A stretch of DNA of 64,000 nucleotides from a bacterium. Lineage in GTDB: Bacteria; Orphanbacterota; Orphanbacteria; Orphanbacterales; Orphanbacteraceae. Both the position numbers and the translations under genes were made by a program. Shown piece by piece: positions 1 to 64,000 of this stretch. The stretch covers positions 124,001-188,000 of the forward strand of contig JALGYY010000047.1 in the NCBI GenBank assembly GCA_025782575.1, written 5' to 3'. The notes under the pieces are model-generated. The model made no database searches and had not been told where the DNA came from. It saw only the letters and a list, made by a program, of their open reading frames with translations. Positions within the stretch are counted from its first letter, which is position 1. Each line of letters starts with the position of its first letter.

Positions 1-512
1 CCTGAAAGGTCCGTCGTAATACTTCCCGCGAGTACCAGAAAGCGGTCGCCGGGGACCCGGGCCCATGTGAGCGCGGATCGATGATAAGGAGATTGCGCGA
101 GAAGCTGGGGGAGTGCCGGTTCCATTCTGTCAAACTCATTCCTGTAGTGACCTGAGCTGATAATCCGTCCCTCTTCATCCTGCACCTGGAGCATGTCGAG
201 CCCGGTGAGCGCCAGCGCCCCTTCCGCGTAATCCAGAAGATAGTTTCGCTCATCCGCGACCTCGTCGAAAGCGGCGAGCCGAAATCGGGTATCCGCTCGA
301 AGCTCCCCGGCGAGTGCCTCAAGCCGGCTGTAAGTTGTCCTGATTCGGGTGAGCAACTCGTTTTCCATTCTTGCGGCAAGCTCATCCACCCGCTCTTCAT
401 ATTGAACGGTCAATCGGCCTGACATGTCTCGATAAAGCGCCCACCCGAGAAGGGCGAGCGGTAAAAGAACGACGAAGAGGGACGTGACAAGAAGTCGGGT
501 TCGAAGATTCAT
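1..512 (-). CDS. Membrane sensor protein, N-terminal part (runs off left edge)
   Basis: The frame is open from an ATG at 512 to the left edge of the window, about 170 codons with no stop. The product begins with a short basic stretch and one hydrophobic segment (roughly residues 7-25). A helical stretch rich in Glu/Arg and a mixed domain follow, which resembles the extracytoplasmic sensing region of a sensor histidine kinase or other membrane receptor. No kinase core is visible because the gene is cut, so the histidine kinase identity is inference. The start overlaps the stop of the upstream solute-binding protein gene as ATGA (509-512), so the two are translationally coupled and probably sense together. 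Confidence 0.6.
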   Translation of the reverse strand, partial: MNLRTRLLVTSLFVVLLPLALLGWALYRDMSGRLTVQYEERVDELAARMENELLTRIRTTYSRLEALAGELRADTRFRLAAFDEVADERNYLLDYAEGALALTGLDMLQVQDEEGRIISSGHYRNEFDRMEPALPQLLAQSPYHRSALTWARVPGDRFLVLAGSITTDLS

Positions 513-1999
513 GGCGAGGGAGCGTCCTTTCGCCAGCCGGAATGTACGAGGCGGATCACACCATGATAATCGATCGTGATCCCCGTCAGTCCTCTGCGAG
601 AGACCATGTGGGGCCGCGTGGTGTAGAGAGGTGTGATGAGCTCGATCGCGATCTGTTGCGAGGGGGTAGCTTGCGGCATTTTGCTGCTGGGGGGCTCTCT
701 GTCGCGGACAAGCCAGGGAGACTGCCGGAGCAGCGCGTTCAGGCGGCGGCTCTCCCCTATTTTTTCGCGGCGAACCGGTACGACATGGGCGAGCGGACCT
801 CCCCGAGAGGTGGCGATTGAATCAACAGGGCCGATCGAATCGAGGGCGCTGATTTTCCACGATAACCTCTCGGCGATCCGCCGCGCTTCGTCGTCAAACA
901 GTGGATAGGCAATCTTCCCCAGCGTTTCCATGGGAGGGGGGTAGGGGTGTTGCCCTGGAAGATCCAACCGAGTCTGGATCGGATCGCCTGTGCCGGGCGG
1001 ATAGAGGGAGGTCAGCTCTTCCGCATCTGTATTCGCCACGTCTCTCACGAGACCGCATTGCAGTTCAGGATCAGCCGATAGGGCGGCGACAGATTTAGTA
1101 CGGTCGACGGCGACCAGATAGTAGTCGAGATCGAAAGGAAGGGGCTGGTCGGTGAAATCGCTCGACCGTTCAGCATACTGAAACACATCGCGCTCGCGGG
1201 TGATCAGGAGATCGATGTCAGGCGGGAGCAGGGCCGGCTCAGCCTCATCCTGAATGGAACGAAAATCGAAGACCAGAGAACCGGCGAGGTCTTTTCCAAG
1301 CGGATGTTTTCGATTGGGAATACAAACCAGTTTGCCGTGTCGGACGTGGCTTCCCGGTTCGATCATCCAGGCTCCCGTACCGATCGGGTATTCCGATTTC
1401 GGAGTTGCAGACGGTTTCATATCGTTACCGGCGATCCCGAACGAAGGATGGGAAAGCAAGTAGAGTAGTTCTGGATCGCCCACTTCCAAGCGGATCTCGA
1501 CCGTTCGATCGCTGATTCCCCGAATCTGATCACGCCCGAGCCAGTGACGGGGTTTCATTGACCAGGGGTTCTCTGAGGCGTGCCAGTATGCGTTGATAAG
1601 TCGCGGTTCGACCGGCTCGCCGTCCCAGAAGACCGCACCTTCCCGCAGCTTGAAAGTCCATGTTTTCCAGTCGTCGGAGACGGTCCAGCTTTCGGCGAGC
1701 CCTGGTTCTATTCTGCCCAGGCAATCAACTGTGACGAGGGTTTCGTAGAGGGTGCCGAACAGCAGGCGCTCGGAGTCGTTCAGCGGTGATGGCGCGTCCA
1801 TGGCCCACACTCGATCGGTCATGGCGATCCGAACAGGCCGCACACCGCCGGCCGGCTCTCCTGCGAGGAGCAGGCAAGGCTCGTCACTTCCCGCTCGGAA
1901 TCCTGTCTCGCGGGTCCCATGACCGGCACACCCGATCATCACGATCGGGCCGCCGAAGAGCATCAATCCGATGATCTGTCCTATCCATCTCACTGTCAT
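509..1999 (-). CDS. Family 5 (peptide/nickel-type) solute-binding lipoprotein
   Basis: The protein is about 496 residues from the ATG at 1999. It opens with a hydrophobic signal ending in a lipobox (MIGC), so the mature protein is probably membrane-anchored. The middle carries family 5 extracellular solute-binding hallmarks: a G-T-L-Y-E-T-L motif, then ESW..S.DWKTWTFKLREG and a V-F-W-D-G-E-P segment. ABC transporters use such proteins to capture oligopeptides or related ligands. No permease or ATPase gene lies next to it. It is instead coupled to a membrane sensor gene downstream, so a ligand-sensing role is possible. An in-frame upstream ATG at 2065 would add 22 residues before the signal peptide and is less likely. 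Confidence 0.8.
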   Translation of the reverse strand: MTVRWIGQIIGLMLFGGPIVMIGCAGHGTRETGFRAGSDEPCLLLAGEPAGGVRPVRIAMTDRVWAMDAPSPLNDSERLLFGTLYETLVTVDCLGRIEPGLAESWTVSDDWKTWTFKLREGAVFWDGEPVEPRLINAYWHASENPWSMKPRHWLGRDQIRGISDRTVEIRLEVGDPELLYLLSHPSFGIAGNDMKPSATPKSEYPIGTGAWMIEPGSHVRHGKLVCIPNRKHPLGKDLAGSLVFDFRSIQDEAEPALLPPDIDLLITRERDVFQYAERSSDFTDQPLPFDLDYYLVAVDRTKSVAALSADPELQCGLVRDVANTDAEELTSLYPPGTGDPIQTRLDLPGQHPYPPPMETLGKIAYPLFDDEARRIAERLSWKISALDSIGPVDSIATSRGGPLAHVVPVRREKIGESRRLNALLRQSPWLVRDREPPSSKMPQATPSQQIAIELITPLYTTRPHMVSRRGLTGITIDYHGVIRLVHSGWRKDAPSP

Positions 2000-2095
2000 A
2001 ACTCCGAGCCTACTGATTTTCACACCTGTCGTCGAGGTAGGGGTTCGCCCTTTCGGGATGATCATGTAGAATCGGTCCCTGAGAGGACGTCAGAC

Positions 2096-2689
2096 TTGAA
2101 TCTTTCACACGCGGAAATTTACTTCGATTCGCAGGCTGCGATCTACAACGCGACCCGGCGTCACTTCCTCAGGGGTCGGGAGAGTGCAACGGCACTTCTC
2201 GGCGTCGAACCGGGCGACCGGGTGGCCGACTTCGCGTGCGGAACCGGACTCAACTTCGATTGGTTTTATCGGGCGGGTGCTTCGGAAGTGATCGGCATCG
2301 ATGCCTCGAGTCGCATGTTGGATCGTGCCAAACGGCGCTACCCGGACGCCCATGTTCTTCAGGGAGACATCGTGACGTGCTCGATCGAGGGGGAAGTACA
2401 GAAGGTGTTCTGCTCCTACGCTCTTTCACTGATCGATGACTGGGAGAAGGCGATCGAGAACATGGTGCGGTCACTCAGCCGGGATGGGAGATTGGCGATT
2501 CTCGATTTCGGGCCGATGCGTGGTGCCTTACGGTTTTCCGACCCCCTCTTCCGATGGTGGATCGGCATTCACGGCGCCGATCCCGACCGGGGCTACCGCG
2601 CGGTTCTGGAAAGGTTCTTTCGTTCTGTCGAAGTCCATCTTCCCAAGCATGGCTTTGCTGTGACTCTCATCGGCGACGGACTCCTCTAG
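2096..2689 (+). CDS. Class I SAM-dependent methyltransferase
   Basis: The product is about 197 residues. The SAM-binding motif I is clear (ADFACGTGLN), followed by an acidic residue at the end of strand 2 (VIGIDAS) and a motif with an acidic residue after strand 3 (LQGDIV). The most likely start is a TTG at 2096, because AGAGGA lies eight bases upstream at 2082-2087. The reading frame is open to an ATG at 1919, but that extension would overlap the divergent solute-binding gene. The substrate cannot be told from sequence. The 3' end overlaps the convergent glycosyltransferase gene by about 160 bases, which is unusually long. Confidence 0.8.
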   Translation: MNLSHAEIYFDSQAAIYNATRRHFLRGRESATALLGVEPGDRVADFACGTGLNFDWFYRAGASEVIGIDASSRMLDRAKRRYPDAHVLQGDIVTCSIEGEVQKVFCSYALSLIDDWEKAIENMVRSLSRDGRLAILDFGPMRGALRFSDPLFRWWIGIHGADPDRGYRAVLERFFRSVEVHLPKHGFAVTLIGDGLL

Positions 2690-3859
2690 TACGCCCTCTC
2701 CCGCGGAACCCCGATTCTCCAGCCGGTCATAGTAGCCAATCAGTCGATCGGCGAAACTATTCTGAGAATAGACCGCACGCGCGAACTGTTCACCTCCCTG
2801 AACGACCTGTTGGCGGGCGTCCATGTCGACCAGCAAACGGAAAACCGCATCACTCAGGAGGTCAGGTGCAACCGGCGGAACGAGCAGACCCGTCTCACCG
2901 TTCCGTACGCAGTCGGGGAGGCCGCCCGTGTCTGTCGCAACCACGGCTGTGTGACCGAGCATCGCTTCGACCGCAATCAGTCCGTACGGTTCGAGCCGGG
3001 CGGGAACAACCATAATATCCATGGCGGAGAGAAACGCCGATTTGTCATCCTGGGCGCCCCAGAATCGGACCTGGTCCCCGATTCCGAGGGACCGAGCCTG
3101 ATCCCTCAGTTCGTTCAGATGGTTTGAGTCGGTGTCAGGGTCATCACCCACGATCCAGACCTTTGGTCGTAAACCCCTTCGTGCGATCAGTTCCACCGCC
3201 TCCAGAAGAAGATCCGCGCCCATTCGGGGGATGAGCGGACCCCACATGCCGACAACCGCCTCATCGGGAGAAAGATGGTGGCTCGCGCGAAGTTGCTTCC
3301 CCCGCTTCGGTGCGTCGTCATCCGGGAAGTCGACGAACAGAGGAAGAAGAGACGCAGCGGCCGCCCGATTCCGCTTCCTCTGATTGAGGTAAGCAGTAAG
3401 AGGGGACCGTATCGCCTCGGTAGGGGCAATCACGAGGTCAGCCATTCCGCAGCCTGATCGATGGAGTTCTTTGTCGGCCGGAACGCTTTGGATGTGGGCT
3501 ACCAGCCGGGCGTGGCACAGGCGTGCGGGGCGGGCCATATGCCGAAGCGCTTGAACGCTCATGCAGTGAACGAGATCGATACTGTATCGCTTGAGGGAAA
3601 TGAAAGCCCGGGATGTGGCGATAGGACCTCCCCAGAGTCCTTTCTCGCGACTCTGGTCGTCAATCGGGACGAGCGCAAAGCTCGATTGGCGGACTATATC
3701 CTCCATCGGCCCTCCGGGGGGGGTGAAGAATAGAACGTCCCGCCCGCTCGCACGAATCACATCCGCTACATGGAGCGCGGACCGCTCGCTCTGCCGGATC
3801 TGGTCGCCTCGATGGTGGACAATTGCCACACGTTTGATCATCCGCTTTCTGGCTCTCAA
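2528..3859 (-). CDS. GT4-type (GT-B fold) glycosyltransferase
   Basis: The product is 443 residues. The N-terminal half has a Rossmann-like GT-B entry (VAIVHHRGDQ, LVHCMS). The C-terminal half has group 1 transferase features: VVGMWGPLIPRMGADLLLEA, a V-W-I-V-G strand, and the donor-binding E-P-Y-G-L-I-A-V-E-A-M segment with the E-x7-E pattern. It probably transfers a nucleotide-sugar unit to a cell-surface glycan or lipid. The start is a TTG at 3859, chosen because a full AGGAGG lies six to seven bases upstream. An internal ATG at 3841 has no such site. The last 50 or so residues (after the helix ending YYDRLENR) are low-homology sequence that reads antisense through the neighbouring methyltransferase gene. 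Confidence 0.85.
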   Translation of the reverse strand: MRARKRMIKRVAIVHHRGDQIRQSERSALHVADVIRASGRDVLFFTPPGGPMEDIVRQSSFALVPIDDQSREKGLWGGPIATSRAFISLKRYSIDLVHCMSVQALRHMARPARLCHARLVAHIQSVPADKELHRSGCGMADLVIAPTEAIRSPLTAYLNQRKRNRAAAASLLPLFVDFPDDDAPKRGKQLRASHHLSPDEAVVGMWGPLIPRMGADLLLEAVELIARRGLRPKVWIVGDDPDTDSNHLNELRDQARSLGIGDQVRFWGAQDDKSAFLSAMDIMVVPARLEPYGLIAVEAMLGHTAVVATDTGGLPDCVRNGETGLLVPPVAPDLLSDAVFRLLVDMDARQQVVQGGEQFARAVYSQNSFADRLIGYYDRLENRGSAGEGVLEESVADESHSKAMLGKMDFDRTKEPFQNRAVAPVGIGAVNADPPSEEGVGKP

Positions 3860-4026
3860 GGGGTTCCTCCTCTCTCGTCCATTCGGCCGATTTCGTACCC
3901 GCCTTAACCTGCTGATCGTGGCAAATCCCGGCTCACAGGCCAGGCGGGAACGGCCGATACTCTGGTCAAGTAGACCCCCGGGGAGAGCCCGGCGTGGTCT
4001 TCCCGGGGATCTCAGGGGACAGGTGG

Positions 4027-4728
4027 ATGGAAATAAAAAATCATGAGACGGGGCGACGCCGCGAAACGACTGTTCTCGTCACCTGTAACCGAACCGGGAG
4101 AGGCGGAGCTTCTACCGGAAAGAAAAAGCGCCGTGGTCTCTCGGTCGATGTGTACCGGTTCGACTCGACTTGTTCCTCTGACGGCCAATTCCCCGAGAGT
4201 GGAGGTCAGAAGCCTGTTATCTCAAGCGACTCCTGTTCCGGTCTCGGATTCGGCATCCGGTTTCTGTTTCTGTTGGTCCGGACAAGGCCGACCTCTGTCC
4301 TCCATGTCGGAGTCGGGTCGGCGATCTGGGCACTGCCGATTGCCTGGATGACCAGGGTGCCTCACATCTCCCAGTACTTGCCGGGGATTCAACTCGGCTC
4401 GGGACCGGGCGATCCCGGACCTGTCGACAAGTTCCGCCGGGCGCTCCGGTTTGCTCATTCAGTTTACGTCACAAGAGAAGCGGTCCATCTGTTTGCAGTC
4501 AATATGCTTGATGTACCGGAAAAAAAAATCAGGTTCCTTGAGTCGGGAAAGAGCGGGGCGAGCAAGAACAAGACGCTCGGGAGAGAAACCGGCGACGAAT
4601 CGGATGCGGTCCGGCAGGTGATTGAGGGGATGTTCGGACTGGACGGCGGTCCCGCCGGAAAGCGTAAGAGCAAGAGTCAAGATGGTAATCGGAGCGCCAC
4701 GACAGAGGAGGAGGTCCGCCTTGCGTAG
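4027..4728 (+). CDS. Short GT4-like protein, N-terminal half only
   Basis: The product is about 233 residues from the ATG at 4027. Residues from about 95 on resemble the acceptor-side half of a GT4 transferase: a VLHVGVGSAIWALP strand-helix, PHISQYLPGIQ, then a K-F-R-R-A-L-R-F-A helix and a V-P-E-K-K-I-R linker that in intact enzymes leads to the donor-binding domain. That second domain is absent. The protein instead ends in a basic/acidic low-complexity tail. It may be a decayed transferase or a short accessory protein. Its stop overlaps the TTG start of the STAS gene by eight bases, indicating coupled translation. Confidence that it is expressed is moderate. Confidence 0.5.
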   Translation: MEIKNHETGRRRETTVLVTCNRTGRGGASTGKKKRRGLSVDVYRFDSTCSSDGQFPESGGQKPVISSDSCSGLGFGIRFLFLLVRTRPTSVLHVGVGSAIWALPIAWMTRVPHISQYLPGIQLGSGPGDPGPVDKFRRALRFAHSVYVTREAVHLFAVNMLDVPEKKIRFLESGKSGASKNKTLGRETGDESDAVRQVIEGMFGLDGGPAGKRKSKSQDGNRSATTEEEVRLA

Positions 4729-5095
4729 AAAGACCGATCGACATCGTGGCCGGCCTGGCGGTGCGATTCAGAGAGGAACACGAATCATTGATGTGGGGAC
4801 TGATCTGACAGGAGATGTAGTGGGCGATCTGGGATCTCTCCTCCGGTCAGGGCCCCTTCCTTCGAGACTGATCCTCGATTCGAGCCATGTCGTTCGTGTC
4901 GACAAGAGAGGGCTCAACTGGTTGGCCGAACTCGAGTCCACTCAATCGGGAGAGAACATGGGCCTCGTGCTTCTTGCTCCAAGTCCCATGCTGGTCGACG
5001 CGATGGACTCGTTCGGCTTTGGGGGAGAGATCATCTTCGCGTCCAGCATAGGCGAGGCGATCGATCGTACTGCCGATCTCGACCACGAACTCTAG
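4721..5095 (+). CDS. STAS domain protein
   Basis: The product is 124 residues from the TTG at 4721, preceded by a strong AGGAGGAGG (4705-4713) six or more bases upstream. The sequence follows the STAS fold of anti-sigma factor antagonists and related regulators: a first strand (TRIIDVG), a central RLILDSSHVVRVDKRGLNWL segment corresponding to the conserved strand, turn and helix, and a last strand-helix with GGEIIFASSIGEAI. The usual phosphorylated Ser of SpoIIAA-type proteins would sit near the VDKRG turn, where no Ser aligns. It may therefore be a non-phosphorylated binding module. Start codon and spacing show coupling to the preceding gene. Confidence 0.75.
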   Translation: MRRKTDRHRGRPGGAIQRGTRIIDVGTDLTGDVVGDLGSLLRSGPLPSRLILDSSHVVRVDKRGLNWLAELESTQSGENMGLVLLAPSPMLVDAMDSFGFGGEIIFASSIGEAIDRTADLDHEL

Positions 5096-5236
5096 ACTTC
5101 TCGCTCGTATCCTGCTGCTGCTCATTTTGAATGACCCTGCCTGAGGGGAGACCCCTGTTACCCACCATCGACAGTAAAATCCCCTGATCGCTGTCTTTAC
5201 GACCACTTTTCCAGTGTAAGACCTTTCGAGGCCGGA

Positions 5237-5752
5237 CTAAACCCGATTACCATCGAGCGTAAAGATATCGGCCTCATGAGTTCCGGTGTCGTAGACGGCG
5301 TAGGTCGGCGTGCCGTGAATCCCCCCCATGATCTCCCCCGGGTTGATTACAATCGTGTCGCCGGTCCGTTCGATCTGGTGAACGTGGTTGTGCCCGAAGC
5401 AGACGACGTCGTACAGGCCGGATCGGGCGAGCGCACGGCCGATCGTGTTGTAGTGGTTCAAGGCGAATCGTTTACCTGCAAGCGTGATTTCCGCGAGTTC
5501 CGGGTGGATGCGGATCTTCCGTCTGGCGTTTCCGCCTTCTGCGGCACCTTCCAGAATCCGGTAGGGATCGCCGTCATTGTTTCCGAAGACGACATGGATA
5601 TCCTTCGCGAAGCCGGCCACCATGTCTCTCATTATGAAGGGGCTGCAAAGATCACCCAGACAGAAAAGCACGTCCATGCTCTTCAGTTGCGCGAGTGCGC
5701 CTGCAAGGTGGTCCCGTCTGTCGTGTATGTCCGACACGATTCCGATCTTCAT
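5237..5752 (-). CDS. YfcE/MJ0936-type metallophosphoesterase
   Basis: The 171-residue size is typical for the small one-domain family of phosphodiesterases. All metal-ligand motifs are visible: DIHDRRDH near the N-terminus, GDLCSP, the GNNDGD catalytic motif, H-Y-N-T in the middle, and GHNHVHQ near the C-terminus, followed by NPGEIMGG. Such enzymes hydrolyse phosphodiesters using two metal ions in the cytoplasm; the natural substrate is generally unknown. A GAGGA site lies eight to nine bases before the ATG. It is the second gene of a two-gene unit, starting ten bases after the YjbQ-family gene. Confidence 0.9.
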   Translation of the reverse strand: MKIGIVSDIHDRRDHLAGALAQLKSMDVLFCLGDLCSPFIMRDMVAGFAKDIHVVFGNNDGDPYRILEGAAEGGNARRKIRIHPELAEITLAGKRFALNHYNTIGRALARSGLYDVVCFGHNHVHQIERTGDTIVINPGEIMGGIHGTPTYAVYDTGTHEADIFTLDGNRV

Positions 5753-5762
5753 TGATGGATCC

Positions 5763-6185
5763 TCACTCTCCGATGATCTTGACGAGAACTCTTTTCGAGC
5801 GACGACCGTCGAACTCGCCGTAGAAGATCTGCTCCCACGGTCCGAAATCGAGCCGGCCCCCGGTTATGGCTACCACGACCTCCCGTCCCATGATCTGCCG
5901 CTTGTGATGCGCGTCGGCGTTATCCTCACCCGTACGATTGTGATGGTACCGCTCCGGTGACGGGTCGAACGGGGCGAGAGATTCGAGCCACAGCTTATAG
6001 TCCCGATGAAGCCCGGGCTCATCATCGTTTATGAAAACGGAAGCGGTAATGTGCATCGCATTTACGAGACAGAGGCCTTCCTGAACCGCACTCTCCAGCA
6101 CAACCCGTTCGACGTCAGGTGTGATGTTTCGAAACTCCATTCGTTTCTTAATCTGAAATGTCAGGTATTCCGTTTTGGATTTCAT
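5763..6185 (-). CDS. YjbQ family protein (UPF0047, secondary thiamine-phosphate synthase family)
   Basis: The product is 140 residues, the usual length for this family. Conserved family segments are visible: [19 protein letters not shown], the [14 protein letters not shown] loop and the G[17 protein letters not shown] C-terminal signature. Members are small trimeric proteins, some with weak thiamine-phosphate synthase activity; the main function is unsettled. I chose the ATG at 6185 because it gives family length and has AGGGGTGG upstream. The frame continues open 46 codons further but has no family homology there. It lies divergent from the BNR protein gene. Confidence 0.9.
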
Positions 6186-6306
6186 GATCCACCCCTGGTT
6201 CGTTTGCGCTTCGCCTCTGTTGACGGTATTCCGCTTCTTCCGCGTACGATACCAAACCCCCTGTCTCTTGCGAACAGACAAGTCTAACCGGCTCGAATGT
6301 AAAGAC

Positions 6307-6335
6307 TTGAGAAGATCGGGCAATCGATGTATAAT
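6307..6335 (+). promoter_or_regulatory. Sigma-70 type promoter of the BNR protein gene
   Basis: TTGAGA at 6307-6312, a 17-base spacer, and a perfect TATAAT at 6330-6335. Predicted transcription start is near 6342. This rules out the in-frame ATG at 6327 and supports the ATG at 6366, which has GGGAG nine bases upstream. Confidence 0.75.
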
Positions 6336-6365
6336 GCAAGTCCAATCGATCGGGAGAACCGCGAC

Positions 6366-9005
6366 ATGATGATGTTACGAGGCGAGCGCCACTCCCCGGT
6401 GCCCGGGCGGATCGGCGTGTTCCTGTTCCTTGCCGCCGGCCTTGGTTTCCTGCTGCATCACTACTCCGCCACAGAAGATGAGTTTCAGCCGCCGAAAGGG
6501 CCGGGCGTACCGAACGACTGGTTCTACATGCAACGCGCGTGGCCGAGCGGCGTGATCAATCATGAAGCCCGCCACGATGCCATCCGTCAGACGAGGAACA
6601 TGAGGGACTTCGTCGGGCCAGAGGGTAGAAAGAGAGCTGCCGGCGATTGGGAACTCGTCGGTCCCACCAACGTCGGTGGCCGTATTACCGACATCGCCGC
6701 CGACCCGAACGATACCGATACATACTATATTGCCGCTGCATCCGGGGGAGTCTGGAAAACCACGGATGGAGGAACGAACTTTACGTCCGTATTCGATGGC
6801 TACGGCAGCCTGTCAATCGGGGCGATTGCTGTTGATCCGACCAATGCCGATATTGTTTATGTAGGAACCGGTGAGGCCAATCCCGGGGGAGGGAGCGTTG
6901 CCTACGGAGGGGACGGTGTCTGGAAGAGTACCGACGGCGGTCAGACCTGGACGCATCTCGGACTGGAATTGACCAGATACATCGGGAGAATCGTCGTCGA
7001 TCCTCTGACGCCCTCCCGCGTGTATGTCGCCGCTACCGGAAATCTCTTCTCCAAGAACGCGGATCGTGGTGTCTATCGGACTGTCGATGCCGGCACCACA
7101 TGGGCCAAAGTTCATTTCATTTCCGATTCCACAGGCTGTATCGACCTGGCAATCGATCCTTCGAACCCCGACCGGATCTTTGCGGCGATGTGGGAGCGGA
7201 TCCGCCGGCCTGACACGAGGCGATATGGCGGAATCACGAGCGGGATATGGCGGACGGAAGATGGCGGGGATACATGGTCCATACTGGCCGGGGGATTGCC
7301 CCTGCCGTCCAATCTGTCCGGGCGGATCGGCGTCGCCGTTTCACCTGCGAATACTTCCAAAGTCTACGCGACCTATACCGATCAGACCGGTTTCTTCGAC
7401 GGCTTTTTTCAGTCCACGAACAGTGGTTCCACCTGGACCCAGAAGCCGGCGAGCGGTTTGACGACGTTCTATTCATCATTCGGTTGGTGGTTCAGCCGGT
7501 TATGGCCCAGTCCCGACCAGGAAGATGTCGTTTTCGCCGACGGAATCTCTCTCTACAAGACGACCAACGGCGGCACCAGTTTCAATTCGGTGGGGAACAC
7601 GATGCATGTGGATCATCACACGCATTACATTTCCGCGTCGACACCGAATTTCATGCTGAACGGTAATGACGGAGGGCTCTACGTTTCGAATAATGGGGGC
7701 GCGGGTTGGTCATTCGTGAACGGCCTCCCGATTTCCCAGTTCTACACGATCGAGGTGAATGAAGCGCAGCCTTCCGTTGTGTACGGGGGGACGCAGGACA
7801 ATGGGACGAACCGGACTCCCGGGGGTCTCCTGGACGACTGGGAGGAGCTGTTCGGCGGTGACGGACATTACGTGAATGTCGGGCCGGACGACACCGACGT
7901 CATCTATCTCGAATATCAGTACGGCAACTTTTTCAAGTCGACAGACGGCGGGAATAATTTCTCTTCTGCAATGTTCGGCATCTCCGGTGGAGATCGAAAG
8001 AACTGGTCAACACCGGTCGTCATCGATCCGACTAGTATCGGCAATGTGTTTACCACGTTGTATTATGGTGCGAACCGCCTCTATCGCTCGGAAAACTCCG
8101 CAGCGTCCTGGACGCCGATTTCCGGTGACCTGAGTGATGGCAATCCGGGGTCGGGGGGAGTCACATTCGGGACGATCACCACGATCGCTGTGGCGCCGTC
8201 CGATTCGGCGACGATCTACGTGGGAACGGATGACGGCAACGTTTGGGTAAGCACGGACTACGGCGGAACGTATACCCCCATCGAAACCGGACTTCCGAAC
8301 AGGTGGATCTCTCGAATCGCCGTCGATCCTCTGAATGACGGGATCGCCTACGTGACGCTTTCCGGTTTCCGGGACGACGATCCACTTTCCCACCTGTTCC
8401 GCACAATCAATCATGGGAGTTCGTGGACCGACATTTCGAGTAACCTGCCCGACGCGCCGCTGAACGATATCATTGTCGATCCGGTCAATCCTTCGATTCT
8501 CTATGTGGCGAGTGATGTGGGGGTGTTTACCACAGGAAATCTGGGTACGACCTGGGCGCTCCTCGGCAACAATCTTCCCGACGGCGTTGTCGTGACGGAT
8601 ATCAAGTATTTGTCGTCTCCGGCGCCTACGCTCTTTGCGGCGACCTACGGCCGCTCCTGCTGGTCGTTCGATCTCTCGCAGGCGACTACTGTCGCCGATG
8701 GCTGGCCGGCCGGGCTATCAGGCGAGACATCGATCGCACTGTTCCCCAACGCACCGAACCCGTTCCGAGACGAAACGGCGATCCGCTTCGCGTTGCCGGA
8801 CGCCGGTCATGCCAGGCTCGAAGTAATCGATATTGCGGGCCGGAGAGTGCGGATCCTTCAATCGAATCGAGTAGCGGCCGGTGAGCATCTGGCAACATGG
8901 GATGGAAGGGATGAAGCGGGACGGGCAGTCGCGAACGGTGTTTACTTCTACCGTCTGGCGGCGAACGGCGAATCTGTTGCGAGAAAGATGACTCTCAGCC
9001 GCTGA
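6366..9005 (+). CDS. Secreted BNR/VPS10-type beta-propeller protein with FlgD-type C-terminal domain
   Basis: The product is about 879 residues. An N-terminal hydrophobic segment follows a basic stretch. The body is built of repeated propeller blades with the Asp-box pattern, for example [38 protein letters not shown] and [12 protein letters not shown]. Between blades are V-D-P-T-N-x-D-I-V-Y-V-G-T segments like sortilin/VPS10 and photosystem assembly-type propellers. The last 95 residues form a FlgD immunoglobulin-like domain: NPF at the start, strand pairs, then [18 protein letters not shown] and a basic end. In FCB-type bacteria that domain marks cell-surface or secreted proteins. Function is likely binding or hydrolysis of glycans, but no catalytic residues can be assigned. 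Confidence 0.85.
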
Positions 9006-9026
9006 GCCTGCACTTGAGCGATCCGA

Positions 9027-10184
9027 TCAGCCCCCGACCATATAACAGAGCTGAGCGGTCAGAAACGCCAGGTAGTTTCCGATGGCGTATCCGATGAGCG
9101 CCATCAAAATCGCTGCCGGTACCAGACTTTCCCGGTGAAAAGCGGCCACAATCGGGGCGGAGGCGATTCCTCCGATGTTCGCTGCCGAAGCGATCGCCGC
9201 CGTATGAACATCGACTTTGAAGATCTTCGCCCCCACCACAACGAACAAACCGTGAATGAAGATCCATATGAATGCGCCCGCCACGAACCAGGGCGCCTGC
9301 TCCAGTCCGGAGAGCTCCGCGCGCGCGCCCATTCGCGCGACAAATAGATAGACGAGAGCCATTGCAAGTGGGTGGCTCCCCGGGATCGACCGTGCCGGTG
9401 TCAGAGAGAGAAGTATCCCGAGGGTGGTGACGATCAGAATCTTCCATGTGCTCGCCGAGAGAACGGGTGGGATGGCGGGTAGATGTGTCGACGCTGATGT
9501 GGCGATCCAGGCGACCGTAAGGCCGAGAAAAGCGAGATAGAGTATGTGACGCATGGAGACTTCCTGGCTCTTCTTGGTCAGCTCGTTTGCAGCCTTCTCC
9601 ATCCGTTCCAACCGCTCGTTCGACACGCCGGTGAACTTGTGAAAACGTTCGGCGAGGCCCCGTGATCCGAGCATGATCGGAAGCCAGACCACATAGACCA
9701 GGTTGTCGCTGATGGCGGCCAGGCCGAAATAGGATGCCGGCGTGTCCAGACCCTCGGCGATGGCGGCCATGTTGCCTGTCCCCCCGATCCAGCTTCCCGC
9801 GAGGGCGCCGTAACCTTTCCATGCTTCGGGGCCGAGCCCTCCCTTGACAATGAAGTAAGCGATCGGCGCGCCGACAACGACACCGATACTGCCGATCAGC
9901 ATGACGAAGATGCCGGTCCCCATTACTTTGACGGCTCCTCGAACATCAACGTCGATCAGCATGATCGTCAGGAATACGGGAAGAACCCAGGCGCCGATTC
10001 CGTCATAAACGACACTCTTCGTCGGAATCACTCCGGTATTCGAAAGGACGACCGGGATTGCATAGATAAACAGGAGAGGGGGGAAGTACTGAAAGAATCC
10101 CCACTTGAAGCGAGCTTCCAGAAAAAACATGAAGGAAGTGATCGCAGTAAGTGCAGTCAGAACCCCGATGGGAGATTCGATCAT
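9027..10184 (-). CDS. DUF819 family integral membrane protein
   Basis: The product is about 385 residues from the ATG at 10184, which has GGAG nine bases upstream. Ten or more hydrophobic segments are visible. Glycine-rich GALAGSWIGGTGNMAAIAEG and the later A-A-I-A-S-A-A-N-I-G-G-I-A-S-A-P segment are typical of the DUF819 (YjcL-type) family, whose inverted repeat topology recalls carboxylate/sodium symporters. The substrate is unknown. It stands alone: the nuclease gene upstream is more than 200 bases away. Confidence 0.88.
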   Translation of the reverse strand: MIESPIGVLTALTAITSFMFFLEARFKWGFFQYFPPLLFIYAIPVVLSNTGVIPTKSVVYDGIGAWVLPVFLTIMLIDVDVRGAVKVMGTGIFVMLIGSIGVVVGAPIAYFIVKGGLGPEAWKGYGALAGSWIGGTGNMAAIAEGLDTPASYFGLAAISDNLVYVVWLPIMLGSRGLAERFHKFTGVSNERLERMEKAANELTKKSQEVSMRHILYLAFLGLTVAWIATSASTHLPAIPPVLSASTWKILIVTTLGILLSLTPARSIPGSHPLAMALVYLFVARMGARAELSGLEQAPWFVAGAFIWIFIHGLFVVVGAKIFKVDVHTAAIASAANIGGIASAPIVAAFHRESLVPAAILMALIGYAIGNYLAFLTAQLCYMVGG

Positions 10185-10401
10185 GTTTCGATGCTCCAGA
10201 TAAAGTAGAGGGTATTGCTCACATAATGAGGATGGGATGAGGTTTGTCAACGCCGGTTTCGTGAGCCGGCGCATTCGGCCACCTATCCAGATCTTTCGCG
10301 GAGGATCCTGCCGGGCTCATTGATGGAGCAGGTGTGGTCGGTTTTTGGGCGCTGTCCGGAGGCGTATGCGTTTCTCTCGAGATTCGCCCCCCCCCCGCCG
10401 A

Positions 10402-11529
10402 TCAACGGTTTGTCAGTAATATCTTTCGAGCCGCCAGTCGGTTGTGTTTCCCGCATAAAACACGGAGATTGTCTAAGGTGTGTTTTCCGCCCCGGCAGAA
10501 TGGTGTGATGTGATCGATCTGCAGATGAGCGGTCGAGTCGCATCGGATGCCGAGGGAACTGGTGTAGGTGCAGCGCCCTTTGTCGCGGTTGAATACCGCG
10601 TCCCGCAAGAGGGCCGGGATGTGTCGGGAACGAACGCGCATCCCCTCTGCTCCCTTGCATGGAGACTCTTTCTCATCGGCTGTTTTTGAGCCGCTCACGG
10701 CTGCCGGTATGATCGGAGAATAGCCCTTTGCTGGCCTCTGCGCCTGATCTCGTGACTTGCTCTGCTTCCTGGCTTCCCTCTTCTTCCGCCGCGCCTCTTT
10801 CCGCTCGGGATCGCGCTTCTCCAGCAGATCTTTGATCGCTCTCCCCATGATCGCCTCCAGATTCCAGCTACGGGAGCAGACCCTCTTCGCCCGCTCCAGA
10901 TCCCGGCAGAACTCCTCGCTCGCCGAGAACCGAATCTCATAGCGCTGCTCCGGCTCTTCTTGCAGATCCTGTCGGGAGTCGCTACCAACGTGGGTGTGAT
11001 TCGGGGATTCTTCCGCCTGAAAAAGATCTCCATTTTCCTCCCGGTTCGGGACGATCTCAGCCGGTTCTATCAATCCGATCGGCCGAACGGATTCTCGTAC
11101 AGCCGGCGCGATCTGATGGGAAGCCACGATCTTTTCAATTTCGGCAAATGTCTTTCCGGAAACCGAGCGGAGGATTTCTTCCGGACTCCCCTCCGCCAAT
11201 AGACGGGCGATCTTCGCGAGGCCACACACTGTGATCTTGCGATCCACCAGAAGTCCCCTGGCCGCGGGAAACTTGCTTATACATCTGGCAGCGGCGATGA
11301 ACCGCCCCGCTTTGGATGGGGAGTAGCGCCAGCGAAAAGTACAGAAGGCAAAAAGAGAGGAGTAGCCTTCCTCCAAGTAGAGAGATCGCCTCTCGATTTC
11401 GTTCAGACATTCGAGAATGGAAACCAGCAATGCATGTTCGTTTCGGACCGCCCGATCTCCTTTTCGAATGATCTCATGATTGGAAAGCGTCGCCAGAACC
11501 GAGTCCATTTTCTTCGTCGTCATCGCCAT
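10402..11529 (-). CDS. HNH endonuclease domain protein
   Basis: The product is about 375 residues. The C-terminal 75 residues carry an HNH domain: a possible zinc-binding pair of Cys around RCTYTSSLGIRC, then LQIDHITPFCRGG, the D-N-L-R-V-L-C segment and a terminal K-H-N. These give the two His and central Asn of the beta-beta-alpha-metal fold. The N-terminal part is helical (LLVSILECLNEIERRSLY) and matches the helical region found in many free-standing bacterial HNH proteins. The middle is charged and low-complexity. The ATG at 11529 has GGAGGGG six bases upstream; a GTG seven codons earlier lies before that site. A run of ten C (10387-10396) lies directly beyond the stop codon. Confidence 0.85.
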   Translation of the reverse strand: MAMTTKKMDSVLATLSNHEIIRKGDRAVRNEHALLVSILECLNEIERRSLYLEEGYSSLFAFCTFRWRYSPSKAGRFIAAARCISKFPAARGLLVDRKITVCGLAKIARLLAEGSPEEILRSVSGKTFAEIEKIVASHQIAPAVRESVRPIGLIEPAEIVPNREENGDLFQAEESPNHTHVGSDSRQDLQEEPEQRYEIRFSASEEFCRDLERAKRVCSRSWNLEAIMGRAIKDLLEKRDPERKEARRKKREARKQSKSRDQAQRPAKGYSPIIPAAVSGSKTADEKESPCKGAEGMRVRSRHIPALLRDAVFNRDKGRCTYTSSLGIRCDSTAHLQIDHITPFCRGGKHTLDNLRVLCGKHNRLAARKILLTNR

Positions 11530-12084
11530 CTTCTTCCCCTCCCGATCCACCCTTATCGTTCCAAGCCCCGCTGATATTTTAGCATGGCCTTTTCCGGCTT
11601 CGAGGGAGGGGCTGCAAGATCGATTGCGGCTGGATTCGAAATTCTAAAGAGGAGGCCGCGCACGACTGATTCACCAGGACGAGAAGCGTACACACGGGAG
11701 ACTGGCAAGTAACCGGAGACAGTCGAACTTGGCGAGCGCCAGAACGTGTCAAGCAATATTTCTTGCTATCGATAGAATAATCAAAATAGTCGAGCGACTC
11801 GAGGCTAAACGACGACAGGCGCCGAGCAGGAAAACGCATACGTCTCCGGACAGCCTCCGGCGGAGGTAAATTTCCTTGCATTCGTTCGAGTTGGTGCGAT
11901 CCATGAGCGGATCGCAGTGCAGGGATCACATCTTCAATCTGCGATTTCCGTTTATCTGGACTGGCCTCGACCTCCGGCCGAAGAGGAGAGTTTGTCCAAA
12001 AGGCTGCTTACTGGATATCCCATTTCCGATTACTGTGGTTTTTCGCCTGTAACCTAATATCATGCCGGGAGAGGGGGTGTAATC
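11530..12084. other. Intergenic region of about 550 bases with one perfect hairpin
   Basis: I see no convincing gene here. An open frame of about 116 codons on the minus strand (11579-11929) has no recognisable domain, unlike composition and no ribosome site. A perfect eight-base inverted repeat, TGCGATCC at 11895-11902 and GGATCGCA at 11909-11916, encloses a six-base loop. A TAATAT at 12055-12060 could be the -10 element of the TonB-like gene, but no good -35 is present. Confidence 0.45.
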
Positions 12085-12525
12085 ATGCTCAGATCAACAG
12101 TCAGTTTCATTTTAGTTGTTTCGCTCGCATGCGCCGGAGGAGGGGGACACGGAAGAGCGAGTCGGCCGATCGCCTATGAATCGGACTTCACGATACGGTC
12201 TTCCCGCGATGCAAACCGCACTCCGGTCAAAGCCCTGGACGAGAGCTCCGAATTCTCAGCGGCGCCGGTGGAACGGGTAGTCTACAGACCTGAATACCCG
12301 GAGAACGCGCGCCGAACGCAGGTGGAAGGAACGGTTGTGGCAAAAGCGTTCCTGAATGAGATCGGGGACGTTGTTCGTGTGGAGATTCTTGAATCGCCTT
12401 CCATTATCCTCAACAAGACGGTCCGAGAGGCTCTTCTCACGAGTAAATTCTTCCCGGCGAAGAAGGATGGTGTTCCCGTACCATGCACGCTGATAGTGCC
12501 GTTCGATTTCTATCTGCGCATGTAG
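12085..12525 (+). CDS. TonB C-terminal domain protein
   Basis: The product is 146 residues. An N-terminal hydrophobic stretch (about residues 3-17) ends in L-A-C-A-G-G, either a signal peptide or a weak lipobox. After a short linker, residues 65-145 form a TonB C-terminal domain: Y-R-P-E-Y-P-E-N-A-R-R, then V-E-G-T-V-V-A-K-A-F-L, a conserved hydrophobic core and ending FDFYL. Full TonB proteins couple the inner-membrane proton gradient to outer-membrane receptors. This one lacks the long Pro-rich spanner and may be a periplasmic partner. GAGAGGGGG precedes the ATG. Confidence 0.82.
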   Translation: MLRSTVSFILVVSLACAGGGGHGRASRPIAYESDFTIRSSRDANRTPVKALDESSEFSAAPVERVVYRPEYPENARRTQVEGTVVAKAFLNEIGDVVRVEILESPSIILNKTVREALLTSKFFPAKKDGVPVPCTLIVPFDFYLRM

Positions 12526-12660
12526 CGAGAAAAAACACGCAATCACTCACGGGTCTCTCTCCCAGCCTCCCCGGGTATGACTCAAACTCCTGCCCCAGCG
12601 GTTAACAAAGAGGACCGAGACCAGGCCGGAGCAATAAACCGCTGACCAGTCGTTTCTCCG

Positions 12661-14793
12661 CTACCGCACAACAGTGATCTTGCGCGTTCTCGTCTCCCGG
12701 TCGGTCTGAAGGACACCGAAGTACATCCCCGGTGAAACGAGGTGGCCCCTACTGTTCCTGCCGTCCCAGGTGGCGAATGATGTGCCCGCTTCTCGATGTT
12801 CGTTCACCAGACTTCGAACGAGACGGCCCGACACATCGTACACGGAGAGTTCAACAGGCGAGGCGTTCGGAAGAGAGAACATGAGAGTGGCTCGGTCACG
12901 TATCGGATTGGGGCCGAAAATATCGAGCCGGGCGCCGTAGGGAATCGCATCGGCGAGGTCGTCAACACCTGTGGCTGTTCCTTTTAGAATCGTGAAGTGA
13001 TCCAGTTCCTGGCCGGCATCATCCAGAAACAGAGCGTCCAGTCTTTCGCCGCTAATATCGATCACGAGTGATCCCAATTTATTGAGAGAGGTGATCATGA
13101 CAGGGTGATCCAACGGCCCGCCGCCAAGTTTCGATGAGCTCCCCGCGACGACATAAACCGCACCTTCAAACGGCCCCGTACCGGAGGTCGGTTTGGCGTA
13201 GGCGCCATCTCCGAGCGGATTGCCGTCTCCCGAATCGATTATCATTGACTCGACGAGAGAGCCTGATGCCAGATAAAGACCGTTCAGCAGGAAAGAGCGT
13301 TCATAGGAATGGCTGTGTCCACCGAGTACGAGATCGACGCCGGCTGAGTCGAGCACAGGGAGGGTCCAGTTCCTCATCTGCGCCATCCTCCCCCCGGAGT
13401 CCATCGGATCGTCGGAGTTGTGAGATCCCTTCGTGTATGGGGGGTGATGCCAGTACGCGATGATCCAGTCCTGATTGGTCGCTGCGAGATCCTGTCGAAG
13501 CCAGGTGACCATCGGACCGCTCGATGTGCGATCCGATCCCTCGGAGTCGAGACAGATGAAATGGACCCGCCCGAAGTCGAACGAGTAATACGCTTCCGTC
13601 CCGGAGGGAACGCCCCCCGCCTCCCCGTCGATCGGCATCGTGAAGATATCGTAGTAATCATTGTTCGCACCGGCATGCCGCACGTCGTGGTTCCCTCGAG
13701 TGGGCCACAGAAATGTATCTTTTAATAAATCGGTATACATGTCAAAGACGGCCGCCTGGTACTCGGCATCGGTTCCTGTTAAGTAAGCGTTGTCACCCAG
13801 CATTAACCAGACGTCCGTATTCCCTGCCCCTGCATAGGCCTCGTATGCGGATCTTACGTTGATCGCGTTCTGCCCTGGCAGGCCGGAATCGCCGATCACC
13901 CAGATTCGCGTTGACTGGGGAGTACCCGGCGTCGGGGCGGTCCGGAATGAGTGGTCGATGTCATCTCCCTCGAACTCGAAAGTGCTCGTTCCGATGGCGT
14001 AGTAGTAGTGGGTGCCCGGTGTCAGGCCTCTGATCTTGACTTCGTGTTGACTCCCGTTAACGGGATCGTCGATCACATTGACGAGATCTCCGATCTGCGT
14101 ACCGTACCGGAGACGTGTGTCGACAGGCACATCCGTTCGCCAGCGGATTACGGCACTCGTATCGGTGCCCACCTGGATATAGGGGCCCCGCGTGATATAG
14201 GCGGGTGCGGTGGAGTAGATGAGTTCGGCATCGAAGACGAGATCGGAGCTGATTGCGTTCGTCTGGTGCACCTCGATTGCGAGTAGATTCTGGCCTTGCA
14301 GGAGAAGATTGGTTAACCCCGTGAGTATGATCGGCTCGTAGGATCCCCCTTCGTGGGAGCCGGCAAGAGTGGAATAGCTTATCGTCCCGGCGGGCATGGA
14401 CGGCCTTGTCACTTCCGTTCCGTTCAAATAGGCGACGTAGCCGTCGTCGAAATTTGTCGAAAGCGATAGACTCGTGATCTGAGCCGGATCATCCACCAGG
14501 CTGAATTCATGCCGGAAATAAGCTGTCGGATGTTTGTCGTTCGGGTCGAGTCCGAAGGAGATCACCCGATTGATGTACCCTTCTCCATAACCGAAAATCG
14601 CCGTTCCGGTGGTCCAGCTACCGTCGTCAAAAGAAGTGTCACGCCAGGTTGTGCCGAGGTCGGTGCCGGTATCATTGAAACTCCAGACGGAGTTCTTGGG
14701 GATGACAACAGTCTGAGCCTTTCCCGATGAAGCGAAAAGCGAGAGCGCAGATGTGGTCAACAGAATTGCGGCAATCAGTTGAACCTGTTTCAT
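12661..14793 (-). CDS. Secreted purple-acid-phosphatase-like metallophosphoesterase with FlgD-type C-terminal domain
   Basis: The product is 710 residues. A signal peptide (residues 1-26, ending SGKAQ) is followed by a beta-rich N-terminal domain. Next is a fibronectin-III-like domain (TRGPYIQVGTDTSAVIRWRT) as in purple acid phosphatases. The metallophosphoesterase core has V-I-G-D-S-G, MLGDNAY, RGNHDVRH, YWHHPPY and GGHSHSYER, giving the full set of dimetal ligands. The last 85 residues are a FlgD-type domain ending in ITVVR, as in two other proteins of this window. It should hydrolyse phosphate esters outside the cytoplasm. Its ATG overlaps the TPR gene stop as ATGA, so the two are one unit. 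Confidence 0.88.
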   Translation of the reverse strand: MKQVQLIAAILLTTSALSLFASSGKAQTVVIPKNSVWSFNDTGTDLGTTWRDTSFDDGSWTTGTAIFGYGEGYINRVISFGLDPNDKHPTAYFRHEFSLVDDPAQITSLSLSTNFDDGYVAYLNGTEVTRPSMPAGTISYSTLAGSHEGGSYEPIILTGLTNLLLQGQNLLAIEVHQTNAISSDLVFDAELIYSTAPAYITRGPYIQVGTDTSAVIRWRTDVPVDTRLRYGTQIGDLVNVIDDPVNGSQHEVKIRGLTPGTHYYYAIGTSTFEFEGDDIDHSFRTAPTPGTPQSTRIWVIGDSGLPGQNAINVRSAYEAYAGAGNTDVWLMLGDNAYLTGTDAEYQAAVFDMYTDLLKDTFLWPTRGNHDVRHAGANNDYYDIFTMPIDGEAGGVPSGTEAYYSFDFGRVHFICLDSEGSDRTSSGPMVTWLRQDLAATNQDWIIAYWHHPPYTKGSHNSDDPMDSGGRMAQMRNWTLPVLDSAGVDLVLGGHSHSYERSFLLNGLYLASGSLVESMIIDSGDGNPLGDGAYAKPTSGTGPFEGAVYVVAGSSSKLGGGPLDHPVMITSLNKLGSLVIDISGERLDALFLDDAGQELDHFTILKGTATGVDDLADAIPYGARLDIFGPNPIRDRATLMFSLPNASPVELSVYDVSGRLVRSLVNEHREAGTSFATWDGRNSRGHLVSPGMYFGVLQTDRETRTRKITVVR

Positions 14794-15641
14794 TCCGAAG
14801 CTGTCCCTTTCCCGGAAATACGCGAGAGGTCGTTAATCTGGAGGCGTATCCGGCTCTGAAGTTCGCGATAGGAATCGCTCCCCCGACGGGACGAGGAGAT
14901 GGAATCAATGGCATCCAGTGCGTCTGTGTAAGCGGCTTGCGCTTCGTGGATTCTTCCTGCAAGCGCGAGTATGTTCCCTCGTTTCACAAGGAGTGTCTCT
15001 TTGCGGTCGAATTGCGGCATCACGATTTCAATCCGCAATAGCGCACGGTCAACATCGCCGAGTTTCAGATCGAAATCGATCGCTTTCATTGTGAGTGTGA
15101 CGAGCGGTCCCAGCCGATCGATCGCCTCATCCAGTCCCTGCCGGGCAAGTCGCACCCCACCCGGATGAACCATGGATGCGAATCGGGCCCGCTCCAGAAA
15201 GTCGTCCGGCCGGGGTGCCGGGTCGACGGCGAGCGCGCGATCATAGTCTTTCACGGCTTGCTCATAATTTTCGAGGGCGGCATGAGCGCGGCCTCTTATC
15301 TTGAGCCCTTCCCCGTTGCCCGCTTCAGCCAGGGCCACGTAACTGAGATCCTGAAGGGCGGCCTGGGGATCACCGTTTTCAAGGTGGAGGACCGCGAGTC
15401 CGAGATAGACGACGTCAAGCGCGGGATCGATAACGAGAGCTCGGCGAAAATCCGCCTCTGCGAGGGCGGCCTCACCATGATTCCTGTAGAGTTCGCCCCG
15501 CTGCCAGTAGAGAGAGGCGTCATCCGGCGATTCCCGGACAGACTCGCTCAAAATGTCGATGCGTTCGTGAAGCGCTCCGTGAGCGATGAGCTCGGGGGGG
15601 AGGATGAGCGCAGCGAACGCCAGGAACAGGAGTTTGCGCAT
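14790..15641 (-). CDS. Secreted TPR protein
   Basis: The product is 283 residues. It has a signal peptide (about 1-20) and then several tetratricopeptide repeats, for example SLYWQRGELYRNHGEAALAE, VVYLGLAVLHLENGDPQAAL and KIRGRAHAALENYEQAVKDY. A helical C-terminal region follows. TPR proteins act as interaction scaffolds; here the coupling to the downstream phosphoesterase (ATGA overlap) suggests a periplasmic partner. No Shine-Dalgarno sequence precedes the ATG. Instead a TATAAT sits nine bases before it, so the message may be nearly leaderless. Confidence 0.8.
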   Translation of the reverse strand: MRKLLFLAFAALILPPELIAHGALHERIDILSESVRESPDDASLYWQRGELYRNHGEAALAEADFRRALVIDPALDVVYLGLAVLHLENGDPQAALQDLSYVALAEAGNGEGLKIRGRAHAALENYEQAVKDYDRALAVDPAPRPDDFLERARFASMVHPGGVRLARQGLDEAIDRLGPLVTLTMKAIDFDLKLGDVDRALLRIEIVMPQFDRKETLLVKRGNILALAGRIHEAQAAYTDALDAIDSISSSRRGSDSYRELQSRIRLQINDLSRISGKGTASE

Positions 15642-15650
15642 GATTGTTCT

Positions 15651-15656
15651 ATTATA
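15651..15656 (-). promoter_or_regulatory. Perfect -10 element before the TPR gene
   Basis: TATAAT on the minus strand overlaps the stop codon of the EamA gene and ends nine bases before the TPR start. No clear -35 was found. The implied 5' leader is only two or three bases. Confidence 0.5.
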
Positions 15657-16566
15657 ACACGGTCGAGCGTTGCCGGGGCGCCCACAACTGCTGAATTAGA
15701 ATGCCCGCGATAATAAGAATCAGGCCGATCAGGGATGAAGAGCGGATCGTCTCTCCGAGGACGAGGCCGATGAAGATCAGCGACAGAAATGGAGAGAGAA
15801 ATACGAGCCGCCCCACTTTCGCCGAAGTCTCGGAAAGTGAGAGTGCCCGGAGCCAGAAGAGAAACGGGAGACCCATCTCAAAAATGCCGGTGTAGATCGA
15901 TCCGGCAAGCGGACCGGGCGGGAGCGATGGCGCCCGCCCCAGAATAGCCATCAGCGCGGCCGTAAACAGGAAGCCGAACGTAGCGCCGAGAGATAGTTTT
16001 TCGAGCGCATCCCGATCATCGCGCAGATTCCGGATCCAGAAGGCCGCCCATATGACGGAGCTACCGAGCGCCAGACCTACTCCCAACGGATTGGAAAACG
16101 TCGCTCCCATCAGGTTGCCGCGGAGTGCGATGACCGCTACTCCGACGAAGCTGATGGAAAGGCCGGCCAGATCGGGCAGACGGAGCGCTTGACCCAGAAA
16201 AGGTGCTGATAGAAGCACGAGAACGATCGGCCATGTGTAATTCAGAGGCTGCGCTTCCTGAGCCGGCAGAATGTCGTAAGCTCGGAAGAGTACGACGTAG
16301 TAGAGGAAGGGATTCAGCAGGCCGTTCAGGGCGGATCGGCGGAGCGAACGATCGAGCGGAGGTCTCGGGGCGATCCGCTGACCTCTCCTGATCCACCGAC
16401 GTACCGCTCGAGCCAGCCAGAAAAAAATAGCGGCGCTGAGTGACGCCCCGAACAGCAGAGAGAGAGGGTCGGTCCCACGAAGCGTCAGCTTGAACACGGT
16501 TGCGACCGTGGACCAACAAAGAATACTGGCCACGGCGAAAAGATAGGCGCGGGTTTGATCTCGCAT
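15652..16566 (-). CDS. EamA/DMT family transporter
   Basis: The product is 304 residues with ten hydrophobic segments arranged as two five-helix EamA repeats. The first helix (AVASILCWSTVATVFKLTL) and the P-L-N-Y-T-W-P-I-V segment at the end of the first repeat are characteristic, as is E-T-x6-G-x2-L-I-x-A-G near the end. Drug/metabolite transporters export amino acids, nucleosides or similar small molecules; the substrate is unknown. The N-terminal region lies divergent from the kelch protein gene. Confidence 0.88.
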   Translation of the reverse strand: MRDQTRAYLFAVASILCWSTVATVFKLTLRGTDPLSLLFGASLSAAIFFWLARAVRRWIRRGQRIAPRPPLDRSLRRSALNGLLNPFLYYVVLFRAYDILPAQEAQPLNYTWPIVLVLLSAPFLGQALRLPDLAGLSISFVGVAVIALRGNLMGATFSNPLGVGLALGSSVIWAAFWIRNLRDDRDALEKLSLGATFGFLFTAALMAILGRAPSLPPGPLAGSIYTGIFEMGLPFLFWLRALSLSETSAKVGRLVFLSPFLSLIFIGLVLGETIRSSSLIGLILIIAGILIQQLWAPRQRSTVL

Positions 16567-16667
16567 GGCTGCAGGCTATCGGAAACCGGGCCGTCCGGCA
16601 ACAGAACCTGATTTGTGATAGAATAAACAGGCGTTTCCCATGAACATCACTGTCGAAAGGATCGACT

Positions 16668-18065
16668 ATGTGGAACCCCCGGCGTCCGCTGAAATGGCGG
16701 TTTTGTCCCATTTTCTTCGCATTCTTCTCTCTCTCCATCGTCGCTGATTGGGCGTTTTCCGCCGATTGGATTACGCACGCTCCTCTTCCGGAGCCGCTGG
16801 CGAACAATGCTATTACTACTCATTCATTCGGTGACACCTGTTACGTCTATTCCTTCATGGGAATCGACACTACAAAAGCCTGGTCCGGAATCACACGCCA
16901 TGCCTGGCGATTGAATACGACGACAGATACGTGGCAGGCGCTACCTGATGTGCCCGGCTCGGTCGGGCGAATCGCGGCTCTCGCTTTTTCATTCGGCAGC
17001 AAAGTTTATCTGTTCGGAGGCTACTCCGTTGCGAGTGATCAGTCGGAAACCACATGGGGTGCCGTTGATATTTACGATCCGGCCACCAATACATGGTCAT
17101 CCGGTTCGCCGATTCCTGTGCCAGTTGATGACATGGTAGGCGGGGTCTGGCGTGACTCGTTGATCTATCTGGTGAGCGGATGGTCCCAGACTACAGTGGT
17201 TTCGAACACACAGGTGTATGACCCCGCCATGGATACATGGGCGCAGGCGACCCCTTTCCCGATCGGGGGAACGTTCGGCGGTGCGGGCGGCATAGTGGGG
17301 AACTGGTTTATCTATGTAGATGGTGTGAGGGGCAACTTTCTGATGCGAGAGAATGTCCATCGAGGGTTGATCGATCCGAACGATCCGCTCTCGGTCACCT
17401 GGGCGGTGTCGGGGAAGCATCCCGGGGAATCGCTCTATCGAATGGCCAGCGGTAACGTACCCGGGGACACGACGTCTTTGCTCTTCGCAGGCGGGAGCGA
17501 TAATGCTTACAATTTCGACGGGATCGGCTTTAACGGTCAGCCTTCCGAACCGACCGGCCAGATGTGGTACTACTTTCCATCGACAAACAAGAGAAGGCAG
17601 GTCGCCGACAAAGAGACGCCCACCATGGACCATCGAGGATTCCCTACATGCGGTGACCGCATGTATATCGCCGGAGGGATGATAGGCGGACAGCAGGTGA
17701 CTGATCTTGTACAGAGCTACTTTTCTGACGATCCTACCGGTGTGGCATTCGATTCGCCGGTTTTGGGGGAGGGATTGGTCGGAGGCGCGGCATGGGAACT
17801 CCGAAGCGCTCCGAATCCCGCCCGGACGAGAGCGTCGTTCTCCGCCAACGCCGGCCGTGAACGAACAGTTCTCCGGAATGCCCGCGTCTACGACCTTCGG
17901 GGAAGATTGGTACGGAGTTTCAACGATGCGGCACTCGCCGAATCCTCCGGATTCGAGTGGGATCTTCGGGATAACCGCGGAAAACGGGTGGCTGCGGGCA
18001 TATACATGCTGAAGGGAAGCGTCTTCGATCGCAATATCTCGAGAAAAATCACCGTCGTCAATTGA
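16668..18065 (+). CDS. Secreted kelch-repeat protein with FlgD-type C-terminal domain
   Basis: The product is 465 residues. A signal peptide ends near residue 31 (ADWAFSA). Kelch-type blades follow, such as WQALPDVPGSVGRIAALAF then KVYLFGGY, and VDIYDPATNTWSSGSPIPVP, V-Q-V-Y-D-P-A-M-D-T-W. These build a beta-propeller. The last 80 residues are a FlgD-type domain (APNPARTRASF, VYDLRGRLVRSF, GIYMLKG, ITVVN). The protein is probably surface-displayed or secreted and binds a ligand. AAAGGA sits seven bases before the ATG; TAGAAT at 16619-16624 may be its -10. Confidence 0.85.
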   Translation: MWNPRRPLKWRFCPIFFAFFSLSIVADWAFSADWITHAPLPEPLANNAITTHSFGDTCYVYSFMGIDTTKAWSGITRHAWRLNTTTDTWQALPDVPGSVGRIAALAFSFGSKVYLFGGYSVASDQSETTWGAVDIYDPATNTWSSGSPIPVPVDDMVGGVWRDSLIYLVSGWSQTTVVSNTQVYDPAMDTWAQATPFPIGGTFGGAGGIVGNWFIYVDGVRGNFLMRENVHRGLIDPNDPLSVTWAVSGKHPGESLYRMASGNVPGDTTSLLFAGGSDNAYNFDGIGFNGQPSEPTGQMWYYFPSTNKRRQVADKETPTMDHRGFPTCGDRMYIAGGMIGGQQVTDLVQSYFSDDPTGVAFDSPVLGEGLVGGAAWELRSAPNPARTRASFSANAGRERTVLRNARVYDLRGRLVRSFNDAALAESSGFEWDLRDNRGKRVAAGIYMLKGSVFDRNISRKITVVN

Positions 18066-18118
18066 CGACGACAACTACACTGTTATCTGTTCGCCAGTCT
18101 CACAGTCGCTCTCGTCTC

Positions 18119-18148
18119 TTGACTGCGGGAGCAGGAGGCATGTACACT
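18119..18148 (+). promoter_or_regulatory. Sigma-70 type promoter for the structured leader
   Basis: TTGACT at 18119-18124 and TACACT at 18143-18148, spacer 18 bases. Predicted transcription start is near 18155, just before a highly structured segment that ends in a Rho-independent terminator. Confidence 0.55.
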
Positions 18149-18154
18149 TAAGGC

Positions 18155-18304
18155 GCAATAGATCGATCGAATACATGAGGCGTTGATCGAAAGCCGGGCT
18201 GCGTTTCATCCCCTTTGCAGCCTCCTCCCCCTCGGTTCGTCCGGCTGGGGAGAAGTCGATCCGCCTCGACCCCGGCGACGTACTCTAAGTGGCCGGGGTT
18301 TTTC
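18155..18304 (+). ncRNA. Candidate structured RNA or attenuator leader upstream of the kinase/peptide operon
   Basis: An outer stem pairs 18176-18182 with 18262-18268 and, after a two-base bulge, GATCGA at 18185-18190 with TCGATC at 18256-18261, about 13 pairs in all with one G-U. It encloses two hairpins: 18196-18202 with 18217-18223 (GGGCTGC/GCAGCCT) and CTCCCC at 18225-18230 with GGGGAG at 18247-18252. The result is a three-way junction. A terminator follows at 18270-18304. GCCGGG at 18193-18198 is identical to the terminator's 3' arm, so it could also pair with the terminator's 5' arm and prevent termination. It resembles no riboswitch consensus I could recall. It may be an independent small RNA or a regulated leader of the operon that starts at 18432. 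Confidence 0.5.
18270..18304 (+). terminator. Rho-independent terminator 1 of the leader
   Basis: CCCCGGC at 18270-18276 pairs with GCCGGGG at 18292-18298, with a 15-base loop, followed by five T. It closes the structured segment. Confidence 0.7.
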
Positions 18305-18346
18305 TTTGTCTGGCAAGGGTTATCCCTTGGTTTCAGTCGGCCGACT

Positions 18347-18376
18347 CGCTCCTGGTTATGAGGGGCGATTTTTTTT
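18347..18376 (+). terminator. Rho-independent terminator 2 of the leader
   Basis: CGCTCCT at 18347-18353 pairs with AGGGGCG at 18361-18367 (one G-U pair), loop of seven, followed by A and eight T. It is a second terminator in tandem, 43 bases after the first and 56 bases before the kinase start. Confidence 0.7.
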
Positions 18377-18409
18377 AGAGATCCGACCCGCGTCGTTGGT
18401 ATGATTGAT

Positions 18410-18428
18410 CAGGTAAGGGGCGTACCTG
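18410..18428 (+). repeat. Inverted repeat at the kinase ribosome-binding region
   Basis: CAGGTA at 18410-18415 and TACCTG at 18423-18428 are perfect inverted copies around AGGGGCG. In RNA this hairpin would place the purine-rich candidate ribosome site in its loop, three bases before the ATG at 18432. As DNA it could be an operator. Confidence 0.4.
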
Positions 18429-18431
18429 CCA

Positions 18432-21116
18432 ATGGCGAGAGTCCACCGTCAGGATAGGGAGCCGCCTGCCCGGCCTGGTGACAGGATCCATCGTTACGAA
18501 GTCCTGGAAGAGATCGGCCATGGAGGCATGGGGGTCGTCTTCCTGGCAAAGGACCTGGAACTCGGGCGGGAGGTAGCCCTCAAATGTCCATGGCACGAGT
18601 ATGCCGTCGAGCCTGACCATCGGCGCCGCTTTCTTCGAGAGGCGCGAGCCACATCCCGATTAAGCCACCCTAACATCGTCTCCGTTCTCGATGCCTTCCA
18701 GCATGAGGGCCTCCCCTGGCTGGCGCTGGAGCTGGTTCGGGGAAAGAACCTGGAAAGTCACCTGTCTCAGAAGGGACGTCTCCCCCTAAGGGAAGTGATC
18801 CGGTGCAGTGAGGGGGTAGCCGAGGCGCTTCGTGAATCCCACCGTCACAATCTGCTGCACAGGGACATCAACCCCAGAAACATTCTGATCACACCTGAAG
18901 GACGGGCGGTCGTTACCGACTTCGGTGTGGCCCGGCACATCGTCGACCCTGATATCTCGCAAAGTGCATCCACCGATCCTGAGAGTTTGACGGCGAGCGG
19001 TGCCATTGTAGGAACCCCGAGATACATGTCTCCGGAACAGGCGCAGGGAAGACCGCTCGACCAAAGGTCAGACCTCTTTTCTCTCGGTGCGGTGATGTAC
19101 GAAATGTGTACCGGATCGCCCGCATTCTCCGCCGGCGAGAGTGGCGGTCTGATCGACGCGATCCTTCATCGTGAACCGCTCCCCATCAGAAAATTCACAT
19201 ATGAAATTCCAGCGACACTCGAGCGGATTATCAGAAAAGCGCTCGCCAAATCTGCTGATGAACGCTACCAGACCGCATCTGACCTGCTGGTCGATCTCCG
19301 CACACTCCGGCGCAAGTTGGATTTTGAGGACTATTCACAATCTCATCCCGGAGAGCTGGCCGATGTTACCTCCCGACAAGCACTGCCGGCACGGACGAAC
19401 CGATTCCGCAATCTCGCCGGCGCGCTGGTGGGAGCTCTTATCGTTTTTGTGATCTGGATCGTATTCCGGTCGAACGAATACCCTCTGCCGATCGGTCACC
19501 CGCTTCAGATCACCAGTTCGGAAGCGTGGGAGGGGGACCCGGCGCTCTCGCCGGACGGAGGACGGATCGCGTTTACTTCCAAGCGATCGGGTAACGAGGA
19601 TATTTATGTGGTCGACGTGCGGGGGGGGACGCCCCTTCGGCTCACCAATGACCCGGCTTCGGACAGCGACCCGGACTGGTACCCGGATGGAAGCGCGATC
19701 GCTTTCTCCTCGACTCGGACGGGGAAATCCGCGATCTGGAAAGTGGGGCAAATGGGGGGAGGAGCGACACTGATCTTCGAAGATGCTGCGATGCCGGACA
19801 TTTCGCCGGACGGCGCGCGAATTGCATTTGTGCGCGCGAACGAAGAAGGGGTGAAACGAATCGGCGTTGCCACGTTTGACGATCCCTCCGATGCAGTCAT
19901 TTTAACTCGCGACGGGGATGGGGTCTGGGAACACCGGGATCCCTCCTGGTCTCCGGATGGTACTCAGATCTGCTATTCCGGGCAGGACAACCTCTGGCTC
20001 GTCCCCTCTCGAGGTGGTGAGCCTCGACAGTTAACACACGAAGGAAGACTCGATGGATCGCCCGCGTGGTCACCATCAAGCGACTTCATTTATTTTTCCA
20101 GTGAACGGGGGGGAGCTCTCGGGATCTGGCGCGTGGCCATTTCCGGTGAGGATCTGGAGCGAGTGACCATGGGCGGTCGTGAGACTGCGCCGAGCCCGGG
20201 CGCCGATGGAAAGAAGCTCGCCTACTCTACAAGGATCGCGGGTAACAATCTCATACTATTTGACCGTATAACCGGAATAGAGACGAGGATCCCGGGTGAG
20301 AGGGACGACAACATGCCGGCGCTCGCGCCGGACGGGAGCGCCGTAGTTTTCAATTCGAATCGCTGGGGGGGAAACTACGATCTATGGGTTCTTAGGCTCG
20401 AAGACGGCGTGCCGGTGGGTGAGCCGGGCCGCCTGACCGAGCAATCGGGGCGGACGTCTCACCCTGCCTTTTCGCCTGACGGTGACTGGATCGCCTACTA
20501 CCGGATTCTGGAAGACAACCGTGATATCTGGATCACAGCCGTAAGCGGGGGACAGCCAAACCAGATTACGGATCATCCGGCGCCTGATACTCAGCCGGCC
20601 TGGTCGCCCGACGGAACACAGCTCGCTTTCCTGTCCGAAGGAGAGGGGGGATCGCAGGTCTGGGTGGTGCCGATCGATCGAGGAAAGAGAAGCGGCCCAC
20701 CGAGGAGAATCACGTCATTCCGATCGGACATCAAGAGTCTCGCCTGGTTGCCCGGAGGAAACCGGCTGGCGTTCATAGCGGATGAAACATCAGGCGCCGA
20801 GATCTGGATTGTGCCGGTTGACGGGCACGAGTCGCCACAACATCTGGCGAGTGATACCGGTGCACATAGAATCAGGTGGGACGGCTCGACCGGGAATCTG
20901 GTTGTGATTGGGTCGCAGAGTGGGGGGGACATGATACTGAGTACGATCTCCCCGGCGACGGGAGAAGTAATTGTGGACGGGCTCGCAGTCAGAATTGGCG
21001 GTGTCGGAACAGTTCCGGTTTTTGATATCAGTCCCGACGGGCGAGTCCTGGCTTTCTCACGAGGTTCTTTTCGAGGAGATATCTGGGTTCTCGAAGGGGA
21101 AAACGGGCTCTACTAG
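18432..21116 (+). CDS. Membrane Ser/Thr protein kinase with TolB-like beta-propeller
   Basis: The product is 894 residues. The kinase domain (about 22-300) has the glycine loop GHGGMG at 29-34, Lys51, HRD at 143-145, DFG at 163-165 and GTPRYMSPEQ. The catalytic loop reads HRDINPRN, so Asn147 replaces the usual Lys. A single transmembrane helix spans about 327-345. The outside part holds many PD40/TolB-like blades (LSPDGGRIAFTSKRSGNEDIY, FSPDGDWIAYYR, WSPDGTQLAFLSE), forming one or two propellers. The architecture is a receptor kinase sensing an extracytoplasmic ligand. It is the first gene of a unit with the repeat peptide, radical SAM enzyme and M64 peptidase, all on the same strand with short gaps. 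Confidence 0.88.
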   Translation: MARVHRQDREPPARPGDRIHRYEVLEEIGHGGMGVVFLAKDLELGREVALKCPWHEYAVEPDHRRRFLREARATSRLSHPNIVSVLDAFQHEGLPWLALELVRGKNLESHLSQKGRLPLREVIRCSEGVAEALRESHRHNLLHRDINPRNILITPEGRAVVTDFGVARHIVDPDISQSASTDPESLTASGAIVGTPRYMSPEQAQGRPLDQRSDLFSLGAVMYEMCTGSPAFSAGESGGLIDAILHREPLPIRKFTYEIPATLERIIRKALAKSADERYQTASDLLVDLRTLRRKLDFEDYSQSHPGELADVTSRQALPARTNRFRNLAGALVGALIVFVIWIVFRSNEYPLPIGHPLQITSSEAWEGDPALSPDGGRIAFTSKRSGNEDIYVVDVRGGTPLRLTNDPASDSDPDWYPDGSAIAFSSTRTGKSAIWKVGQMGGGATLIFEDAAMPDISPDGARIAFVRANEEGVKRIGVATFDDPSDAVILTRDGDGVWEHRDPSWSPDGTQICYSGQDNLWLVPSRGGEPRQLTHEGRLDGSPAWSPSSDFIYFSSERGGALGIWRVAISGEDLERVTMGGRETAPSPGADGKKLAYSTRIAGNNLILFDRITGIETRIPGERDDNMPALAPDGSAVVFNSNRWGGNYDLWVLRLEDGVPVGEPGRLTEQSGRTSHPAFSPDGDWIAYYRILEDNRDIWITAVSGGQPNQITDHPAPDTQPAWSPDGTQLAFLSEGEGGSQVWVVPIDRGKRSGPPRRITSFRSDIKSLAWLPGGNRLAFIADETSGAEIWIVPVDGHESPQHLASDTGAHRIRWDGSTGNLVVIGSQSGGDMILSTISPATGEVIVDGLAVRIGGVGTVPVFDISPDGRVLAFSRGSFRGDIWVLEGENGLY

Positions 21117-21133
21117 AAGGTTCACCAACACGG

Positions 21134-21149
21134 CCAGCGGTAACGCTGG
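21134..21149 (+). promoter_or_regulatory. Intercistronic hairpin with GNRA-type loop
   Basis: CCAGCG at 21134-21139, loop GTAA, CGCTGG at 21144-21149. The hairpin lies in the 49-base gap between the kinase stop and the peptide gene, just before GAAAGGA (21152-21158). It has no T-run, so it is not a terminator. It could be a processing or stability element that raises expression of the peptide over the kinase. Confidence 0.5.
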
Positions 21150-21165
21150 TAGAAAGGAAATCCAA

Positions 21166-21453
21166 ATGGCGGACAAGACAACCGATAAGGTCAGCGTGAA
21201 AGATCTTTGCGCTGCTTTGACCGAACTGATCGAGTGGGCCGCGGATATCCGGGAGATTCTGTGCGGTGCCGGAGATTCAGCCGTTATCGAAACCGCGTCG
21301 AGCACCGAGGAAGGTGGGACGGTACGCTGGTACGGAGGGTGCCCGCCACCGACATATACGCGAACTGCAAGCAGTGGGACGGTACGCTGGTACGGTGGCT
21401 GTCCCCCGCCTCTGACGTCTGACAGCTCGGGCGAAACGGAAGAGAGGGCGTAG
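21166..21453 (+). CDS. Candidate RiPP precursor peptide with two identical core repeats
   Basis: The product is 95 residues from the ATG at 21166, with GAAAGGA seven bases upstream. The frame stays open upstream inside the kinase gene, but that part is a shadow. Residues 1-45 are a leader-like acidic helical region containing Cys15 and Cys33. Residues 51-62 and 71-82 are identical (GTVRWYGGCPPP), separated by exactly 20 residues. The end is hydrophilic and acidic. There is no signal peptide or transmembrane helix. A radical SAM/SPASM gene begins three bases after the stop. Known families of such pairs produce peptides with thioether, carbon-carbon or carbon-oxygen crosslinks; here Trp, Tyr, Cys and Pro of each repeat are the candidate sites. 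I do not recognise the family. Confidence 0.8.
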   Translation: MADKTTDKVSVKDLCAALTELIEWAADIREILCGAGDSAVIETASSTEEGGTVRWYGGCPPPTYTRTASSGTVRWYGGCPPPLTSDSSGETEERA

Positions 21454-21456
21454 AGC

Positions 21457-22743
21457 ATGTCGCAACCATCCCCGGAAACTGGAGCGACTTCGATGACTAC
21501 GACAGTTTCGCCCCCCCGGCCGGAATCGATCAAACGGCTGGTGCTTGTGCTGACGTCGCAGTGCAACCTGCGCTGCGGCTACTGTTATCAGGATGATAAG
21601 AAAGCGGGCACCATGGAGTGGGAAACACTCCGCGGGGCCCTCGATCTCGCGCTTGCGAGTGAGCAGAAATTGATCAAGTTCACTTTCTATGGCGGGGAAC
21701 CGCTTCTCGAATTCCCTCTCATGGAAAGAGGCGTTCGCTACGTTGAAGAGATGCGGGGTGAGGAGAAGCAGGTCAGATTCGGCATCATTACGAACGGCAC
21801 TCTTTTGACCGAGGAATCTATCGATTTTCTGATTCAGCACGACTTCAAGACGCAGATCAGCTTCGATGGAGTCCGAGAGGCCCAGATTCATAGGGGCAAA
21901 GGGACATATGAGAAGCTCGATCGTGTTCTCGACACGATTGCGGCCGCGTCGCCGAGCTTCTTTCGAAAGAGAGTCGTCGTGTCGTCGACTCTCACGCCGG
22001 AAACTATTCCCTATCTTGCGGATTCGATCGATTACTTCCTGAGCAAGAATGTCACATCCATTTCAGTCTCTCCGTCGATCAGTCATCATCCGAACTGGAA
22101 AATGGAATCGATATGGGATCTGGATGAGCAATTCGGCAGGATTCTCGAAACGAGTATCACGCACCATCGCCGGACAGGCGAAACACCCTTTACCCCATTC
22201 CGGGGCGGAATCAATTCCTCGAAGGGGATAGACAAGATTTCGATGTGCGGAGTCATGAGAGGGGAGACGCCCACTGTCGATGTGGACGGCCAGGTACACG
22301 GCTGCGCGCTCTTTGCTGATTCCTTTCAGTCTCTTTCCCGCCGATTCTTAAGGGAGAAACTGGAGTCGCTCCGGATGGGCGACATTCAGGACGAGCGGTT
22401 TCGCGAGCGCTACGCCGCGTTTCCGGAAGCGGTCGAACAGGCTGAGATTTTTCACAACAAGCAGGACAAGTATTCATCGTATGGGAAATGCGGCGAATGC
22501 GAACATCTCGCTTCCTGTTCGATCTGTCCTGTGTCCATCGGAAACATCCCCGGAAACAATGACGTTCATCGCGTTCCCGACTTCGCATGCGCCTATCATC
22601 TGGTCATGCTGCGATTCAAAGGGATGTACGTCGAGGATACTCGGGTAGTGCGCTCGCGGCTCCAGCCCAAAATGTCAGACAGCACGATCAGGCTGCGGAA
22701 TCTGGCGCGCCGGATGAGAGGGGCAGAGGAGATCCGGCGCTGA
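21457..22743 (+). CDS. Radical SAM/SPASM peptide maturase
   Basis: The product is 428 residues. The radical SAM iron-sulfur motif is CxxxCxxC at Cys36, Cys40 and Cys43 (TSQCNLRCGYCYQ), followed by the GGEPLL motif (FYGGEPLLE) that contacts SAM. The C-terminal half has a SPASM domain: MCGVMRGETPTVDVDGQVHG then Cys, and later CGECEHLASCSIC with a further Cys in FACAYH, which should bind auxiliary iron-sulfur clusters. Such enzymes modify ribosomal peptides encoded next door. Its position three bases after the repeat peptide gene makes that peptide the likely substrate. A second possible start, ATG at 21493 with GGAG eight bases upstream, would remove 12 residues. Confidence 0.92.
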   Translation: MSQPSPETGATSMTTTVSPPRPESIKRLVLVLTSQCNLRCGYCYQDDKKAGTMEWETLRGALDLALASEQKLIKFTFYGGEPLLEFPLMERGVRYVEEMRGEEKQVRFGIITNGTLLTEESIDFLIQHDFKTQISFDGVREAQIHRGKGTYEKLDRVLDTIAAASPSFFRKRVVVSSTLTPETIPYLADSIDYFLSKNVTSISVSPSISHHPNWKMESIWDLDEQFGRILETSITHHRRTGETPFTPFRGGINSSKGIDKISMCGVMRGETPTVDVDGQVHGCALFADSFQSLSRRFLREKLESLRMGDIQDERFRERYAAFPEAVEQAEIFHNKQDKYSSYGKCGECEHLASCSICPVSIGNIPGNNDVHRVPDFACAYHLVMLRFKGMYVEDTRVVRSRLQPKMSDSTIRLRNLARRMRGAEEIRR

Positions 22744-22779
22744 CCAGCGCGGCCGGATCGAAGAATGAGGAGTGGATTC

Positions 22780-24543
22780 ATGATAGTGCAAATGAGGCCG
22801 AGTCCGGTAGTGGCTGCGGCCGTTATGGTCCTGTTGTTGGCCGGCTGCAGTGACAGTTCACGCGACCTGCCCCCGTCGGTTCAGTTGCTCGCTGATTTCA
22901 CGGCGGATTCAGTCTATGTAAGAGCGATTTCAGAGGCGGATCGTAGAAGGCCGATCCGCGGGCTTCGGCCGCCCAGGATCACGCCGGCCAATTTCAGCAC
23001 ATTTCCTCCCGGCGCGTCGGAATATGTCGTTCATATTCACGATGCAGAAGGGGAGATTCTGGACAGCTACGGATATGACGGCACGGCTACAGGGTTTCTC
23101 GACCGTCACGATGAGGCGGGCGTCCTCATGGGAAGGCCGCCGCCGGCGACTCTCGACACGCGACTACTTCGCTTGCCGATTCCGGAGAACGCCCATGTGA
23201 TTTCGTTTTCCCGTTTCGAGGTTTTTCGAAGGCGGCCCGGCCGTCCGCCCCGCCCTCGGTACGATCACGTCTTTCCTCCCGGTCCCGGCAGTCGGGTCGC
23301 ATTGGGAGTCAAACATATCGGTTCCCAGGGAATCCCCTCACGCGAGGGACTTCTCCCCGATCCGCCGGAACGACTCCGCTTCTCAGGAATTCCGGATATC
23401 GATGATGTTGTCCGCCTGCTGAGGGAGTACCGGGAATGGTCTAAACGATTCGGTTGGCAGGGGAGACGGGAGCCGGTCATCATACCGACCTCCCTGGACG
23501 CCCACATCTACGAAACGATTTACTCCTCAGGTGATCCGAAGGATCGATTCAATATCGTATTTCTCGGAGATGGATTTACGGAGGATGAAGCGGCTGATTA
23601 TCAAGGCTGGGTCGGACCGATTGTAGAGACCATGATGGGGACAGAGCCGTTCAAGAGTAAGATCGATCAGATCAATATCTATCTCGTCACCACCAAGTCT
23701 ATCGAGTCGGGGATTACGAACTGCTCGGACTACGTAGCGGGAATCGCTGATACGGCCACCGCGCCGACGGATGATTCGTTCGTCCGCGATACCTATTTCG
23801 GACTATACGGGTGGGCCGAAGATGAAAACGCCGACCAGACCTATCATGGATACATCGCAGTCCCCGACTATGAGTTGATCTATGAAGCAGTGGACAGGAT
23901 TATCGACTCGGACGAGGTCGACCTGTTTGTCATGATTGCGAACTGCCCGGCCTACGGTGGGGCGGCCTACCCGGACGCGAAGCTGGCCATTGTAACGCTT
24001 CCCTGGGCCGGCGCCTCGACCGATCTTTTTGTGGACGTCGCCTTTCACGAGATGGGGCATGTGATCGCCGGACTTGGAGAGGAGTATATTTCGTGCCGGT
24101 TCGGGTATGAGTACAAATCGTATCCTAATATTGTTCATGAGTTCGAGTTGGACGATGTCTGGTGGAAAGTGCTGGCGGAACCGGACGAGATTGACGCAAG
24201 TACCGGGAAGTTCAAAGCGATCTATGAATGTGCGGATGGTGCCGGTCCGGGTGATCCCGACTGTCCCAAGGAGCAGAACGATCAGTCTGTTCTCCTGACT
24301 GACTATCCCTTGCTCGGCCTCTACTGGGGGGCACAGTTCATCGACGTTGATCCGACGACTTTTGAGTGTGTCGGTTCAAACGGCAATCTCACATTCGACC
24401 AGTTCACCAGCCCGCTCGGCCGCCACTACTACCGGCCACAGTCACAGTGTCGCATGCGCCAGGAGCGCTGGGAATTCTGCCGGGCATGTAGCGATACAAT
24501 TTCGTCGGTCATCGATGAGGCGAGTCTGTTGAGCGTTCCCTGA
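22780..24543 (+). CDS. M64 family (IgA peptidase type) zinc metallopeptidase lipoprotein
   Basis: The product is about 587 residues. A lipoprotein signal ends in LLAGC. The catalytic zinc motif HEMGH is at residues 423-427, with the extended HEMGHVIAGLGEEY signature of peptidase family M64 (named for the Clostridium ramosum IgA protease). Upstream, FNIVFLGDGFTEDE is also typical of the family. The start is the ATG at 22780, because GAGGAG lies seven bases upstream; the ATG at 22765 lies before that site. It is the last gene of the peptide cluster, 36 bases after the maturase, and could cleave the leader or act on the exported product. The 3' end overlaps the convergent peroxiredoxin gene by 115 bases. 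Confidence 0.9.
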   Translation: MIVQMRPSPVVAAAVMVLLLAGCSDSSRDLPPSVQLLADFTADSVYVRAISEADRRRPIRGLRPPRITPANFSTFPPGASEYVVHIHDAEGEILDSYGYDGTATGFLDRHDEAGVLMGRPPPATLDTRLLRLPIPENAHVISFSRFEVFRRRPGRPPRPRYDHVFPPGPGSRVALGVKHIGSQGIPSREGLLPDPPERLRFSGIPDIDDVVRLLREYREWSKRFGWQGRREPVIIPTSLDAHIYETIYSSGDPKDRFNIVFLGDGFTEDEAADYQGWVGPIVETMMGTEPFKSKIDQINIYLVTTKSIESGITNCSDYVAGIADTATAPTDDSFVRDTYFGLYGWAEDENADQTYHGYIAVPDYELIYEAVDRIIDSDEVDLFVMIANCPAYGGAAYPDAKLAIVTLPWAGASTDLFVDVAFHEMGHVIAGLGEEYISCRFGYEYKSYPNIVHEFELDDVWWKVLAEPDEIDASTGKFKAIYECADGAGPGDPDCPKEQNDQSVLLTDYPLLGLYWGAQFIDVDPTTFECVGSNGNLTFDQFTSPLGRHYYRPQSQCRMRQERWEFCRACSDTISSVIDEASLLSVP

Positions 24544-25112
24544 CAGACTGCGGAGACCATGCTCGTCGCGAGCGCACCAACAGTCCACCCGGCAGGGCAG
24601 ACCTCGCCATCGTGCGAGGCGACGTACTGGAAAGCGCTTAGTGTGCGAAGGGCCTCATCAGCGGAACGGCCGACCGGATCGTAGTTGATCGTGGCATGCA
24701 TCACCATGCCTTCCGGATTGATCTGGAACAGGCCGCGCGGAGCGACATCGGTCGCTTCTTCAAGAATGCCGAACGGTTCCGTTGCGGTCTTTTTCAGATC
24801 GGCCGCCAGTGGGAACTCGAGGCTGCCGCCGAGCCTGCCATCTCCCTTGGCCGTTTCGACCCAGGCTTTGTGGGTATGATGGGAATCGATCGAGATGCCG
24901 ATGACCTGGCAGTCCAGTTCGGTGAACTGGCCGATGGCACTCGAATAGCTGAGCATTTCGGTGGGGCAGACAAAGGTGAAGTCATTCGGGTAGAACATCA
25001 GGCAGACCCATTTCCCCCTGTAGTCCGAGAGCTTGATGTCTTTGAATTCGCCCTTGGAATAGGCCGGCAGGTTGAAATCGGGTGCCTCAATGCCGACGAC
25101 CGGCCTGCGCAT
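24429..25112 (-). CDS. 2-Cys peroxiredoxin (AhpC/Prx1 type)
   Basis: The product is 227 residues. The peroxidatic Cys49 lies in FTFVCPTE and the resolving Cys172 in GEVCPAGW, the standard spacing of typical 2-Cys peroxiredoxins, which reduce peroxides using a thioredoxin-like donor. Family members normally end some 20-25 residues after the resolving Cys. Here about 55 residues follow, and the last 38 are read antisense through the M64 gene. That tail could be real or the result of a lost stop codon or frameshift. GGAGG occurs upstream but about 20 bases from the ATG, so translation initiation is not ideal. Confidence 0.88.
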   Translation of the reverse strand: MRRPVVGIEAPDFNLPAYSKGEFKDIKLSDYRGKWVCLMFYPNDFTFVCPTEMLSYSSAIGQFTELDCQVIGISIDSHHTHKAWVETAKGDGRLGGSLEFPLAADLKKTATEPFGILEEATDVAPRGLFQINPEGMVMHATINYDPVGRSADEALRTLSAFQYVASHDGEVCPAGWTVGALATSMVSAVCQGTLNRLASSMTDEIVSLHARQNSQRSWRMRHCDCGR

Positions 25113-25249
25113 GGATTTGATATCGCTCTTGGTTTCCTCCCTCGTCCAGATAAAAAATCGAATGTTTTCTGGTACAGCGTACTCTCTTTGAACCGAAGCA
25201 GACGCTTAGAATTAAGCGATTCTGACCCTTTTGTCAAGGTGGCGCGGCC

Positions 25250-26644
25250 TCAGCCGCCGATGTATCCGAGAGAGTTGAGTTTTCGCCTTTTTTCCTCGTC
25301 GATTTCGAACTTCGGGTCGCCGGACTCGATATTCATGACGCCCATCCCGCGAAGCACATCGAGAAGCCGGTCCCGCTCGCCCGGCTCGGATTCCGCCAGA
25401 TTGACCAGCTCCTTCGTATCAGTCGAGAGGCGGTAGAGCTCGCTGTTTGCCGGGGTCCCCTGGTGATGGATCAGCTTCCAGTCGCCGTCGGTCACGCAGA
25501 AGAGCAGATCCCTCTGGTGCTCGGCAAGCCGCCGATTGGCGTAAGCGTCGAGCGTGTTAAGCGCCTCCGCGTAGGCGAACTCGGTGTGCGCTTCGCCGAT
25601 AGGGAGCGACTGCCGGATCCGGGCTAGAAGGCTCTTCCCATCGATCGTGTTCCGATGGGCAAGACCGGTCCACTCGAGGAGTGTGGGGAAGAGGTCCACG
25701 TTTCGGACCATCGACTCCTTTCGCACACCTTCCGGACCACCCGGGAGACGAACGATGAAGGGGATATGGATCTGCTCCTGGTAGAGGAGACGATGCTGAA
25801 ACCAGTCGTGATCGCCCAGCCCCTGGCCATGATCGGCGATGATGACGATGGCTGTGTTGGCCAGGCGATCGTCTCCTTCGATCCGGGTCAAAATGCGACC
25901 GATCTGTTCATCCATGAATGTGATTTCAGGATCGTAGACGACCACGCGGGGTGACGGAGGCTTTTGATCCAGATTGAATCGGGAAAGAAATTCGGCCGGC
26001 GGAACGAGGGACGGATCGTGGGGGTCGAAGTAATGGACCCACAGAAAAAACGGATCGTCGGAGTCGTCCAGCCAGGAGAGAGCGAGATCGGTCGTGGCGT
26101 CGGCCCGGCGCTGAGCCGTAGCCTCGGACTTGTCGAGCCAGATTCCGTCGACCGGCATCTGGCCTTCCCGCTCGCGAGTCATCATCTCGTCGGACATGCC
26201 GGAATCGAAAGTCTCGAATCCCTGTTGCAGGCCGAACTGTTCGGAAGCCGGATAGGCGCTTACGAACGCGCCTGTTCGCCAGCCATTCTCACGGAAGATC
26301 TCCGCCAGCGTTTCGCAGGAATCAGGAAGCTCATACCCGGTCGAGCCGAACATGATTCGTAATCCGTGATGATGGGGGTAGAGGCCGGTCAGTATGGAAG
26401 CGTGTGCCACCGGAGTAATCCCCGATGTGGAAAACGCATTCTCGAAGAGCACACCCGAAGCGGCGATCCCGTCAATGTGCGAGGAGGTGTTCTTTGCGTA
26501 GCCATAGCATCCCAAATGATCCGCACGGGTCGTGTCGAGCGTGATAAGAAGAACACTAGGCCTGCCGGCCGTCTTCTCATGCCCGCAGGATGAGAAGAAG
26601 AGAGCGAAGGCGAGAAACGCCCCGATGGCAGTCCTTGAAGTCAT
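25250..26644 (-). CDS. Sulfatase-fold lipoprotein with Thr at the nucleophile position
   Basis: The product is 464 residues. A lipoprotein-like signal ends in FFSSC. The sulfatase/alkaline-phosphatase core is clear: VLLITLDTTRADHLGCYGY with the metal-binding Asp, TPVAHASILTGLYPHHHG, and I-I-A-D-H-G-Q-G-L-G-D-H later. In true sulfatases the second of these begins C-x-P-S-R and the Cys is converted to formylglycine. Here the aligned residue is Thr, so a phosphoester or phosphonate-type hydrolase or a phosphotransferase is more likely than a formylglycine sulfatase. It closes a six-gene operon and ends in a GYIGG tail like related envelope proteins. Confidence 0.85.
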   Translation of the reverse strand: MTSRTAIGAFLAFALFFSSCGHEKTAGRPSVLLITLDTTRADHLGCYGYAKNTSSHIDGIAASGVLFENAFSTSGITPVAHASILTGLYPHHHGLRIMFGSTGYELPDSCETLAEIFRENGWRTGAFVSAYPASEQFGLQQGFETFDSGMSDEMMTREREGQMPVDGIWLDKSEATAQRRADATTDLALSWLDDSDDPFFLWVHYFDPHDPSLVPPAEFLSRFNLDQKPPSPRVVVYDPEITFMDEQIGRILTRIEGDDRLANTAIVIIADHGQGLGDHDWFQHRLLYQEQIHIPFIVRLPGGPEGVRKESMVRNVDLFPTLLEWTGLAHRNTIDGKSLLARIRQSLPIGEAHTEFAYAEALNTLDAYANRRLAEHQRDLLFCVTDGDWKLIHHQGTPANSELYRLSTDTKELVNLAESEPGERDRLLDVLRGMGVMNIESGDPKFEIDEEKRRKLNSLGYIGG

Positions 26645-26647
26645 CAG

Positions 26648-27079
26648 TTATTCAATCTCCTCCACGGCAGCCAGATACTCCGAAAGAGATGCAATCGTGA
26701 TCCACTTGAATCGTCCGACTCGGTGATCATGGAAGAACCTGGCCCGGACTGTACCGTGGTCACGGCCCGCTCGTTCGAGCATCTCCCTTTGAAGATGGGC
26801 GTCACCGGTTCCGGCATAGCTGGTTACCATTGTCCACTCCCGTAGCAGACTCTCCTCAGATTCGAGCAGTTGTTTCGTCGACCGCTTCGTTTCGGACCAC
26901 TCTCCCCGCCCGGCGAGCACGAACATGGCATGAACCTGCTCACTCGGACTTCCCGCTTTCAGAATACCATGGAGTTTGCTGTCGGTCTGGTGGCCGATGA
27001 TTAAAAAACCGATTTCCAGGACGACGACGCATGCGAGAATTGCGGGCCAGTACCATCTGCGTGAAACCGATCGTTTCAT
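26648..27079 (-). CDS. Small membrane-anchored protein of unknown function
   Basis: The product is 143 residues. One hydrophobic segment (about residues 10-28) after a basic start suggests a signal anchor. The remainder is charged and mostly helical, perhaps two or three HEAT- or TPR-like helices (EQVHAMFVLAGRGEWSETKR), and ends in a short beta strand (RFKWITIASLSEY). No family is recognised. It starts four bases after the upstream GT39-type gene and ends three bases before the sulfatase-fold gene, so all three are co-transcribed and probably act together at the envelope. Confidence 0.65.
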   Translation of the reverse strand: MKRSVSRRWYWPAILACVVVLEIGFLIIGHQTDSKLHGILKAGSPSEQVHAMFVLAGRGEWSETKRSTKQLLESEESLLREWTMVTSYAGTGDAHLQREMLERAGRDHGTVRARFFHDHRVGRFKWITIASLSEYLAAVEEIE

Positions 27080-27083
27080 CTCC

Positions 27084-28478
27084 TCACCCGATTCTCGACA
27101 GATAAGAGACTACTTCGGCGGCGTTGATTGCCCAGAGCAGTAGAAGTGCCGCCAGGATTGCGGCGACCGGCCCCCACCGCACGGGAGGGAGAGAATTCGA
27201 GATAGTCGCCCGCGAGAGGGCGCCCCCTGCCAATAAGATCAGCAGCGGTTCGATGGGAATCCGATAACGGGACAATCCGCCGAGAGGGGCAATCACAGCG
27301 AGAAAATAGACAATTACGACGGCAAGCACCATGCGTGTCGGGTGAGAGGGGATCCGGAAGAAGCCGGCCGTACTGAGAGCGGTGACTGAGATGGTCATGA
27401 GTACGGCCAAGTAGACCAATGACCGTGTGACTACAGGTGCGGATAGAATGCCTCCATATTTTTCCAGAGCGAAGTGGCGCACGAAAAATGAAACCGGTGA
27501 AACAAAATCCGCTATTTGTTTGACCCGGGATCGCAATACAAAAGGAAGGTTTTCACGGGCAAAGCGAAGGGCTGTCGCTGTGCTCTTGCGGGATCGCTCG
27601 ACCACATTTCCCATTTGCGCCCGATCCCATCCAGCCGGCGCGTCACCGACCAGAAGATCACGGACCCTCCCGTTCGCCTCCGCTGCATCCGTTCTGAGAG
27701 AAGTGGGGTAATCTAGATTCTTATACTTGCTGTTCATACCCAAGTACAGATTCACACCCAATGTAGCTCCTACCGGCGCAACCTGTTTGTACACTTCATA
27801 GTTCCGGAGCGTCCAGGGGAGGATCGCGACTATGGCGGCGAGCAGAAAGGTAACTGCGGGTCGACCCCGGTTCGACAGAGAGCCTCGCACTTTAAGAAAG
27901 ATCAGGCAGGATAGCAGGAGAATCAGATATAGAGCGACCTCTTTGAAGTAGAGGGAGAAGCCGAGCAGGAGCCCCGCGAGCAAGAGGAGACGGTCTGTTT
28001 TGCCGGTCGTCGTTTCATGGCCGAGCGCCTTGATCAGGAGGAGCAGGCCGGGCAGGAAGAGTGCGAGAAAGATAGTTTCGGGCCACAGATAATGAGTGAA
28101 TCCGACAAGGGGCAGGTAGAAAGCCCAGATCCAGCCGGCCGTCCGTGCGGCGCGAGGGTGATATATCTGAAGGCCAAACAAATAGATGGAGAGACCCACG
28201 ACTCCTGAGAGGGCAACCTGTACGAGTTTGGCCGCGAAGATCCCGTCCACACCGAATCGATCGAGAAAGAAGGCCAAGTAGGCCGGGTACCCGGGGGGCC
28301 AGAGGAAGTTGTAGCAATCGATCAGAATGGAAAATCGGTTCAAGCAAAGTGCCAGGTAGATGTAGTTCGACTCATCGGCATGCGGCTCGATGTCGCTGGC
28401 GAGAAACAGAAAGAGTAACCGGATGCCGAGGCCGGTCGCCAGGAACGGCAGGGCGCGCTGAACCGATCCTTTGATCAA
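27084..28478 (-). CDS. GT39-type membrane glycosyltransferase
   Basis: The product is 464 residues with about ten to twelve hydrophobic segments. After the first helix comes DIEPHADESNYIYLAL, containing the acidic loop that ArnT/PMT-type transferases use near the lipid-linked sugar donor. The rest follows the GT-C fold. It should move a sugar from a polyprenyl carrier onto lipid or protein on the outer side of the cytoplasmic membrane. The start is a TTG at 28478 overlapping the pyruvate kinase stop (TTGA), with GGAAGAG upstream. Confidence 0.8.
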   Translation of the reverse strand: MIKGSVQRALPFLATGLGIRLLFLFLASDIEPHADESNYIYLALCLNRFSILIDCYNFLWPPGYPAYLAFFLDRFGVDGIFAAKLVQVALSGVVGLSIYLFGLQIYHPRAARTAGWIWAFYLPLVGFTHYLWPETIFLALFLPGLLLLIKALGHETTTGKTDRLLLLAGLLLGFSLYFKEVALYLILLLSCLIFLKVRGSLSNRGRPAVTFLLAAIVAILPWTLRNYEVYKQVAPVGATLGVNLYLGMNSKYKNLDYPTSLRTDAAEANGRVRDLLVGDAPAGWDRAQMGNVVERSRKSTATALRFARENLPFVLRSRVKQIADFVSPVSFFVRHFALEKYGGILSAPVVTRSLVYLAVLMTISVTALSTAGFFRIPSHPTRMVLAVVIVYFLAVIAPLGGLSRYRIPIEPLLILLAGGALSRATISNSLPPVRWGPVAAILAALLLLWAINAAEVVSYLSRIG

Positions 28479-29899
28479 GTCTTCTCTTCCACTCGGGCCA
28501 CCTTGATCAGGTTGGTCGTGCCCGGCACATTCAATGGGAGCCCGACGGTAATCACCAGAAAGTCACCGTTTTTCACGAAGCCGCTTTCTCTGGCGAGGCG
28601 GATGGCCTGCGATTCGATCCCGTCGAGATCGGACGAATCCATCAGAATCGGAACGGCACCCCAGATAAGCGGCAACCTGGAGAAGGTCCGTTTACTCGGC
28701 GTCATCGCGAGGATCGGCTGCTTCGGCCTGTACTTCGAAACGAGCCGAGTCGTGCTACCCGACTGTGTGCAGGTGACGATCGCGCCTGCTCCAACCGTGT
28801 CGGCCAGTCTTGTAGCAGCATGCGCCACAGCCTCATAGACCTTGAGAGAAGGATGGGTGCCGAACCGGAACGTCCAGGCGTCGAACGGAAAAATCTTCTC
28901 CGTCTCCCGGGCGATCTTGCACATGATCCTCACCGACTCGGCCGGATACTTTCCTTCGGCGGTCTCCTCGGAAAGCATGACGGCGTCGGTCCCGTCCAGG
29001 ATGGCGTTCGCCACATCGCTCGTCTCCGCCCGTGTGGGACGGGGGTTGTCTACCATCGACTTCAGCATCTGTGTCGCCGTGATCACAGGTTTGCCCAGGT
29101 GATTGGCTTTCTCGATCAACATCTTCTGGGCACGGGGAACCTGTTCGAGAGGAATCTCGACGCCCAGGTCGCCTCGGGCGACCATCAATCCGTCAACCAC
29201 TGTCAGAATTTCGTCGATTGTATCGAGCGCTTCGTGCTTCTCAATCTTGGCAATGATCGGCACCACCCGTCCGGACATGGAGATCACCCGCCTTGCGATT
29301 CGCACATCCTCCGCATTACGGACGAACGAAAGGGCTACGTAGTCAACTTCCTCGGACAGGCCGAACTCGAGATCGGCGCGATCCTTGTCGCTCAGGATCG
29401 GCGCGCTGATCGATCGACCGGGCAGGTTTATTCCTTTGCGCGAACCGAGGGGACCGCCCACTTCCACAACCGTGGAAACATCTTCTTTGGTCACACGAGT
29501 GACCCGAAGTCGGAGTGCGGCATCGGCGAGATAAAGAGTGTCCCCCACCTTTACGTCTCTCGGAAGATGTTTGTACGTCAGCGACGTCTCCCGATTGTTC
29601 CCCGGCACATCGCGCGTGGTGAGCGTGAACGGATCGCCTTCTCTGAGCTGAACAATCCCCTCCGCCATCGGACCCGTGCGGATCTTGGGGCCTGCCAGGT
29701 CGAGCAGGATCCCGACGGGACGGCCGAGGCGCTTCGCGATCTCACGAACGGAGCGAATCGTCTTTCGGTGAGATTCGTGGTCGCCGTGGGAGAGATTGAG
29801 TCGAGCTATATTCATGCCGGCCTTGATCAGCTCTTCCAGTGCTTCGGGGGCAAACGTGGCCGGCCCGATGGTCGCCACGATTTTCGTTCGACGAATCAT
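28475..29899 (-). CDS. pyk: Pyruvate kinase
   Basis: The product is about 474 residues, normal for the enzyme. It converts phosphoenolpyruvate and ADP to pyruvate and ATP. Visible landmarks are RTKIVATIGPA at the start, the N-L-S-H-G-D motif, G-P-K-I-R-T-G, VPIIAKIEKHEALDTIDEI with the catalytic Lys, MVARGDLGVEIP and a C-terminal allosteric-type domain with TQSGSTTRLVSKYRP. The start at 29899 has GGAGGTAATC immediately upstream, ideal spacing. It sits inside an operon of otherwise envelope or redox genes, three bases after the epimerase. Confidence 0.97.
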   Translation of the reverse strand: MIRRTKIVATIGPATFAPEALEELIKAGMNIARLNLSHGDHESHRKTIRSVREIAKRLGRPVGILLDLAGPKIRTGPMAEGIVQLREGDPFTLTTRDVPGNNRETSLTYKHLPRDVKVGDTLYLADAALRLRVTRVTKEDVSTVVEVGGPLGSRKGINLPGRSISAPILSDKDRADLEFGLSEEVDYVALSFVRNAEDVRIARRVISMSGRVVPIIAKIEKHEALDTIDEILTVVDGLMVARGDLGVEIPLEQVPRAQKMLIEKANHLGKPVITATQMLKSMVDNPRPTRAETSDVANAILDGTDAVMLSEETAEGKYPAESVRIMCKIARETEKIFPFDAWTFRFGTHPSLKVYEAVAHAATRLADTVGAGAIVTCTQSGSTTRLVSKYRPKQPILAMTPSKRTFSRLPLIWGAVPILMDSSDLDGIESQAIRLARESGFVKNGDFLVITVGLPLNVPGTTNLIKVARVEEKT

Positions 29900-29901
29900 G
29901 A

Positions 29902-30891
29902 TTACCTCCATAATTGGAGAAGAGCGGTTTCTCTTTCCGCCTGGAGTCCCGCTTTCCACTCGTATTCAGCGGGCCGGCTTTGTGCCCACTCGAGTGTAGC
30001 GCGAATTGTTTCGTCCAGTTGCCGGAATGTGAGATCATTTGCGACGGCGCGTTCGATTGATATCTGATGAAAGCCGCCATACTCCGGATTCGATTCGGGC
30101 AGCCAGAGAGGGAGATCGCTCCACGGGGCGACCTCGTGATCGAGCAGAAACGTCTCGTCCACCCAGACCGGGGTGCCGTCGCTTCCCGAAGTGATCCGGC
30201 ACGACTCTAACAGATCAAGCATGGTGACCGGCTTCGCCGGTCCGGTTGCGTTGAATACGCCTGATACCTCATTCTCGATGAGCCGCACGGTCCATTCCGC
30301 CAGGTCACGAACATCGATAAACTGATTCAACCGTTCCGGGCGACCGGGCGCGAGAAAATCGCCACCTTTTTTCATGCGGTGCGGCCAGTACGTAAAGCGG
30401 TCGGTCGGATCGTGGGGGCCCACAATGAGCCCCGGGCGAACAATAAGGGCGCGCTCGCCGAAAGTGTCGACGACCTGCTGCTCGGAAAGCGCCTTCAAAG
30501 GACCGTACGTCTTTTCGTCGATGTCCTCGATCGACTCGTCGTCGATCTTTCCGACCGGAGCATTCTCGTCCACACCTGGCCGGCTGACATCACCATAGAC
30601 TGAGATTGTCGAAACAAAAACGTAACGGTCCACCGAGTCGCGGAGCGCACTCGCCGATACTCCCACAATGCGCGGCACGTAACCGCATGTGTCGATCACG
30701 GCATCCCACCGGCGGCCGCTGAGCCGGTCGAGTTCACCGTCTCGATTCCCCTTGATCGTCTCGATGTCGGGGAAGAGGCCCGGATCGGTTTCGCCCCTGT
30801 TAAAGAGCGTCAGCTCATGGGAACCGACCTGGGCGGCCTCTACGATCGCCCGTCCGAGATACTTAGTGCCTCCGAGAATCAGAATGCGCAT
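29902..30891 (-). CDS. NAD-dependent epimerase/dehydratase (SDR)
   Basis: The product is 329 residues. The Rossmann motif is ILILGGTKYLG; the catalytic Y-x-x-x-K is YGPLK, with Ser of FVSTISVYG upstream. The sequence resembles the extended atypical SDR group that includes isoflavone-reductase-like and CSP41-type proteins, and its substrate is not evident. It lies between the nitroreductase (six-base gap) and pyruvate kinase (two-base gap), hence co-transcribed. Confidence 0.85.
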   Translation of the reverse strand: MRILILGGTKYLGRAIVEAAQVGSHELTLFNRGETDPGLFPDIETIKGNRDGELDRLSGRRWDAVIDTCGYVPRIVGVSASALRDSVDRYVFVSTISVYGDVSRPGVDENAPVGKIDDESIEDIDEKTYGPLKALSEQQVVDTFGERALIVRPGLIVGPHDPTDRFTYWPHRMKKGGDFLAPGRPERLNQFIDVRDLAEWTVRLIENEVSGVFNATGPAKPVTMLDLLESCRITSGSDGTPVWVDETFLLDHEVAPWSDLPLWLPESNPEYGGFHQISIERAVANDLTFRQLDETIRATLEWAQSRPAEYEWKAGLQAERETALLQLWR

Positions 30892-30897
30892 GGCCGG

Positions 30898-31587
30898 TTA
30901 CTCCCTGTCCGATCGCCCCTCAACGAAAGTGGCGATTTCATCAAACCGTTTTCTTCTGATCACTGGCAGACGTGTCTGTTCATCCGGATATCCGACAACG
31001 AGAACGAGGAACGGCCGTTCGTTCTCCGGCCGACCAAGAATCCGGTTCAGAAATTTCATCGGGCTCGGCGTGTGTGTGAGCGACGCGAGCCCTGCTCGAT
31101 GAACGGCGGCGATCAGGAGGCCGGTGGCGATGCCCACCGATTCGGTGACATAGTAGTTCTTGGTGCGGCTCCCGTCTTCTCCCGGTTCGTAACTCTCTGC
31201 GAAGATCCCGATCAACCAGGGAGCGGTTTCAAGAAATGGTTTGTGCGCGTCCGTTCCGAAAGGGTGGAGTGCTTTCAGCCATTCCTCCGGAGCTTTCCCC
31301 CCGTAGAAAGCCTCCTCCTCCTTTTCCGCCTCCACCCTAATCCTCTTCTTGGTCGCGCGATCGTTCACGGCGACAAAGTGCCATGGCTGCCGGTTGGCTC
31401 CTGACGGCGCCGACGCCGCCGATCGTATGCAGCTTTCGATCAGTTCCCTGGGGACGGCGCGAGGAGAAAACTCTCTGACAGTCCTTCTCCGTCTGATGTC
31501 TTCTTCAAACTCCAGCGCACGGCGGATCATCTCATTTGGTGGATACTCTCTATAATCATCAAAGGGGCGGAACGTGGGATCGCTCAT
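30898..31587 (-). CDS. Nitroreductase family flavoprotein
   Basis: The product is 229 residues. FMN-binding motifs are present: [14 protein letters not shown] near the start, [14 protein letters not shown], and [16 protein letters not shown] and [11 protein letters not shown] later. The arrangement resembles the BluB/iodotyrosine deiodinase branch of the nitroreductase fold more than the classical nitroreductases. The substrate cannot be deduced. AGGAAGGAATGG precedes the ATG. It is the first gene of the six-gene operon. Confidence 0.88.
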
Positions 31588-31849
31588 CCATTCCTTCCTG
31601 TCTGGGCGGTCTCTGAATCGAAGGCGAGAACCGATCGGCCGGGGAAGCGTGAAAGGAGGAGGGTCGGATCCGGGCGCCCGATGAAAACCGACGGCGTTCC
31701 ACTTTTCTTTGTCGTCAAGACCCGCCCCTTTCCGGCAACCTGATTCCGCCTCATTCTTCCTGATTCCCTTCGACTTGACAAGAGATCAGGGAGAGGGAGA
31801 GATTGATGGGGGGCGAGGCACGTGGCAGCCGCTATTGGGAGAGTGCACT

Positions 31850-34534
31850 TTGCGTAGATTTCTGATCGTACTGATTCTCGTCGCGATCGTCGCTGTCGGT
31901 GCCCTATACGGCGCCCTGCGGCTTTTCGCGCCGCCCGACAAGATTCGAGAGTACCTGACCGCCCAGGTGGGGGATGCCCTCGGCCTGGAACTCAAGATCG
32001 GGAGTGTGGAGCCTTCTCTCTACCCGATCGGGGCGAAGATCAGTGATCTCTCACTCGAGAATCCGGCGGGGAGTGAATTTGATCCCCTGGCTGTTCTCGA
32101 GACCGGGAGCATTTCCCTTCGCATTCTTCCGCTCCTGTCGAGGCGGATCGAAATCAGTCACGCCTTGCTGCAAGGGCTCGAACTCACTCTGGTAAAAGGC
32201 GAAAAGGGAAAACTGATTCTTCCAGGTGAGCCGGTGGACGATGACGGACAGGCTGCTCCGGGGCCGGCGGCTGCCGACTTTGCATTGCTGTTGTCCCTTG
32301 CCGAGCTCCGTGACGCATCAGTTCGTATTATCGATCCCCACAAAGGGTCAGAGTTAACGATCGGTTCCCTCGACATGAAGACATCACTCGATATCGAGCG
32401 GGGGGGAGAGCGTCTTTCCGCCAAGGGTCGCGCTGATTTCCACGAAGTGCAGAGTACCGAATTTGCCGCGCTCGGGATTGATTCTGGAATCAAGTTGATT
32501 CTCGCCGAATATGATCTGACGATTCACCCTGCAGAGGAAACGACGAAGCTCGAAAACGTCACTATTACGATCGGCGACCTGTCACTCGTGGCTCAGGGGG
32601 AGCTGCGCGGTTTCGAAGGGCCGCCGGCGGGAGAGATCACCTTCTCCGCGCCGGACCTGGAAGTGTCGGATCTACTGTCGCTCGCCGGGGAGGGTTCTCC
32701 GGGGGCGAAGGGTCTTCGGGGAGAGGGTCCGGTTTCGTTTGCGGGGGACCTCACGCTGGCCGGCGAGGCGCCTCCCCGATATCAGATTCAGCTCGATCTG
32801 GGGGGCGTTTCGATCGGGAACATAAATATCGCCGAAGGAATCGAGAATCTCGAAGGCCGGATTGAACTGACCGAAAAGAGTATCGGTTTCGAAGATCTCT
32901 CATTCGAGATCGGAGGCGAGTCGCTTCGTTTACATGGGACGATCGATCAGGGTGATCACCCTGAAAGCGATCTCGAACTCAGGGGGAAGCTCGACCTGGA
33001 CCTGATCGAGCGGATCGGCCTCACTCCTGAAGGAGTCTCGCTCGGCGGCAAGCTGGGCATGGATCTTCACCTTACGGGAAACCCGGATGACCCCGGGTCT
33101 GTGGCGTTGAACGGAAACGTAATAATCGAAAACGGGAGCGTGGAGCATCCGGCGCTTGCCCTGCCGGTCCGGGATGTTGACGGGACGATCCGATTCATGG
33201 GGGACGTGATCCGCGCGGACAGTCTCTCGGCGGTTCTCGGCCGATCCCATCTGCAGCTGGCCCTTCGGGTGGATGATCCCATGGGGGAGGGGCGGGTCAG
33301 GATTGATGCGCGGGGAGATGTGATCGACCTGGACGAGATTCTGGTACTGCCGGATACGGCTTCCGTAAACGGAGCGACGGGCGGAGCTACTGCCGGGACT
33401 CTGCCGCCCCCAGCTCCGATCGTGCCCCCTCTGCCAAACATCACGGCAACCGGCACGATCAGAGCGGATACCTTTATTACGGCCGGAAACATTCTGACCG
33501 GGGTACAGATCGATTTCGATATGGCCGATGGAGTAGCCCGAACGGATCTCATAATGGAAGAGGGTGTTTTTGGGGAAATACGCTTTCTCGATGCCCGTTC
33601 GGAGCTCGTAACGAAAGATGGTGTGATCACGGGGCCGGTCAGAGCGGCCACAGTATGGGCCACCAGGATCAAGCTCACCCGGGCTCGCGGCGATCTTAAA
33701 ATCACGCAGGACGGGCGGATTCATGTCGGGAATGTGACGGCGGGAGTCTATCAGGGCCGGGTCGAAGGGGATGTAGTAGTGCAGATCGACGGACCTCTGC
33801 CCGAAGATGTCTCATATGAATTCAAGATCGATGCTACCGGTCTCGAGGCGAATGAATTTCTGTCGGCGCTGACGCCTGCGAAAAACGTCTTATACGGCAA
33901 ATTCAACATGAAGTCCGAGTGGAGTGGCCGCGGTCTCGAAGAAGAGGAGATGCTCCGGAATCTCCGGGCGAACGGCAAGGCGGAGACGATCGATGGCGAG
34001 TTGAAGAACCTCCAGGCACTGAACGCGGTGGCCGATTTTCTCGGGCTGAGGGAGTTGAAGGAGCAGAAGTTCCGGACGTTTTACTCCGGTTTCCGGATTG
34101 AAGACGGGCGGCTCGCAACTGACGGGATCACCATGACGGGCGAGGCGGCCGATTGGGATGCTTCAGGATCGATCGGGTTTGACGGGACTCTTGACTACGC
34201 CATAACAGCCACCATGTCGCCGGCGCTATCCGACCAGCTGAAGCGTAAATCGAGCCTCTCCTCTCTCTTTACGGATCGTGCGGGGCGGGTGGTCCTCGAC
34301 TTTCTGGTGACCGGGACCACAAAGAAACCGGATGTGAGCTATGACCTCGCCAAAGCGGCTTCGCGTTCGGGACTCGGCCAGTTCGGTACGCTGATCGAAG
34401 AGTGGAGCAAGGACGGCAAGCTCGAACAGGCGATCGAAGGGATCCTGGGCGGGGGCGAGGGGAATGGTGGTGGCCTCGAGGATCTGCTGGGCGGTTTCTT
34501 CAAGAAAAAGGCGCCGCCAGATACAACGAAGTAA
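31850..34534 (+). CDS. AsmA family protein
   Basis: The product is 894 residues. One N-terminal transmembrane helix (about residues 2-22) anchors it. Segments such as LSLENPAGSEFDPLAVLETG, the DALGLELKIG motif near residue 45 and a long beta-helical repeat region are typical of AsmA/TamB-like proteins, which span the periplasm and are linked to lipid transfer to the outer membrane. The C-terminal AsmA-C-like part ends with SYDLAKAASRSGL. The TTG at 31850 is chosen because GGGAGAG lies six bases upstream; the frame is open 47 codons further but without homology. Confidence 0.85.
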   Translation: MRRFLIVLILVAIVAVGALYGALRLFAPPDKIREYLTAQVGDALGLELKIGSVEPSLYPIGAKISDLSLENPAGSEFDPLAVLETGSISLRILPLLSRRIEISHALLQGLELTLVKGEKGKLILPGEPVDDDGQAAPGPAAADFALLLSLAELRDASVRIIDPHKGSELTIGSLDMKTSLDIERGGERLSAKGRADFHEVQSTEFAALGIDSGIKLILAEYDLTIHPAEETTKLENVTITIGDLSLVAQGELRGFEGPPAGEITFSAPDLEVSDLLSLAGEGSPGAKGLRGEGPVSFAGDLTLAGEAPPRYQIQLDLGGVSIGNINIAEGIENLEGRIELTEKSIGFEDLSFEIGGESLRLHGTIDQGDHPESDLELRGKLDLDLIERIGLTPEGVSLGGKLGMDLHLTGNPDDPGSVALNGNVIIENGSVEHPALALPVRDVDGTIRFMGDVIRADSLSAVLGRSHLQLALRVDDPMGEGRVRIDARGDVIDLDEILVLPDTASVNGATGGATAGTLPPPAPIVPPLPNITATGTIRADTFITAGNILTGVQIDFDMADGVARTDLIMEEGVFGEIRFLDARSELVTKDGVITGPVRAATVWATRIKLTRARGDLKITQDGRIHVGNVTAGVYQGRVEGDVVVQIDGPLPEDVSYEFKIDATGLEANEFLSALTPAKNVLYGKFNMKSEWSGRGLEEEEMLRNLRANGKAETIDGELKNLQALNAVADFLGLRELKEQKFRTFYSGFRIEDGRLATDGITMTGEAADWDASGSIGFDGTLDYAITATMSPALSDQLKRKSSLSSLFTDRAGRVVLDFLVTGTTKKPDVSYDLAKAASRSGLGQFGTLIEEWSKDGKLEQAIEGILGGGEGNGGGLEDLLGGFFKKKAPPDTTK

Positions 34535-34550
34535 TCGGACTCCACCGGTC

Positions 34551-34579
34551 TTGAAGCCTGGCGTAGAGGCCTCTACAAT
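34551..34579 (+). promoter_or_regulatory. Promoter of the YpdA-type gene, overlapping a 14-bp palindrome
   Basis: TTGAAG at 34551-34556, spacer of 17, TACAAT at 34574-34579. The expected start of transcription coincides with the ATG at 34587, so the message is predicted to be leaderless; no ribosome site is present. GTAGAGGCCTCTAC at 34563-34576 is a perfect palindrome covering the spacer and the -10 element, a good position for a repressor. Confidence 0.65.
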
Positions 34580-34586
34580 TGTCCGC

Positions 34587-35588
34587 ATGAATACAAAAAT
34601 GACAATCGAAGAAACGATCATCATCGGTGCGGGGCCGATCGGCCTCGCCTGCGCCCTTTCGGCAAAACGGCGTGGAATAGATCCGCTGGTGATCGATGCC
34701 GGAATCGTAGTCAACTCGATCGCTCACTATCCACCCCATATGGTTTTCTTTACCACACCTGAGCTTCTCGAAATCGGTGGGCACCCGTTTCCCTGTGCGG
34801 GAGAAAAGCCGACACGGATAGAAGCGCTCAAGTATTACAGGGGGATCGTTCGGTCAGAAGGGATTCGCGTGCGGCCCTACACGAAACTTCTGGGAGCTTC
34901 GCGAACGGACGATGGAATCGTATGCCGGTTTGAAGGGGAAGATGGCGAGTTCGACATGGGGTGCGAACATCTGGTCCTTGCGAGCGGCTACTTCGATCAG
35001 AAGAACCGTCTTGGCGTGCCGGGCGAAGATCTTCCGCACGTCCATCACGTCTATGATGAAGGGCATTGGAGTTTCGAGCGGGATGTGGTTGTTGTGGGAG
35101 GGAAAAACTCGGGGATCGAGGCGGCGCTCGACCTTTACCGGTCGGGGGGGCGTGTGACACTCGTCCACCGCTATACCGATTTCAAGAAGACCGTGAAGTA
35201 CTGGATCAAGCCGGACATTCTGAACCGGATCAGTGCCGGGGAGATTGCCGTACGCATGGGGGCGCAGGTGGAGCGAATCGACAGGAGGTCGGTCACGATC
35301 CGGAGCGCGGCAGGAGAAGAGACCCTTCCGGCTGATCGAGTGTATGTGCTGATCGGCTTTCAGCCGGATTGGTCGCTCTTCGAAAGAATCGGTATCCATA
35401 TAGATGACGAAAGCGGACGGCCCGAGATCGATGAAAAGACACACGAGTCGAACGTGCCGGGCGTCTATCTCGCCGGAAGTATTGTGGCGGGTAAGAGCGT
35501 TTCGTCGGTTTTCATCGAGAACGGCCGGTTTGACGGAGATAAGATTTTCGGATCGATCGCCGGCCGGAGTGATGGGGAACGATCGTGA
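34587..35588 (+). CDS. YpdA-type FAD/NAD(P) flavoprotein (putative bacillithiol disulfide reductase)
   Basis: The product is about 333 residues. The FAD Rossmann motif is IIIGAGPIGLA near residue 10, and the NADPH motif is VVVVGGKNSGIEAAL in the middle; the C-terminal part has GVYLAGSIVAG. Length, the Y-P-P-H-M-V-F-F-T-T-P segment and lack of a redox CxxC pair match the YpdA family, which reduces bacillithiol disulfide or bacilliredoxins. Bacillithiol use by this organism is inference. It overlaps the acetyltransferase gene by four bases (GTGA). The ATG at 34587 has no ribosome site but a well-placed promoter. Confidence 0.85.
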   Translation: MNTKMTIEETIIIGAGPIGLACALSAKRRGIDPLVIDAGIVVNSIAHYPPHMVFFTTPELLEIGGHPFPCAGEKPTRIEALKYYRGIVRSEGIRVRPYTKLLGASRTDDGIVCRFEGEDGEFDMGCEHLVLASGYFDQKNRLGVPGEDLPHVHHVYDEGHWSFERDVVVVGGKNSGIEAALDLYRSGGRVTLVHRYTDFKKTVKYWIKPDILNRISAGEIAVRMGAQVERIDRRSVTIRSAAGEETLPADRVYVLIGFQPDWSLFERIGIHIDDESGRPEIDEKTHESNVPGVYLAGSIVAGKSVSSVFIENGRFDGDKIFGSIAGRSDGERS

Positions 35589-36787
35589 CCCCGAAGAAAC
35601 GGACTTCTTTTTTCGAATACAGAACGCCGGTCGGGGATGGGGAGATCAGGGCGTACGCCGATCTCCTCGATCAGGCATTCCCGCAGGTATTTCAGTTGCA
35701 GGATCTGGAGACGTGGCTCGGAAGAGAGGAGCCGGAGGGCTTCCGGGCTGCCATTCAGAACGGCAGGCTGGCCGGCACGACGATGATCGTGAAGTGCGGT
35801 CAGTGGTTCGGCGGCCGGCAAGTGCCGATGGGGGGGATTCGGGGTGTGGCGACGGCCCCTCACGCGCGTGGAAAAGGCGCGGCCCGCTTTCTGATGGAGC
35901 GCTCGCTTCACGAACTGCACGACGCTGAGATTCCCATCGCCTCTCTCTATCCGGCGACGCACACACTTTATCGCCGTGCCGGTTATGAGCTCGCAGGCGA
36001 TCATATCGGCTACAGGATCGATCTCCATCGGATCCCTCGAATCAAAGACCGGCTCGAAATAGAGCCGATCGACCCGGCCGATTCCTCGATCATGAAGTCC
36101 GCGTATGACGCGCGCGCCAAACGGACCAACGGGCAGCTCGCCCGCACAGGTTTCTTCTGGCTGAGGGTCAACGAGCAAAAGCTGAAGATGAGCCGGGCGT
36201 TTCGCATTGTCGGAAAGAACGGGAAGACGGAGGGCTACTTCGCTTTCGTGCCGAAGGAGGAGCATGGCGGGCCGGCCGGACTGCAGATGCGGGACCTTGT
36301 ATTCAACTCACGGGATGCCGCTCGGACTGCTCTCGGATTCTTCTCGGACCAGAGAAGTATGAATGAATTCGTCTGGTTCAGTGGCGCGCCGACAGAGCCG
36401 ATCGAGATAGTCCTCGGAGAGCACGGTCTCAAAACCGATTGGCGAACCCATTGGATGCTTCGCATCGTCGACGTGGCCGGCGCGCTCGAAGCGCGTGGGT
36501 ATTCGACCGGGGTTGAAGGTGAGATCCATTTTGATATCACAGATGATCTGCTCCCATGGAATAACGGCCGCTTCGTGCTTCACGTCGAAAAGGGACGCGC
36601 CACTGTTCGCGCGGGTGGGCGCGGCCGGCTGACGATCGATGTGCGGGGGCTTGCGTCTCTCTACAGCGGCTTTCTTGCTGCCGACGACCTCGAGGTTGCC
36701 GGCCTTCTTACGGGGAGTGCGCGCGAGATGGCCGCTGCTACCGCTCTATTTTGCGGGCCGCGGCCATGGATGGTTGACTGGTTTTAG
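35585..36787 (+). CDS. Eis-like GNAT acetyltransferase
   Basis: The product is 400 residues, typical of the Eis family (two GNAT domains plus SCP2-like domain). The acetyl-CoA motif is GVATAPHARGKGAARFLM, and SLYPATHTLYRRAGYEL follows, including the Tyr that acts as general acid in family members. The C-terminal residues 310-400 match the sterol-carrier-like region, ending W-F with the carboxylate available for catalysis as in mycobacterial Eis. Such enzymes acetylate amines including aminoglycosides and peptides; the natural substrate is unknown. The GTG start overlaps the YpdA-type stop, so translation is coupled. Confidence 0.85.
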   Translation: MTPKKRTSFFEYRTPVGDGEIRAYADLLDQAFPQVFQLQDLETWLGREEPEGFRAAIQNGRLAGTTMIVKCGQWFGGRQVPMGGIRGVATAPHARGKGAARFLMERSLHELHDAEIPIASLYPATHTLYRRAGYELAGDHIGYRIDLHRIPRIKDRLEIEPIDPADSSIMKSAYDARAKRTNGQLARTGFFWLRVNEQKLKMSRAFRIVGKNGKTEGYFAFVPKEEHGGPAGLQMRDLVFNSRDAARTALGFFSDQRSMNEFVWFSGAPTEPIEIVLGEHGLKTDWRTHWMLRIVDVAGALEARGYSTGVEGEIHFDITDDLLPWNNGRFVLHVEKGRATVRAGGRGRLTIDVRGLASLYSGFLAADDLEVAGLLTGSAREMAAATALFCGPRPWMVDWF

Positions 36788-36797
36788 CTCGGATTTC

Positions 36798-39164
36798 TCA
36801 ACTCTCCTCTCCAAATTTCTTCCGAAGCTCCTCCAGATTGAGTTCGATCGACTGGTTCATTTGCAGCAGATCTTTCAGTACCTCTTCGCGAGAGCGATCT
36901 GCATGGGGCGGGGGCTTCGCGCTCTCCTCGATGAACGGGCGAAGGTTGTCCCTGATCTCTATTGGGAGCACGTTCTCGAGCCACTCGAGTGCGGTGCCAT
37001 GGAGCTTAGCGTCATCGGTGTGAAGTCCGCGGAATGCGATCTTGACCAGATCCCGCGGGAGTACGAGAGATAACATCGTAAATACGTGCTCCATGCTTCT
37101 GGTCGTTCGCTTACGAAGGACCTCATCGACGAACAGGGAGTCCTCTCCCTCCTGAGGTTGGTCGAGAAGACGGTGGCTCTCCCAGACCCGCTTGTCTACT
37201 TTCGCTTCTTTCGCCACGATGGCGAATACCCGTTGACGATCGATCACGATTTCCGGAGTGGTTTCATGAATCCTGGCAAGCGCGCGGCCGGCCTGGTAAC
37301 GCACCTCGAACCGCTTGTCACTCAGTGCGCGGAGCAGGCCTTCGACGGCACGATCGCTCGTGCACGACGAAAGAATCCTCGGGATCTGCCGCTTGATCGC
37401 GAACTCCTCCCCTGGATCGAGCAGGTGATCCAGTAGCTGGCCGGTGGCCTGATCCGCGACAGTTCGAAGTGAGCGGCCGGCCTGTCTCGTCACGACATCC
37501 CAGGCGAGCAAGGGGATGACGAACGGCACAAGCATCGGGCTCAGCTCCTTCTCTTCTTTCAACGCAAGTTTGATGCGGAGAGGATCACCCGACCGAAGCT
37601 CGGTCGCTTTCGCTACCAGGCGGTCTGAGGTGAGGGGTCTCTTCGAAGAGAAAGAAGTGGCGGGCGGATCTCTAAGAGTCACCCCCTCCCCGATCTCCTC
37701 GGCATTGGTTTTCGGGGCGCCCTCCAACGGAACCTCGCTGACCGCGGGAAAGCCGGCGGTCATGCTGTCGAGACTGATGCCGTCCATGCTCATGGTCAGG
37801 CTTGCACCGGAGAGATCGAAATCTGTCATGGTCTGCATGACAGAACTCTGTTTCATACCATCTGAGACCTTACCCTGTTGAGAGAGCAGGCTCTTCTCCA
37901 GCGCGACGACGAAGCCGGCCTGGAGGGATCGGGCGAGCAGGAGAGTGAGCAGGGACGCCAGAACGGCGATCACGGCGAGGATCGGACTGACGATAGCGGC
38001 TGGTAAGAGCAGCAGGAGTCGTACGACTCCGCCCCCCAGAGCGTCACCCATCCTGTCGAAGCCGACATCCACGATCGGTTTGGTAGCCCGCTTCTTGCTC
38101 GGGAGTATCGGCATGTAAAGGAGCTCATAGCCCTGTCGGAAGAGCGAACCGTGAAACACCGCTTCCATGCCCCGGACGATTGCCGCGACAGGTAGTCCCA
38201 GAAACGGAATCAAGATCACTCCGCCGATAACGACAATTGTGGGGCGCGATGAAACTGCAACGGAGACGGCTTTTGCCGATTCCAGACTTCCCAGTAACCG
38301 CGAGCCGAATCCGGTCTGCACAATAAGCGTTACGAATGAAACGAGAGTGTAGAACACGGCGAAGAAACGCATGAGTTCCTCGCCGCTTTGAAAGGCGCGT
38401 GCAGCTTCGGACTTGAAGATAAAGTCCAGAAGCGCGGCTGCAAAGTTTCCAAGAAGAATGAGTCTGCCCAGATTCCTGATGTAGCTGTTCCGGCTGAGTA
38501 AACGGAAACCGCTTTCCGTCTTCGCCGGTTTTTCTTTTCCCGAGAGGACCTTTCGAATGGAAGGGGGCCGCTCCGAACCTTTCCCGGCCGAAAGACGGAA
38601 CAGAAGAATCGCACAGCCGACCTGGAAAGCTGCCAGTACGGGAATCATCATCTCCACCGCGAAATAGCTGCCGAAGCGCTCGGCAAGAAGGCCGCCGGCG
38701 AGGCCGCCGATCGTGGCCGCCCGAGTGACTCGGCTCATCTGGCGCTTCCCCTTTCGGGGATCGTCGAAACGATCGTTCGCTACGAGCCAGAAAGCGGAAA
38801 TCAGGATGGATCCGATGACGGCGATGTGGATGTAGATCAGTACCGCCGCGATCCGCGTATTCACGTAAGAGACCGCCCACTCGCCGAGGAGCAGGGCGGC
38901 GCTGGCGCCGAAGAAAATCGGAGCGAGCTTGGCCGGCGAAAAGAGAGCCATCGCTCTGGATGTGAGAATGACAGCGCCGATCGAGAGAAACGCCGCCACG
39001 ACGAGCATCACCGGAAGTGCGGAAATGTCAAAGCTCGTGAGAAACAGCGCGTCCCTGGTCGCCTTCCCGGCGACCTGCTGCGCGATCAGCAGAACGGCAC
39101 AGAGCGCCGTTACGAAGACGTAGCGATCTCCGTTTCCTCTCGCAATATCTCTGACAGGTGGCAT
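36798..39164 (-). CDS. Nucleotide-transporter-like (NTT/MFS) membrane protein with HEAT-type C-terminal domain
   Basis: The product is 788 residues. Residues 1-430 have about twelve hydrophobic segments and resemble the ATP/ADP translocase (Tlc/Npt) branch of the MFS, for example DALFLTSFDISALPVML and FWLVANDRFDDPRKGKRQMS. The soluble C-terminal half contains HEAT-like repeats, such as VEGLLRALSDKRFEVRYQAGRALARI, which mediate protein binding. Free-living bacteria carry related proteins of unknown function; nucleotide exchange is not implied. It is the last of three genes with the M16 peptidase pair (11-base gap). Confidence 0.78.
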   Translation of the reverse strand: MPPVRDIARGNGDRYVFVTALCAVLLIAQQVAGKATRDALFLTSFDISALPVMLVVAAFLSIGAVILTSRAMALFSPAKLAPIFFGASAALLLGEWAVSYVNTRIAAVLIYIHIAVIGSILISAFWLVANDRFDDPRKGKRQMSRVTRAATIGGLAGGLLAERFGSYFAVEMMIPVLAAFQVGCAILLFRLSAGKGSERPPSIRKVLSGKEKPAKTESGFRLLSRNSYIRNLGRLILLGNFAAALLDFIFKSEAARAFQSGEELMRFFAVFYTLVSFVTLIVQTGFGSRLLGSLESAKAVSVAVSSRPTIVVIGGVILIPFLGLPVAAIVRGMEAVFHGSLFRQGYELLYMPILPSKKRATKPIVDVGFDRMGDALGGGVVRLLLLLPAAIVSPILAVIAVLASLLTLLLARSLQAGFVVALEKSLLSQQGKVSDGMKQSSVMQTMTDFDLSGASLTMSMDGISLDSMTAGFPAVSEVPLEGAPKTNAEEIGEGVTLRDPPATSFSSKRPLTSDRLVAKATELRSGDPLRIKLALKEEKELSPMLVPFVIPLLAWDVVTRQAGRSLRTVADQATGQLLDHLLDPGEEFAIKRQIPRILSSCTSDRAVEGLLRALSDKRFEVRYQAGRALARIHETTPEIVIDRQRVFAIVAKEAKVDKRVWESHRLLDQPQEGEDSLFVDEVLRKRTTRSMEHVFTMLSLVLPRDLVKIAFRGLHTDDAKLHGTALEWLENVLPIEIRDNLRPFIEESAKPPPHADRSREEVLKDLLQMNQSIELNLEELRKKFGEES

Positions 39165-39175
39165 GATGCCCCGTT

Positions 39176-40567
39176 TCAGTTCACGATCTTGCCGAACGGC
39201 TCGATCTGAGCACGAACGAGCGCCGTGTCGCCGACCACGACAATCGCCATATTTTCATCATGCAAATAGCGGCGGGCCATGTCGCGCACCTGATCCGCAC
39301 TCACGGCATGGATATTTTCAACATAGGAGGTAAGGAAATCATCGCCAAGACCCTGAAAATCCGCATAGATCAACTGGCCCATGATGCCCCACCGGCTTGA
39401 ATTCGACAGCACGAACGAACCGGACATGTAACTCTGAACACTACTGAGTTCTTCCTCCGACGGGGCTTCATTTCGGAGACGGTCGATTTCGAAGAAGATC
39501 TCCCCGATGGTTGCTCCCGTATGCTCGGTTGTGACATCGGCCGATTCAACCCAGTAGGCGTCATGATAATGGGTCCGGATCGAAGAATAGGGGGAGTAAG
39601 AATATCCTTTGTCTTCACGGACGTTCTGGATGATTCGGGATGAGAAGCTCCCGCCAAGAAGGGTGTTGGTCACCTCGAGCGGAATGAAATCGGCGTGAGA
39701 CGGATCAGCTACGGAGATGGCGATTCGAATCGTTGATTGCGGCGCGTCCGGCCGATCGATGAGATGCAGCACACGCTCGCTCGAGGTGTTCGGAATCTGC
39801 TCGGAGGGGGGAGGCCCCATGGCGAAGCTCAGGAAAACGGCGCGAATCATCATCTCCATTCTCTTGGTGTCGAAATCCCCGACTACGTAGACATGGGTCC
39901 TCGCGGCGCCGAAATGTTTCGAATGAAATGCTCTGACTTGGTCGATTGTGTAACCCTGCAGCAGTTCCTTGGTAGGATAGGTCGTTCCGTAGCGATGGTC
40001 GCCGTAAAGCACTTCCGACAGGCGCTCGTTCGCAAGCGATTGGGCACGGGTTCGGGCGACGCTCAGCGATCTCAGATTATCCGCCTTGATCCTCTCCAGT
40101 TCCCCTTCGGGGAATGACGGCGTAGTTAGGATTTCGGCGAGAAGCCTCATCGCGTCCAGACCATACTCGGAAAGGACGTCGGTGGAGATCGAGAGACGGT
40201 CCGCGCCGACGCGAACCCGCACTTCGCTGCCCATATCCGAGATGTCACGCGCGATCTCACTCGAAGTCCGCCTGATCGTCCCTTCGGTCAGCATGTCCCC
40301 CACAATATCGGCCAGCCAGATCTCTTCTGTTTTTTCGTCGACGTTCCCGGTTCGCACCATGACGCCCACGGACACTTTCGGCACATTGCCGAACGGAACG
40401 AGTGTAGCCCGGAGGCCGTTGATCATCGAAAACGTGTGTGCCTCGGGAAGGGAGAAATTCTTCGGTTCGCCCCCTTCGGGGGGCAATTCCCTTTCCGCAC
40501 GGGCGGAGAAAGGGAGTGCGAGAGAGAGCACGACAGCAGTGGCTGCGATTCGTCGTAGTCTGGTCAT
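39176..40567 (-). CDS. M16-type peptidase homologue without zinc motif
   Basis: The product is about 463 residues with a signal peptide (ending near SARA). The fold follows M16 peptidases (NGLRATLVPF, VSVGVMVRTG, then the second half NTLLGGSFSSRI). At the place of the zinc motif H-x-x-E-H it reads ADIVGDMLTEG, so it cannot bind catalytic zinc. In characterised systems such chains pair with an active M16 subunit to close the reaction chamber. The active partner is the gene just upstream. The start is the ATG at 40567 with AGGAG six bases upstream; a TTG six bases earlier overlaps the ribosome site. Confidence 0.85.
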   Translation of the reverse strand: MTRLRRIAATAVVLSLALPFSARAERELPPEGGEPKNFSLPEAHTFSMINGLRATLVPFGNVPKVSVGVMVRTGNVDEKTEEIWLADIVGDMLTEGTIRRTSSEIARDISDMGSEVRVRVGADRLSISTDVLSEYGLDAMRLLAEILTTPSFPEGELERIKADNLRSLSVARTRAQSLANERLSEVLYGDHRYGTTYPTKELLQGYTIDQVRAFHSKHFGAARTHVYVVGDFDTKRMEMMIRAVFLSFAMGPPPSEQIPNTSSERVLHLIDRPDAPQSTIRIAISVADPSHADFIPLEVTNTLLGGSFSSRIIQNVREDKGYSYSPYSSIRTHYHDAYWVESADVTTEHTGATIGEIFFEIDRLRNEAPSEEELSSVQSYMSGSFVLSNSSRWGIMGQLIYADFQGLGDDFLTSYVENIHAVSADQVRDMARRYLHDENMAIVVVGDTALVRAQIEPFGKIVN

Positions 40568-40569
40568 GG

Positions 40570-41949
40570 TCAACTCCTCCCCCCGTTTTCGGCCTCGTCA
40601 CCCGCTTCAGGGACGATCGTCAAAACCGTTCGTTTTTCTGTTCCCAGATATTCGCGAACTGTCTTTCGGATGAGTTCAGGTGTCACTTTGAAGAACTCTT
40701 CTTCAATCCCGTTGATACGCGCAGGGTCGTCGTCGAACAGAGCGAAACTCGCCAGCAGGTCGGCCCGTCTGAATGTGCTCGATCCCGCCCTGTCGTACCA
40801 GTCGGAGCGAATCCTGGTGAGCGCCCGTTGCAATGTTTTCTCATCGATCAACTCGTCTTCCAGCCCTTCGATCTCTTCCTCGATCATCGAGAGAATATCG
40901 TCGGTCTGCTCGGTTCGATCATAGCGCAGGCTTGCGGTCCATAGCATGGGGCCGTAATAATTGTACATACTGCCCAGCGCATTGATTCCGCCTGCCACAT
41001 GGCCGGTCACTCCCTCGCTCTTGACGAGTCGCTCCGTCAGCCGGCTCGCATCACCCTGGAGAAGGATCTGGTCAATCACCCCCATGGCGTAGAACGCCGG
41101 CGTGTTTCGTTCCGGCATATGGAATGAAACGGCGAGCGCAGGCTTGCTGGCGAGAGGGTCACCTTTGCTTGCCCGCTTTTCTTTCAGTTGAATCGGCTCG
41201 GTCAGGTCGGGGGGCTCGGGAAGCTCCGAAGCGGGGATACTGCTGAAATATTCATCAACCCAGCCGAGCGCTTCTTTCGAGTCGAAATCGCCCGTTACCA
41301 CGAGCACGGCGTTATTGGGAGAATAATAGGTGTCGAAGAAGAGTCGCACATCTTCCAGCGTTGCCGCTTCGAGCTCAGCCAGCTCTCCATAGAAATTATG
41401 AGCGTTGTGCCAGTTTTCGTTCGCGTACTGCGGCATGTCGAGCCACGGGAATCCGCCATACGGACGGTTCAACACATTCACTTTCACTTCGTTCGAAACC
41501 ACGCCCTTCTGGTTCACCAGGTTCTCTTCGGTGATGTCGAGGGAGCGCATCCGATCGGCCTCCGCCCAGAGTATCGTTTCAAGCTTATGAGAAGGAACGA
41601 TGTCGAAGTAATTGGTGAAATCGAACCGCGTGCTCCCGTTCAGATTGCCGCCGCTCGATTCCACGAGTTGAATGAACTCCATCTTTCCGAGGTTGCCGGA
41701 TCCCTGGAACATCATGTGCTCGAACAGATGGGCGAACCCTGTGCGGCCCCGCGGTTCGTTCCTGAACCCGATGTGGTAGTAAACCGCTACCGTCACTTTG
41801 GGGGTGGTGTGGTCGGGAGACAGGACGACTTTCAGCCCATTGTCGAGTTTATGATACTCCACCGGGACATTCAGTCCCGCGCCGGCGTCCTCGATCGCCA
41901 GTAGAGACAAGATCGCGGCGACCCCCGCAATCGTCTGATTCGTTTTCAT
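40570..41949 (-). CDS. M16-type zinc metallopeptidase, active subunit
   Basis: The product is about 459 residues with a signal peptide. The inverted zinc motif HLFEH is at 74-78 (GFAHLFEHMMFQG), with Glu of ILWAEADRM near 130 as further ligand. The R-Y pair region of the C-terminal half is recognisable (NYYGPMLWTASLRY). M16 peptidases clear peptides in the periplasm or process exported peptides. The ATG at 41949 has AAAGGA upstream. A C-rich/G-rich run near 42009-42017 lies just upstream of the unit. Confidence 0.92.
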   Translation of the reverse strand: MKTNQTIAGVAAILSLLAIEDAGAGLNVPVEYHKLDNGLKVVLSPDHTTPKVTVAVYYHIGFRNEPRGRTGFAHLFEHMMFQGSGNLGKMEFIQLVESSGGNLNGSTRFDFTNYFDIVPSHKLETILWAEADRMRSLDITEENLVNQKGVVSNEVKVNVLNRPYGGFPWLDMPQYANENWHNAHNFYGELAELEAATLEDVRLFFDTYYSPNNAVLVVTGDFDSKEALGWVDEYFSSIPASELPEPPDLTEPIQLKEKRASKGDPLASKPALAVSFHMPERNTPAFYAMGVIDQILLQGDASRLTERLVKSEGVTGHVAGGINALGSMYNYYGPMLWTASLRYDRTEQTDDILSMIEEEIEGLEDELIDEKTLQRALTRIRSDWYDRAGSSTFRRADLLASFALFDDDPARINGIEEEFFKVTPELIRKTVREYLGTEKRTVLTIVPEAGDEAENGGRS

Positions 41950-42100
41950 TCCTATTCCTTTCATAAGCCGACAAAACCGTGACTTATTCACTATAATAGA
42001 AAGACGGCGGGGGGGGCGATTCGATTCATTCCGCTCCCGTAACGGCGCGCTCACCGGTGCCACTTACATTCACAAAACGCCCATACCCCTGAGGAATCCG

Positions 42101-42688
42101 ATGAAAACCGGATTGAATCGCCTGATCATGCTCTCACTGCTGGCCGCCCTTCTGGTTCCTGCCGTAAACGCCCAGCAAAGAATACGTGGCATTGAAGGCC
42201 GGCCCGCTCCTGCTTGGGATGTCTCCCACTGGGAAAATCTGTCCGAGGGAAAGAGCAGCCTCGACATCGCCGACTTCGCGGGAAAGGTCGTTTATCTCTT
42301 CGGATTCCAATCGTGGTGCCCCGGTTGCCATTCCCACGGATTCCCCACATTGCGGGCTGTGCGCGGGACTTTTGAAGATCAGGATGAAGTAGCTTTTGTT
42401 GCTGTGCAGACCGTGTTCGAAGGATTCGGCGTGAACACGGCGGAAAAAGCGAAGGAGAGCTGTGACAAATTCGGCCTCGACATCCCTTGCGGACACGATC
42501 CGGGGAGCGACGGTAAGGGGTCAACTATCATGCGGCGTTATCGATCAGGCGGAACTCCCTGGACCGTGATCATCGACAGGAACGGCATCGTTCGTTTCAA
42601 CGGATTTTCGATCAAACCGGATGTCGCTGTCTCGTTGATCGGACAACTGCTCGCTGAAAAAAGTTCGGAGTCGATCCGCCAGAACTGA
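42101..42688 (+). CDS. TlpA-like periplasmic thioredoxin
   Basis: The product is 195 residues. A signal peptide ends near residue 24 (AVNA). The thioredoxin active site is WCPGC at 72-76 (Cys73, Cys76), with the cis-Pro in GGTPWTVI. Such proteins reduce disulfides of exported proteins or take part in cytochrome or selenium/sulfur redox handling. GAGGA precedes the ATG by six bases. A TATAAT at 41992-41997 is a possible promoter element but no strong -35 is present. Confidence 0.9.
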   Translation: MKTGLNRLIMLSLLAALLVPAVNAQQRIRGIEGRPAPAWDVSHWENLSEGKSSLDIADFAGKVVYLFGFQSWCPGCHSHGFPTLRAVRGTFEDQDEVAFVAVQTVFEGFGVNTAEKAKESCDKFGLDIPCGHDPGSDGKGSTIMRRYRSGGTPWTVIIDRNGIVRFNGFSIKPDVAVSLIGQLLAEKSSESIRQN

Positions 42689-42697
42689 AACGCCTCG

Positions 42698-44236
42698 TTA
42701 CCAACCCGTCGCAAGAGGTGTCAGTCTATAGTCACGCAAATCGCCGGCGATTTTTGAGCGATCGAGCCTGAATCTTATGATCCCGCGCCCATGCTCCCAG
42801 TAACGTTCGCTCGGTCGAAACGATTTCACATACTTCGCCTCGAGCCGGTTTACGTAGTAATCATACAAACCGGCTTCCTTCGTGTCGAACCGAAGGGCGT
42901 AGTGTTCGCCCTGATAAATTCGATCAGGAAAGTGTCGGGAGTAAAGGTCGCTTTTATAGGTAGTATCTACAGGCACATTCCCCGGCGTGAATAGAATTGC
43001 TCCTGCGGGTTTCCCGCCTCGAAACCGGACTTCAAACTCCCAGTCCACCCCGAGCCCCCAGATCGTGATAGTCATGCCGGAAGTTCGAAGTGTGAGAGAG
43101 GGCGATCCGCTGAGCTCACCACCCGGTGGATCGATGCCGCTCGACGGCAGCCGCCCGGCGTAGTCTCGGAGGAGTCGAGCGGGATCGCTTACATCCGGGA
43201 AGAGGAGCTCGGCCGCCCCTGTCTTCCTGGCGCCGGCGCTCTCCCGGTAGATTTCCAGAAATCGTTCCGCTCCCGCTGTCTCGATAAGGGAACGAACAAG
43301 CAGTCCGCTCATGGGATAGGAGATGTCAGGCATGCCGATCTTGTCACGGAAACCACTTTCGGTGAACAGGTCGTCGATCGCACCGGGGTCCTGTTCCATC
43401 AGGTAGGCGCCGAGCTCGAGCACGACTTCGGGTGACTTCTCCCATCGGCCCCCGACTGCCACCGCGAACCCCTCCTGGAGCGCGGGCAAGACCAGAATCG
43501 GGACATCAGCGAGTGCGAAGTTGATCAGCACATGGGCGAGTTCATGATGATGGGGGAGGTGGACGGAGAGAACGGCGTCGAGCGCAAGATTCGTTATCCC
43601 ATGAGTTCGAAAACCGGAGAGTTCCAGAATCTGTTCGTCGGTACAAAGGTAATAGTCGATCTTATCACGCTCCAGCAGGACAAGACGTGCCGCTCCTATC
43701 GAAAGAAGTCGTGCCGTAGCCAGTACGAAGCTGTCCGCTTCCGCGAGGGCGATCGAGTTCAACCGGGACGGTTCATCGCAATGAACGCGGAGGAATCTTG
43801 TCTCTATGACGGGCCAGTGAGAGGCGTCAAGCATGAGCGGTGAGGCGAGGCGCCAGCCATGTTCCGTCAGCTTGGCTTCATACTGAATTCGGGGCTCGAT
43901 TTCGCCCCCCCGAACCACGAGAGTGATTCGAGCGCGATCGTTACCGTCTAACCTGATCTCTTCGACTTCAATCGAGTACCGGCCGGTCCGGATGTCAGGA
44001 AGAAGGGGCAGGAGGGGCGAGGCGCAATCAACCTTCAGCTCCTCATCTGTGAAGTGAATACCGAGACGGCGGGACTGCTCCAGCTCCCCGGCCAGCCAGC
44101 AGCTCTCCGCGCTTCCCCGCTCTCCCCTCTCCAGGAAATCGAGATAGGCGGAGATCAGGACCGTGGGCGAATCGTACCGGGCCGCTTGGGCCGGCAGGCC
44201 GATCGCCAACATCAGAATGAGTCCGAACAATCTCAT
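42698..44236 (-). CDS. Secreted gluzincin-like metalloprotease family protein
   Basis: The product is about 512 residues. A signal peptide ends near residue 21 (PAQAA). A zinc motif HHELAH is at His231-Glu232-Leu-Ala-His235, followed 20 residues later by Glu255 in the QEGFA segment, the arrangement of gluzincins (peptidase MA clan). The N-terminal 150 residues are a mixed alpha/beta domain, and the C-terminal third is beta-rich. A peptidase role is inferred from the motif only. The ATG at 44236 has AGGAAA nine bases upstream. It lies divergent, 38 bases from the SpoIIE-type gene. Confidence 0.72.
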   Translation of the reverse strand: MRLFGLILMLAIGLPAQAARYDSPTVLISAYLDFLERGERGSAESCWLAGELEQSRRLGIHFTDEELKVDCASPLLPLLPDIRTGRYSIEVEEIRLDGNDRARITLVVRGGEIEPRIQYEAKLTEHGWRLASPLMLDASHWPVIETRFLRVHCDEPSRLNSIALAEADSFVLATARLLSIGAARLVLLERDKIDYYLCTDEQILELSGFRTHGITNLALDAVLSVHLPHHHELAHVLINFALADVPILVLPALQEGFAVAVGGRWEKSPEVVLELGAYLMEQDPGAIDDLFTESGFRDKIGMPDISYPMSGLLVRSLIETAGAERFLEIYRESAGARKTGAAELLFPDVSDPARLLRDYAGRLPSSGIDPPGGELSGSPSLTLRTSGMTITIWGLGVDWEFEVRFRGGKPAGAILFTPGNVPVDTTYKSDLYSRHFPDRIYQGEHYALRFDTKEAGLYDYYVNRLEAKYVKSFRPSERYWEHGRGIIRFRLDRSKIAGDLRDYRLTPLATGW

Positions 44237-44274
44237 AACTCGTTTCCTATCACATCCTGTTGTAGAATTCACAT

Positions 44275-46878
44275 GTGCATGGACCACTTTCCAGTATTAT
44301 CGCCGTTCTGATCTGCCTCCTGGCCGTCTGGATTACTTGGCGAACCAAACCGGCGACGCCCCCTTACGGCGGTCGCCTGATTAAGATCCTGCTTCTCGGC
44401 CTGGCCCAGGTTGGTCTTGTTGCCGCCGTTGCTCAGGTGGTGAACCCTCTCCTCGGTGACCGCCCTTACTCCGACCAGGCTCTCTTCAACACGGTAGCCG
44501 CCACTTCTGTCTTCCATGCGCTCCGCCTGGGCATTCTTTTCCTCACACTCCGATTATGGACAGGCCTCGTTGTCGGGTCGATCGCCAGAAAGTGGATCTA
44601 TCCACTCTACCCGATCGCATTTCTTTCGGTTCGCTTTGGGAGCGGTTTTCTAGTCGTTGCCACCCTTATCTACCTCTGGTTCTGGATCAGCCGGACCGAC
44701 TGGGCCGATCAGATAGGTGGAGCTCGGAGAGTCGCCTCGCTCGCCGGCGCGCTGCTTTGCATTGTCCTCTATACGCCTATTATCTTCAGTCCAATCGGCC
44801 TTGGTTTTGGAGAAACTCCCGCTATATCGGGACCGATCGTTTCACGGAGCCGGAGTGGGCTGCTCGATGAAGCCCCGTCCGGGGCCCTTCCGATCGCATT
44901 CGCCAGTCGGCCCCTCGCCGAGGGTGCCATCGCGCTTACCATGATCTTCTGGATCCAGGCGATCACTTCGTTCCTGTCGCTCATCGTGCCTCGAATCCGC
45001 TTCCGAAATCACCGGCTCGCCCGGCGTTTCTCATTTACGTATGCGTTGCTTCTCCTCGTTCCCGGTGCTCTTCTTCTTCTTGCCTTCCTGCTGAGTACGT
45101 ACTACAACACCGGGTCGAGCAAGGGGGAACGGGCCCGGGCCTATCTGCAGGATGATCTGAATCGTGCGATCGAAAGGGCGGGGGAGGCTCTTGCCATTGC
45201 CGGCCCCAACTCAGACGATTGGTCCGGTCTGCTCGAGAGAGCATCTGCAGGCCAGGCGGGAGCTTCCTGGATCGCCCGCTCCTGGGCACCAGGTGACAGC
45301 CTGGCTGAAATTCTCGCTTCGGTTCACGCAGATTCGATGATGCGGGGAGAGGCACTCTTCGAGTCGGCCGGTTACGATACCGTCTCCGGTCTCTATGTGA
45401 GTGATGAAGGGATCTGGCTCGCTGCAGGGGTGGCCGCCACCGCTGGTGACCGGGGGCGAACGAGCATCGAAGTGTACATGCCGATAGAGGATTCCTATCT
45501 TGTTGAAATTGCGGATGGCCTGAACGCTGATCTTCGTGTAGAGGCTCTGGGCGCCACGTATCTTACCAATAGCGGTTTCACCAGTTTCAGGAGCCAGAGA
45601 TGGCTCGATGAGAATATCGTCATTCAGTCGGAACAGTTCACGGAGGGGGCGAGCGGATTCTGGCGCCGGCCACGCCGGGTGTCCCGGATCTTTCTCTCGA
45701 CAGGTGATTGGATTCATCGGGAGCCGGATGAGCGTCGAGGCGGAATCTCTCTTGCTGTCATCTCTTCCCCGGCGCGCTTCGCAGGCGAGCTCTTTTCAGA
45801 CAACACATTCCTCTATCTGCACGGGTGGATTCTGGCGGTACTCGGGGGGATATTCCTGATCATCGGACTGGCCGTTCACATTGCCACCGGGATGGGACGG
45901 AGCATTGTCGGAGGTGTTCTGAACGAACTCGATGCGCTCGCGGAAGGTGTGGGGCGAATCGGTGAGGGGGACCTTGATCATCGCGTCGAGCTTCAAGGAA
46001 AGGGGGAAATCGCCGATCTAGCGAACGGCTTCAACGATATGGCTGCGAACCTGAAGGAGCATCAGGAGCAACTGATCGAAAAAGAACGGCTTGAAGCCGA
46101 TCTGGCTGTTGCGCGTGATATTCAGGCACGCCTTCTTCCACAGAGCCCGCCCGAGCTGGACGAACTCGACATCGCCGGAATCTCCATTCCGAGCAAGGAG
46201 GTCGGCGGCGACCTCTTCTATTTCCTTCGATTGAGCAAGGATCTACTTGGAGTCGCACTCGGCGATGTTTCAGGAAAGAGCGTTCCCGCCGCCCTTCTCA
46301 TGTCGAATGTGCTCGCAGCACTGAAGACAGAAGCGCAGTACGGCGATCGCGCCGACCGTAGTCTCGAGAGCATGAATAAGCTCGTCGCCGATCAGGTTGA
46401 GCCGGGCCGGTTCGTTACGTTCTTCTACGGGATCATCGATACGCGCACCGGCGTGCTCCGGTACGCATGTGCCGGCCATAATCCCTCACTGATCGTGAGT
46501 GCCGACGGGAGTCAGCGCTGGCTTGAAGAATCGGGGCTTCCGCTCGGCATCATGGCTAGCTCGGAATATGTGATTGCCGAAGAAAATCTTGTGCCCGGCG
46601 ACGTACTCCTCCTCTATTCGGATGGAGTGACCGAGGCCGAAGCGCCCATGCGGGTGGATGAGATTCCCGCAGCCGATGATGCAACAGTCGACGGGTATGG
46701 CGACGGTCTGGACGATCACTTCTTTGGTGAGGAGAGGCTCTCGGAGTCTATCAGGGAGCTGCGAGAAGGGAGTGCGCATTCCATTCTCGGAGGGCTGCTC
46801 GACGCCATACGGCGATTCACGGCGGGGGCCGAACAATCAGATGATCTTACCGTTGTTGTTGTTAAGGTGAATCAATAA
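44275..46878 (+). CDS. Membrane protein phosphatase of the SpoIIE/RsbU type with HAMP domain
   Basis: The product is 867 residues. Eight to nine hydrophobic segments occupy the N-terminal 270 residues, an extracytoplasmic domain follows, then a second membrane helix (about 516-536), a HAMP linker (GVLNELDALAEGVGRIGEGD) and a PP2C-like SpoIIE domain: VGGDLFYFL, ALGDVSGKSVPAALL, YACAGHNPSL, LLLYSDGVTEA with metal-binding Asp. Such enzymes dephosphorylate anti-sigma factor antagonists. The STAS protein at 4721-5095 could be a distant partner but is not linked. Start is GTG at 44275 with no ribosome site; TAGAAT at 44263-44268 would make the message leaderless. Confidence 0.88.
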   Translation: MHGPLSSIIAVLICLLAVWITWRTKPATPPYGGRLIKILLLGLAQVGLVAAVAQVVNPLLGDRPYSDQALFNTVAATSVFHALRLGILFLTLRLWTGLVVGSIARKWIYPLYPIAFLSVRFGSGFLVVATLIYLWFWISRTDWADQIGGARRVASLAGALLCIVLYTPIIFSPIGLGFGETPAISGPIVSRSRSGLLDEAPSGALPIAFASRPLAEGAIALTMIFWIQAITSFLSLIVPRIRFRNHRLARRFSFTYALLLLVPGALLLLAFLLSTYYNTGSSKGERARAYLQDDLNRAIERAGEALAIAGPNSDDWSGLLERASAGQAGASWIARSWAPGDSLAEILASVHADSMMRGEALFESAGYDTVSGLYVSDEGIWLAAGVAATAGDRGRTSIEVYMPIEDSYLVEIADGLNADLRVEALGATYLTNSGFTSFRSQRWLDENIVIQSEQFTEGASGFWRRPRRVSRIFLSTGDWIHREPDERRGGISLAVISSPARFAGELFSDNTFLYLHGWILAVLGGIFLIIGLAVHIATGMGRSIVGGVLNELDALAEGVGRIGEGDLDHRVELQGKGEIADLANGFNDMAANLKEHQEQLIEKERLEADLAVARDIQARLLPQSPPELDELDIAGISIPSKEVGGDLFYFLRLSKDLLGVALGDVSGKSVPAALLMSNVLAALKTEAQYGDRADRSLESMNKLVADQVEPGRFVTFFYGIIDTRTGVLRYACAGHNPSLIVSADGSQRWLEESGLPLGIMASSEYVIAEENLVPGDVLLLYSDGVTEAEAPMRVDEIPAADDATVDGYGDGLDDHFFGEERLSESIRELREGSAHSILGGLLDAIRRFTAGAEQSDDLTVVVVKVNQ

Positions 46879-47554
46879 ACTTGTAGCCCACTCCTCGAAT
46901 CGTCTCCACTCGATCTCGATGGGATCCCAGTTTTTTCCGGATCGAATTGATATGGACGTCAATCGTCCTGTCCGCCACGATCGAGCCGTCGCCGATTCGT
47001 TCAATGAGTATCTGTCTGCTGAAGACACGGCCGGGATGTGCGATGAGCGCGTAGAGCAGCAGGAATTCCGCTCTCGTGAAATCGACCGGCTCTCCGTCGA
47101 CGCAAACCTCGTGCCGCTCCGGATCAACGATAATCCCGCCCCGCTCCAACGGCTCGCCAATCCCCTCACTTCCCTCCCGCTCCGCCCTTCGGAGCACAGC
47201 CTTTACACGTGCCACAAGTTCTTTGGGGCTGAAGGGTTTAGTGATGTAGTCATCTGCCCCCATGCCGAGACCGAGTACGAGATCGCTCTCTTCTCCCTTG
47301 GCTGTAACCATGATCACGGGAATGCGGGCGGTTCGTCTGCTTTCTCTGATTCGGCGGCAAACCTCGAGACCATCCATTTCCGGAAGCATGAGATCGAGAA
47401 GGACCAGGTCAGGCATCCGCTCCCGGACGCCCTTCCTGCCGCTCTCGCCGTCGGAGTAGGCGAACACATCGAATCCTTCGCGGGACAGGTTGTAAGACAT
47501 CACTTCAACGATATCCGCCTCGTCTTCAATGATGACGATTCGGCCCGTTGCCAT
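46862..47554 (-). CDS. OmpR/PhoB-type response regulator
   Basis: The product is about 230 residues. The receiver domain has the acidic pair (IIEDEADI), the phosphoacceptor Asp54 (VLLDLMLP), Thr84 and Lys106 (ITKPFSP). The C-terminal winged helix ends with IRGVGYKFI, and the DHINSIRKKLG-like recognition region is present. No partner kinase is adjacent, so it is an orphan in this window. The start is ATG 47554 with AGGAGG nine bases upstream. Its 3' end overlaps the SpoIIE-type gene by 17 bases. Confidence 0.95.
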   Translation of the reverse strand: MATGRIVIIEDEADIVEVMSYNLSREGFDVFAYSDGESGRKGVRERMPDLVLLDLMLPEMDGLEVCRRIRESRRTARIPVIMVTAKGEESDLVLGLGMGADDYITKPFSPKELVARVKAVLRRAEREGSEGIGEPLERGGIIVDPERHEVCVDGEPVDFTRAEFLLLYALIAHPGRVFSRQILIERIGDGSIVADRTIDVHINSIRKKLGSHRDRVETIRGVGYKFIDSP

Positions 47555-47579
47555 GGGACGCACCTCCTGACGGGGGACG

Positions 47580-49415
47580 CTATTGAAGATAACCGAGCGC
47601 TTTCAACTCCTCGACAGTCTTAGGATCGATCTCGGTACGGGGTGCTTCGGCCAGATAGCCGATCAAAATATTCACGGGTCCGCCGCCGAGAGTAGGAGTC
47701 GCTCTCGCTCGCCGGCGATCGATTGCCGCCTCCGCCGAACCTGCGGCAATCTGCAGCGGGAGACGGCTCGGACTATGGCCTTCCGATCCGATTGATATCA
47801 ATCGCGTGTCGCAAAGTGCGCCATTGAGATCGAATTCGCAATCCAGGGCCGCCCGGGGTGGGTCGGTACGGAAGAAGATCACCTGGCGGGGTGGAATCGC
47901 GTTCTTTTCCATTGCGAATCCTTCGGCGAACTCGTCCAGTTGAAAACGAAAGCGAAACCCTTCATCCGTCTCTTCCAGCACGTCGTCATCATTCATATTT
48001 CGCGACACGATGTCTTGAACTTTTCCGGAAACGCGGATGCGGCCTTCCACGAGCGCAGGCTCCGGCCCGCCGGAAATGACGATCCTGTATCCCGCCTCGA
48101 ACGGTGCGATTCTCTCCTCAATTTCGCTTCTCATTGCGGCTGCGATCGCCCGCTCCGTTCTTGCAATGTTCTTCGTCTCTTTCGGGTCCGTACTCAGATT
48201 GAAAAGCATGAATCGTTCCTGGGGCCTGGTCTGATAGATCGCCTTGAAGTCCCCTCTCCGGAGTGCGAAGAGCTCAACCAGGTCCCGGGATTCGTCCATG
48301 AACATCGGCCGGGTTTCATCCGTTTCACGGCGCCCCGCAAGAGGGATGAGATTGCGCCCGGCAAAACCCTTCCCCGCCGTATCGATGCCGGCGAGCCGGG
48401 CGAGGGTGGGGAGCAGATCAAGCAGCGTTACCGGCTCGTCGATCTCGGTTCCCCCCGACCAGGCTTCGGGGAACCGGATGATCAGCGGTACGCGAACCTG
48501 CTCTTCCCAGAGCCGCTCACCGTGCTGATAGCCATTGTGGTCGAGAAATTCCTCGCCGTGATCGGCTGTCAGGACAAACGCTGAACTCGAGTAGATCCCC
48601 TTCTCCTTCATGAGGTCGATCAGTTTTCCGACAAAATTGTCTGTGTGCAGGATCTCCCCATCGTAAAGGTCGACTATCCCGCGCGGCACTTCCGCGGAGG
48701 GACTGTCGTCCTTGAATCGGAACGAGGGGGGGCCGTCGTAACCGGGTGCGACAAGTTCGACGAGCTCGGTCGGTGGACGATAGGGGGAGTGAGGGTCACG
48801 CGTGTGAATATAGAGGAAGAGGGGACGGCTGTTATCACGACTGGCGAAAAACGTTTCGATCGTATCCCAGACATCCTGGCCCTTGGCCTCTCGAATGCGA
48901 TCCCGGCGTTTTACAACGTAAAAAGAATCAAAACCCTGGTCGAATCCGAACTCTCCTGTGATCCAGGGGGAGGCGACGATCGCCGCCGTTTCGTAACCGT
49001 TATCACGGAATATCTCCGCGGCGGTTTCGAGATCGCCGGCCAGAACATCGGCCTTCTCCAGAGCGCCATGAGTGATCGGATAGAGGGAGGTCATGATTGT
49101 GGCGACGGACGGCTTAGTCCAGGGGGAAGCGGAATAGGCCTGGCGAAAGAGAACGGCATCGCTTGCGAGTTCTGATATACGTGGGGAGGTCGGTCGTTCG
49201 TACCCGTATGTCTGGAGGTGGTCAGGCCGGAGGGTGTCGACCAGCCAGACCACGATTATGCGGGGCGAGGGAGGACTGCTGCGGGAATCACCGCTCCGCT
49301 CGCCGCAGCCGAACAGAGCGAGCAACGAAGTTAGAAGCAGAATCGCATGCCCGGCGAAGCGAGCGCCCCCGTGAATCTTTCCGGCGTGAGCCCGATGGAA
49401 CAGACAGCGTATCAT
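47580..49415 (-). CDS. Sulfatase-fold lipoprotein, second copy
   Basis: The product is 611 residues. A lipoprotein signal ends in LFGC near residue 37. The core shows VVWLVDTLRPDHLQTYGY, SASPWTKPSVATIMTSLYP and LTADHGEEFLDH. As in the protein at 25250-26644, the nucleophile position in the second motif is Thr (WTKPSVAT) rather than Cys, so a classical formylglycine sulfatase is unlikely. A beta-rich C-terminal extension of 150 residues is present and the chain ends LKALGYLQ. It lies upstream of the response regulator with a 25-base gap and may be transcribed separately. Confidence 0.85.
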   Translation of the reverse strand: MIRCLFHRAHAGKIHGGARFAGHAILLLTSLLALFGCGERSGDSRSSPPSPRIIVVWLVDTLRPDHLQTYGYERPTSPRISELASDAVLFRQAYSASPWTKPSVATIMTSLYPITHGALEKADVLAGDLETAAEIFRDNGYETAAIVASPWITGEFGFDQGFDSFYVVKRRDRIREAKGQDVWDTIETFFASRDNSRPLFLYIHTRDPHSPYRPPTELVELVAPGYDGPPSFRFKDDSPSAEVPRGIVDLYDGEILHTDNFVGKLIDLMKEKGIYSSSAFVLTADHGEEFLDHNGYQHGERLWEEQVRVPLIIRFPEAWSGGTEIDEPVTLLDLLPTLARLAGIDTAGKGFAGRNLIPLAGRRETDETRPMFMDESRDLVELFALRRGDFKAIYQTRPQERFMLFNLSTDPKETKNIARTERAIAAAMRSEIEERIAPFEAGYRIVISGGPEPALVEGRIRVSGKVQDIVSRNMNDDDVLEETDEGFRFRFQLDEFAEGFAMEKNAIPPRQVIFFRTDPPRAALDCEFDLNGALCDTRLISIGSEGHSPSRLPLQIAAGSAEAAIDRRRARATPTLGGGPVNILIGYLAEAPRTEIDPKTVEELKALGYLQ

Positions 49416-49516
49416 GGTAATCAGTTTACATGAATTGGGAGAAGCTTGACGGAGAAGATCCCGCGCCCTAGGCTGCCGCTTGACAGTTCACTCGGATCTC
49501 AATCAGGGGGAGCGCC

Positions 49517-50776
49517 ATGCGAATACGATCCCGGAATGCCTTCTACTCATCACTTTTCCTGTTCGCTCTGATTTCGGTCGCCATTGCCCTTCCAGGCCGG
49601 TCATCGGCTGCCACCCCCGGCATATACGACTCTGAACTCGGGCCGGCGGAATTGAAGATCGAGGGGGCGCGGTTTGTGCTCCACTTCCGTGAGCTTGCCG
49701 ACTTCCTGATCGAGGGAACGGTGGGAGGGACCTGCACGGTGACCACTCTGGACGGGTCTGTCGGCGCGAGTTGGGTGGATCGTCCGGACGGACAGTTCGC
49801 GATTACCGGGGCAGGGGATGCACTCGAGTTCACGCTATTGGAGCAAGCGCCTGATGGTATTATTGACGACGTTTCGGCGACCTCAGAGTCAGCCACGACC
49901 GACGCTCCCCCGCCACCTTCCATAACCACCGCCACAAAAGCGGCAGACGGCGACCCTGTGCGGGATGAGTACGGCGGGTATGCGTTTCGATGTCCCAAGG
50001 GCTGGAAAGCGAAACAGGGGAGAGCCGGCTGGACGATCCGAAGTGCCGCGTCCGGGGTCTCGATTATCGTCATGGCTCATACGATGAACAGTCGAACTGA
50101 ACTGAGAGAATCTCTTCGAGCCGGACTCCATTCCGCTGAAGACGGCACCGCCCTCAGCCTGGATGGAGACCTCGAATCTTTTGGTGAGTCCGGAGCCGCT
50201 TCCCGGTTCCGAGGGACATTACGCGGGGAAAATGTCGAGGCGTACAACGTGGCCCTTCTCGCCCCCGGCAGCGGCGGTGTTTCCATTTTGGCTACCGCGG
50301 ATCCCTCTCAATTTGATGAAGAAATCCGGGGAAAGGTCCGAGCGATTGCCGCAAGTGTTTCGTTCATAAAGAAAACAGTTCATCCGGAAGTTTCGAAATG
50401 GAACTCGAGACTCGCAGGCGGGCGGTTTTCCCAAGTGGAGAGCGACTTCTCTTCGAGTTCGAATCTCAGCGGCCAGATGACCGGCAGCGGCTATTTGATC
50501 GAGCGACATCTCGACCTCTGTTCGGATGGGAGCTATCGATTCCAGTCATCCAGCGACTATTCAGTGAACGCCGCCGCCGCCGGGGTCGCGGGCGGTGCGA
50601 GCACGGATTCCAAACAGGGCCGGTGGGACATCGACTTCGTACAGGGACATGTGGTGTTGAATCTGCATGATTCGACCGGGGAATCGTTCGCCCATCTGCT
50701 CGGCGTTTCGGGAGACCAGATCCTGTTCAACGGAGTGGGTTTGGATCCCAATGGCCGGGCAGCCTGCGGCTGGTAA
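49517..50776 (+). CDS. Secreted protein of unknown function
   Basis: The product is 419 residues. A signal peptide ends near residue 32 (SSAA). The first 100 residues are beta-rich (PAELKIEGARFVLHFRELAD). The central part has a PsbP/DUF-like region with a domain that reads YGGYAFRCPKGWKAK and ends in V-R-A-I-A-A-S-V-S-F. The C-terminal 120 residues are another beta domain found in serine-rich envelope proteins (GRFSQVESDFSSSSNLSGQM). I do not recognise a specific function. GGGGGAG precedes the ATG. A TTGACA at 49480-49485 has no matching -10. Confidence 0.7.
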   Translation: MRIRSRNAFYSSLFLFALISVAIALPGRSSAATPGIYDSELGPAELKIEGARFVLHFRELADFLIEGTVGGTCTVTTLDGSVGASWVDRPDGQFAITGAGDALEFTLLEQAPDGIIDDVSATSESATTDAPPPPSITTATKAADGDPVRDEYGGYAFRCPKGWKAKQGRAGWTIRSAASGVSIIVMAHTMNSRTELRESLRAGLHSAEDGTALSLDGDLESFGESGAASRFRGTLRGENVEAYNVALLAPGSGGVSILATADPSQFDEEIRGKVRAIAASVSFIKKTVHPEVSKWNSRLAGGRFSQVESDFSSSSNLSGQMTGSGYLIERHLDLCSDGSYRFQSSSDYSVNAAAAGVAGGASTDSKQGRWDIDFVQGHVVLNLHDSTGESFAHLLGVSGDQILFNGVGLDPNGRAACGW

Positions 50777-50936
50777 AGCCGTAATACAAACACTCAAACC
50801 GGTTATTACCCGCATTTTTCATCTCCTTTGAAATACGTTTGAGTCGCTGAGGCCGTTCACTCGTCTTATGGGTGGGACGAGACTCAAACCGACGGTCCCC
50901 GATACGCCAGGTGCTTCATTCAACCCGGAGATGAGC

Positions 50937-53633
50937 ATGAAAAAGCACAGGCTGCTCATGCTGCCCCCGCTCCAGACGGTGGCAATAATTTTCACCCTTC
51001 TGATTGCGGTCAATACCTTCCCGGCTACGGCCGAGAGTTCATCTAAACGAGTTGCGGTCGCCACCAGGCTGAACGGCGCATCAATCCGACTGGACGGTTC
51101 ACTCGACGAAGATCTGTGGGAAGACGCCCTCTATACGAGCGGTTTCTTCCAAAGAGATCCGGAAGAAGGATCCCCCTCGACGGAAAGAACGGACGTAGCC
51201 TTCTTCTATGACGATCAGGCGCTATATGTCGGCGCGCGGCTCGAAAAATCAGATGGGAACGAAATCATCGCAACCGTTTCGAGGCGGGACAATCCGGGCA
51301 ATTCGGAAGCGTTCATTATTACGCTCGACACCTATCACGATCGCCGCACTTCCTACAGTTTCGCCGTAACTGCCACTGGTGTAAGGGTCGACTACTACCA
51401 TGCGAGCGATTCCGAAGGGAACCGGGACTACTCGTACGATCCGGTCTGGGAGGCGAAAGTCGCCCGTACGGAATTCGGGTGGACGGCAGAGATGCGCATC
51501 CCGTTTTCGCAGCTCCGTTTCAACGATACCGATTCACAGATCTGGGGCCTCAATATGAATCGCTGGATTCCGAACGGGAATGAAGACACCTATTGGGTTT
51601 ACATCCCCAAAAATGAAACCGGCTGGGCCTCCCGTTTCGGTGAGCTGCAGGGGATCGAGGCAATCAGGGCGTCCCGGCGGGTCGAGCTGATGCCTTACTT
51701 CGCGAGCAATGCCACAGTTACCAACGACTTCGATGAAGATGACCCGTTTACGGATGGCCGTGAACTAAAGGGCCGGATGGGGGGGGATCTCAAGATGGGT
51801 GTCGGTCCGAACCTGACGTTCGAAGCGGCGTTCAATCCTGACTTCGGCCAGGTCGAAGCGGATCCTGCCGAAGTAAACCTGAGTGCCTTCGAAACCTTCT
51901 TCGATGAAAAGCGTCCCTTCTTCATTGAAGGAAGTCAGCTGCTCGCGGGGAACGGAGCGTCCTACTTTTACTCACGACGAATCGGGGCGGCGCCTCACGG
52001 TGGCGCGGACGGCGACTTTATCAACAGTCCTGACAACACGACGATCATAGGAGCGGGTAAATTGACAGGGCGGCTCTCGAACGGCCTCTCTATCGGCGGT
52101 CTGGGAGCGATCACGTCGAGGGAGTACGCCAATACTTCGACTGCCCTCGTGGAGAAGACGGGGTCGGAGATTGATACGCTGGATGTGCGTGACAAAGTCA
52201 AAGTAGAGCCCCTGACCGGTTACGGTGTTCTCCGTCTTCAACAGGAATTTGGAGAGGACCATTCCACCGCCGGACTTTCTTTTACGGGAGTGGCGCGGGA
52301 TCTCGGCGAATCGAAGGACCTCGCATCGATACTGAACAGGCAGGCTTATGCGGGGGGTGGGGATTTGAACGTGCGGTTCCGCGGCGGAGAGTATGTACTC
52401 GGCGGTGCGGCCGGGTTCAGCTATATCGAGGGAGATAGCGCCGCGGTTCTGCGGGCGCAACGTTCGAGCAGGCGGTACTTCCAGCGCCCCGATGCCGATC
52501 ACGTTGATGTCGATTCCTCGCGCACTTCTCTCGGTGGTTACACCTATGCCAGCTGGTTCGAGCGGAACGGCGGAAAGCACTGGCTCTGGGGACTTGGAAC
52601 GTCCGGGGAGTCTCCCGGATTCGAAATCAACGACGCCGGACGGCTCCGCTCTGCCGACGACATCGAAGGATGGGCAAACCTCACCTATCGCGATAACAAG
52701 CCGGGAAAGATCTTCAGGAATTACAGCGCCAGGATCAACACCAACCACGGGTGGAACTTCGGCGGTGTGAAGCAGAATACTACGGCATCGCTCAATCTGA
52801 ACGGGACATGGGACAATTTCTGGAGCAGTTGGGCCGGCGTGTGGACCGGCTTTCGTGTGAAGAGCGACGCGTTGACACGGGGCGGCCCGCTTATGGAAAC
52901 ACTCGACGTATGGAGCGCCTGGTTCGGCACGCAAAACAGTTTTGCTTCGAATAATTCCTGGTTCTTCAATCTCGATTACGCCCGTGACGAACTCGACACC
53001 TGGAACTTCAATGTGAATGGGCGTTATGGATTCAAGCCGGGGGAGCGCTGGGAAGTCAGCCTGGAGCCTCGATACTCTCAGAGCATCGACGGCCGGCAAT
53101 TCATCACGTCCCAGGGGAGAGGTGCCGAATCGAGCCGGCCGGGCGCTACTTTCAACCGGCGCTACATCTTCTCGTGGATCGACAGGAGTACTTTGTCGAC
53201 ACAGTTCCGGTTGAATTACTCCCTTTCCCCTGATCTCTCCATCGAGGTCTACACGGAACCGTTCGCTTCGAGCGGTCGATTCTATGATTACGGCGAGCTC
53301 GAGCGGGAGGGGGGGCGCCTGCTTCAGACCTATGGGCGTGAGGGGGGGACGGAACTATCGATCGACGAGGACGGGACCCGCAGGGTGACGGATGGCGGGG
53401 AGGAATTCGAACTCGGTAACGACGACTTCAACGTCCTTTCGTTCCGGAGTAATGCTGTGCTTCGCTGGGAATGGCGGCCGGGGAGCACATTCTTCCTGGT
53501 CTGGCAGCAGAATCGAGCGGAGTCCTCTGATGAAGGGAGCCTTGTGGGCGGCAGAGATCTCTTCGATACATTCAATGGTGAGGGAGAGAACTTCTTCGCA
53601 GCCAAAATCTCCTATTGGATCCCGATTCAATAG
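50937..53633 (+). CDS. DUF5916 outer-membrane protein with family 9-like carbohydrate-binding domain
   Basis: The product is about 898 residues. After a signal peptide (about 1-28) comes a CBM9-like domain: ASIRLDGSLDEDLWEDA, FFYDDQALYVGARLE and GWTAEMRIPFSQLRF. The remaining 650 residues are a DUF5916 region with GPNLTFEAAFNPDFGQVEAD, FFDEKRPFFIEGSQ and many amphipathic strands ending in FFAAKISYWIPIQ, consistent with an outer-membrane beta-barrel. The ATG at 50937 has GGAG six bases upstream. ACTCAAACC occurs at 50792 and 50882 and an inverted copy at 50837; these could be operator sequences. Confidence 0.85.
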   Translation: MKKHRLLMLPPLQTVAIIFTLLIAVNTFPATAESSSKRVAVATRLNGASIRLDGSLDEDLWEDALYTSGFFQRDPEEGSPSTERTDVAFFYDDQALYVGARLEKSDGNEIIATVSRRDNPGNSEAFIITLDTYHDRRTSYSFAVTATGVRVDYYHASDSEGNRDYSYDPVWEAKVARTEFGWTAEMRIPFSQLRFNDTDSQIWGLNMNRWIPNGNEDTYWVYIPKNETGWASRFGELQGIEAIRASRRVELMPYFASNATVTNDFDEDDPFTDGRELKGRMGGDLKMGVGPNLTFEAAFNPDFGQVEADPAEVNLSAFETFFDEKRPFFIEGSQLLAGNGASYFYSRRIGAAPHGGADGDFINSPDNTTIIGAGKLTGRLSNGLSIGGLGAITSREYANTSTALVEKTGSEIDTLDVRDKVKVEPLTGYGVLRLQQEFGEDHSTAGLSFTGVARDLGESKDLASILNRQAYAGGGDLNVRFRGGEYVLGGAAGFSYIEGDSAAVLRAQRSSRRYFQRPDADHVDVDSSRTSLGGYTYASWFERNGGKHWLWGLGTSGESPGFEINDAGRLRSADDIEGWANLTYRDNKPGKIFRNYSARINTNHGWNFGGVKQNTTASLNLNGTWDNFWSSWAGVWTGFRVKSDALTRGGPLMETLDVWSAWFGTQNSFASNNSWFFNLDYARDELDTWNFNVNGRYGFKPGERWEVSLEPRYSQSIDGRQFITSQGRGAESSRPGATFNRRYIFSWIDRSTLSTQFRLNYSLSPDLSIEVYTEPFASSGRFYDYGELEREGGRLLQTYGREGGTELSIDEDGTRRVTDGGEEFELGNDDFNVLSFRSNAVLRWEWRPGSTFFLVWQQNRAESSDEGSLVGGRDLFDTFNGEGENFFAAKISYWIPIQ

Positions 53634-53722
53634 TCCGCATTCCGTAAGAAATTCCGTACCCTGCGCCACCAACCGACATGAGAGCCGCGTATTCCTTTCC
53701 GCGGCACTCTGAGGTGAGTGGT

Positions 53723-54694
53723 ATGCAGCAGGCAACTTGTTCCCGGACGATTAACCGCCCTGGTGCGGAAGCGGCCAGAAGGCTTCTTCTACTCGCGGTG
53801 GGCGCCATTTTGTCAGTCTGTGCGCCCGCCGCCCCTCACCTCCATGCCGGACCATGGCCACGCGAGCCTGGCGAGTCCTATATCAAACTGTCAGGAAGCT
53901 ATCTCTCCACTGGAAAGGAGAGGAACTTTCGTGGTGATCAGCTGGACATCTTCGAGGAACGGCTGAGCTATACGGATGCCCGCTATGATGACCTCAATCT
54001 GAATGCCTACGTTGAATACGGTTTGACACGAAGATTGACACTGGTCAGCCAGCTCCCCTTCAAATATGTGAGAGCGGAGAGACTGGAACTGGGAGGTGCC
54101 TACTTCGAAACCAGGCGAGTGGAGACGACCACAGCCGGCTTCGGTGACCTGGGGCTCGCGCTTCGTTATGGGTTTCTCGATCGCGGAGTAGTAGCTGCGG
54201 TACAAGGGGGTGCCAAGTTACCTCTCGGCTATGACCCGACCCCCCGGGACAGCCCCCCGCTCGGGACGGGTGAGGTCGACTACGATGTCCGGCTCCTCTT
54301 CGGAGGGAGCCTGCAACGGATTCCGGCATACTGGAGCGGTGGTGGTGGCTATCGGTATCGTGGGGGAATCTATCATAATGAGTATATCTATGAGGTTGAG
54401 TTCGGTATTACTACGACGAACTGGCTCTTCAAGATCGCACTCGATGGTATTGAGAACAGTGCGGATCCCCAGGATCTGGTCGGTGCGCCTGTGGTAACGC
54501 CCCTCCCGGGTGGAGGGGGGAGTTTTGCGGTCGTTGTAGGCGACCAGAACTACACGAAGCTGACGCCGTCGGTTTCCTATGCTATCGGACGGGGGCGCTG
54601 GTTCACGGCAGAACTCAGCACGCTTCTGGCCGGCGAAAACACGGTTGACGGAACGACACTCTCGGGAGCGTTCACATTCGCGCGATGGAGATAA
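53723..54694 (+). CDS. Outer-membrane beta-barrel protein A (paralogue of 55458-56375)
   Basis: The product is about 323 residues. A signal region ends near residue 42 (HLHAG). The mature part starts with an aromatic-rich segment (ESYIKLSGSYLSTGKERNF) and consists of alternating amphipathic strands, with the sequence TLVSQLPFKYVRAER in the first third and G-D-Q-N-Y-T-K-L-T-P near the end. It resembles the MetA/phenol-degradation-type barrel group. It lies ten bases upstream of the DUF3179 gene and has a clear paralogue just beyond it. Confidence 0.75.
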   Translation: MQQATCSRTINRPGAEAARRLLLLAVGAILSVCAPAAPHLHAGPWPREPGESYIKLSGSYLSTGKERNFRGDQLDIFEERLSYTDARYDDLNLNAYVEYGLTRRLTLVSQLPFKYVRAERLELGGAYFETRRVETTTAGFGDLGLALRYGFLDRGVVAAVQGGAKLPLGYDPTPRDSPPLGTGEVDYDVRLLFGGSLQRIPAYWSGGGGYRYRGGIYHNEYIYEVEFGITTTNWLFKIALDGIENSADPQDLVGAPVVTPLPGGGGSFAVVVGDQNYTKLTPSVSYAIGRGRWFTAELSTLLAGENTVDGTTLSGAFTFARWR

Positions 54695-54704
54695 GGAGAG
54701 GGCC

Positions 54705-55394
54705 ATGATGAGAATGCGTGATATGCGAATCGGCATGCCGGGGACTCTGGTAGTCCTTCTCGGGATTGTTGCCGGGTGCACTACGGGAGCGGATGAGATT
54801 GCGGGAGCGGGTGATGTGGCCGAGGAGGGGGATAAAATATTTATCACTGATCGGAGCGGAAAGTCCTGGGAAGTGTCTCATGCGAAAGAAGCGTACGGGT
54901 TGCAACCTGAACTGTTCCAGTTCGGCCTCGGCCCTGATGCGATCCGACCGATCAACAACGCCCGGTTCCATGAGCCCGGAGATGCCGGTTATCCGGGGAG
55001 CGAGGAGACCTTCCTGGTTCTTGCTACCAGAATCAGCGACGACGCACGGGCGTATCGAATCACTACAATGAGCAGGAATGAGGTGGCGAACGAGGTGTTC
55101 GGCGACAATCATGTCGCCCCTGCGTACTGACCTCTCGTCGACCTGGCTGCCGTGTACAGCCGCGAAATCGATGACGACGTCCTTACGCTCGCTTCGAGCG
55201 GTTGGACCTACGACTTTACCTTCGTGCTTTACGACAATCAAACCGAGAGCCTCTGGTATCATCTCCAGGGAACTACAGGGCTCACCTGCATCAGCGGGTT
55301 TTACCAGGACCGTTTTCTCCCTGAGTTCGAGTCGGTCAAAACCCGATGGAGTACGTGGGTTGCTGAGAATCCGGACACGAGAATCATGCGCTAA
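54705..55394 (+). CDS. DUF3179 lipoprotein with in-frame TGA, candidate selenoprotein
   Basis: Read through one TGA at 55128-55130, the gene encodes 229 residues. It has AAGGAG upstream of the ATG, a lipobox ending at Cys25, and DUF3179 landmarks: IRPINNARF, DDARAYRI, SRNEVANEVFGDN, V-L-Y-D-N-Q-T-E-S-L-W, TRWSTWVAENPDTRIM. The TGA (residue 142) falls in Y-TGA-P-L, where the family has Y-C-P-L-C, so the codon replaces the conserved Cys. The frame continues for 87 codons with full family similarity. The only other Cys of the mature protein apart from the lipid-linked one is Cys195. A hairpin follows 14 bases after the TGA. Other genes here end in TGA, so it is not generally reassigned. Selenocysteine is the best reading; a nonsense mutation remains possible. 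Confidence 0.75.
55145..55161 (+). promoter_or_regulatory. Candidate bacterial SECIS hairpin
   Basis: GGCTG at 55145-55149 pairs with CAGCC at 55157-55161, and a wobble pair 55144/55162 extends it. The seven-base loop CCGTGTA contains a G-U. It starts 14 bases after the in-frame TGA. The Escherichia coli fdhF element also consists of a 17-base upper hairpin a little over ten bases after its TGA. The match is positional and structural only. Confidence 0.5.
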
Positions 55395-55457
55395 CGGAGT
55401 GATCCTGCCGGGTACCCCACATCCTGTAACCGATCCACGGTGAATCTGGAGAGAGCA

Positions 55458-56375
55458 ATGCGATTGCTGCTAATTTTGCTGTGCGCGGTGGCGGCCGTAA
55501 CAGTCCCCGTCGATCTGTTTGCCGGCGCCTGGACCCAGGACGAGGGGGGGTACTATGTCAAGCTGACGGCGAACTCTCTCTCCACCACGCGGGAACGGGA
55601 TACGGATGGAAACGAAGCGGATCTCTTCAGTGAGCAGGAGGAACTACGTGACGGAAAGTTCGTCGATGTGAACTTTTCGGTCTACGCGGAGTACGGCCTT
55701 TTTCGCCACCTTACGTTGATCGGCTCTATCCCCTTCAAGTATCTGCGTTCCGAGCGTACAGAATTCGAAATCATAAACAATGAAGTGAGCTCCAACGGGA
55801 CGCTGCTGGAGGAATCGACAGTAGGTGTCGGTGATCTCAAAGCGGGACTCCGATACGACCTTCGGACGCTTCCCCTGTTTTCTCTTCTCGGCGAACGAAC
55901 TCCTCTCGCCCTGGAGGGTGGGGTGAAGATTCCTTTCGGTTACGAAGAGGCTCCGCCGGACGGCGGGCCGCCACTCGGGAACGGTGATGTGGACAGCGAC
56001 ATCAGTATCCTTCTCGGCCGGAGTCTCTGGCCGCTTCCGCTCTACTTTACGGGGAACTATGGGTTCCGTAATCGGGGGGGCGATTTTCACGACGAGGTCT
56101 TTTTCGGCGGGGAAGTGGGATACTCGAAAGGGAAGTGGCTGCTGAAGGTGAGTGTTGATGGTGTGGAGAATCGTATTGATGATGCGGAACTCAAGCGGGA
56201 TGAAGATAGCTTCGAAACGGTCGTGGGGGACCAGGATTTTCTCCATCTTACCCCCGGCTTCGCCTATGAGGTCGGCCCCGACACCTATTTTACCGCCGAT
56301 CTGATCGAGGTCATCAGCGGAAAGCAGACTCTTGAAGGCCGCACATTTTCGATCGGAGTAGCCTACACGCGGTAG
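55458..56375 (+). CDS. Outer-membrane beta-barrel protein B (paralogue of 53723-54694)
   Basis: The product is about 305 residues. A signal peptide ends near residue 23 (DLFAG). The mature chain starts GGYYVKLTANSLSTTRERD and contains TLIGSIPFKYLRSER, VEGGVKIPFGYEE-like barrel turns and G-D-Q-D-F-L-H-L-T-P. These segments align along the whole length with protein A on the other side of the DUF3179 gene, so the two arose by duplication. The ATG at 55458 has GGAGAG upstream. The three genes appear to be one transcription unit. Confidence 0.75.
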   Translation: MRLLLILLCAVAAVTVPVDLFAGAWTQDEGGYYVKLTANSLSTTRERDTDGNEADLFSEQEELRDGKFVDVNFSVYAEYGLFRHLTLIGSIPFKYLRSERTEFEIINNEVSSNGTLLEESTVGVGDLKAGLRYDLRTLPLFSLLGERTPLALEGGVKIPFGYEEAPPDGGPPLGNGDVDSDISILLGRSLWPLPLYFTGNYGFRNRGGDFHDEVFFGGEVGYSKGKWLLKVSVDGVENRIDDAELKRDEDSFETVVGDQDFLHLTPGFAYEVGPDTYFTADLIEVISGKQTLEGRTFSIGVAYTR

Positions 56376-56391
56376 AGGGGCACGCGCCTCA

Positions 56392-56493
56392 AATTATGGG
56401 GACACCTAATTATGGGGACACAATACTTAACTCTTCCTGCACCGAGATGGGGAGTTAAGTATTGTGTCCCCATAATTAGGTGTCCCCATAATT
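56392..56493. repeat. Perfect 42-base inverted repeat, REP/RAYT-type candidate
   Basis: Bases 56392-56433 are the exact reverse complement of 56452-56493, with an 18-base loop. Each arm holds two direct copies of ATTATGGGGACAC. A further partial copy (CCATAATTA) lies at 56501-56509. The GGTGTCCCCATAAT type sequence is commonly seen near REP-associated Y1 transposases, which is recalled knowledge, and no transposase is in the window. It sits between convergent genes. Confidence 0.75.
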
Positions 56494-56528
56494 ACGGCGC
56501 CCATAATTAAGCTCAACCGGCCTCTAGA

Positions 56529-58427
56529 TCAGATGAGTCGTCTGCCGGTGAGCACTCGCTCGAATTCTTTTCCCCGTCGCTGGAGGGTGATCCGGAATCT
56601 CATCCCCGGTGTGGCGCTGCGACTGATGAGCTTTTTGAAATTTTCCGCGTTCATCTTCTCTCCCTCGTAGCCGACGATCCGATCCCCCTCGCGAATGCCC
56701 GCCTCTGATGCGGGAGACGGCGATATCGTCCGGTAGACGAGGAGCGTTCGAAACTCTGAATCTTCAGCGCGGAACCACGCTCCGATCGTATTGAACTCGA
56801 ATTCCTCGTCGAAGGCCGGGCCCGGCTCCAGGATCAGCCGCTTCCCCCGGTAATCGAGAACGACGCGAAAACGCCGCAGAATTTCGTTGCCGATCACACC
56901 CGCAAGCTCGCTTGCGGCCAGGATGCCCGTTTCGTCGCGTGAGAATGCGGTGATCGGCTCGTGCACTTGAAAGCGTCCGAGCCGAAGGGCGCCGACCCGG
57001 CTGATCCTGGCTTTGATTTCGCCCCCCAGACCGTGCCCGCCCGGTGCTTCGATCGACGGTCTTTCGGCGCTCGGGAAGTTGTTCGCTTCGGCGAAACCAC
57101 GGTTGATCGTGAGCGATCCGGAGTGGCCGGTGTCAATGGTGAAGATCCCCTCTGCCCGTCGAAATCCGGGACTGTCATGTTCACCCTCTTCGAGTGATGC
57201 GTAGATTCGCGGGTGATTATCGTCGATCATGAGGGGAATCTCGTCGCCTGGTCCTTCATACAGAAAGCCGACCGGATTGAACAGTCGGAGCATTTCGGAT
57301 TCGAAATCGATCTCCACGACGAAACGACTGAGGAAGTCGTACCCCAGAATGCCGTACCAGTCGAGGCCGGAAAGTTTGGAGGTCCAGCCGAGTGGCATGG
57401 CGGCGAATGTCATTTCTTCCAGACTCAAAGTTCCTACGCGGACGTTTCCGATCCGAGTGAGCGAATAGGTTGCCGTCCCCGGGCCGGCCCCCACCGCTTC
57501 CAGCTCCCCTTGAAGATCGAGCCCCAGTTCCTCGGCAAACTTCTGATCGATTACCGACATGCCTGCGCCGGTGTCGAGGATGAATGACCGGGGCGGAGAG
57601 CCGTTGATTTCGACATCGATCTGGATGAAGTTTTCTACGAATTGGAACGGAATCTCCACGGGGCTCGAAAGGTCCGGCATCGATCGGGTAGAAACGCGTT
57701 CATCGGGCCGCAGAAAGAGATGAGGGGAAACATCGCCATTGATCACGATCTCCTCGAGCAGCATGATCGCGTCACCCTGAGGTCCCGCCGCCGTCTGCAC
57801 TAACCTGTGAGGAACCTTGATCCCCTCAACAACGCGCCAGTCATCGAACATCAGAATTACGGTGATGCCAAGTTGCTGGTATTCGGCATATCTCGGGAGC
57901 CCGGACGCTCTATCGAGAAAGATCCGGGATTCACTTCCCCGTTCGGGTTTGATAAGCAGGACATTGAGGTCAACCTTACTCCGGTCCTCGTCGAGCGTAA
58001 CCGTGCCCGGCAGACGGTCGGAAAAGAAGTGCGAGTAGGAATCAAGGAAGCTGTTGGCGATCTGATCGGCCAGGTCGGACCCCGCAAGATCCGATCGAAA
58101 GCCGTTCGGCCCGACGGTCCACCCCACCCCATTCCGATAGATCGTAAGTGACCGGTAAATCCCGAGGTCGATTTCTTCCCGCCTGTCGCCGGCCGCTGTC
58201 GCCCAGGTGTCGAGATGACCCTTGAGCCCACCGATCGTCACAGCGTGACGTGTATAGACTGATTGAACCGAGGCGAGTCTCTTAGCGCCTCCCAGCTCGC
58301 CGGCCCAGCGTTCGAGCAACCCGGCCGCATCGAGGGTATCGGTCGGCTGCGCCGTTGCCGTCTTCGATAGGCCGGCGATCAAAATGCCAACAATAATCAG
58401 TACCGTGCGTGACAGTTTCACAGTCAT
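56529..58427 (-). CDS. Secreted retropepsin-like aspartyl protease with PDZ domain
   Basis: The product is 632 residues. A signal peptide ends near residue 26 (TATAQ). The first 260 residues form a beta-rich domain of unknown type. Two aspartyl protease motifs follow, DTGAG at 285-289 and DTGHSGS starting at 432. Flap-like strands such as YGILGYDFLSRFVVEIDF separate them, so the two lobes lie in one chain. The C-terminal 90 residues are a PDZ domain (ASEAGIREGDRIVGYEGEKM). It should cleave or bind exported peptides. The ATG overlaps the UDG stop (ATGA). Confidence 0.85.
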   Translation of the reverse strand: MTVKLSRTVLIIVGILIAGLSKTATAQPTDTLDAAGLLERWAGELGGAKRLASVQSVYTRHAVTIGGLKGHLDTWATAAGDRREEIDLGIYRSLTIYRNGVGWTVGPNGFRSDLAGSDLADQIANSFLDSYSHFFSDRLPGTVTLDEDRSKVDLNVLLIKPERGSESRIFLDRASGLPRYAEYQQLGITVILMFDDWRVVEGIKVPHRLVQTAAGPQGDAIMLLEEIVINGDVSPHLFLRPDERVSTRSMPDLSSPVEIPFQFVENFIQIDVEINGSPPRSFILDTGAGMSVIDQKFAEELGLDLQGELEAVGAGPGTATYSLTRIGNVRVGTLSLEEMTFAAMPLGWTSKLSGLDWYGILGYDFLSRFVVEIDFESEMLRLFNPVGFLYEGPGDEIPLMIDDNHPRIYASLEEGEHDSPGFRRAEGIFTIDTGHSGSLTINRGFAEANNFPSAERPSIEAPGGHGLGGEIKARISRVGALRLGRFQVHEPITAFSRDETGILAASELAGVIGNEILRRFRVVLDYRGKRLILEPGPAFDEEFEFNTIGAWFRAEDSEFRTLLVYRTISPSPASEAGIREGDRIVGYEGEKMNAENFKKLISRSATPGMRFRITLQRRGKEFERVLTGRRLI

Positions 58428-59125
58428 TTACCCTTCTCTCCACCCATCCGTTTTGATACGGACTGAAACAGAGTTCCCATCATCTCAGGGGTCAGTCTTC
58501 CCGTAAATGTGTTCTGCTGGGAGGGATGATAGCAGCCGACGAGAAGGGGTGAACCCGTCCGCTCCACGATGAGACCATGTCCGAAACGGGGGCGAGGCCC
58601 GTCGGCGAGCCACCCCCTGGTCCGATAGATCTTGATGCATGCGTCGAATGCCAGCTTTCCGAGAGCGACCACACCGCGAAGATCGGCCATCTGATCGAAG
58701 AGGCGTTCCAGATAGGGTGCGCAATTTCGGAACTCGGCTGCAGTCGGCTTGTTCCCCGGTGGCGCGCAGCGAACCGCTGCCGTAATCAGCGCGCTTCGGA
58801 GTTCGAGACCGTCACTTTTTGAGCGGCAAATTGTCTGGTTGGCATATCCCGCCTCATGAAGGTGCCGGTACAGAAAGTCCCCCGATCGGTCACCGGTGAA
58901 CATGCGACCGGTTCGATTGGCGCCGTGAGCTCCTGGAGCAAGCCCTACGATCAGGAGGCGCGCATCGGGGTCGCCAAAGTCCGGAACCGGCCGGCCCCAA
59001 TAGTCTTCCTCCCGATAAGCCGCCCGCTTGACACGGGCGATTTCCTGGCAATGATCACGCAGACGCGCACAACGCTCGCACCCGATGATCTCACGCTGTA
59101 GAATCATCCATTCCGATTGTGTCAT
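58424..59125 (-). CDS. Type 5 uracil-DNA glycosylase (UdgB)
   Basis: The product is about 233 residues. The N-terminal Cys cluster (IIGCERCARLRDHC) and the later Cys of VRCAPPG and GCYHPS bind the 4Fe-4S cluster. Motif 1 is VGLAPGAHGANRTGRMFTGD, motif 2 CYHPSQQNTFTGRLTPEM, matching family 5. It removes uracil, and in relatives also hypoxanthine, from DNA. The ATG at 59125 gives the family length; open sequence upstream is unrelated and there is no clear ribosome site. Its end overlaps the aspartyl protease start. Confidence 0.93.
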   Translation of the reverse strand: MTQSEWMILQREIIGCERCARLRDHCQEIARVKRAAYREEDYWGRPVPDFGDPDARLLIVGLAPGAHGANRTGRMFTGDRSGDFLYRHLHEAGYANQTICRSKSDGLELRSALITAAVRCAPPGNKPTAAEFRNCAPYLERLFDQMADLRGVVALGKLAFDACIKIYRTRGWLADGPRPRFGHGLIVERTGSPLLVGCYHPSQQNTFTGRLTPEMMGTLFQSVSKRMGGEKGK

Positions 59126-59201
59126 CACGGTTTCAGAATAGAGACCGGTCACCCGCGGGGAAAGGAGAAAGCGCCCCGCCCGGGGAGCGGGCCAGAGCAC
59201 C

Positions 59202-60569
59202 ATGCCGTATAGCGAACCGACACTTCGATCCACGTTTGCACGCTGGTGGCCTCTCGCTGCCAGCTGGCTCATGATGGGGTTCGAACTTCCCGCGGTGAGC
59301 GCCGTCATGGCCCGTCTCGATAGTCCGAGTATTCATCTGGCTGCGTATGGCGGCGTCGTATTTCCGATCGCCCTCTTGATCGAAGGGCCGATCATCATGC
59401 TTCTCGCGGCTTCGACCGCTCTTTGTCGCGATTGGGACTCTTACGCCATGCTTCGCCGGTTCATGGTGATCGCGGCCTCGATCCTTACGGTGATCCATCT
59501 GATTGTAGCGGCGACTCCGCTGTACGGCTGGTTCGTGGACGGCTTGCTCGGGGTGCCGGTCGAGATTCAGGCGCCTGCCAGGATCGGTCTCCTCATCCTG
59601 ACCCCCTGGACGGCCGCAATCGCTTACAGACGGTTTCAGCAGGGAGTGCTCATCCGGTTCGGTCGCTCACAATCAGTGGGCATCGGAACAGCGGTCCGGC
59701 TCCTCACAAACGCGACTGTTCTCGCGGCCGGGTATATCTATGGGAAAGTGCCCGGCATAGTCGTCGGGCCGTCGGCGGTTGCAGCCGGTGTTATTGTAGA
59801 AGCGGTTGTTGTGGGGTTTCTGGTGCGGCCGGTGATCCGGGGCGAGCTTCGAAGCGCTCCACCTGCCAGGAATCCGTTAACATCGCGTCGCCTCCTCTCA
59901 TTTTATCTCCCTCTCGCTGTTACCCCGCTTATCCTGCTCATAGGACAGCCGGTGGCGAGTGCGGCGCTCTCCCGTATGGAACTTCCCCTCCAGTCTCTTG
60001 CTGTCTGGCCGGTGCTGCTCGGCCTGGTCTTCACACTCCGGTGTCTCGGTTTCTCGTTCAATGAGGTCGTCGTGGTTCAGATGGAGCAACCGGGGGCCAG
60101 ACGAGTTCTGCGTCGGTTCGCTCTGATTCTCGCGCTCGCTACGACAACGGTACTCGGTCTCGTAGCTGCCACGCCTATCGGCCGGTTCTGGTTCGAAACG
60201 GTATCGGCGCTCGATCCCGAGCTCGCCGGACTCGCCACTGCGGGAGTCTGGCTCGCCCTGATTCTTCCCGCCCAAAGTGTATTTTACAGTTACTATCAGG
60301 GCCAGCTCGTTCATGCTCACCGGACAAGAGCGGTGACGGAATCGGTCATTCTGTATCTGACGGTCCTTTCCACGCTTCTCTTGGTCGCGGTCCATTTCGG
60401 CCGGGGGCCGGGACTCTATCTGGTCCAGGTGGCCATACTGGTGGCCGGAATTCTGCAGCTCGTCTGGCTTCGCCGGTGCTGTAACGCTCTGGAGAGCCCG
60501 GCCGAAAACAGGGAAGAGGAATACGGGGCGACCGGGTCCCTGGGGCAGTTCGAAAGCGAAGAACCATGA
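59202..60569 (+). CDS. Multi-pass membrane protein, MATE/ANK-like flippase candidate
   Basis: The product is 455 residues with about twelve hydrophobic segments. The first (WWPLAASWLMMGFELPAVSAV) and the Y-R-R-F-Q-Q-G-V-L-I-R-F segment, followed by paired helices in two halves, resemble the MATE superfamily and the eukaryotic ANK protein. Lipid-linked sugar or polyol flipping is an inference. It overlaps the following GT39 gene by four bases (ATGA), so it may supply or move the substrate of that enzyme. The start region is weakly supported. Confidence 0.6.
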   Translation: MPYSEPTLRSTFARWWPLAASWLMMGFELPAVSAVMARLDSPSIHLAAYGGVVFPIALLIEGPIIMLLAASTALCRDWDSYAMLRRFMVIAASILTVIHLIVAATPLYGWFVDGLLGVPVEIQAPARIGLLILTPWTAAIAYRRFQQGVLIRFGRSQSVGIGTAVRLLTNATVLAAGYIYGKVPGIVVGPSAVAAGVIVEAVVVGFLVRPVIRGELRSAPPARNPLTSRRLLSFYLPLAVTPLILLIGQPVASAALSRMELPLQSLAVWPVLLGLVFTLRCLGFSFNEVVVVQMEQPGARRVLRRFALILALATTTVLGLVAATPIGRFWFETVSALDPELAGLATAGVWLALILPAQSVFYSYYQGQLVHAHRTRAVTESVILYLTVLSTLLLVAVHFGRGPGLYLVQVAILVAGILQLVWLRRCCNALESPAENREEEYGATGSLGQFESEEP

Positions 60570-62026
60570 GTCGTTACTTTCCTGTCATTTTAATGGTCGT
60601 CGGACTGCTGCTTCGGGTCGCCGGGCTGACTGACCGGAGTCTCTGGCTCGACGAGTACACGAGCCTCGAAGTCGCCACCAAGTCGATCCATGACATACTG
60701 TTCGGTATCGGTTTCGACAGTCACACTCCCCCCTTCTACTATCTCCTGCTCCATGGTTGGCTTCTGGTCGCGCCGTTTTCCGAGGCGGGCCTCCGGCTTT
60801 TCTCGCTGCTGATCGATCTGGTCAACATCGCCCTCGTCCTGCATGTATTCGGAAAACAGTTCGGTCGCCTGATCGGTCTCTGGTCGGGGGCGGTCTATGT
60901 CTTGTCCGCCTACTCCGTTTACTACGCGCAGGAGGGGAGAATGTACACACTCGCTTCCTGTCTCGTTCTTGCCACCTATCTTCTGGCGCTTCGATTCAGG
61001 GAGGGAGAGCTCCGCCCCATAGGATTCGTGCTCCTCTTTCTGACGGCCGTCGCCGGGATGTACACACACTATTATTATGCTCTGGCGCTCTTCGGCATGA
61101 CGGTCGGTCTCATTATCTCTCTTCGGAAAGAGCCGAGGCGACTGGCCAGCTGGATCGGCACGATGGTCCTGGTTGGAATCGCGTTCCTGCCGTGGCTCGG
61201 AGTGATCAGGGGGCTCATCGAAGGGGAAGGCCAGGCATTCCGACAGTTCGTCTTCCCCGTGATTCCGTATACGCTTTTTCGCTTCGCTGCCGGTTACGCC
61301 AATCTGGCGATGTACTATGGTGCCAAGGAGGATTACATCGCGACCACCCTTGCCCACCTGCCTGTAATCGCTGCCTATCTCGGAGCCTTTGTTGTCGTGC
61401 TCTTCCCGGCCTGGATCGCGGTCAAACGGAAGGGAAAGCACGGGGCTCTTTTTCTCTCATCGCTTGTTGTCCCGCCTGTGGCTGCCCTTCTTCTCAGCCT
61501 GGTCTCCCCCATGCTCAGTGAGCGCTACCTGATTGTGATCTTTCCGTTCTTCGCCTGTCTGGTCGCCTGGGCACTATCGGGAAACGCTGCGGGAAGATTG
61601 ACACCCTATTTCCGTGTCACCATTCTAAGCCTGATGATAGCCGCGCTCTTCCGGCACTATACGAGCCCCGATTTCAAGAACACCGATTGGCGAGGCGCTG
61701 CGAAGACGATCGAGTCGTTCGACAGCAAATCACGAATCGTGTTCGTATCCCCCGATCATGTAACAGGAGTGTTCGGATATTATCTGAGTGATGAATTCGA
61801 ACTGGTTGCTGTCCCGGTCGACAAAAAAGGCTGGAAGCCGAGACTGAAGTTCATGAGCATGGAAGAGCGTCAAAACGGTGTATGGCTTGTGGAGCGAGGA
61901 ACTTCTCCCCCTCTCGGGGAGCAGTTCAAGAACCTCGGCTGGGAGGCGCGCCGGGAATTCCACATTCCATACGAAAACGGCATTCGCCTCAGCTTTTTCA
62001 AACCGGTGAAGACCTCTCCCTGGTAA
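60566..62026 (+). CDS. GT39-type membrane glycosyltransferase
   Basis: The product is 486 residues with about eleven hydrophobic segments. LTDRSLWLDEYTSLEVA after the first helix contains the acidic residues of the GT-C fold donor loop, and SHTPPFYYLLLHGWLL follows with the usual conserved His and Pro. The C-terminal soluble part (RIVFVSPDHVTGVFGYYL) is the periplasmic domain seen in related enzymes. It probably glycosylates an envelope component with a polyprenyl-linked sugar. It is coupled to the preceding flippase-like gene. Confidence 0.85.
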   Translation: MSRYFPVILMVVGLLLRVAGLTDRSLWLDEYTSLEVATKSIHDILFGIGFDSHTPPFYYLLLHGWLLVAPFSEAGLRLFSLLIDLVNIALVLHVFGKQFGRLIGLWSGAVYVLSAYSVYYAQEGRMYTLASCLVLATYLLALRFREGELRPIGFVLLFLTAVAGMYTHYYYALALFGMTVGLIISLRKEPRRLASWIGTMVLVGIAFLPWLGVIRGLIEGEGQAFRQFVFPVIPYTLFRFAAGYANLAMYYGAKEDYIATTLAHLPVIAAYLGAFVVVLFPAWIAVKRKGKHGALFLSSLVVPPVAALLLSLVSPMLSERYLIVIFPFFACLVAWALSGNAAGRLTPYFRVTILSLMIAALFRHYTSPDFKNTDWRGAAKTIESFDSKSRIVFVSPDHVTGVFGYYLSDEFELVAVPVDKKGWKPRLKFMSMEERQNGVWLVERGTSPPLGEQFKNLGWEARREFHIPYENGIRLSFFKPVKTSPW

Positions 62027-62052
62027 TAGACCACGGGGCGGGAAATGACGAA

Positions 62053-62078
62053 GGGCCCGGGAAGCGATTCCCGGGCCC
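62053..62078. terminator. GC-rich hairpin between convergent genes
   Basis: GGGCCCGGGAA at 62053-62063, loop GCGA, TTCCCGGGCCC at 62068-62078, an eleven-base perfect stem with a GNRA-type loop. No T-run follows, so it is either a bidirectional terminator of weak type or an RNA stability element. It lies between the GT39 gene and the unknown gene at 62117. Confidence 0.5.
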
Positions 62079-62116
62079 CTGATTCATCAGCGTGATTGAC
62101 GAATCGAAAAACTGCT

Positions 62117-63169
62117 TTATACCAGGGCGGCCTGGTAGGGTTGGTCGACCTGAAGATCGTTTCGCGTTGAACCGGACGACGGCTTGGTTGCCGGTGCGGT
62201 TGCGGTTGCGACCTCCTCATGCCCTTCGGTCTCCCGAACGGCGATTCCTTCGTGTGGCGCCGGCTCGCTTGCTCCGCTTTCAGTCGGTTGGTCGATGGCC
62301 GGCGAGTTGTCCGCCTGCGCCGATGTATACGCGAACGACTGGAAGCTCGTTTCAGTCACTCGCTGGTGGAACTGCTCTACCACGATCGACCGAAGATTTT
62401 CGGCGTGCTCCATCTTCCCACGATGATGATCGAGCTGCTTCCCGAGGTGCCGCATGAAGCGGTCCGACGCTTTCTCTATCTTCTTGGCGATCTTCTTCGG
62501 ATCGCCGTCGGCCTTTTCGATTTCCCGGATGAATTTTTCGATCAGCTTGTCGATCCGGCGGGCGAGCCGCCCTCCTCCTCGACGATCGCCGTGTTCAGGC
62601 CGGATGCCGTCACTCTCTCGAGCAGTCTCTGTCAGCATGGTGCGGGCCTGGCTGCTGATATCGATCTGCACGCTCTGTGTAATCGAGAATGTCGCCTCGG
62701 TACTGGCCAGACTGTCGAGAGTCCCGATCTCGGCCGCGTGGGCGAGTGCATCTTCGGTCTCACCGGCGACGAAGTCAGCCATCATGTCTTCGATTGATTC
62801 GATTGCCTGGCGGACTTCAGCCCGCTCCTGCTCGTTCAGATCACCTTCGATCGTCATTTGGACCCGGGTCTCCGAGCTGAGCGACGATTCCTGTCTATAA
62901 GCGTCGATCGCGATTGAGCTGCCATCAGACGATTCTCTCCGCGCACGGAGAGATGTGGTTTCACTGGACATCTCGCGAATCGCATCGAACGACAGGGTGA
63001 TCCGGTCCCCTTCCTTCGTCAGGATCGTGATATCGGACGAAGCTTTGGTGCTGGACTGGATCTTCCTGTGCTCAAAGAGAGTCTGAGTCCCCGAACTCTT
63101 CAACCCGGAGTCTTTCTGTAGAAAACTAGTCAGGGAAGAGTCGGGCAGAACGCGGGATATGAGATCCAT
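62117..63169 (-). CDS. Soluble protein of unknown function
   Basis: The product is 350 residues with AAGGAG four to five bases upstream of the ATG. It has no signal peptide or membrane helix. The first 90 residues are beta-rich (SDITILTKEGDRITLSFDAI), the middle is helical, and residues 200-270 form a charged helical region (RIDKLIEKFIREIEKADGDP) that may be a coiled coil. The C-terminal 70 residues are Ser/Thr/Ala-rich and disordered. It has the feel of a DUF5610-type or flagellar/regulatory protein, but I do not recognise it. Confidence 0.65.
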   Translation of the reverse strand: MDLISRVLPDSSLTSFLQKDSGLKSSGTQTLFEHRKIQSSTKASSDITILTKEGDRITLSFDAIREMSSETTSLRARRESSDGSSIAIDAYRQESSLSSETRVQMTIEGDLNEQERAEVRQAIESIEDMMADFVAGETEDALAHAAEIGTLDSLASTEATFSITQSVQIDISSQARTMLTETARESDGIRPEHGDRRGGGRLARRIDKLIEKFIREIEKADGDPKKIAKKIEKASDRFMRHLGKQLDHHRGKMEHAENLRSIVVEQFHQRVTETSFQSFAYTSAQADNSPAIDQPTESGASEPAPHEGIAVRETEGHEEVATATAPATKPSSGSTRNDLQVDQPYQAALV

Positions 63170-63323
63170 TATCTCTCCTTCCGGAGCGCATGAGTGGAAT
63201 AACGGTCTTGATAGAGGAATCGCAACAAACCTCGCTCACTTAAGCCCGCAAGGAAGCATTGGATCATGATGGTGAAAATGGATGGGCGGGGCCGTCAGGA
63301 GGCCAAACTGTCCCGCCGAACGG

Positions 63324-64000
63324 TCAGGGGGAGATTAGCCGGGTCTTTCCCGCGGGAACGGCGTATACCGTCAGAATGATGAGACCCGATTCGGAATCGA
63401 CGCCGTCGGAGAAACGGAGCCAGGTGTCATAAGGGCCGGAATAGTCGCTCAGATTGGAGTATACGCGGATGCTCGTACTCTCCATCAGCCGGTAGTAGCC
63501 TACGTAGGTGAGGGGTGACTGAGGGGAGAGGGGGCAGTAGCACTTCTCCTCCCAGCGGTTTTCCGGCGGAGAGAGCCCCATGTTGATTCCATAGAGAAGC
63601 TCCCGGGAGGTGGAGTTTCCGATCAGCAGGCCGAAGTACTTCTCACCGCCGATGACATTGGTGATCTCGAGGCGCTGATTTCCGCCCTGTACGGCGATCG
63701 ACCCCCGGAGCGTGGTCCCGAGCTTCTGGCCCGCCGTCGTCTTGACGGGGACCATCGACCAGGTGACCGACACGCCGGGGATGGAGGAGACATCCACATG
63801 GGCGGAGTCGACACGGGAGACGGTGCCGACCAATCGATCGCCCACGCGGATCTCGATCGGGGAGAAAAGGTGGTTCACTATGAACAGGGAGACAGTCGGC
63901 CCCGCGTTCGGGGATTCCATGATTTCGTCGGTACCGACCGGGTTGCCGCTCCCACAGCCGGCAAATAAGACCAGAACACCTAAAATGGCATAAAATATTG
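63324..64000 (-). CDS. Lipoprotein, 5' end beyond the right edge
   Basis: The frame is open from 63324 to the right edge (about 225 codons). An ATG at 63920 is not the start: the codons before it encode a hydrophobic stretch ending in L-F-A-G-C followed by GSGNP, a lipoprotein signal and lipobox that continue to the edge. So the start lies outside the window. The mature protein is beta-rich (VNHLFSPIEIRVGDRLVGTV, TWSMVPVKTTAGQKLG) and resembles envelope proteins of unknown function. A pair of Cys in KCYCPLS is notable but unassigned. Confidence 0.75.
   Translation of the reverse strand, partial: IFYAILGVLVLFAGCGSGNPVGTDEIMESPNAGPTVSLFIVNHLFSPIEIRVGDRLVGTVSRVDSAHVDVSSIPGVSVTWSMVPVKTTAGQKLGTTLRGSIAVQGGNQRLEITNVIGGEKYFGLLIGNSTSRELLYGINMGLSPPENRWEEKCYCPLSPQSPLTYVGYYRLMESTSIRVYSNLSDYSGPYDTWLRFSDGVDSESGLIILTVYAVPAGKTRLISP

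Follow-up and report, generated by a model that had tools for sequence, protein, structure and literature searches.

Gene content of the locus

The window, i.e., the whole stretch of 64,000 nucleotides analyzed here, carries on its forward strand a compact DUF3179 gene (54705..55394, +) for a predicted protein of 229 aa with selenocysteine (Sec) at residue 142. The gene has an ATG start, a TAA stop at 55392-55394 and a Shine-Dalgarno sequence, AAGGAG (54693..54698, +), which was read from the sequence and overlaps the stop codon of the preceding gene. Translation of the window revealed exactly one in-frame stop within this frame, a TGA at 55128..55130 (+; codon 142, U142), which falls on the conserved Cys column of DUF3179 as counted over 40 homologous sites. 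Standard-code annotation truncates the protein at residue 141, and the remainder becomes a short ORF or intergenic DNA.

With the TGA read as Cys, the protein scored 92.4 bits in a profile search with PF11376 (DUF3179), above the Pfam gathering cut-off of 27 bits, and the match spans only profile positions 2-147 of 292. Scored separately, the part before the TGA reached 18.4 bits and the part after it 51.6 bits, thus both halves carry DUF3179. The local motif is Y-TGA-P-L-V, where the Cys homologues have [YFHC]-C-P-L. These results agree with the preliminary description of this DNA, which had placed a single frame with TGA at residue 142 at the same coordinates, had seen DUF3179 similarity on both sides of it, and had noted Y-TGA-P-L in place of Y-C-P-L.

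The gene is flanked by two members of one putative outer-membrane beta-barrel family. The upstream member (53678..54694, +) ends 10 nt ahead of the start codon of the selenoprotein gene; the downstream member (55440..56375, +; an ATG at 55458 is the likelier start) is 36-38% identical to it. Pfam and NCBIfam searches of these flanking genes gave no family name; the beta-barrel assignment draws on the look of the sequences and on a weak match of the downstream product to PF13505 (OMP_b-brl), which at 24.4 bits is below the cut-off. Farther upstream, on the same strand, lies a gene for a DUF5916 protein (50868..53633, +; PF19313, 204 bits), which, judging from the spacing, is possibly part of the same transcription unit as the selenoprotein gene.

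Selenocysteine machinery of the genome

The Sec machinery, for which the preliminary description had proposed a search, proved to be complete in the genome of the window (4.88 Mb, 95% complete, 0.3% contaminated). A tRNA-Sec with anticodon tca scored 72.7 bits, and profile searches identified SelA (525 bits), SelB (379 bits) and SelD (379 bits), all four above the curated cut-offs. The SelD gene of this genome (L021, G000 C46:271946-272869) itself contains a TGA, in KAGUAAK, at the usual place of the active-site Cys; Sec-containing SelD is a well-known selenoprotein form. The same genome encodes two additional DUF3179 proteins. The paralogue at C2:931791 has a TGA at the same column, within WUPLC, and the third gene (on C11) has His at the Sec column and no stop.

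Homologues and the compact clade

A profile built from three compact orthologues was used to search 386 genomes, which yielded further members. Alignment of the homologues, also suggested in the preliminary description, showed that the Sec column is occupied by TGA in 24 of 40 homologous sites, by Cys in 13, by Ser in two and by His in one. Every in-domain TGA among these sites stands at that single column, so the placement of the TGA in the window gene is not due to chance. If TGA were a sense codon (e.g., for Trp) in this genome, or were read through by a near-cognate tRNA, its position within the frame would be accounted for. Such decoding is extremely improbable, given that TGA, already noted as a normal stop next to this gene, ends four of the 14 neighbouring genes, that the homologues have Cys but never Trp at this column, and that the Sec machinery is complete.

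The window protein belongs to a compact clade with a support of 100/99 in the tree, whose nine members come from at least two phyla: the window protein, one each from a KSB1 MAG and a Desulfosarcinaceae MAG, three from G197, and one each from G333, G106 and G053. Identity to the window protein is 63% (over the matched part) for the KSB1 orthologue and 44% for the Desulfosarcinaceae orthologue, and in both the best conserved stretch is the part downstream of the TGA. Compact members carry V, I, Q or E three residues after Sec, and full-length Sec forms carry C, T, A or S there. C195 of the window protein is not kept across the clade; therefore, a resolving Cys is not evident. The unit model matches ten longer relatives in two places, weakly in the second, which suggests that full-length DUF3179 arose by internal duplication; the window protein appears to comprise one such unit and an extra N-terminal segment (about residues 37-76).

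A pseudogene, in which TGA had replaced a Cys codon by mutation and the sequence beyond it was decaying, has a precedent in the relic of a compact gene in the related genome G001. For the window gene this reading is highly improbable and is refuted in practice by conservation across distant genomes: TGA occupies this column in each of the nine compact members, with Cys in none of them, and the downstream part is the most conserved. Close relatives with another sense codon and a decayed downstream part, an outcome that the preliminary description had envisaged, were thus not found within the clade. Third-position G+C is also similar to that of the neighbouring genes on both sides of the TGA.

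SelA and tRNA-Sec are present in G333, G106 and G053. Neither was found in G197, a MAG scored as 98% complete in which four DUF3179 genes (L071, L072, L073, L077) carry the TGA of the Sec column; this absence speaks against Sec decoding but may be an assembly gap. The compact copy of G053 (L076:3510-3941) has an upstream TAA and an early end, and hence may be decaying. The G001 relic (L078:7150-7340) is a decayed fragment of a compact gene lacking the Sec site, located between genes for a SpoIIE-like phosphatase and a beta-barrel protein. Additional compact members were sought across the phyla of G030 and G038, and none was found. The phylum of the window is represented by seven genomes in the sample, hence the small number of close relatives.

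Taken together, computation on the frame, the family, the machinery, the exchange of Sec and Cys at one column and the conservation of a Sec clade across distant genomes bears out the selenoprotein interpretation offered earlier, and we estimate the probability that the UGA at codon 142 is read as Sec at about 0.94.

A SECIS-like hairpin downstream of the UGA

A SECIS-like hairpin with a 7-pair stem position and a 5-nt loop, CGUGU, 20 nt downstream of the UGA lies at 55144..55162 (+); the innermost stem pair in the window gene is C.A. A hairpin with arms at nucleotides 17-23 and 29-35, numbered from the UGA, is common to the 24 TGA genes; this fixed register was picked after inspection of the same genes, and the loop reads CGUGU in 19 of them. 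Stem pairing across the 24 genes averaged 5.58 of 7 in comparison to 4.28 ± 0.18 in synonymous-codon shuffles. Their mean energy was -8.15 kcal/mol versus -4.10 ± 0.51 kcal/mol in the shuffles, none of which (0/300) was as good, although the set-level significance is overstated since synonymous shuffles ignore relatedness. For the Cys/Ser/His homologues the mean energy was -4.99 versus -4.36 ± 0.59 kcal/mol in shuffles, with a small excess of pairing here too (4.00 vs 3.28 ± 0.20). Covariation was also in line with the stem: 22 cells were changed on both stem sides among the 24 TGA homologues, compared to 1-12 when the partner was slid.

Taken alone, the hairpin of the window gene is unexceptional, with shuffles as good in 615 of 2000 cases by energy and in 91 of 2000 by pairs. 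The published loose bSECIS constraints (PMC13188914), applied gene by gene, did not separate the Sec genes from their Cys homologues. L029 and L035 (in G002 and G005), two paralogues in which Ser occupies the Sec column, have a strong hairpin at the SECIS position (-16.4 and -19.8 kcal/mol, matched by 4 and 0 of 20 synonymous shuffles, respectively). In the tree, both form a clade with the third DUF3179 protein of the genome of the window, the one with His at that column. These hairpins are perhaps the remnant of a lost Sec.

Predicted export signal and structure

The first 25 codons (54705..54779, +) are predicted to encode a signal peptide with the lipobox VAGC, read by eye at residues 22-25, in which C25 would be the lipidated residue; a Thr follows it. 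Of the eight members of the clade whose N-terminus is complete, six have a comparable Cys and two a hydrophobic signal. The window protein is probably exported and membrane-anchored, and its sequence is consistent with sorting to the outer membrane.

The AlphaFold2 model of the protein has a mean pLDDT of 90.6, with the domain mostly at 94-99. Its top structural matches are Rieske-type ferredoxins and NirD (Z 5.9-6.3, 92-98 residues, rmsd 2.9-3.7). Even the best of them (Z 6.3, rmsd 3.2, 98 residues aligned) has a Z below 8, which may reflect only a common arrangement. A Foldseek comparison of the model with the PDB gave no match at E ≤ 0.001, and a sequence search of the PDB gave nothing meaningful. 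The Rieske ligand motifs CxH and CxxH are absent from the 229-residue sequence. Since the Foldseek result was not significant and the cluster ligands are absent, we treat the Rieske-type resemblance of the model as a lead only. We also considered whether the CPL[C] motif might correspond to the latter part of a Rieske ligand motif (CPxH) and rejected this because residue 142 falls well before the cluster site, based on the alignment of model residues 111-218 with residues 1-97 of 1fqt. Among viral structures (BFVD), the only significant match of the model was an uncharacterised Indivirus ILV1 protein (A0A1V0SD44; E 2.3e-5, TM 0.46).

Genomic association with beta-barrel genes and possible role

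Homologues of the upstream flanking beta-barrel protein also adjoin the compact gene at L039 (51% identity, convergent) and at L071 (44%, tandem), and one lies beside the relic at L078 in G001 (40%). The compact gene is thus accompanied by members of this family in three genomes, and the relic in a fourth. In G106, a different porin-like gene, recognized by eye and without a family match, precedes the compact gene. The recurrent neighbourhood suggests a working partnership of the compact selenoprotein with the beta-barrels, and this link would be the first handle on DUF3179 function.

In the mechanism that we propose, the UGA at codon 142 would be decoded by Sec-tRNA-Sec and SelB, aided by the hairpin just downstream, so that the full 229-residue protein is made. 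The N-terminal lipoprotein signal would then export the protein, with the outer membrane as the likeliest destination, and it may act there beside the neighbouring beta-barrel proteins. The lone selenium could serve as a reactive redox centre unaided by a resolving Cys from its own motif. We regard a redox role in the envelope, with a single-Sec redox centre, as tentative, with slightly less than an even chance. Alternatively, the selenium may bind a metal or a small ligand instead of taking part in thiol-type redox chemistry, consistent with the compact clade having no conserved second Cys and having V, I, Q or E at position +3. Single-Sec peroxidases, however, can work with no resolving Cys inside the Sec motif. 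Where PMC9312934 turns to the function of prokaryotic selenoproteins, they are mostly thought to be redox-active, and we consider metal or ligand binding fairly unlikely. The most far-reaching reading, in which the compact clade would be a distinct, obligately Sec subfamily of envelope lipoproteins that works with an outer-membrane beta-barrel partner and uses one selenium on a scaffold resembling the Rieske fold, with neither a resolving Cys nor an iron-sulfur cluster, is speculative and, taken as a whole, quite unlikely.

Comparison with known DUF3179 proteins and related folds

Two reviews, PMC9312934 (2022) and PMC13188914 (2026), include DUF3179 (PF11376) among predicted selenoproteins, with the motif UxxC/T; both cite Zhang & Gladyshev 2007 (NAR 35:4952), a study on the Olavius algarvensis symbiont that is quoted here through these reviews. 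The preliminary description had been aware of no earlier DUF3179 selenoprotein; on this point it was mistaken, and the two listings rule out the window gene as the first of its kind. The compact, Sec-only form with UPL[V/I/Q/E] was not found described in the literature searched, which lay mostly outside subscription journals, and NCBIfam has no family for the window protein or its paralogue. What is new, as far as that literature shows, is a form of one unit, predicted to be exported and in most cases to be a lipoprotein, in which Sec lies within UPL[V/I/Q/E] and no second Cys is conserved. Cys homologues exist for almost every selenoprotein (PMC9312934), so the occurrence of Sec without a Cys version in the nine compact members is unusual and may point to a chemistry that needs selenium.

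With the Rieske-type ferredoxin and NirD fold the window protein shares only a weak structural likeness, and it lacks the CxH...CxxH ligands. It has the fold unit and the HE...CPL frame in common with the full-length Cys DUF3179 proteins; in contrast, these carry Cys and not Sec, usually within CPLC, and often have a second unit. Common to the window protein and the described DUF3179 selenoproteins are the Pfam family, a Sec/Cys column followed by P-L, and a Sec-using host. The window protein nevertheless departs from the UxxC or UxxT motif of the described forms, with UPLV and hence V at position +3 where they have C or T. It also consists of one unit, whereas theirs is usually the duplicated 292-position domain, and it differs from them in its extra N-terminal segment and its lipobox.
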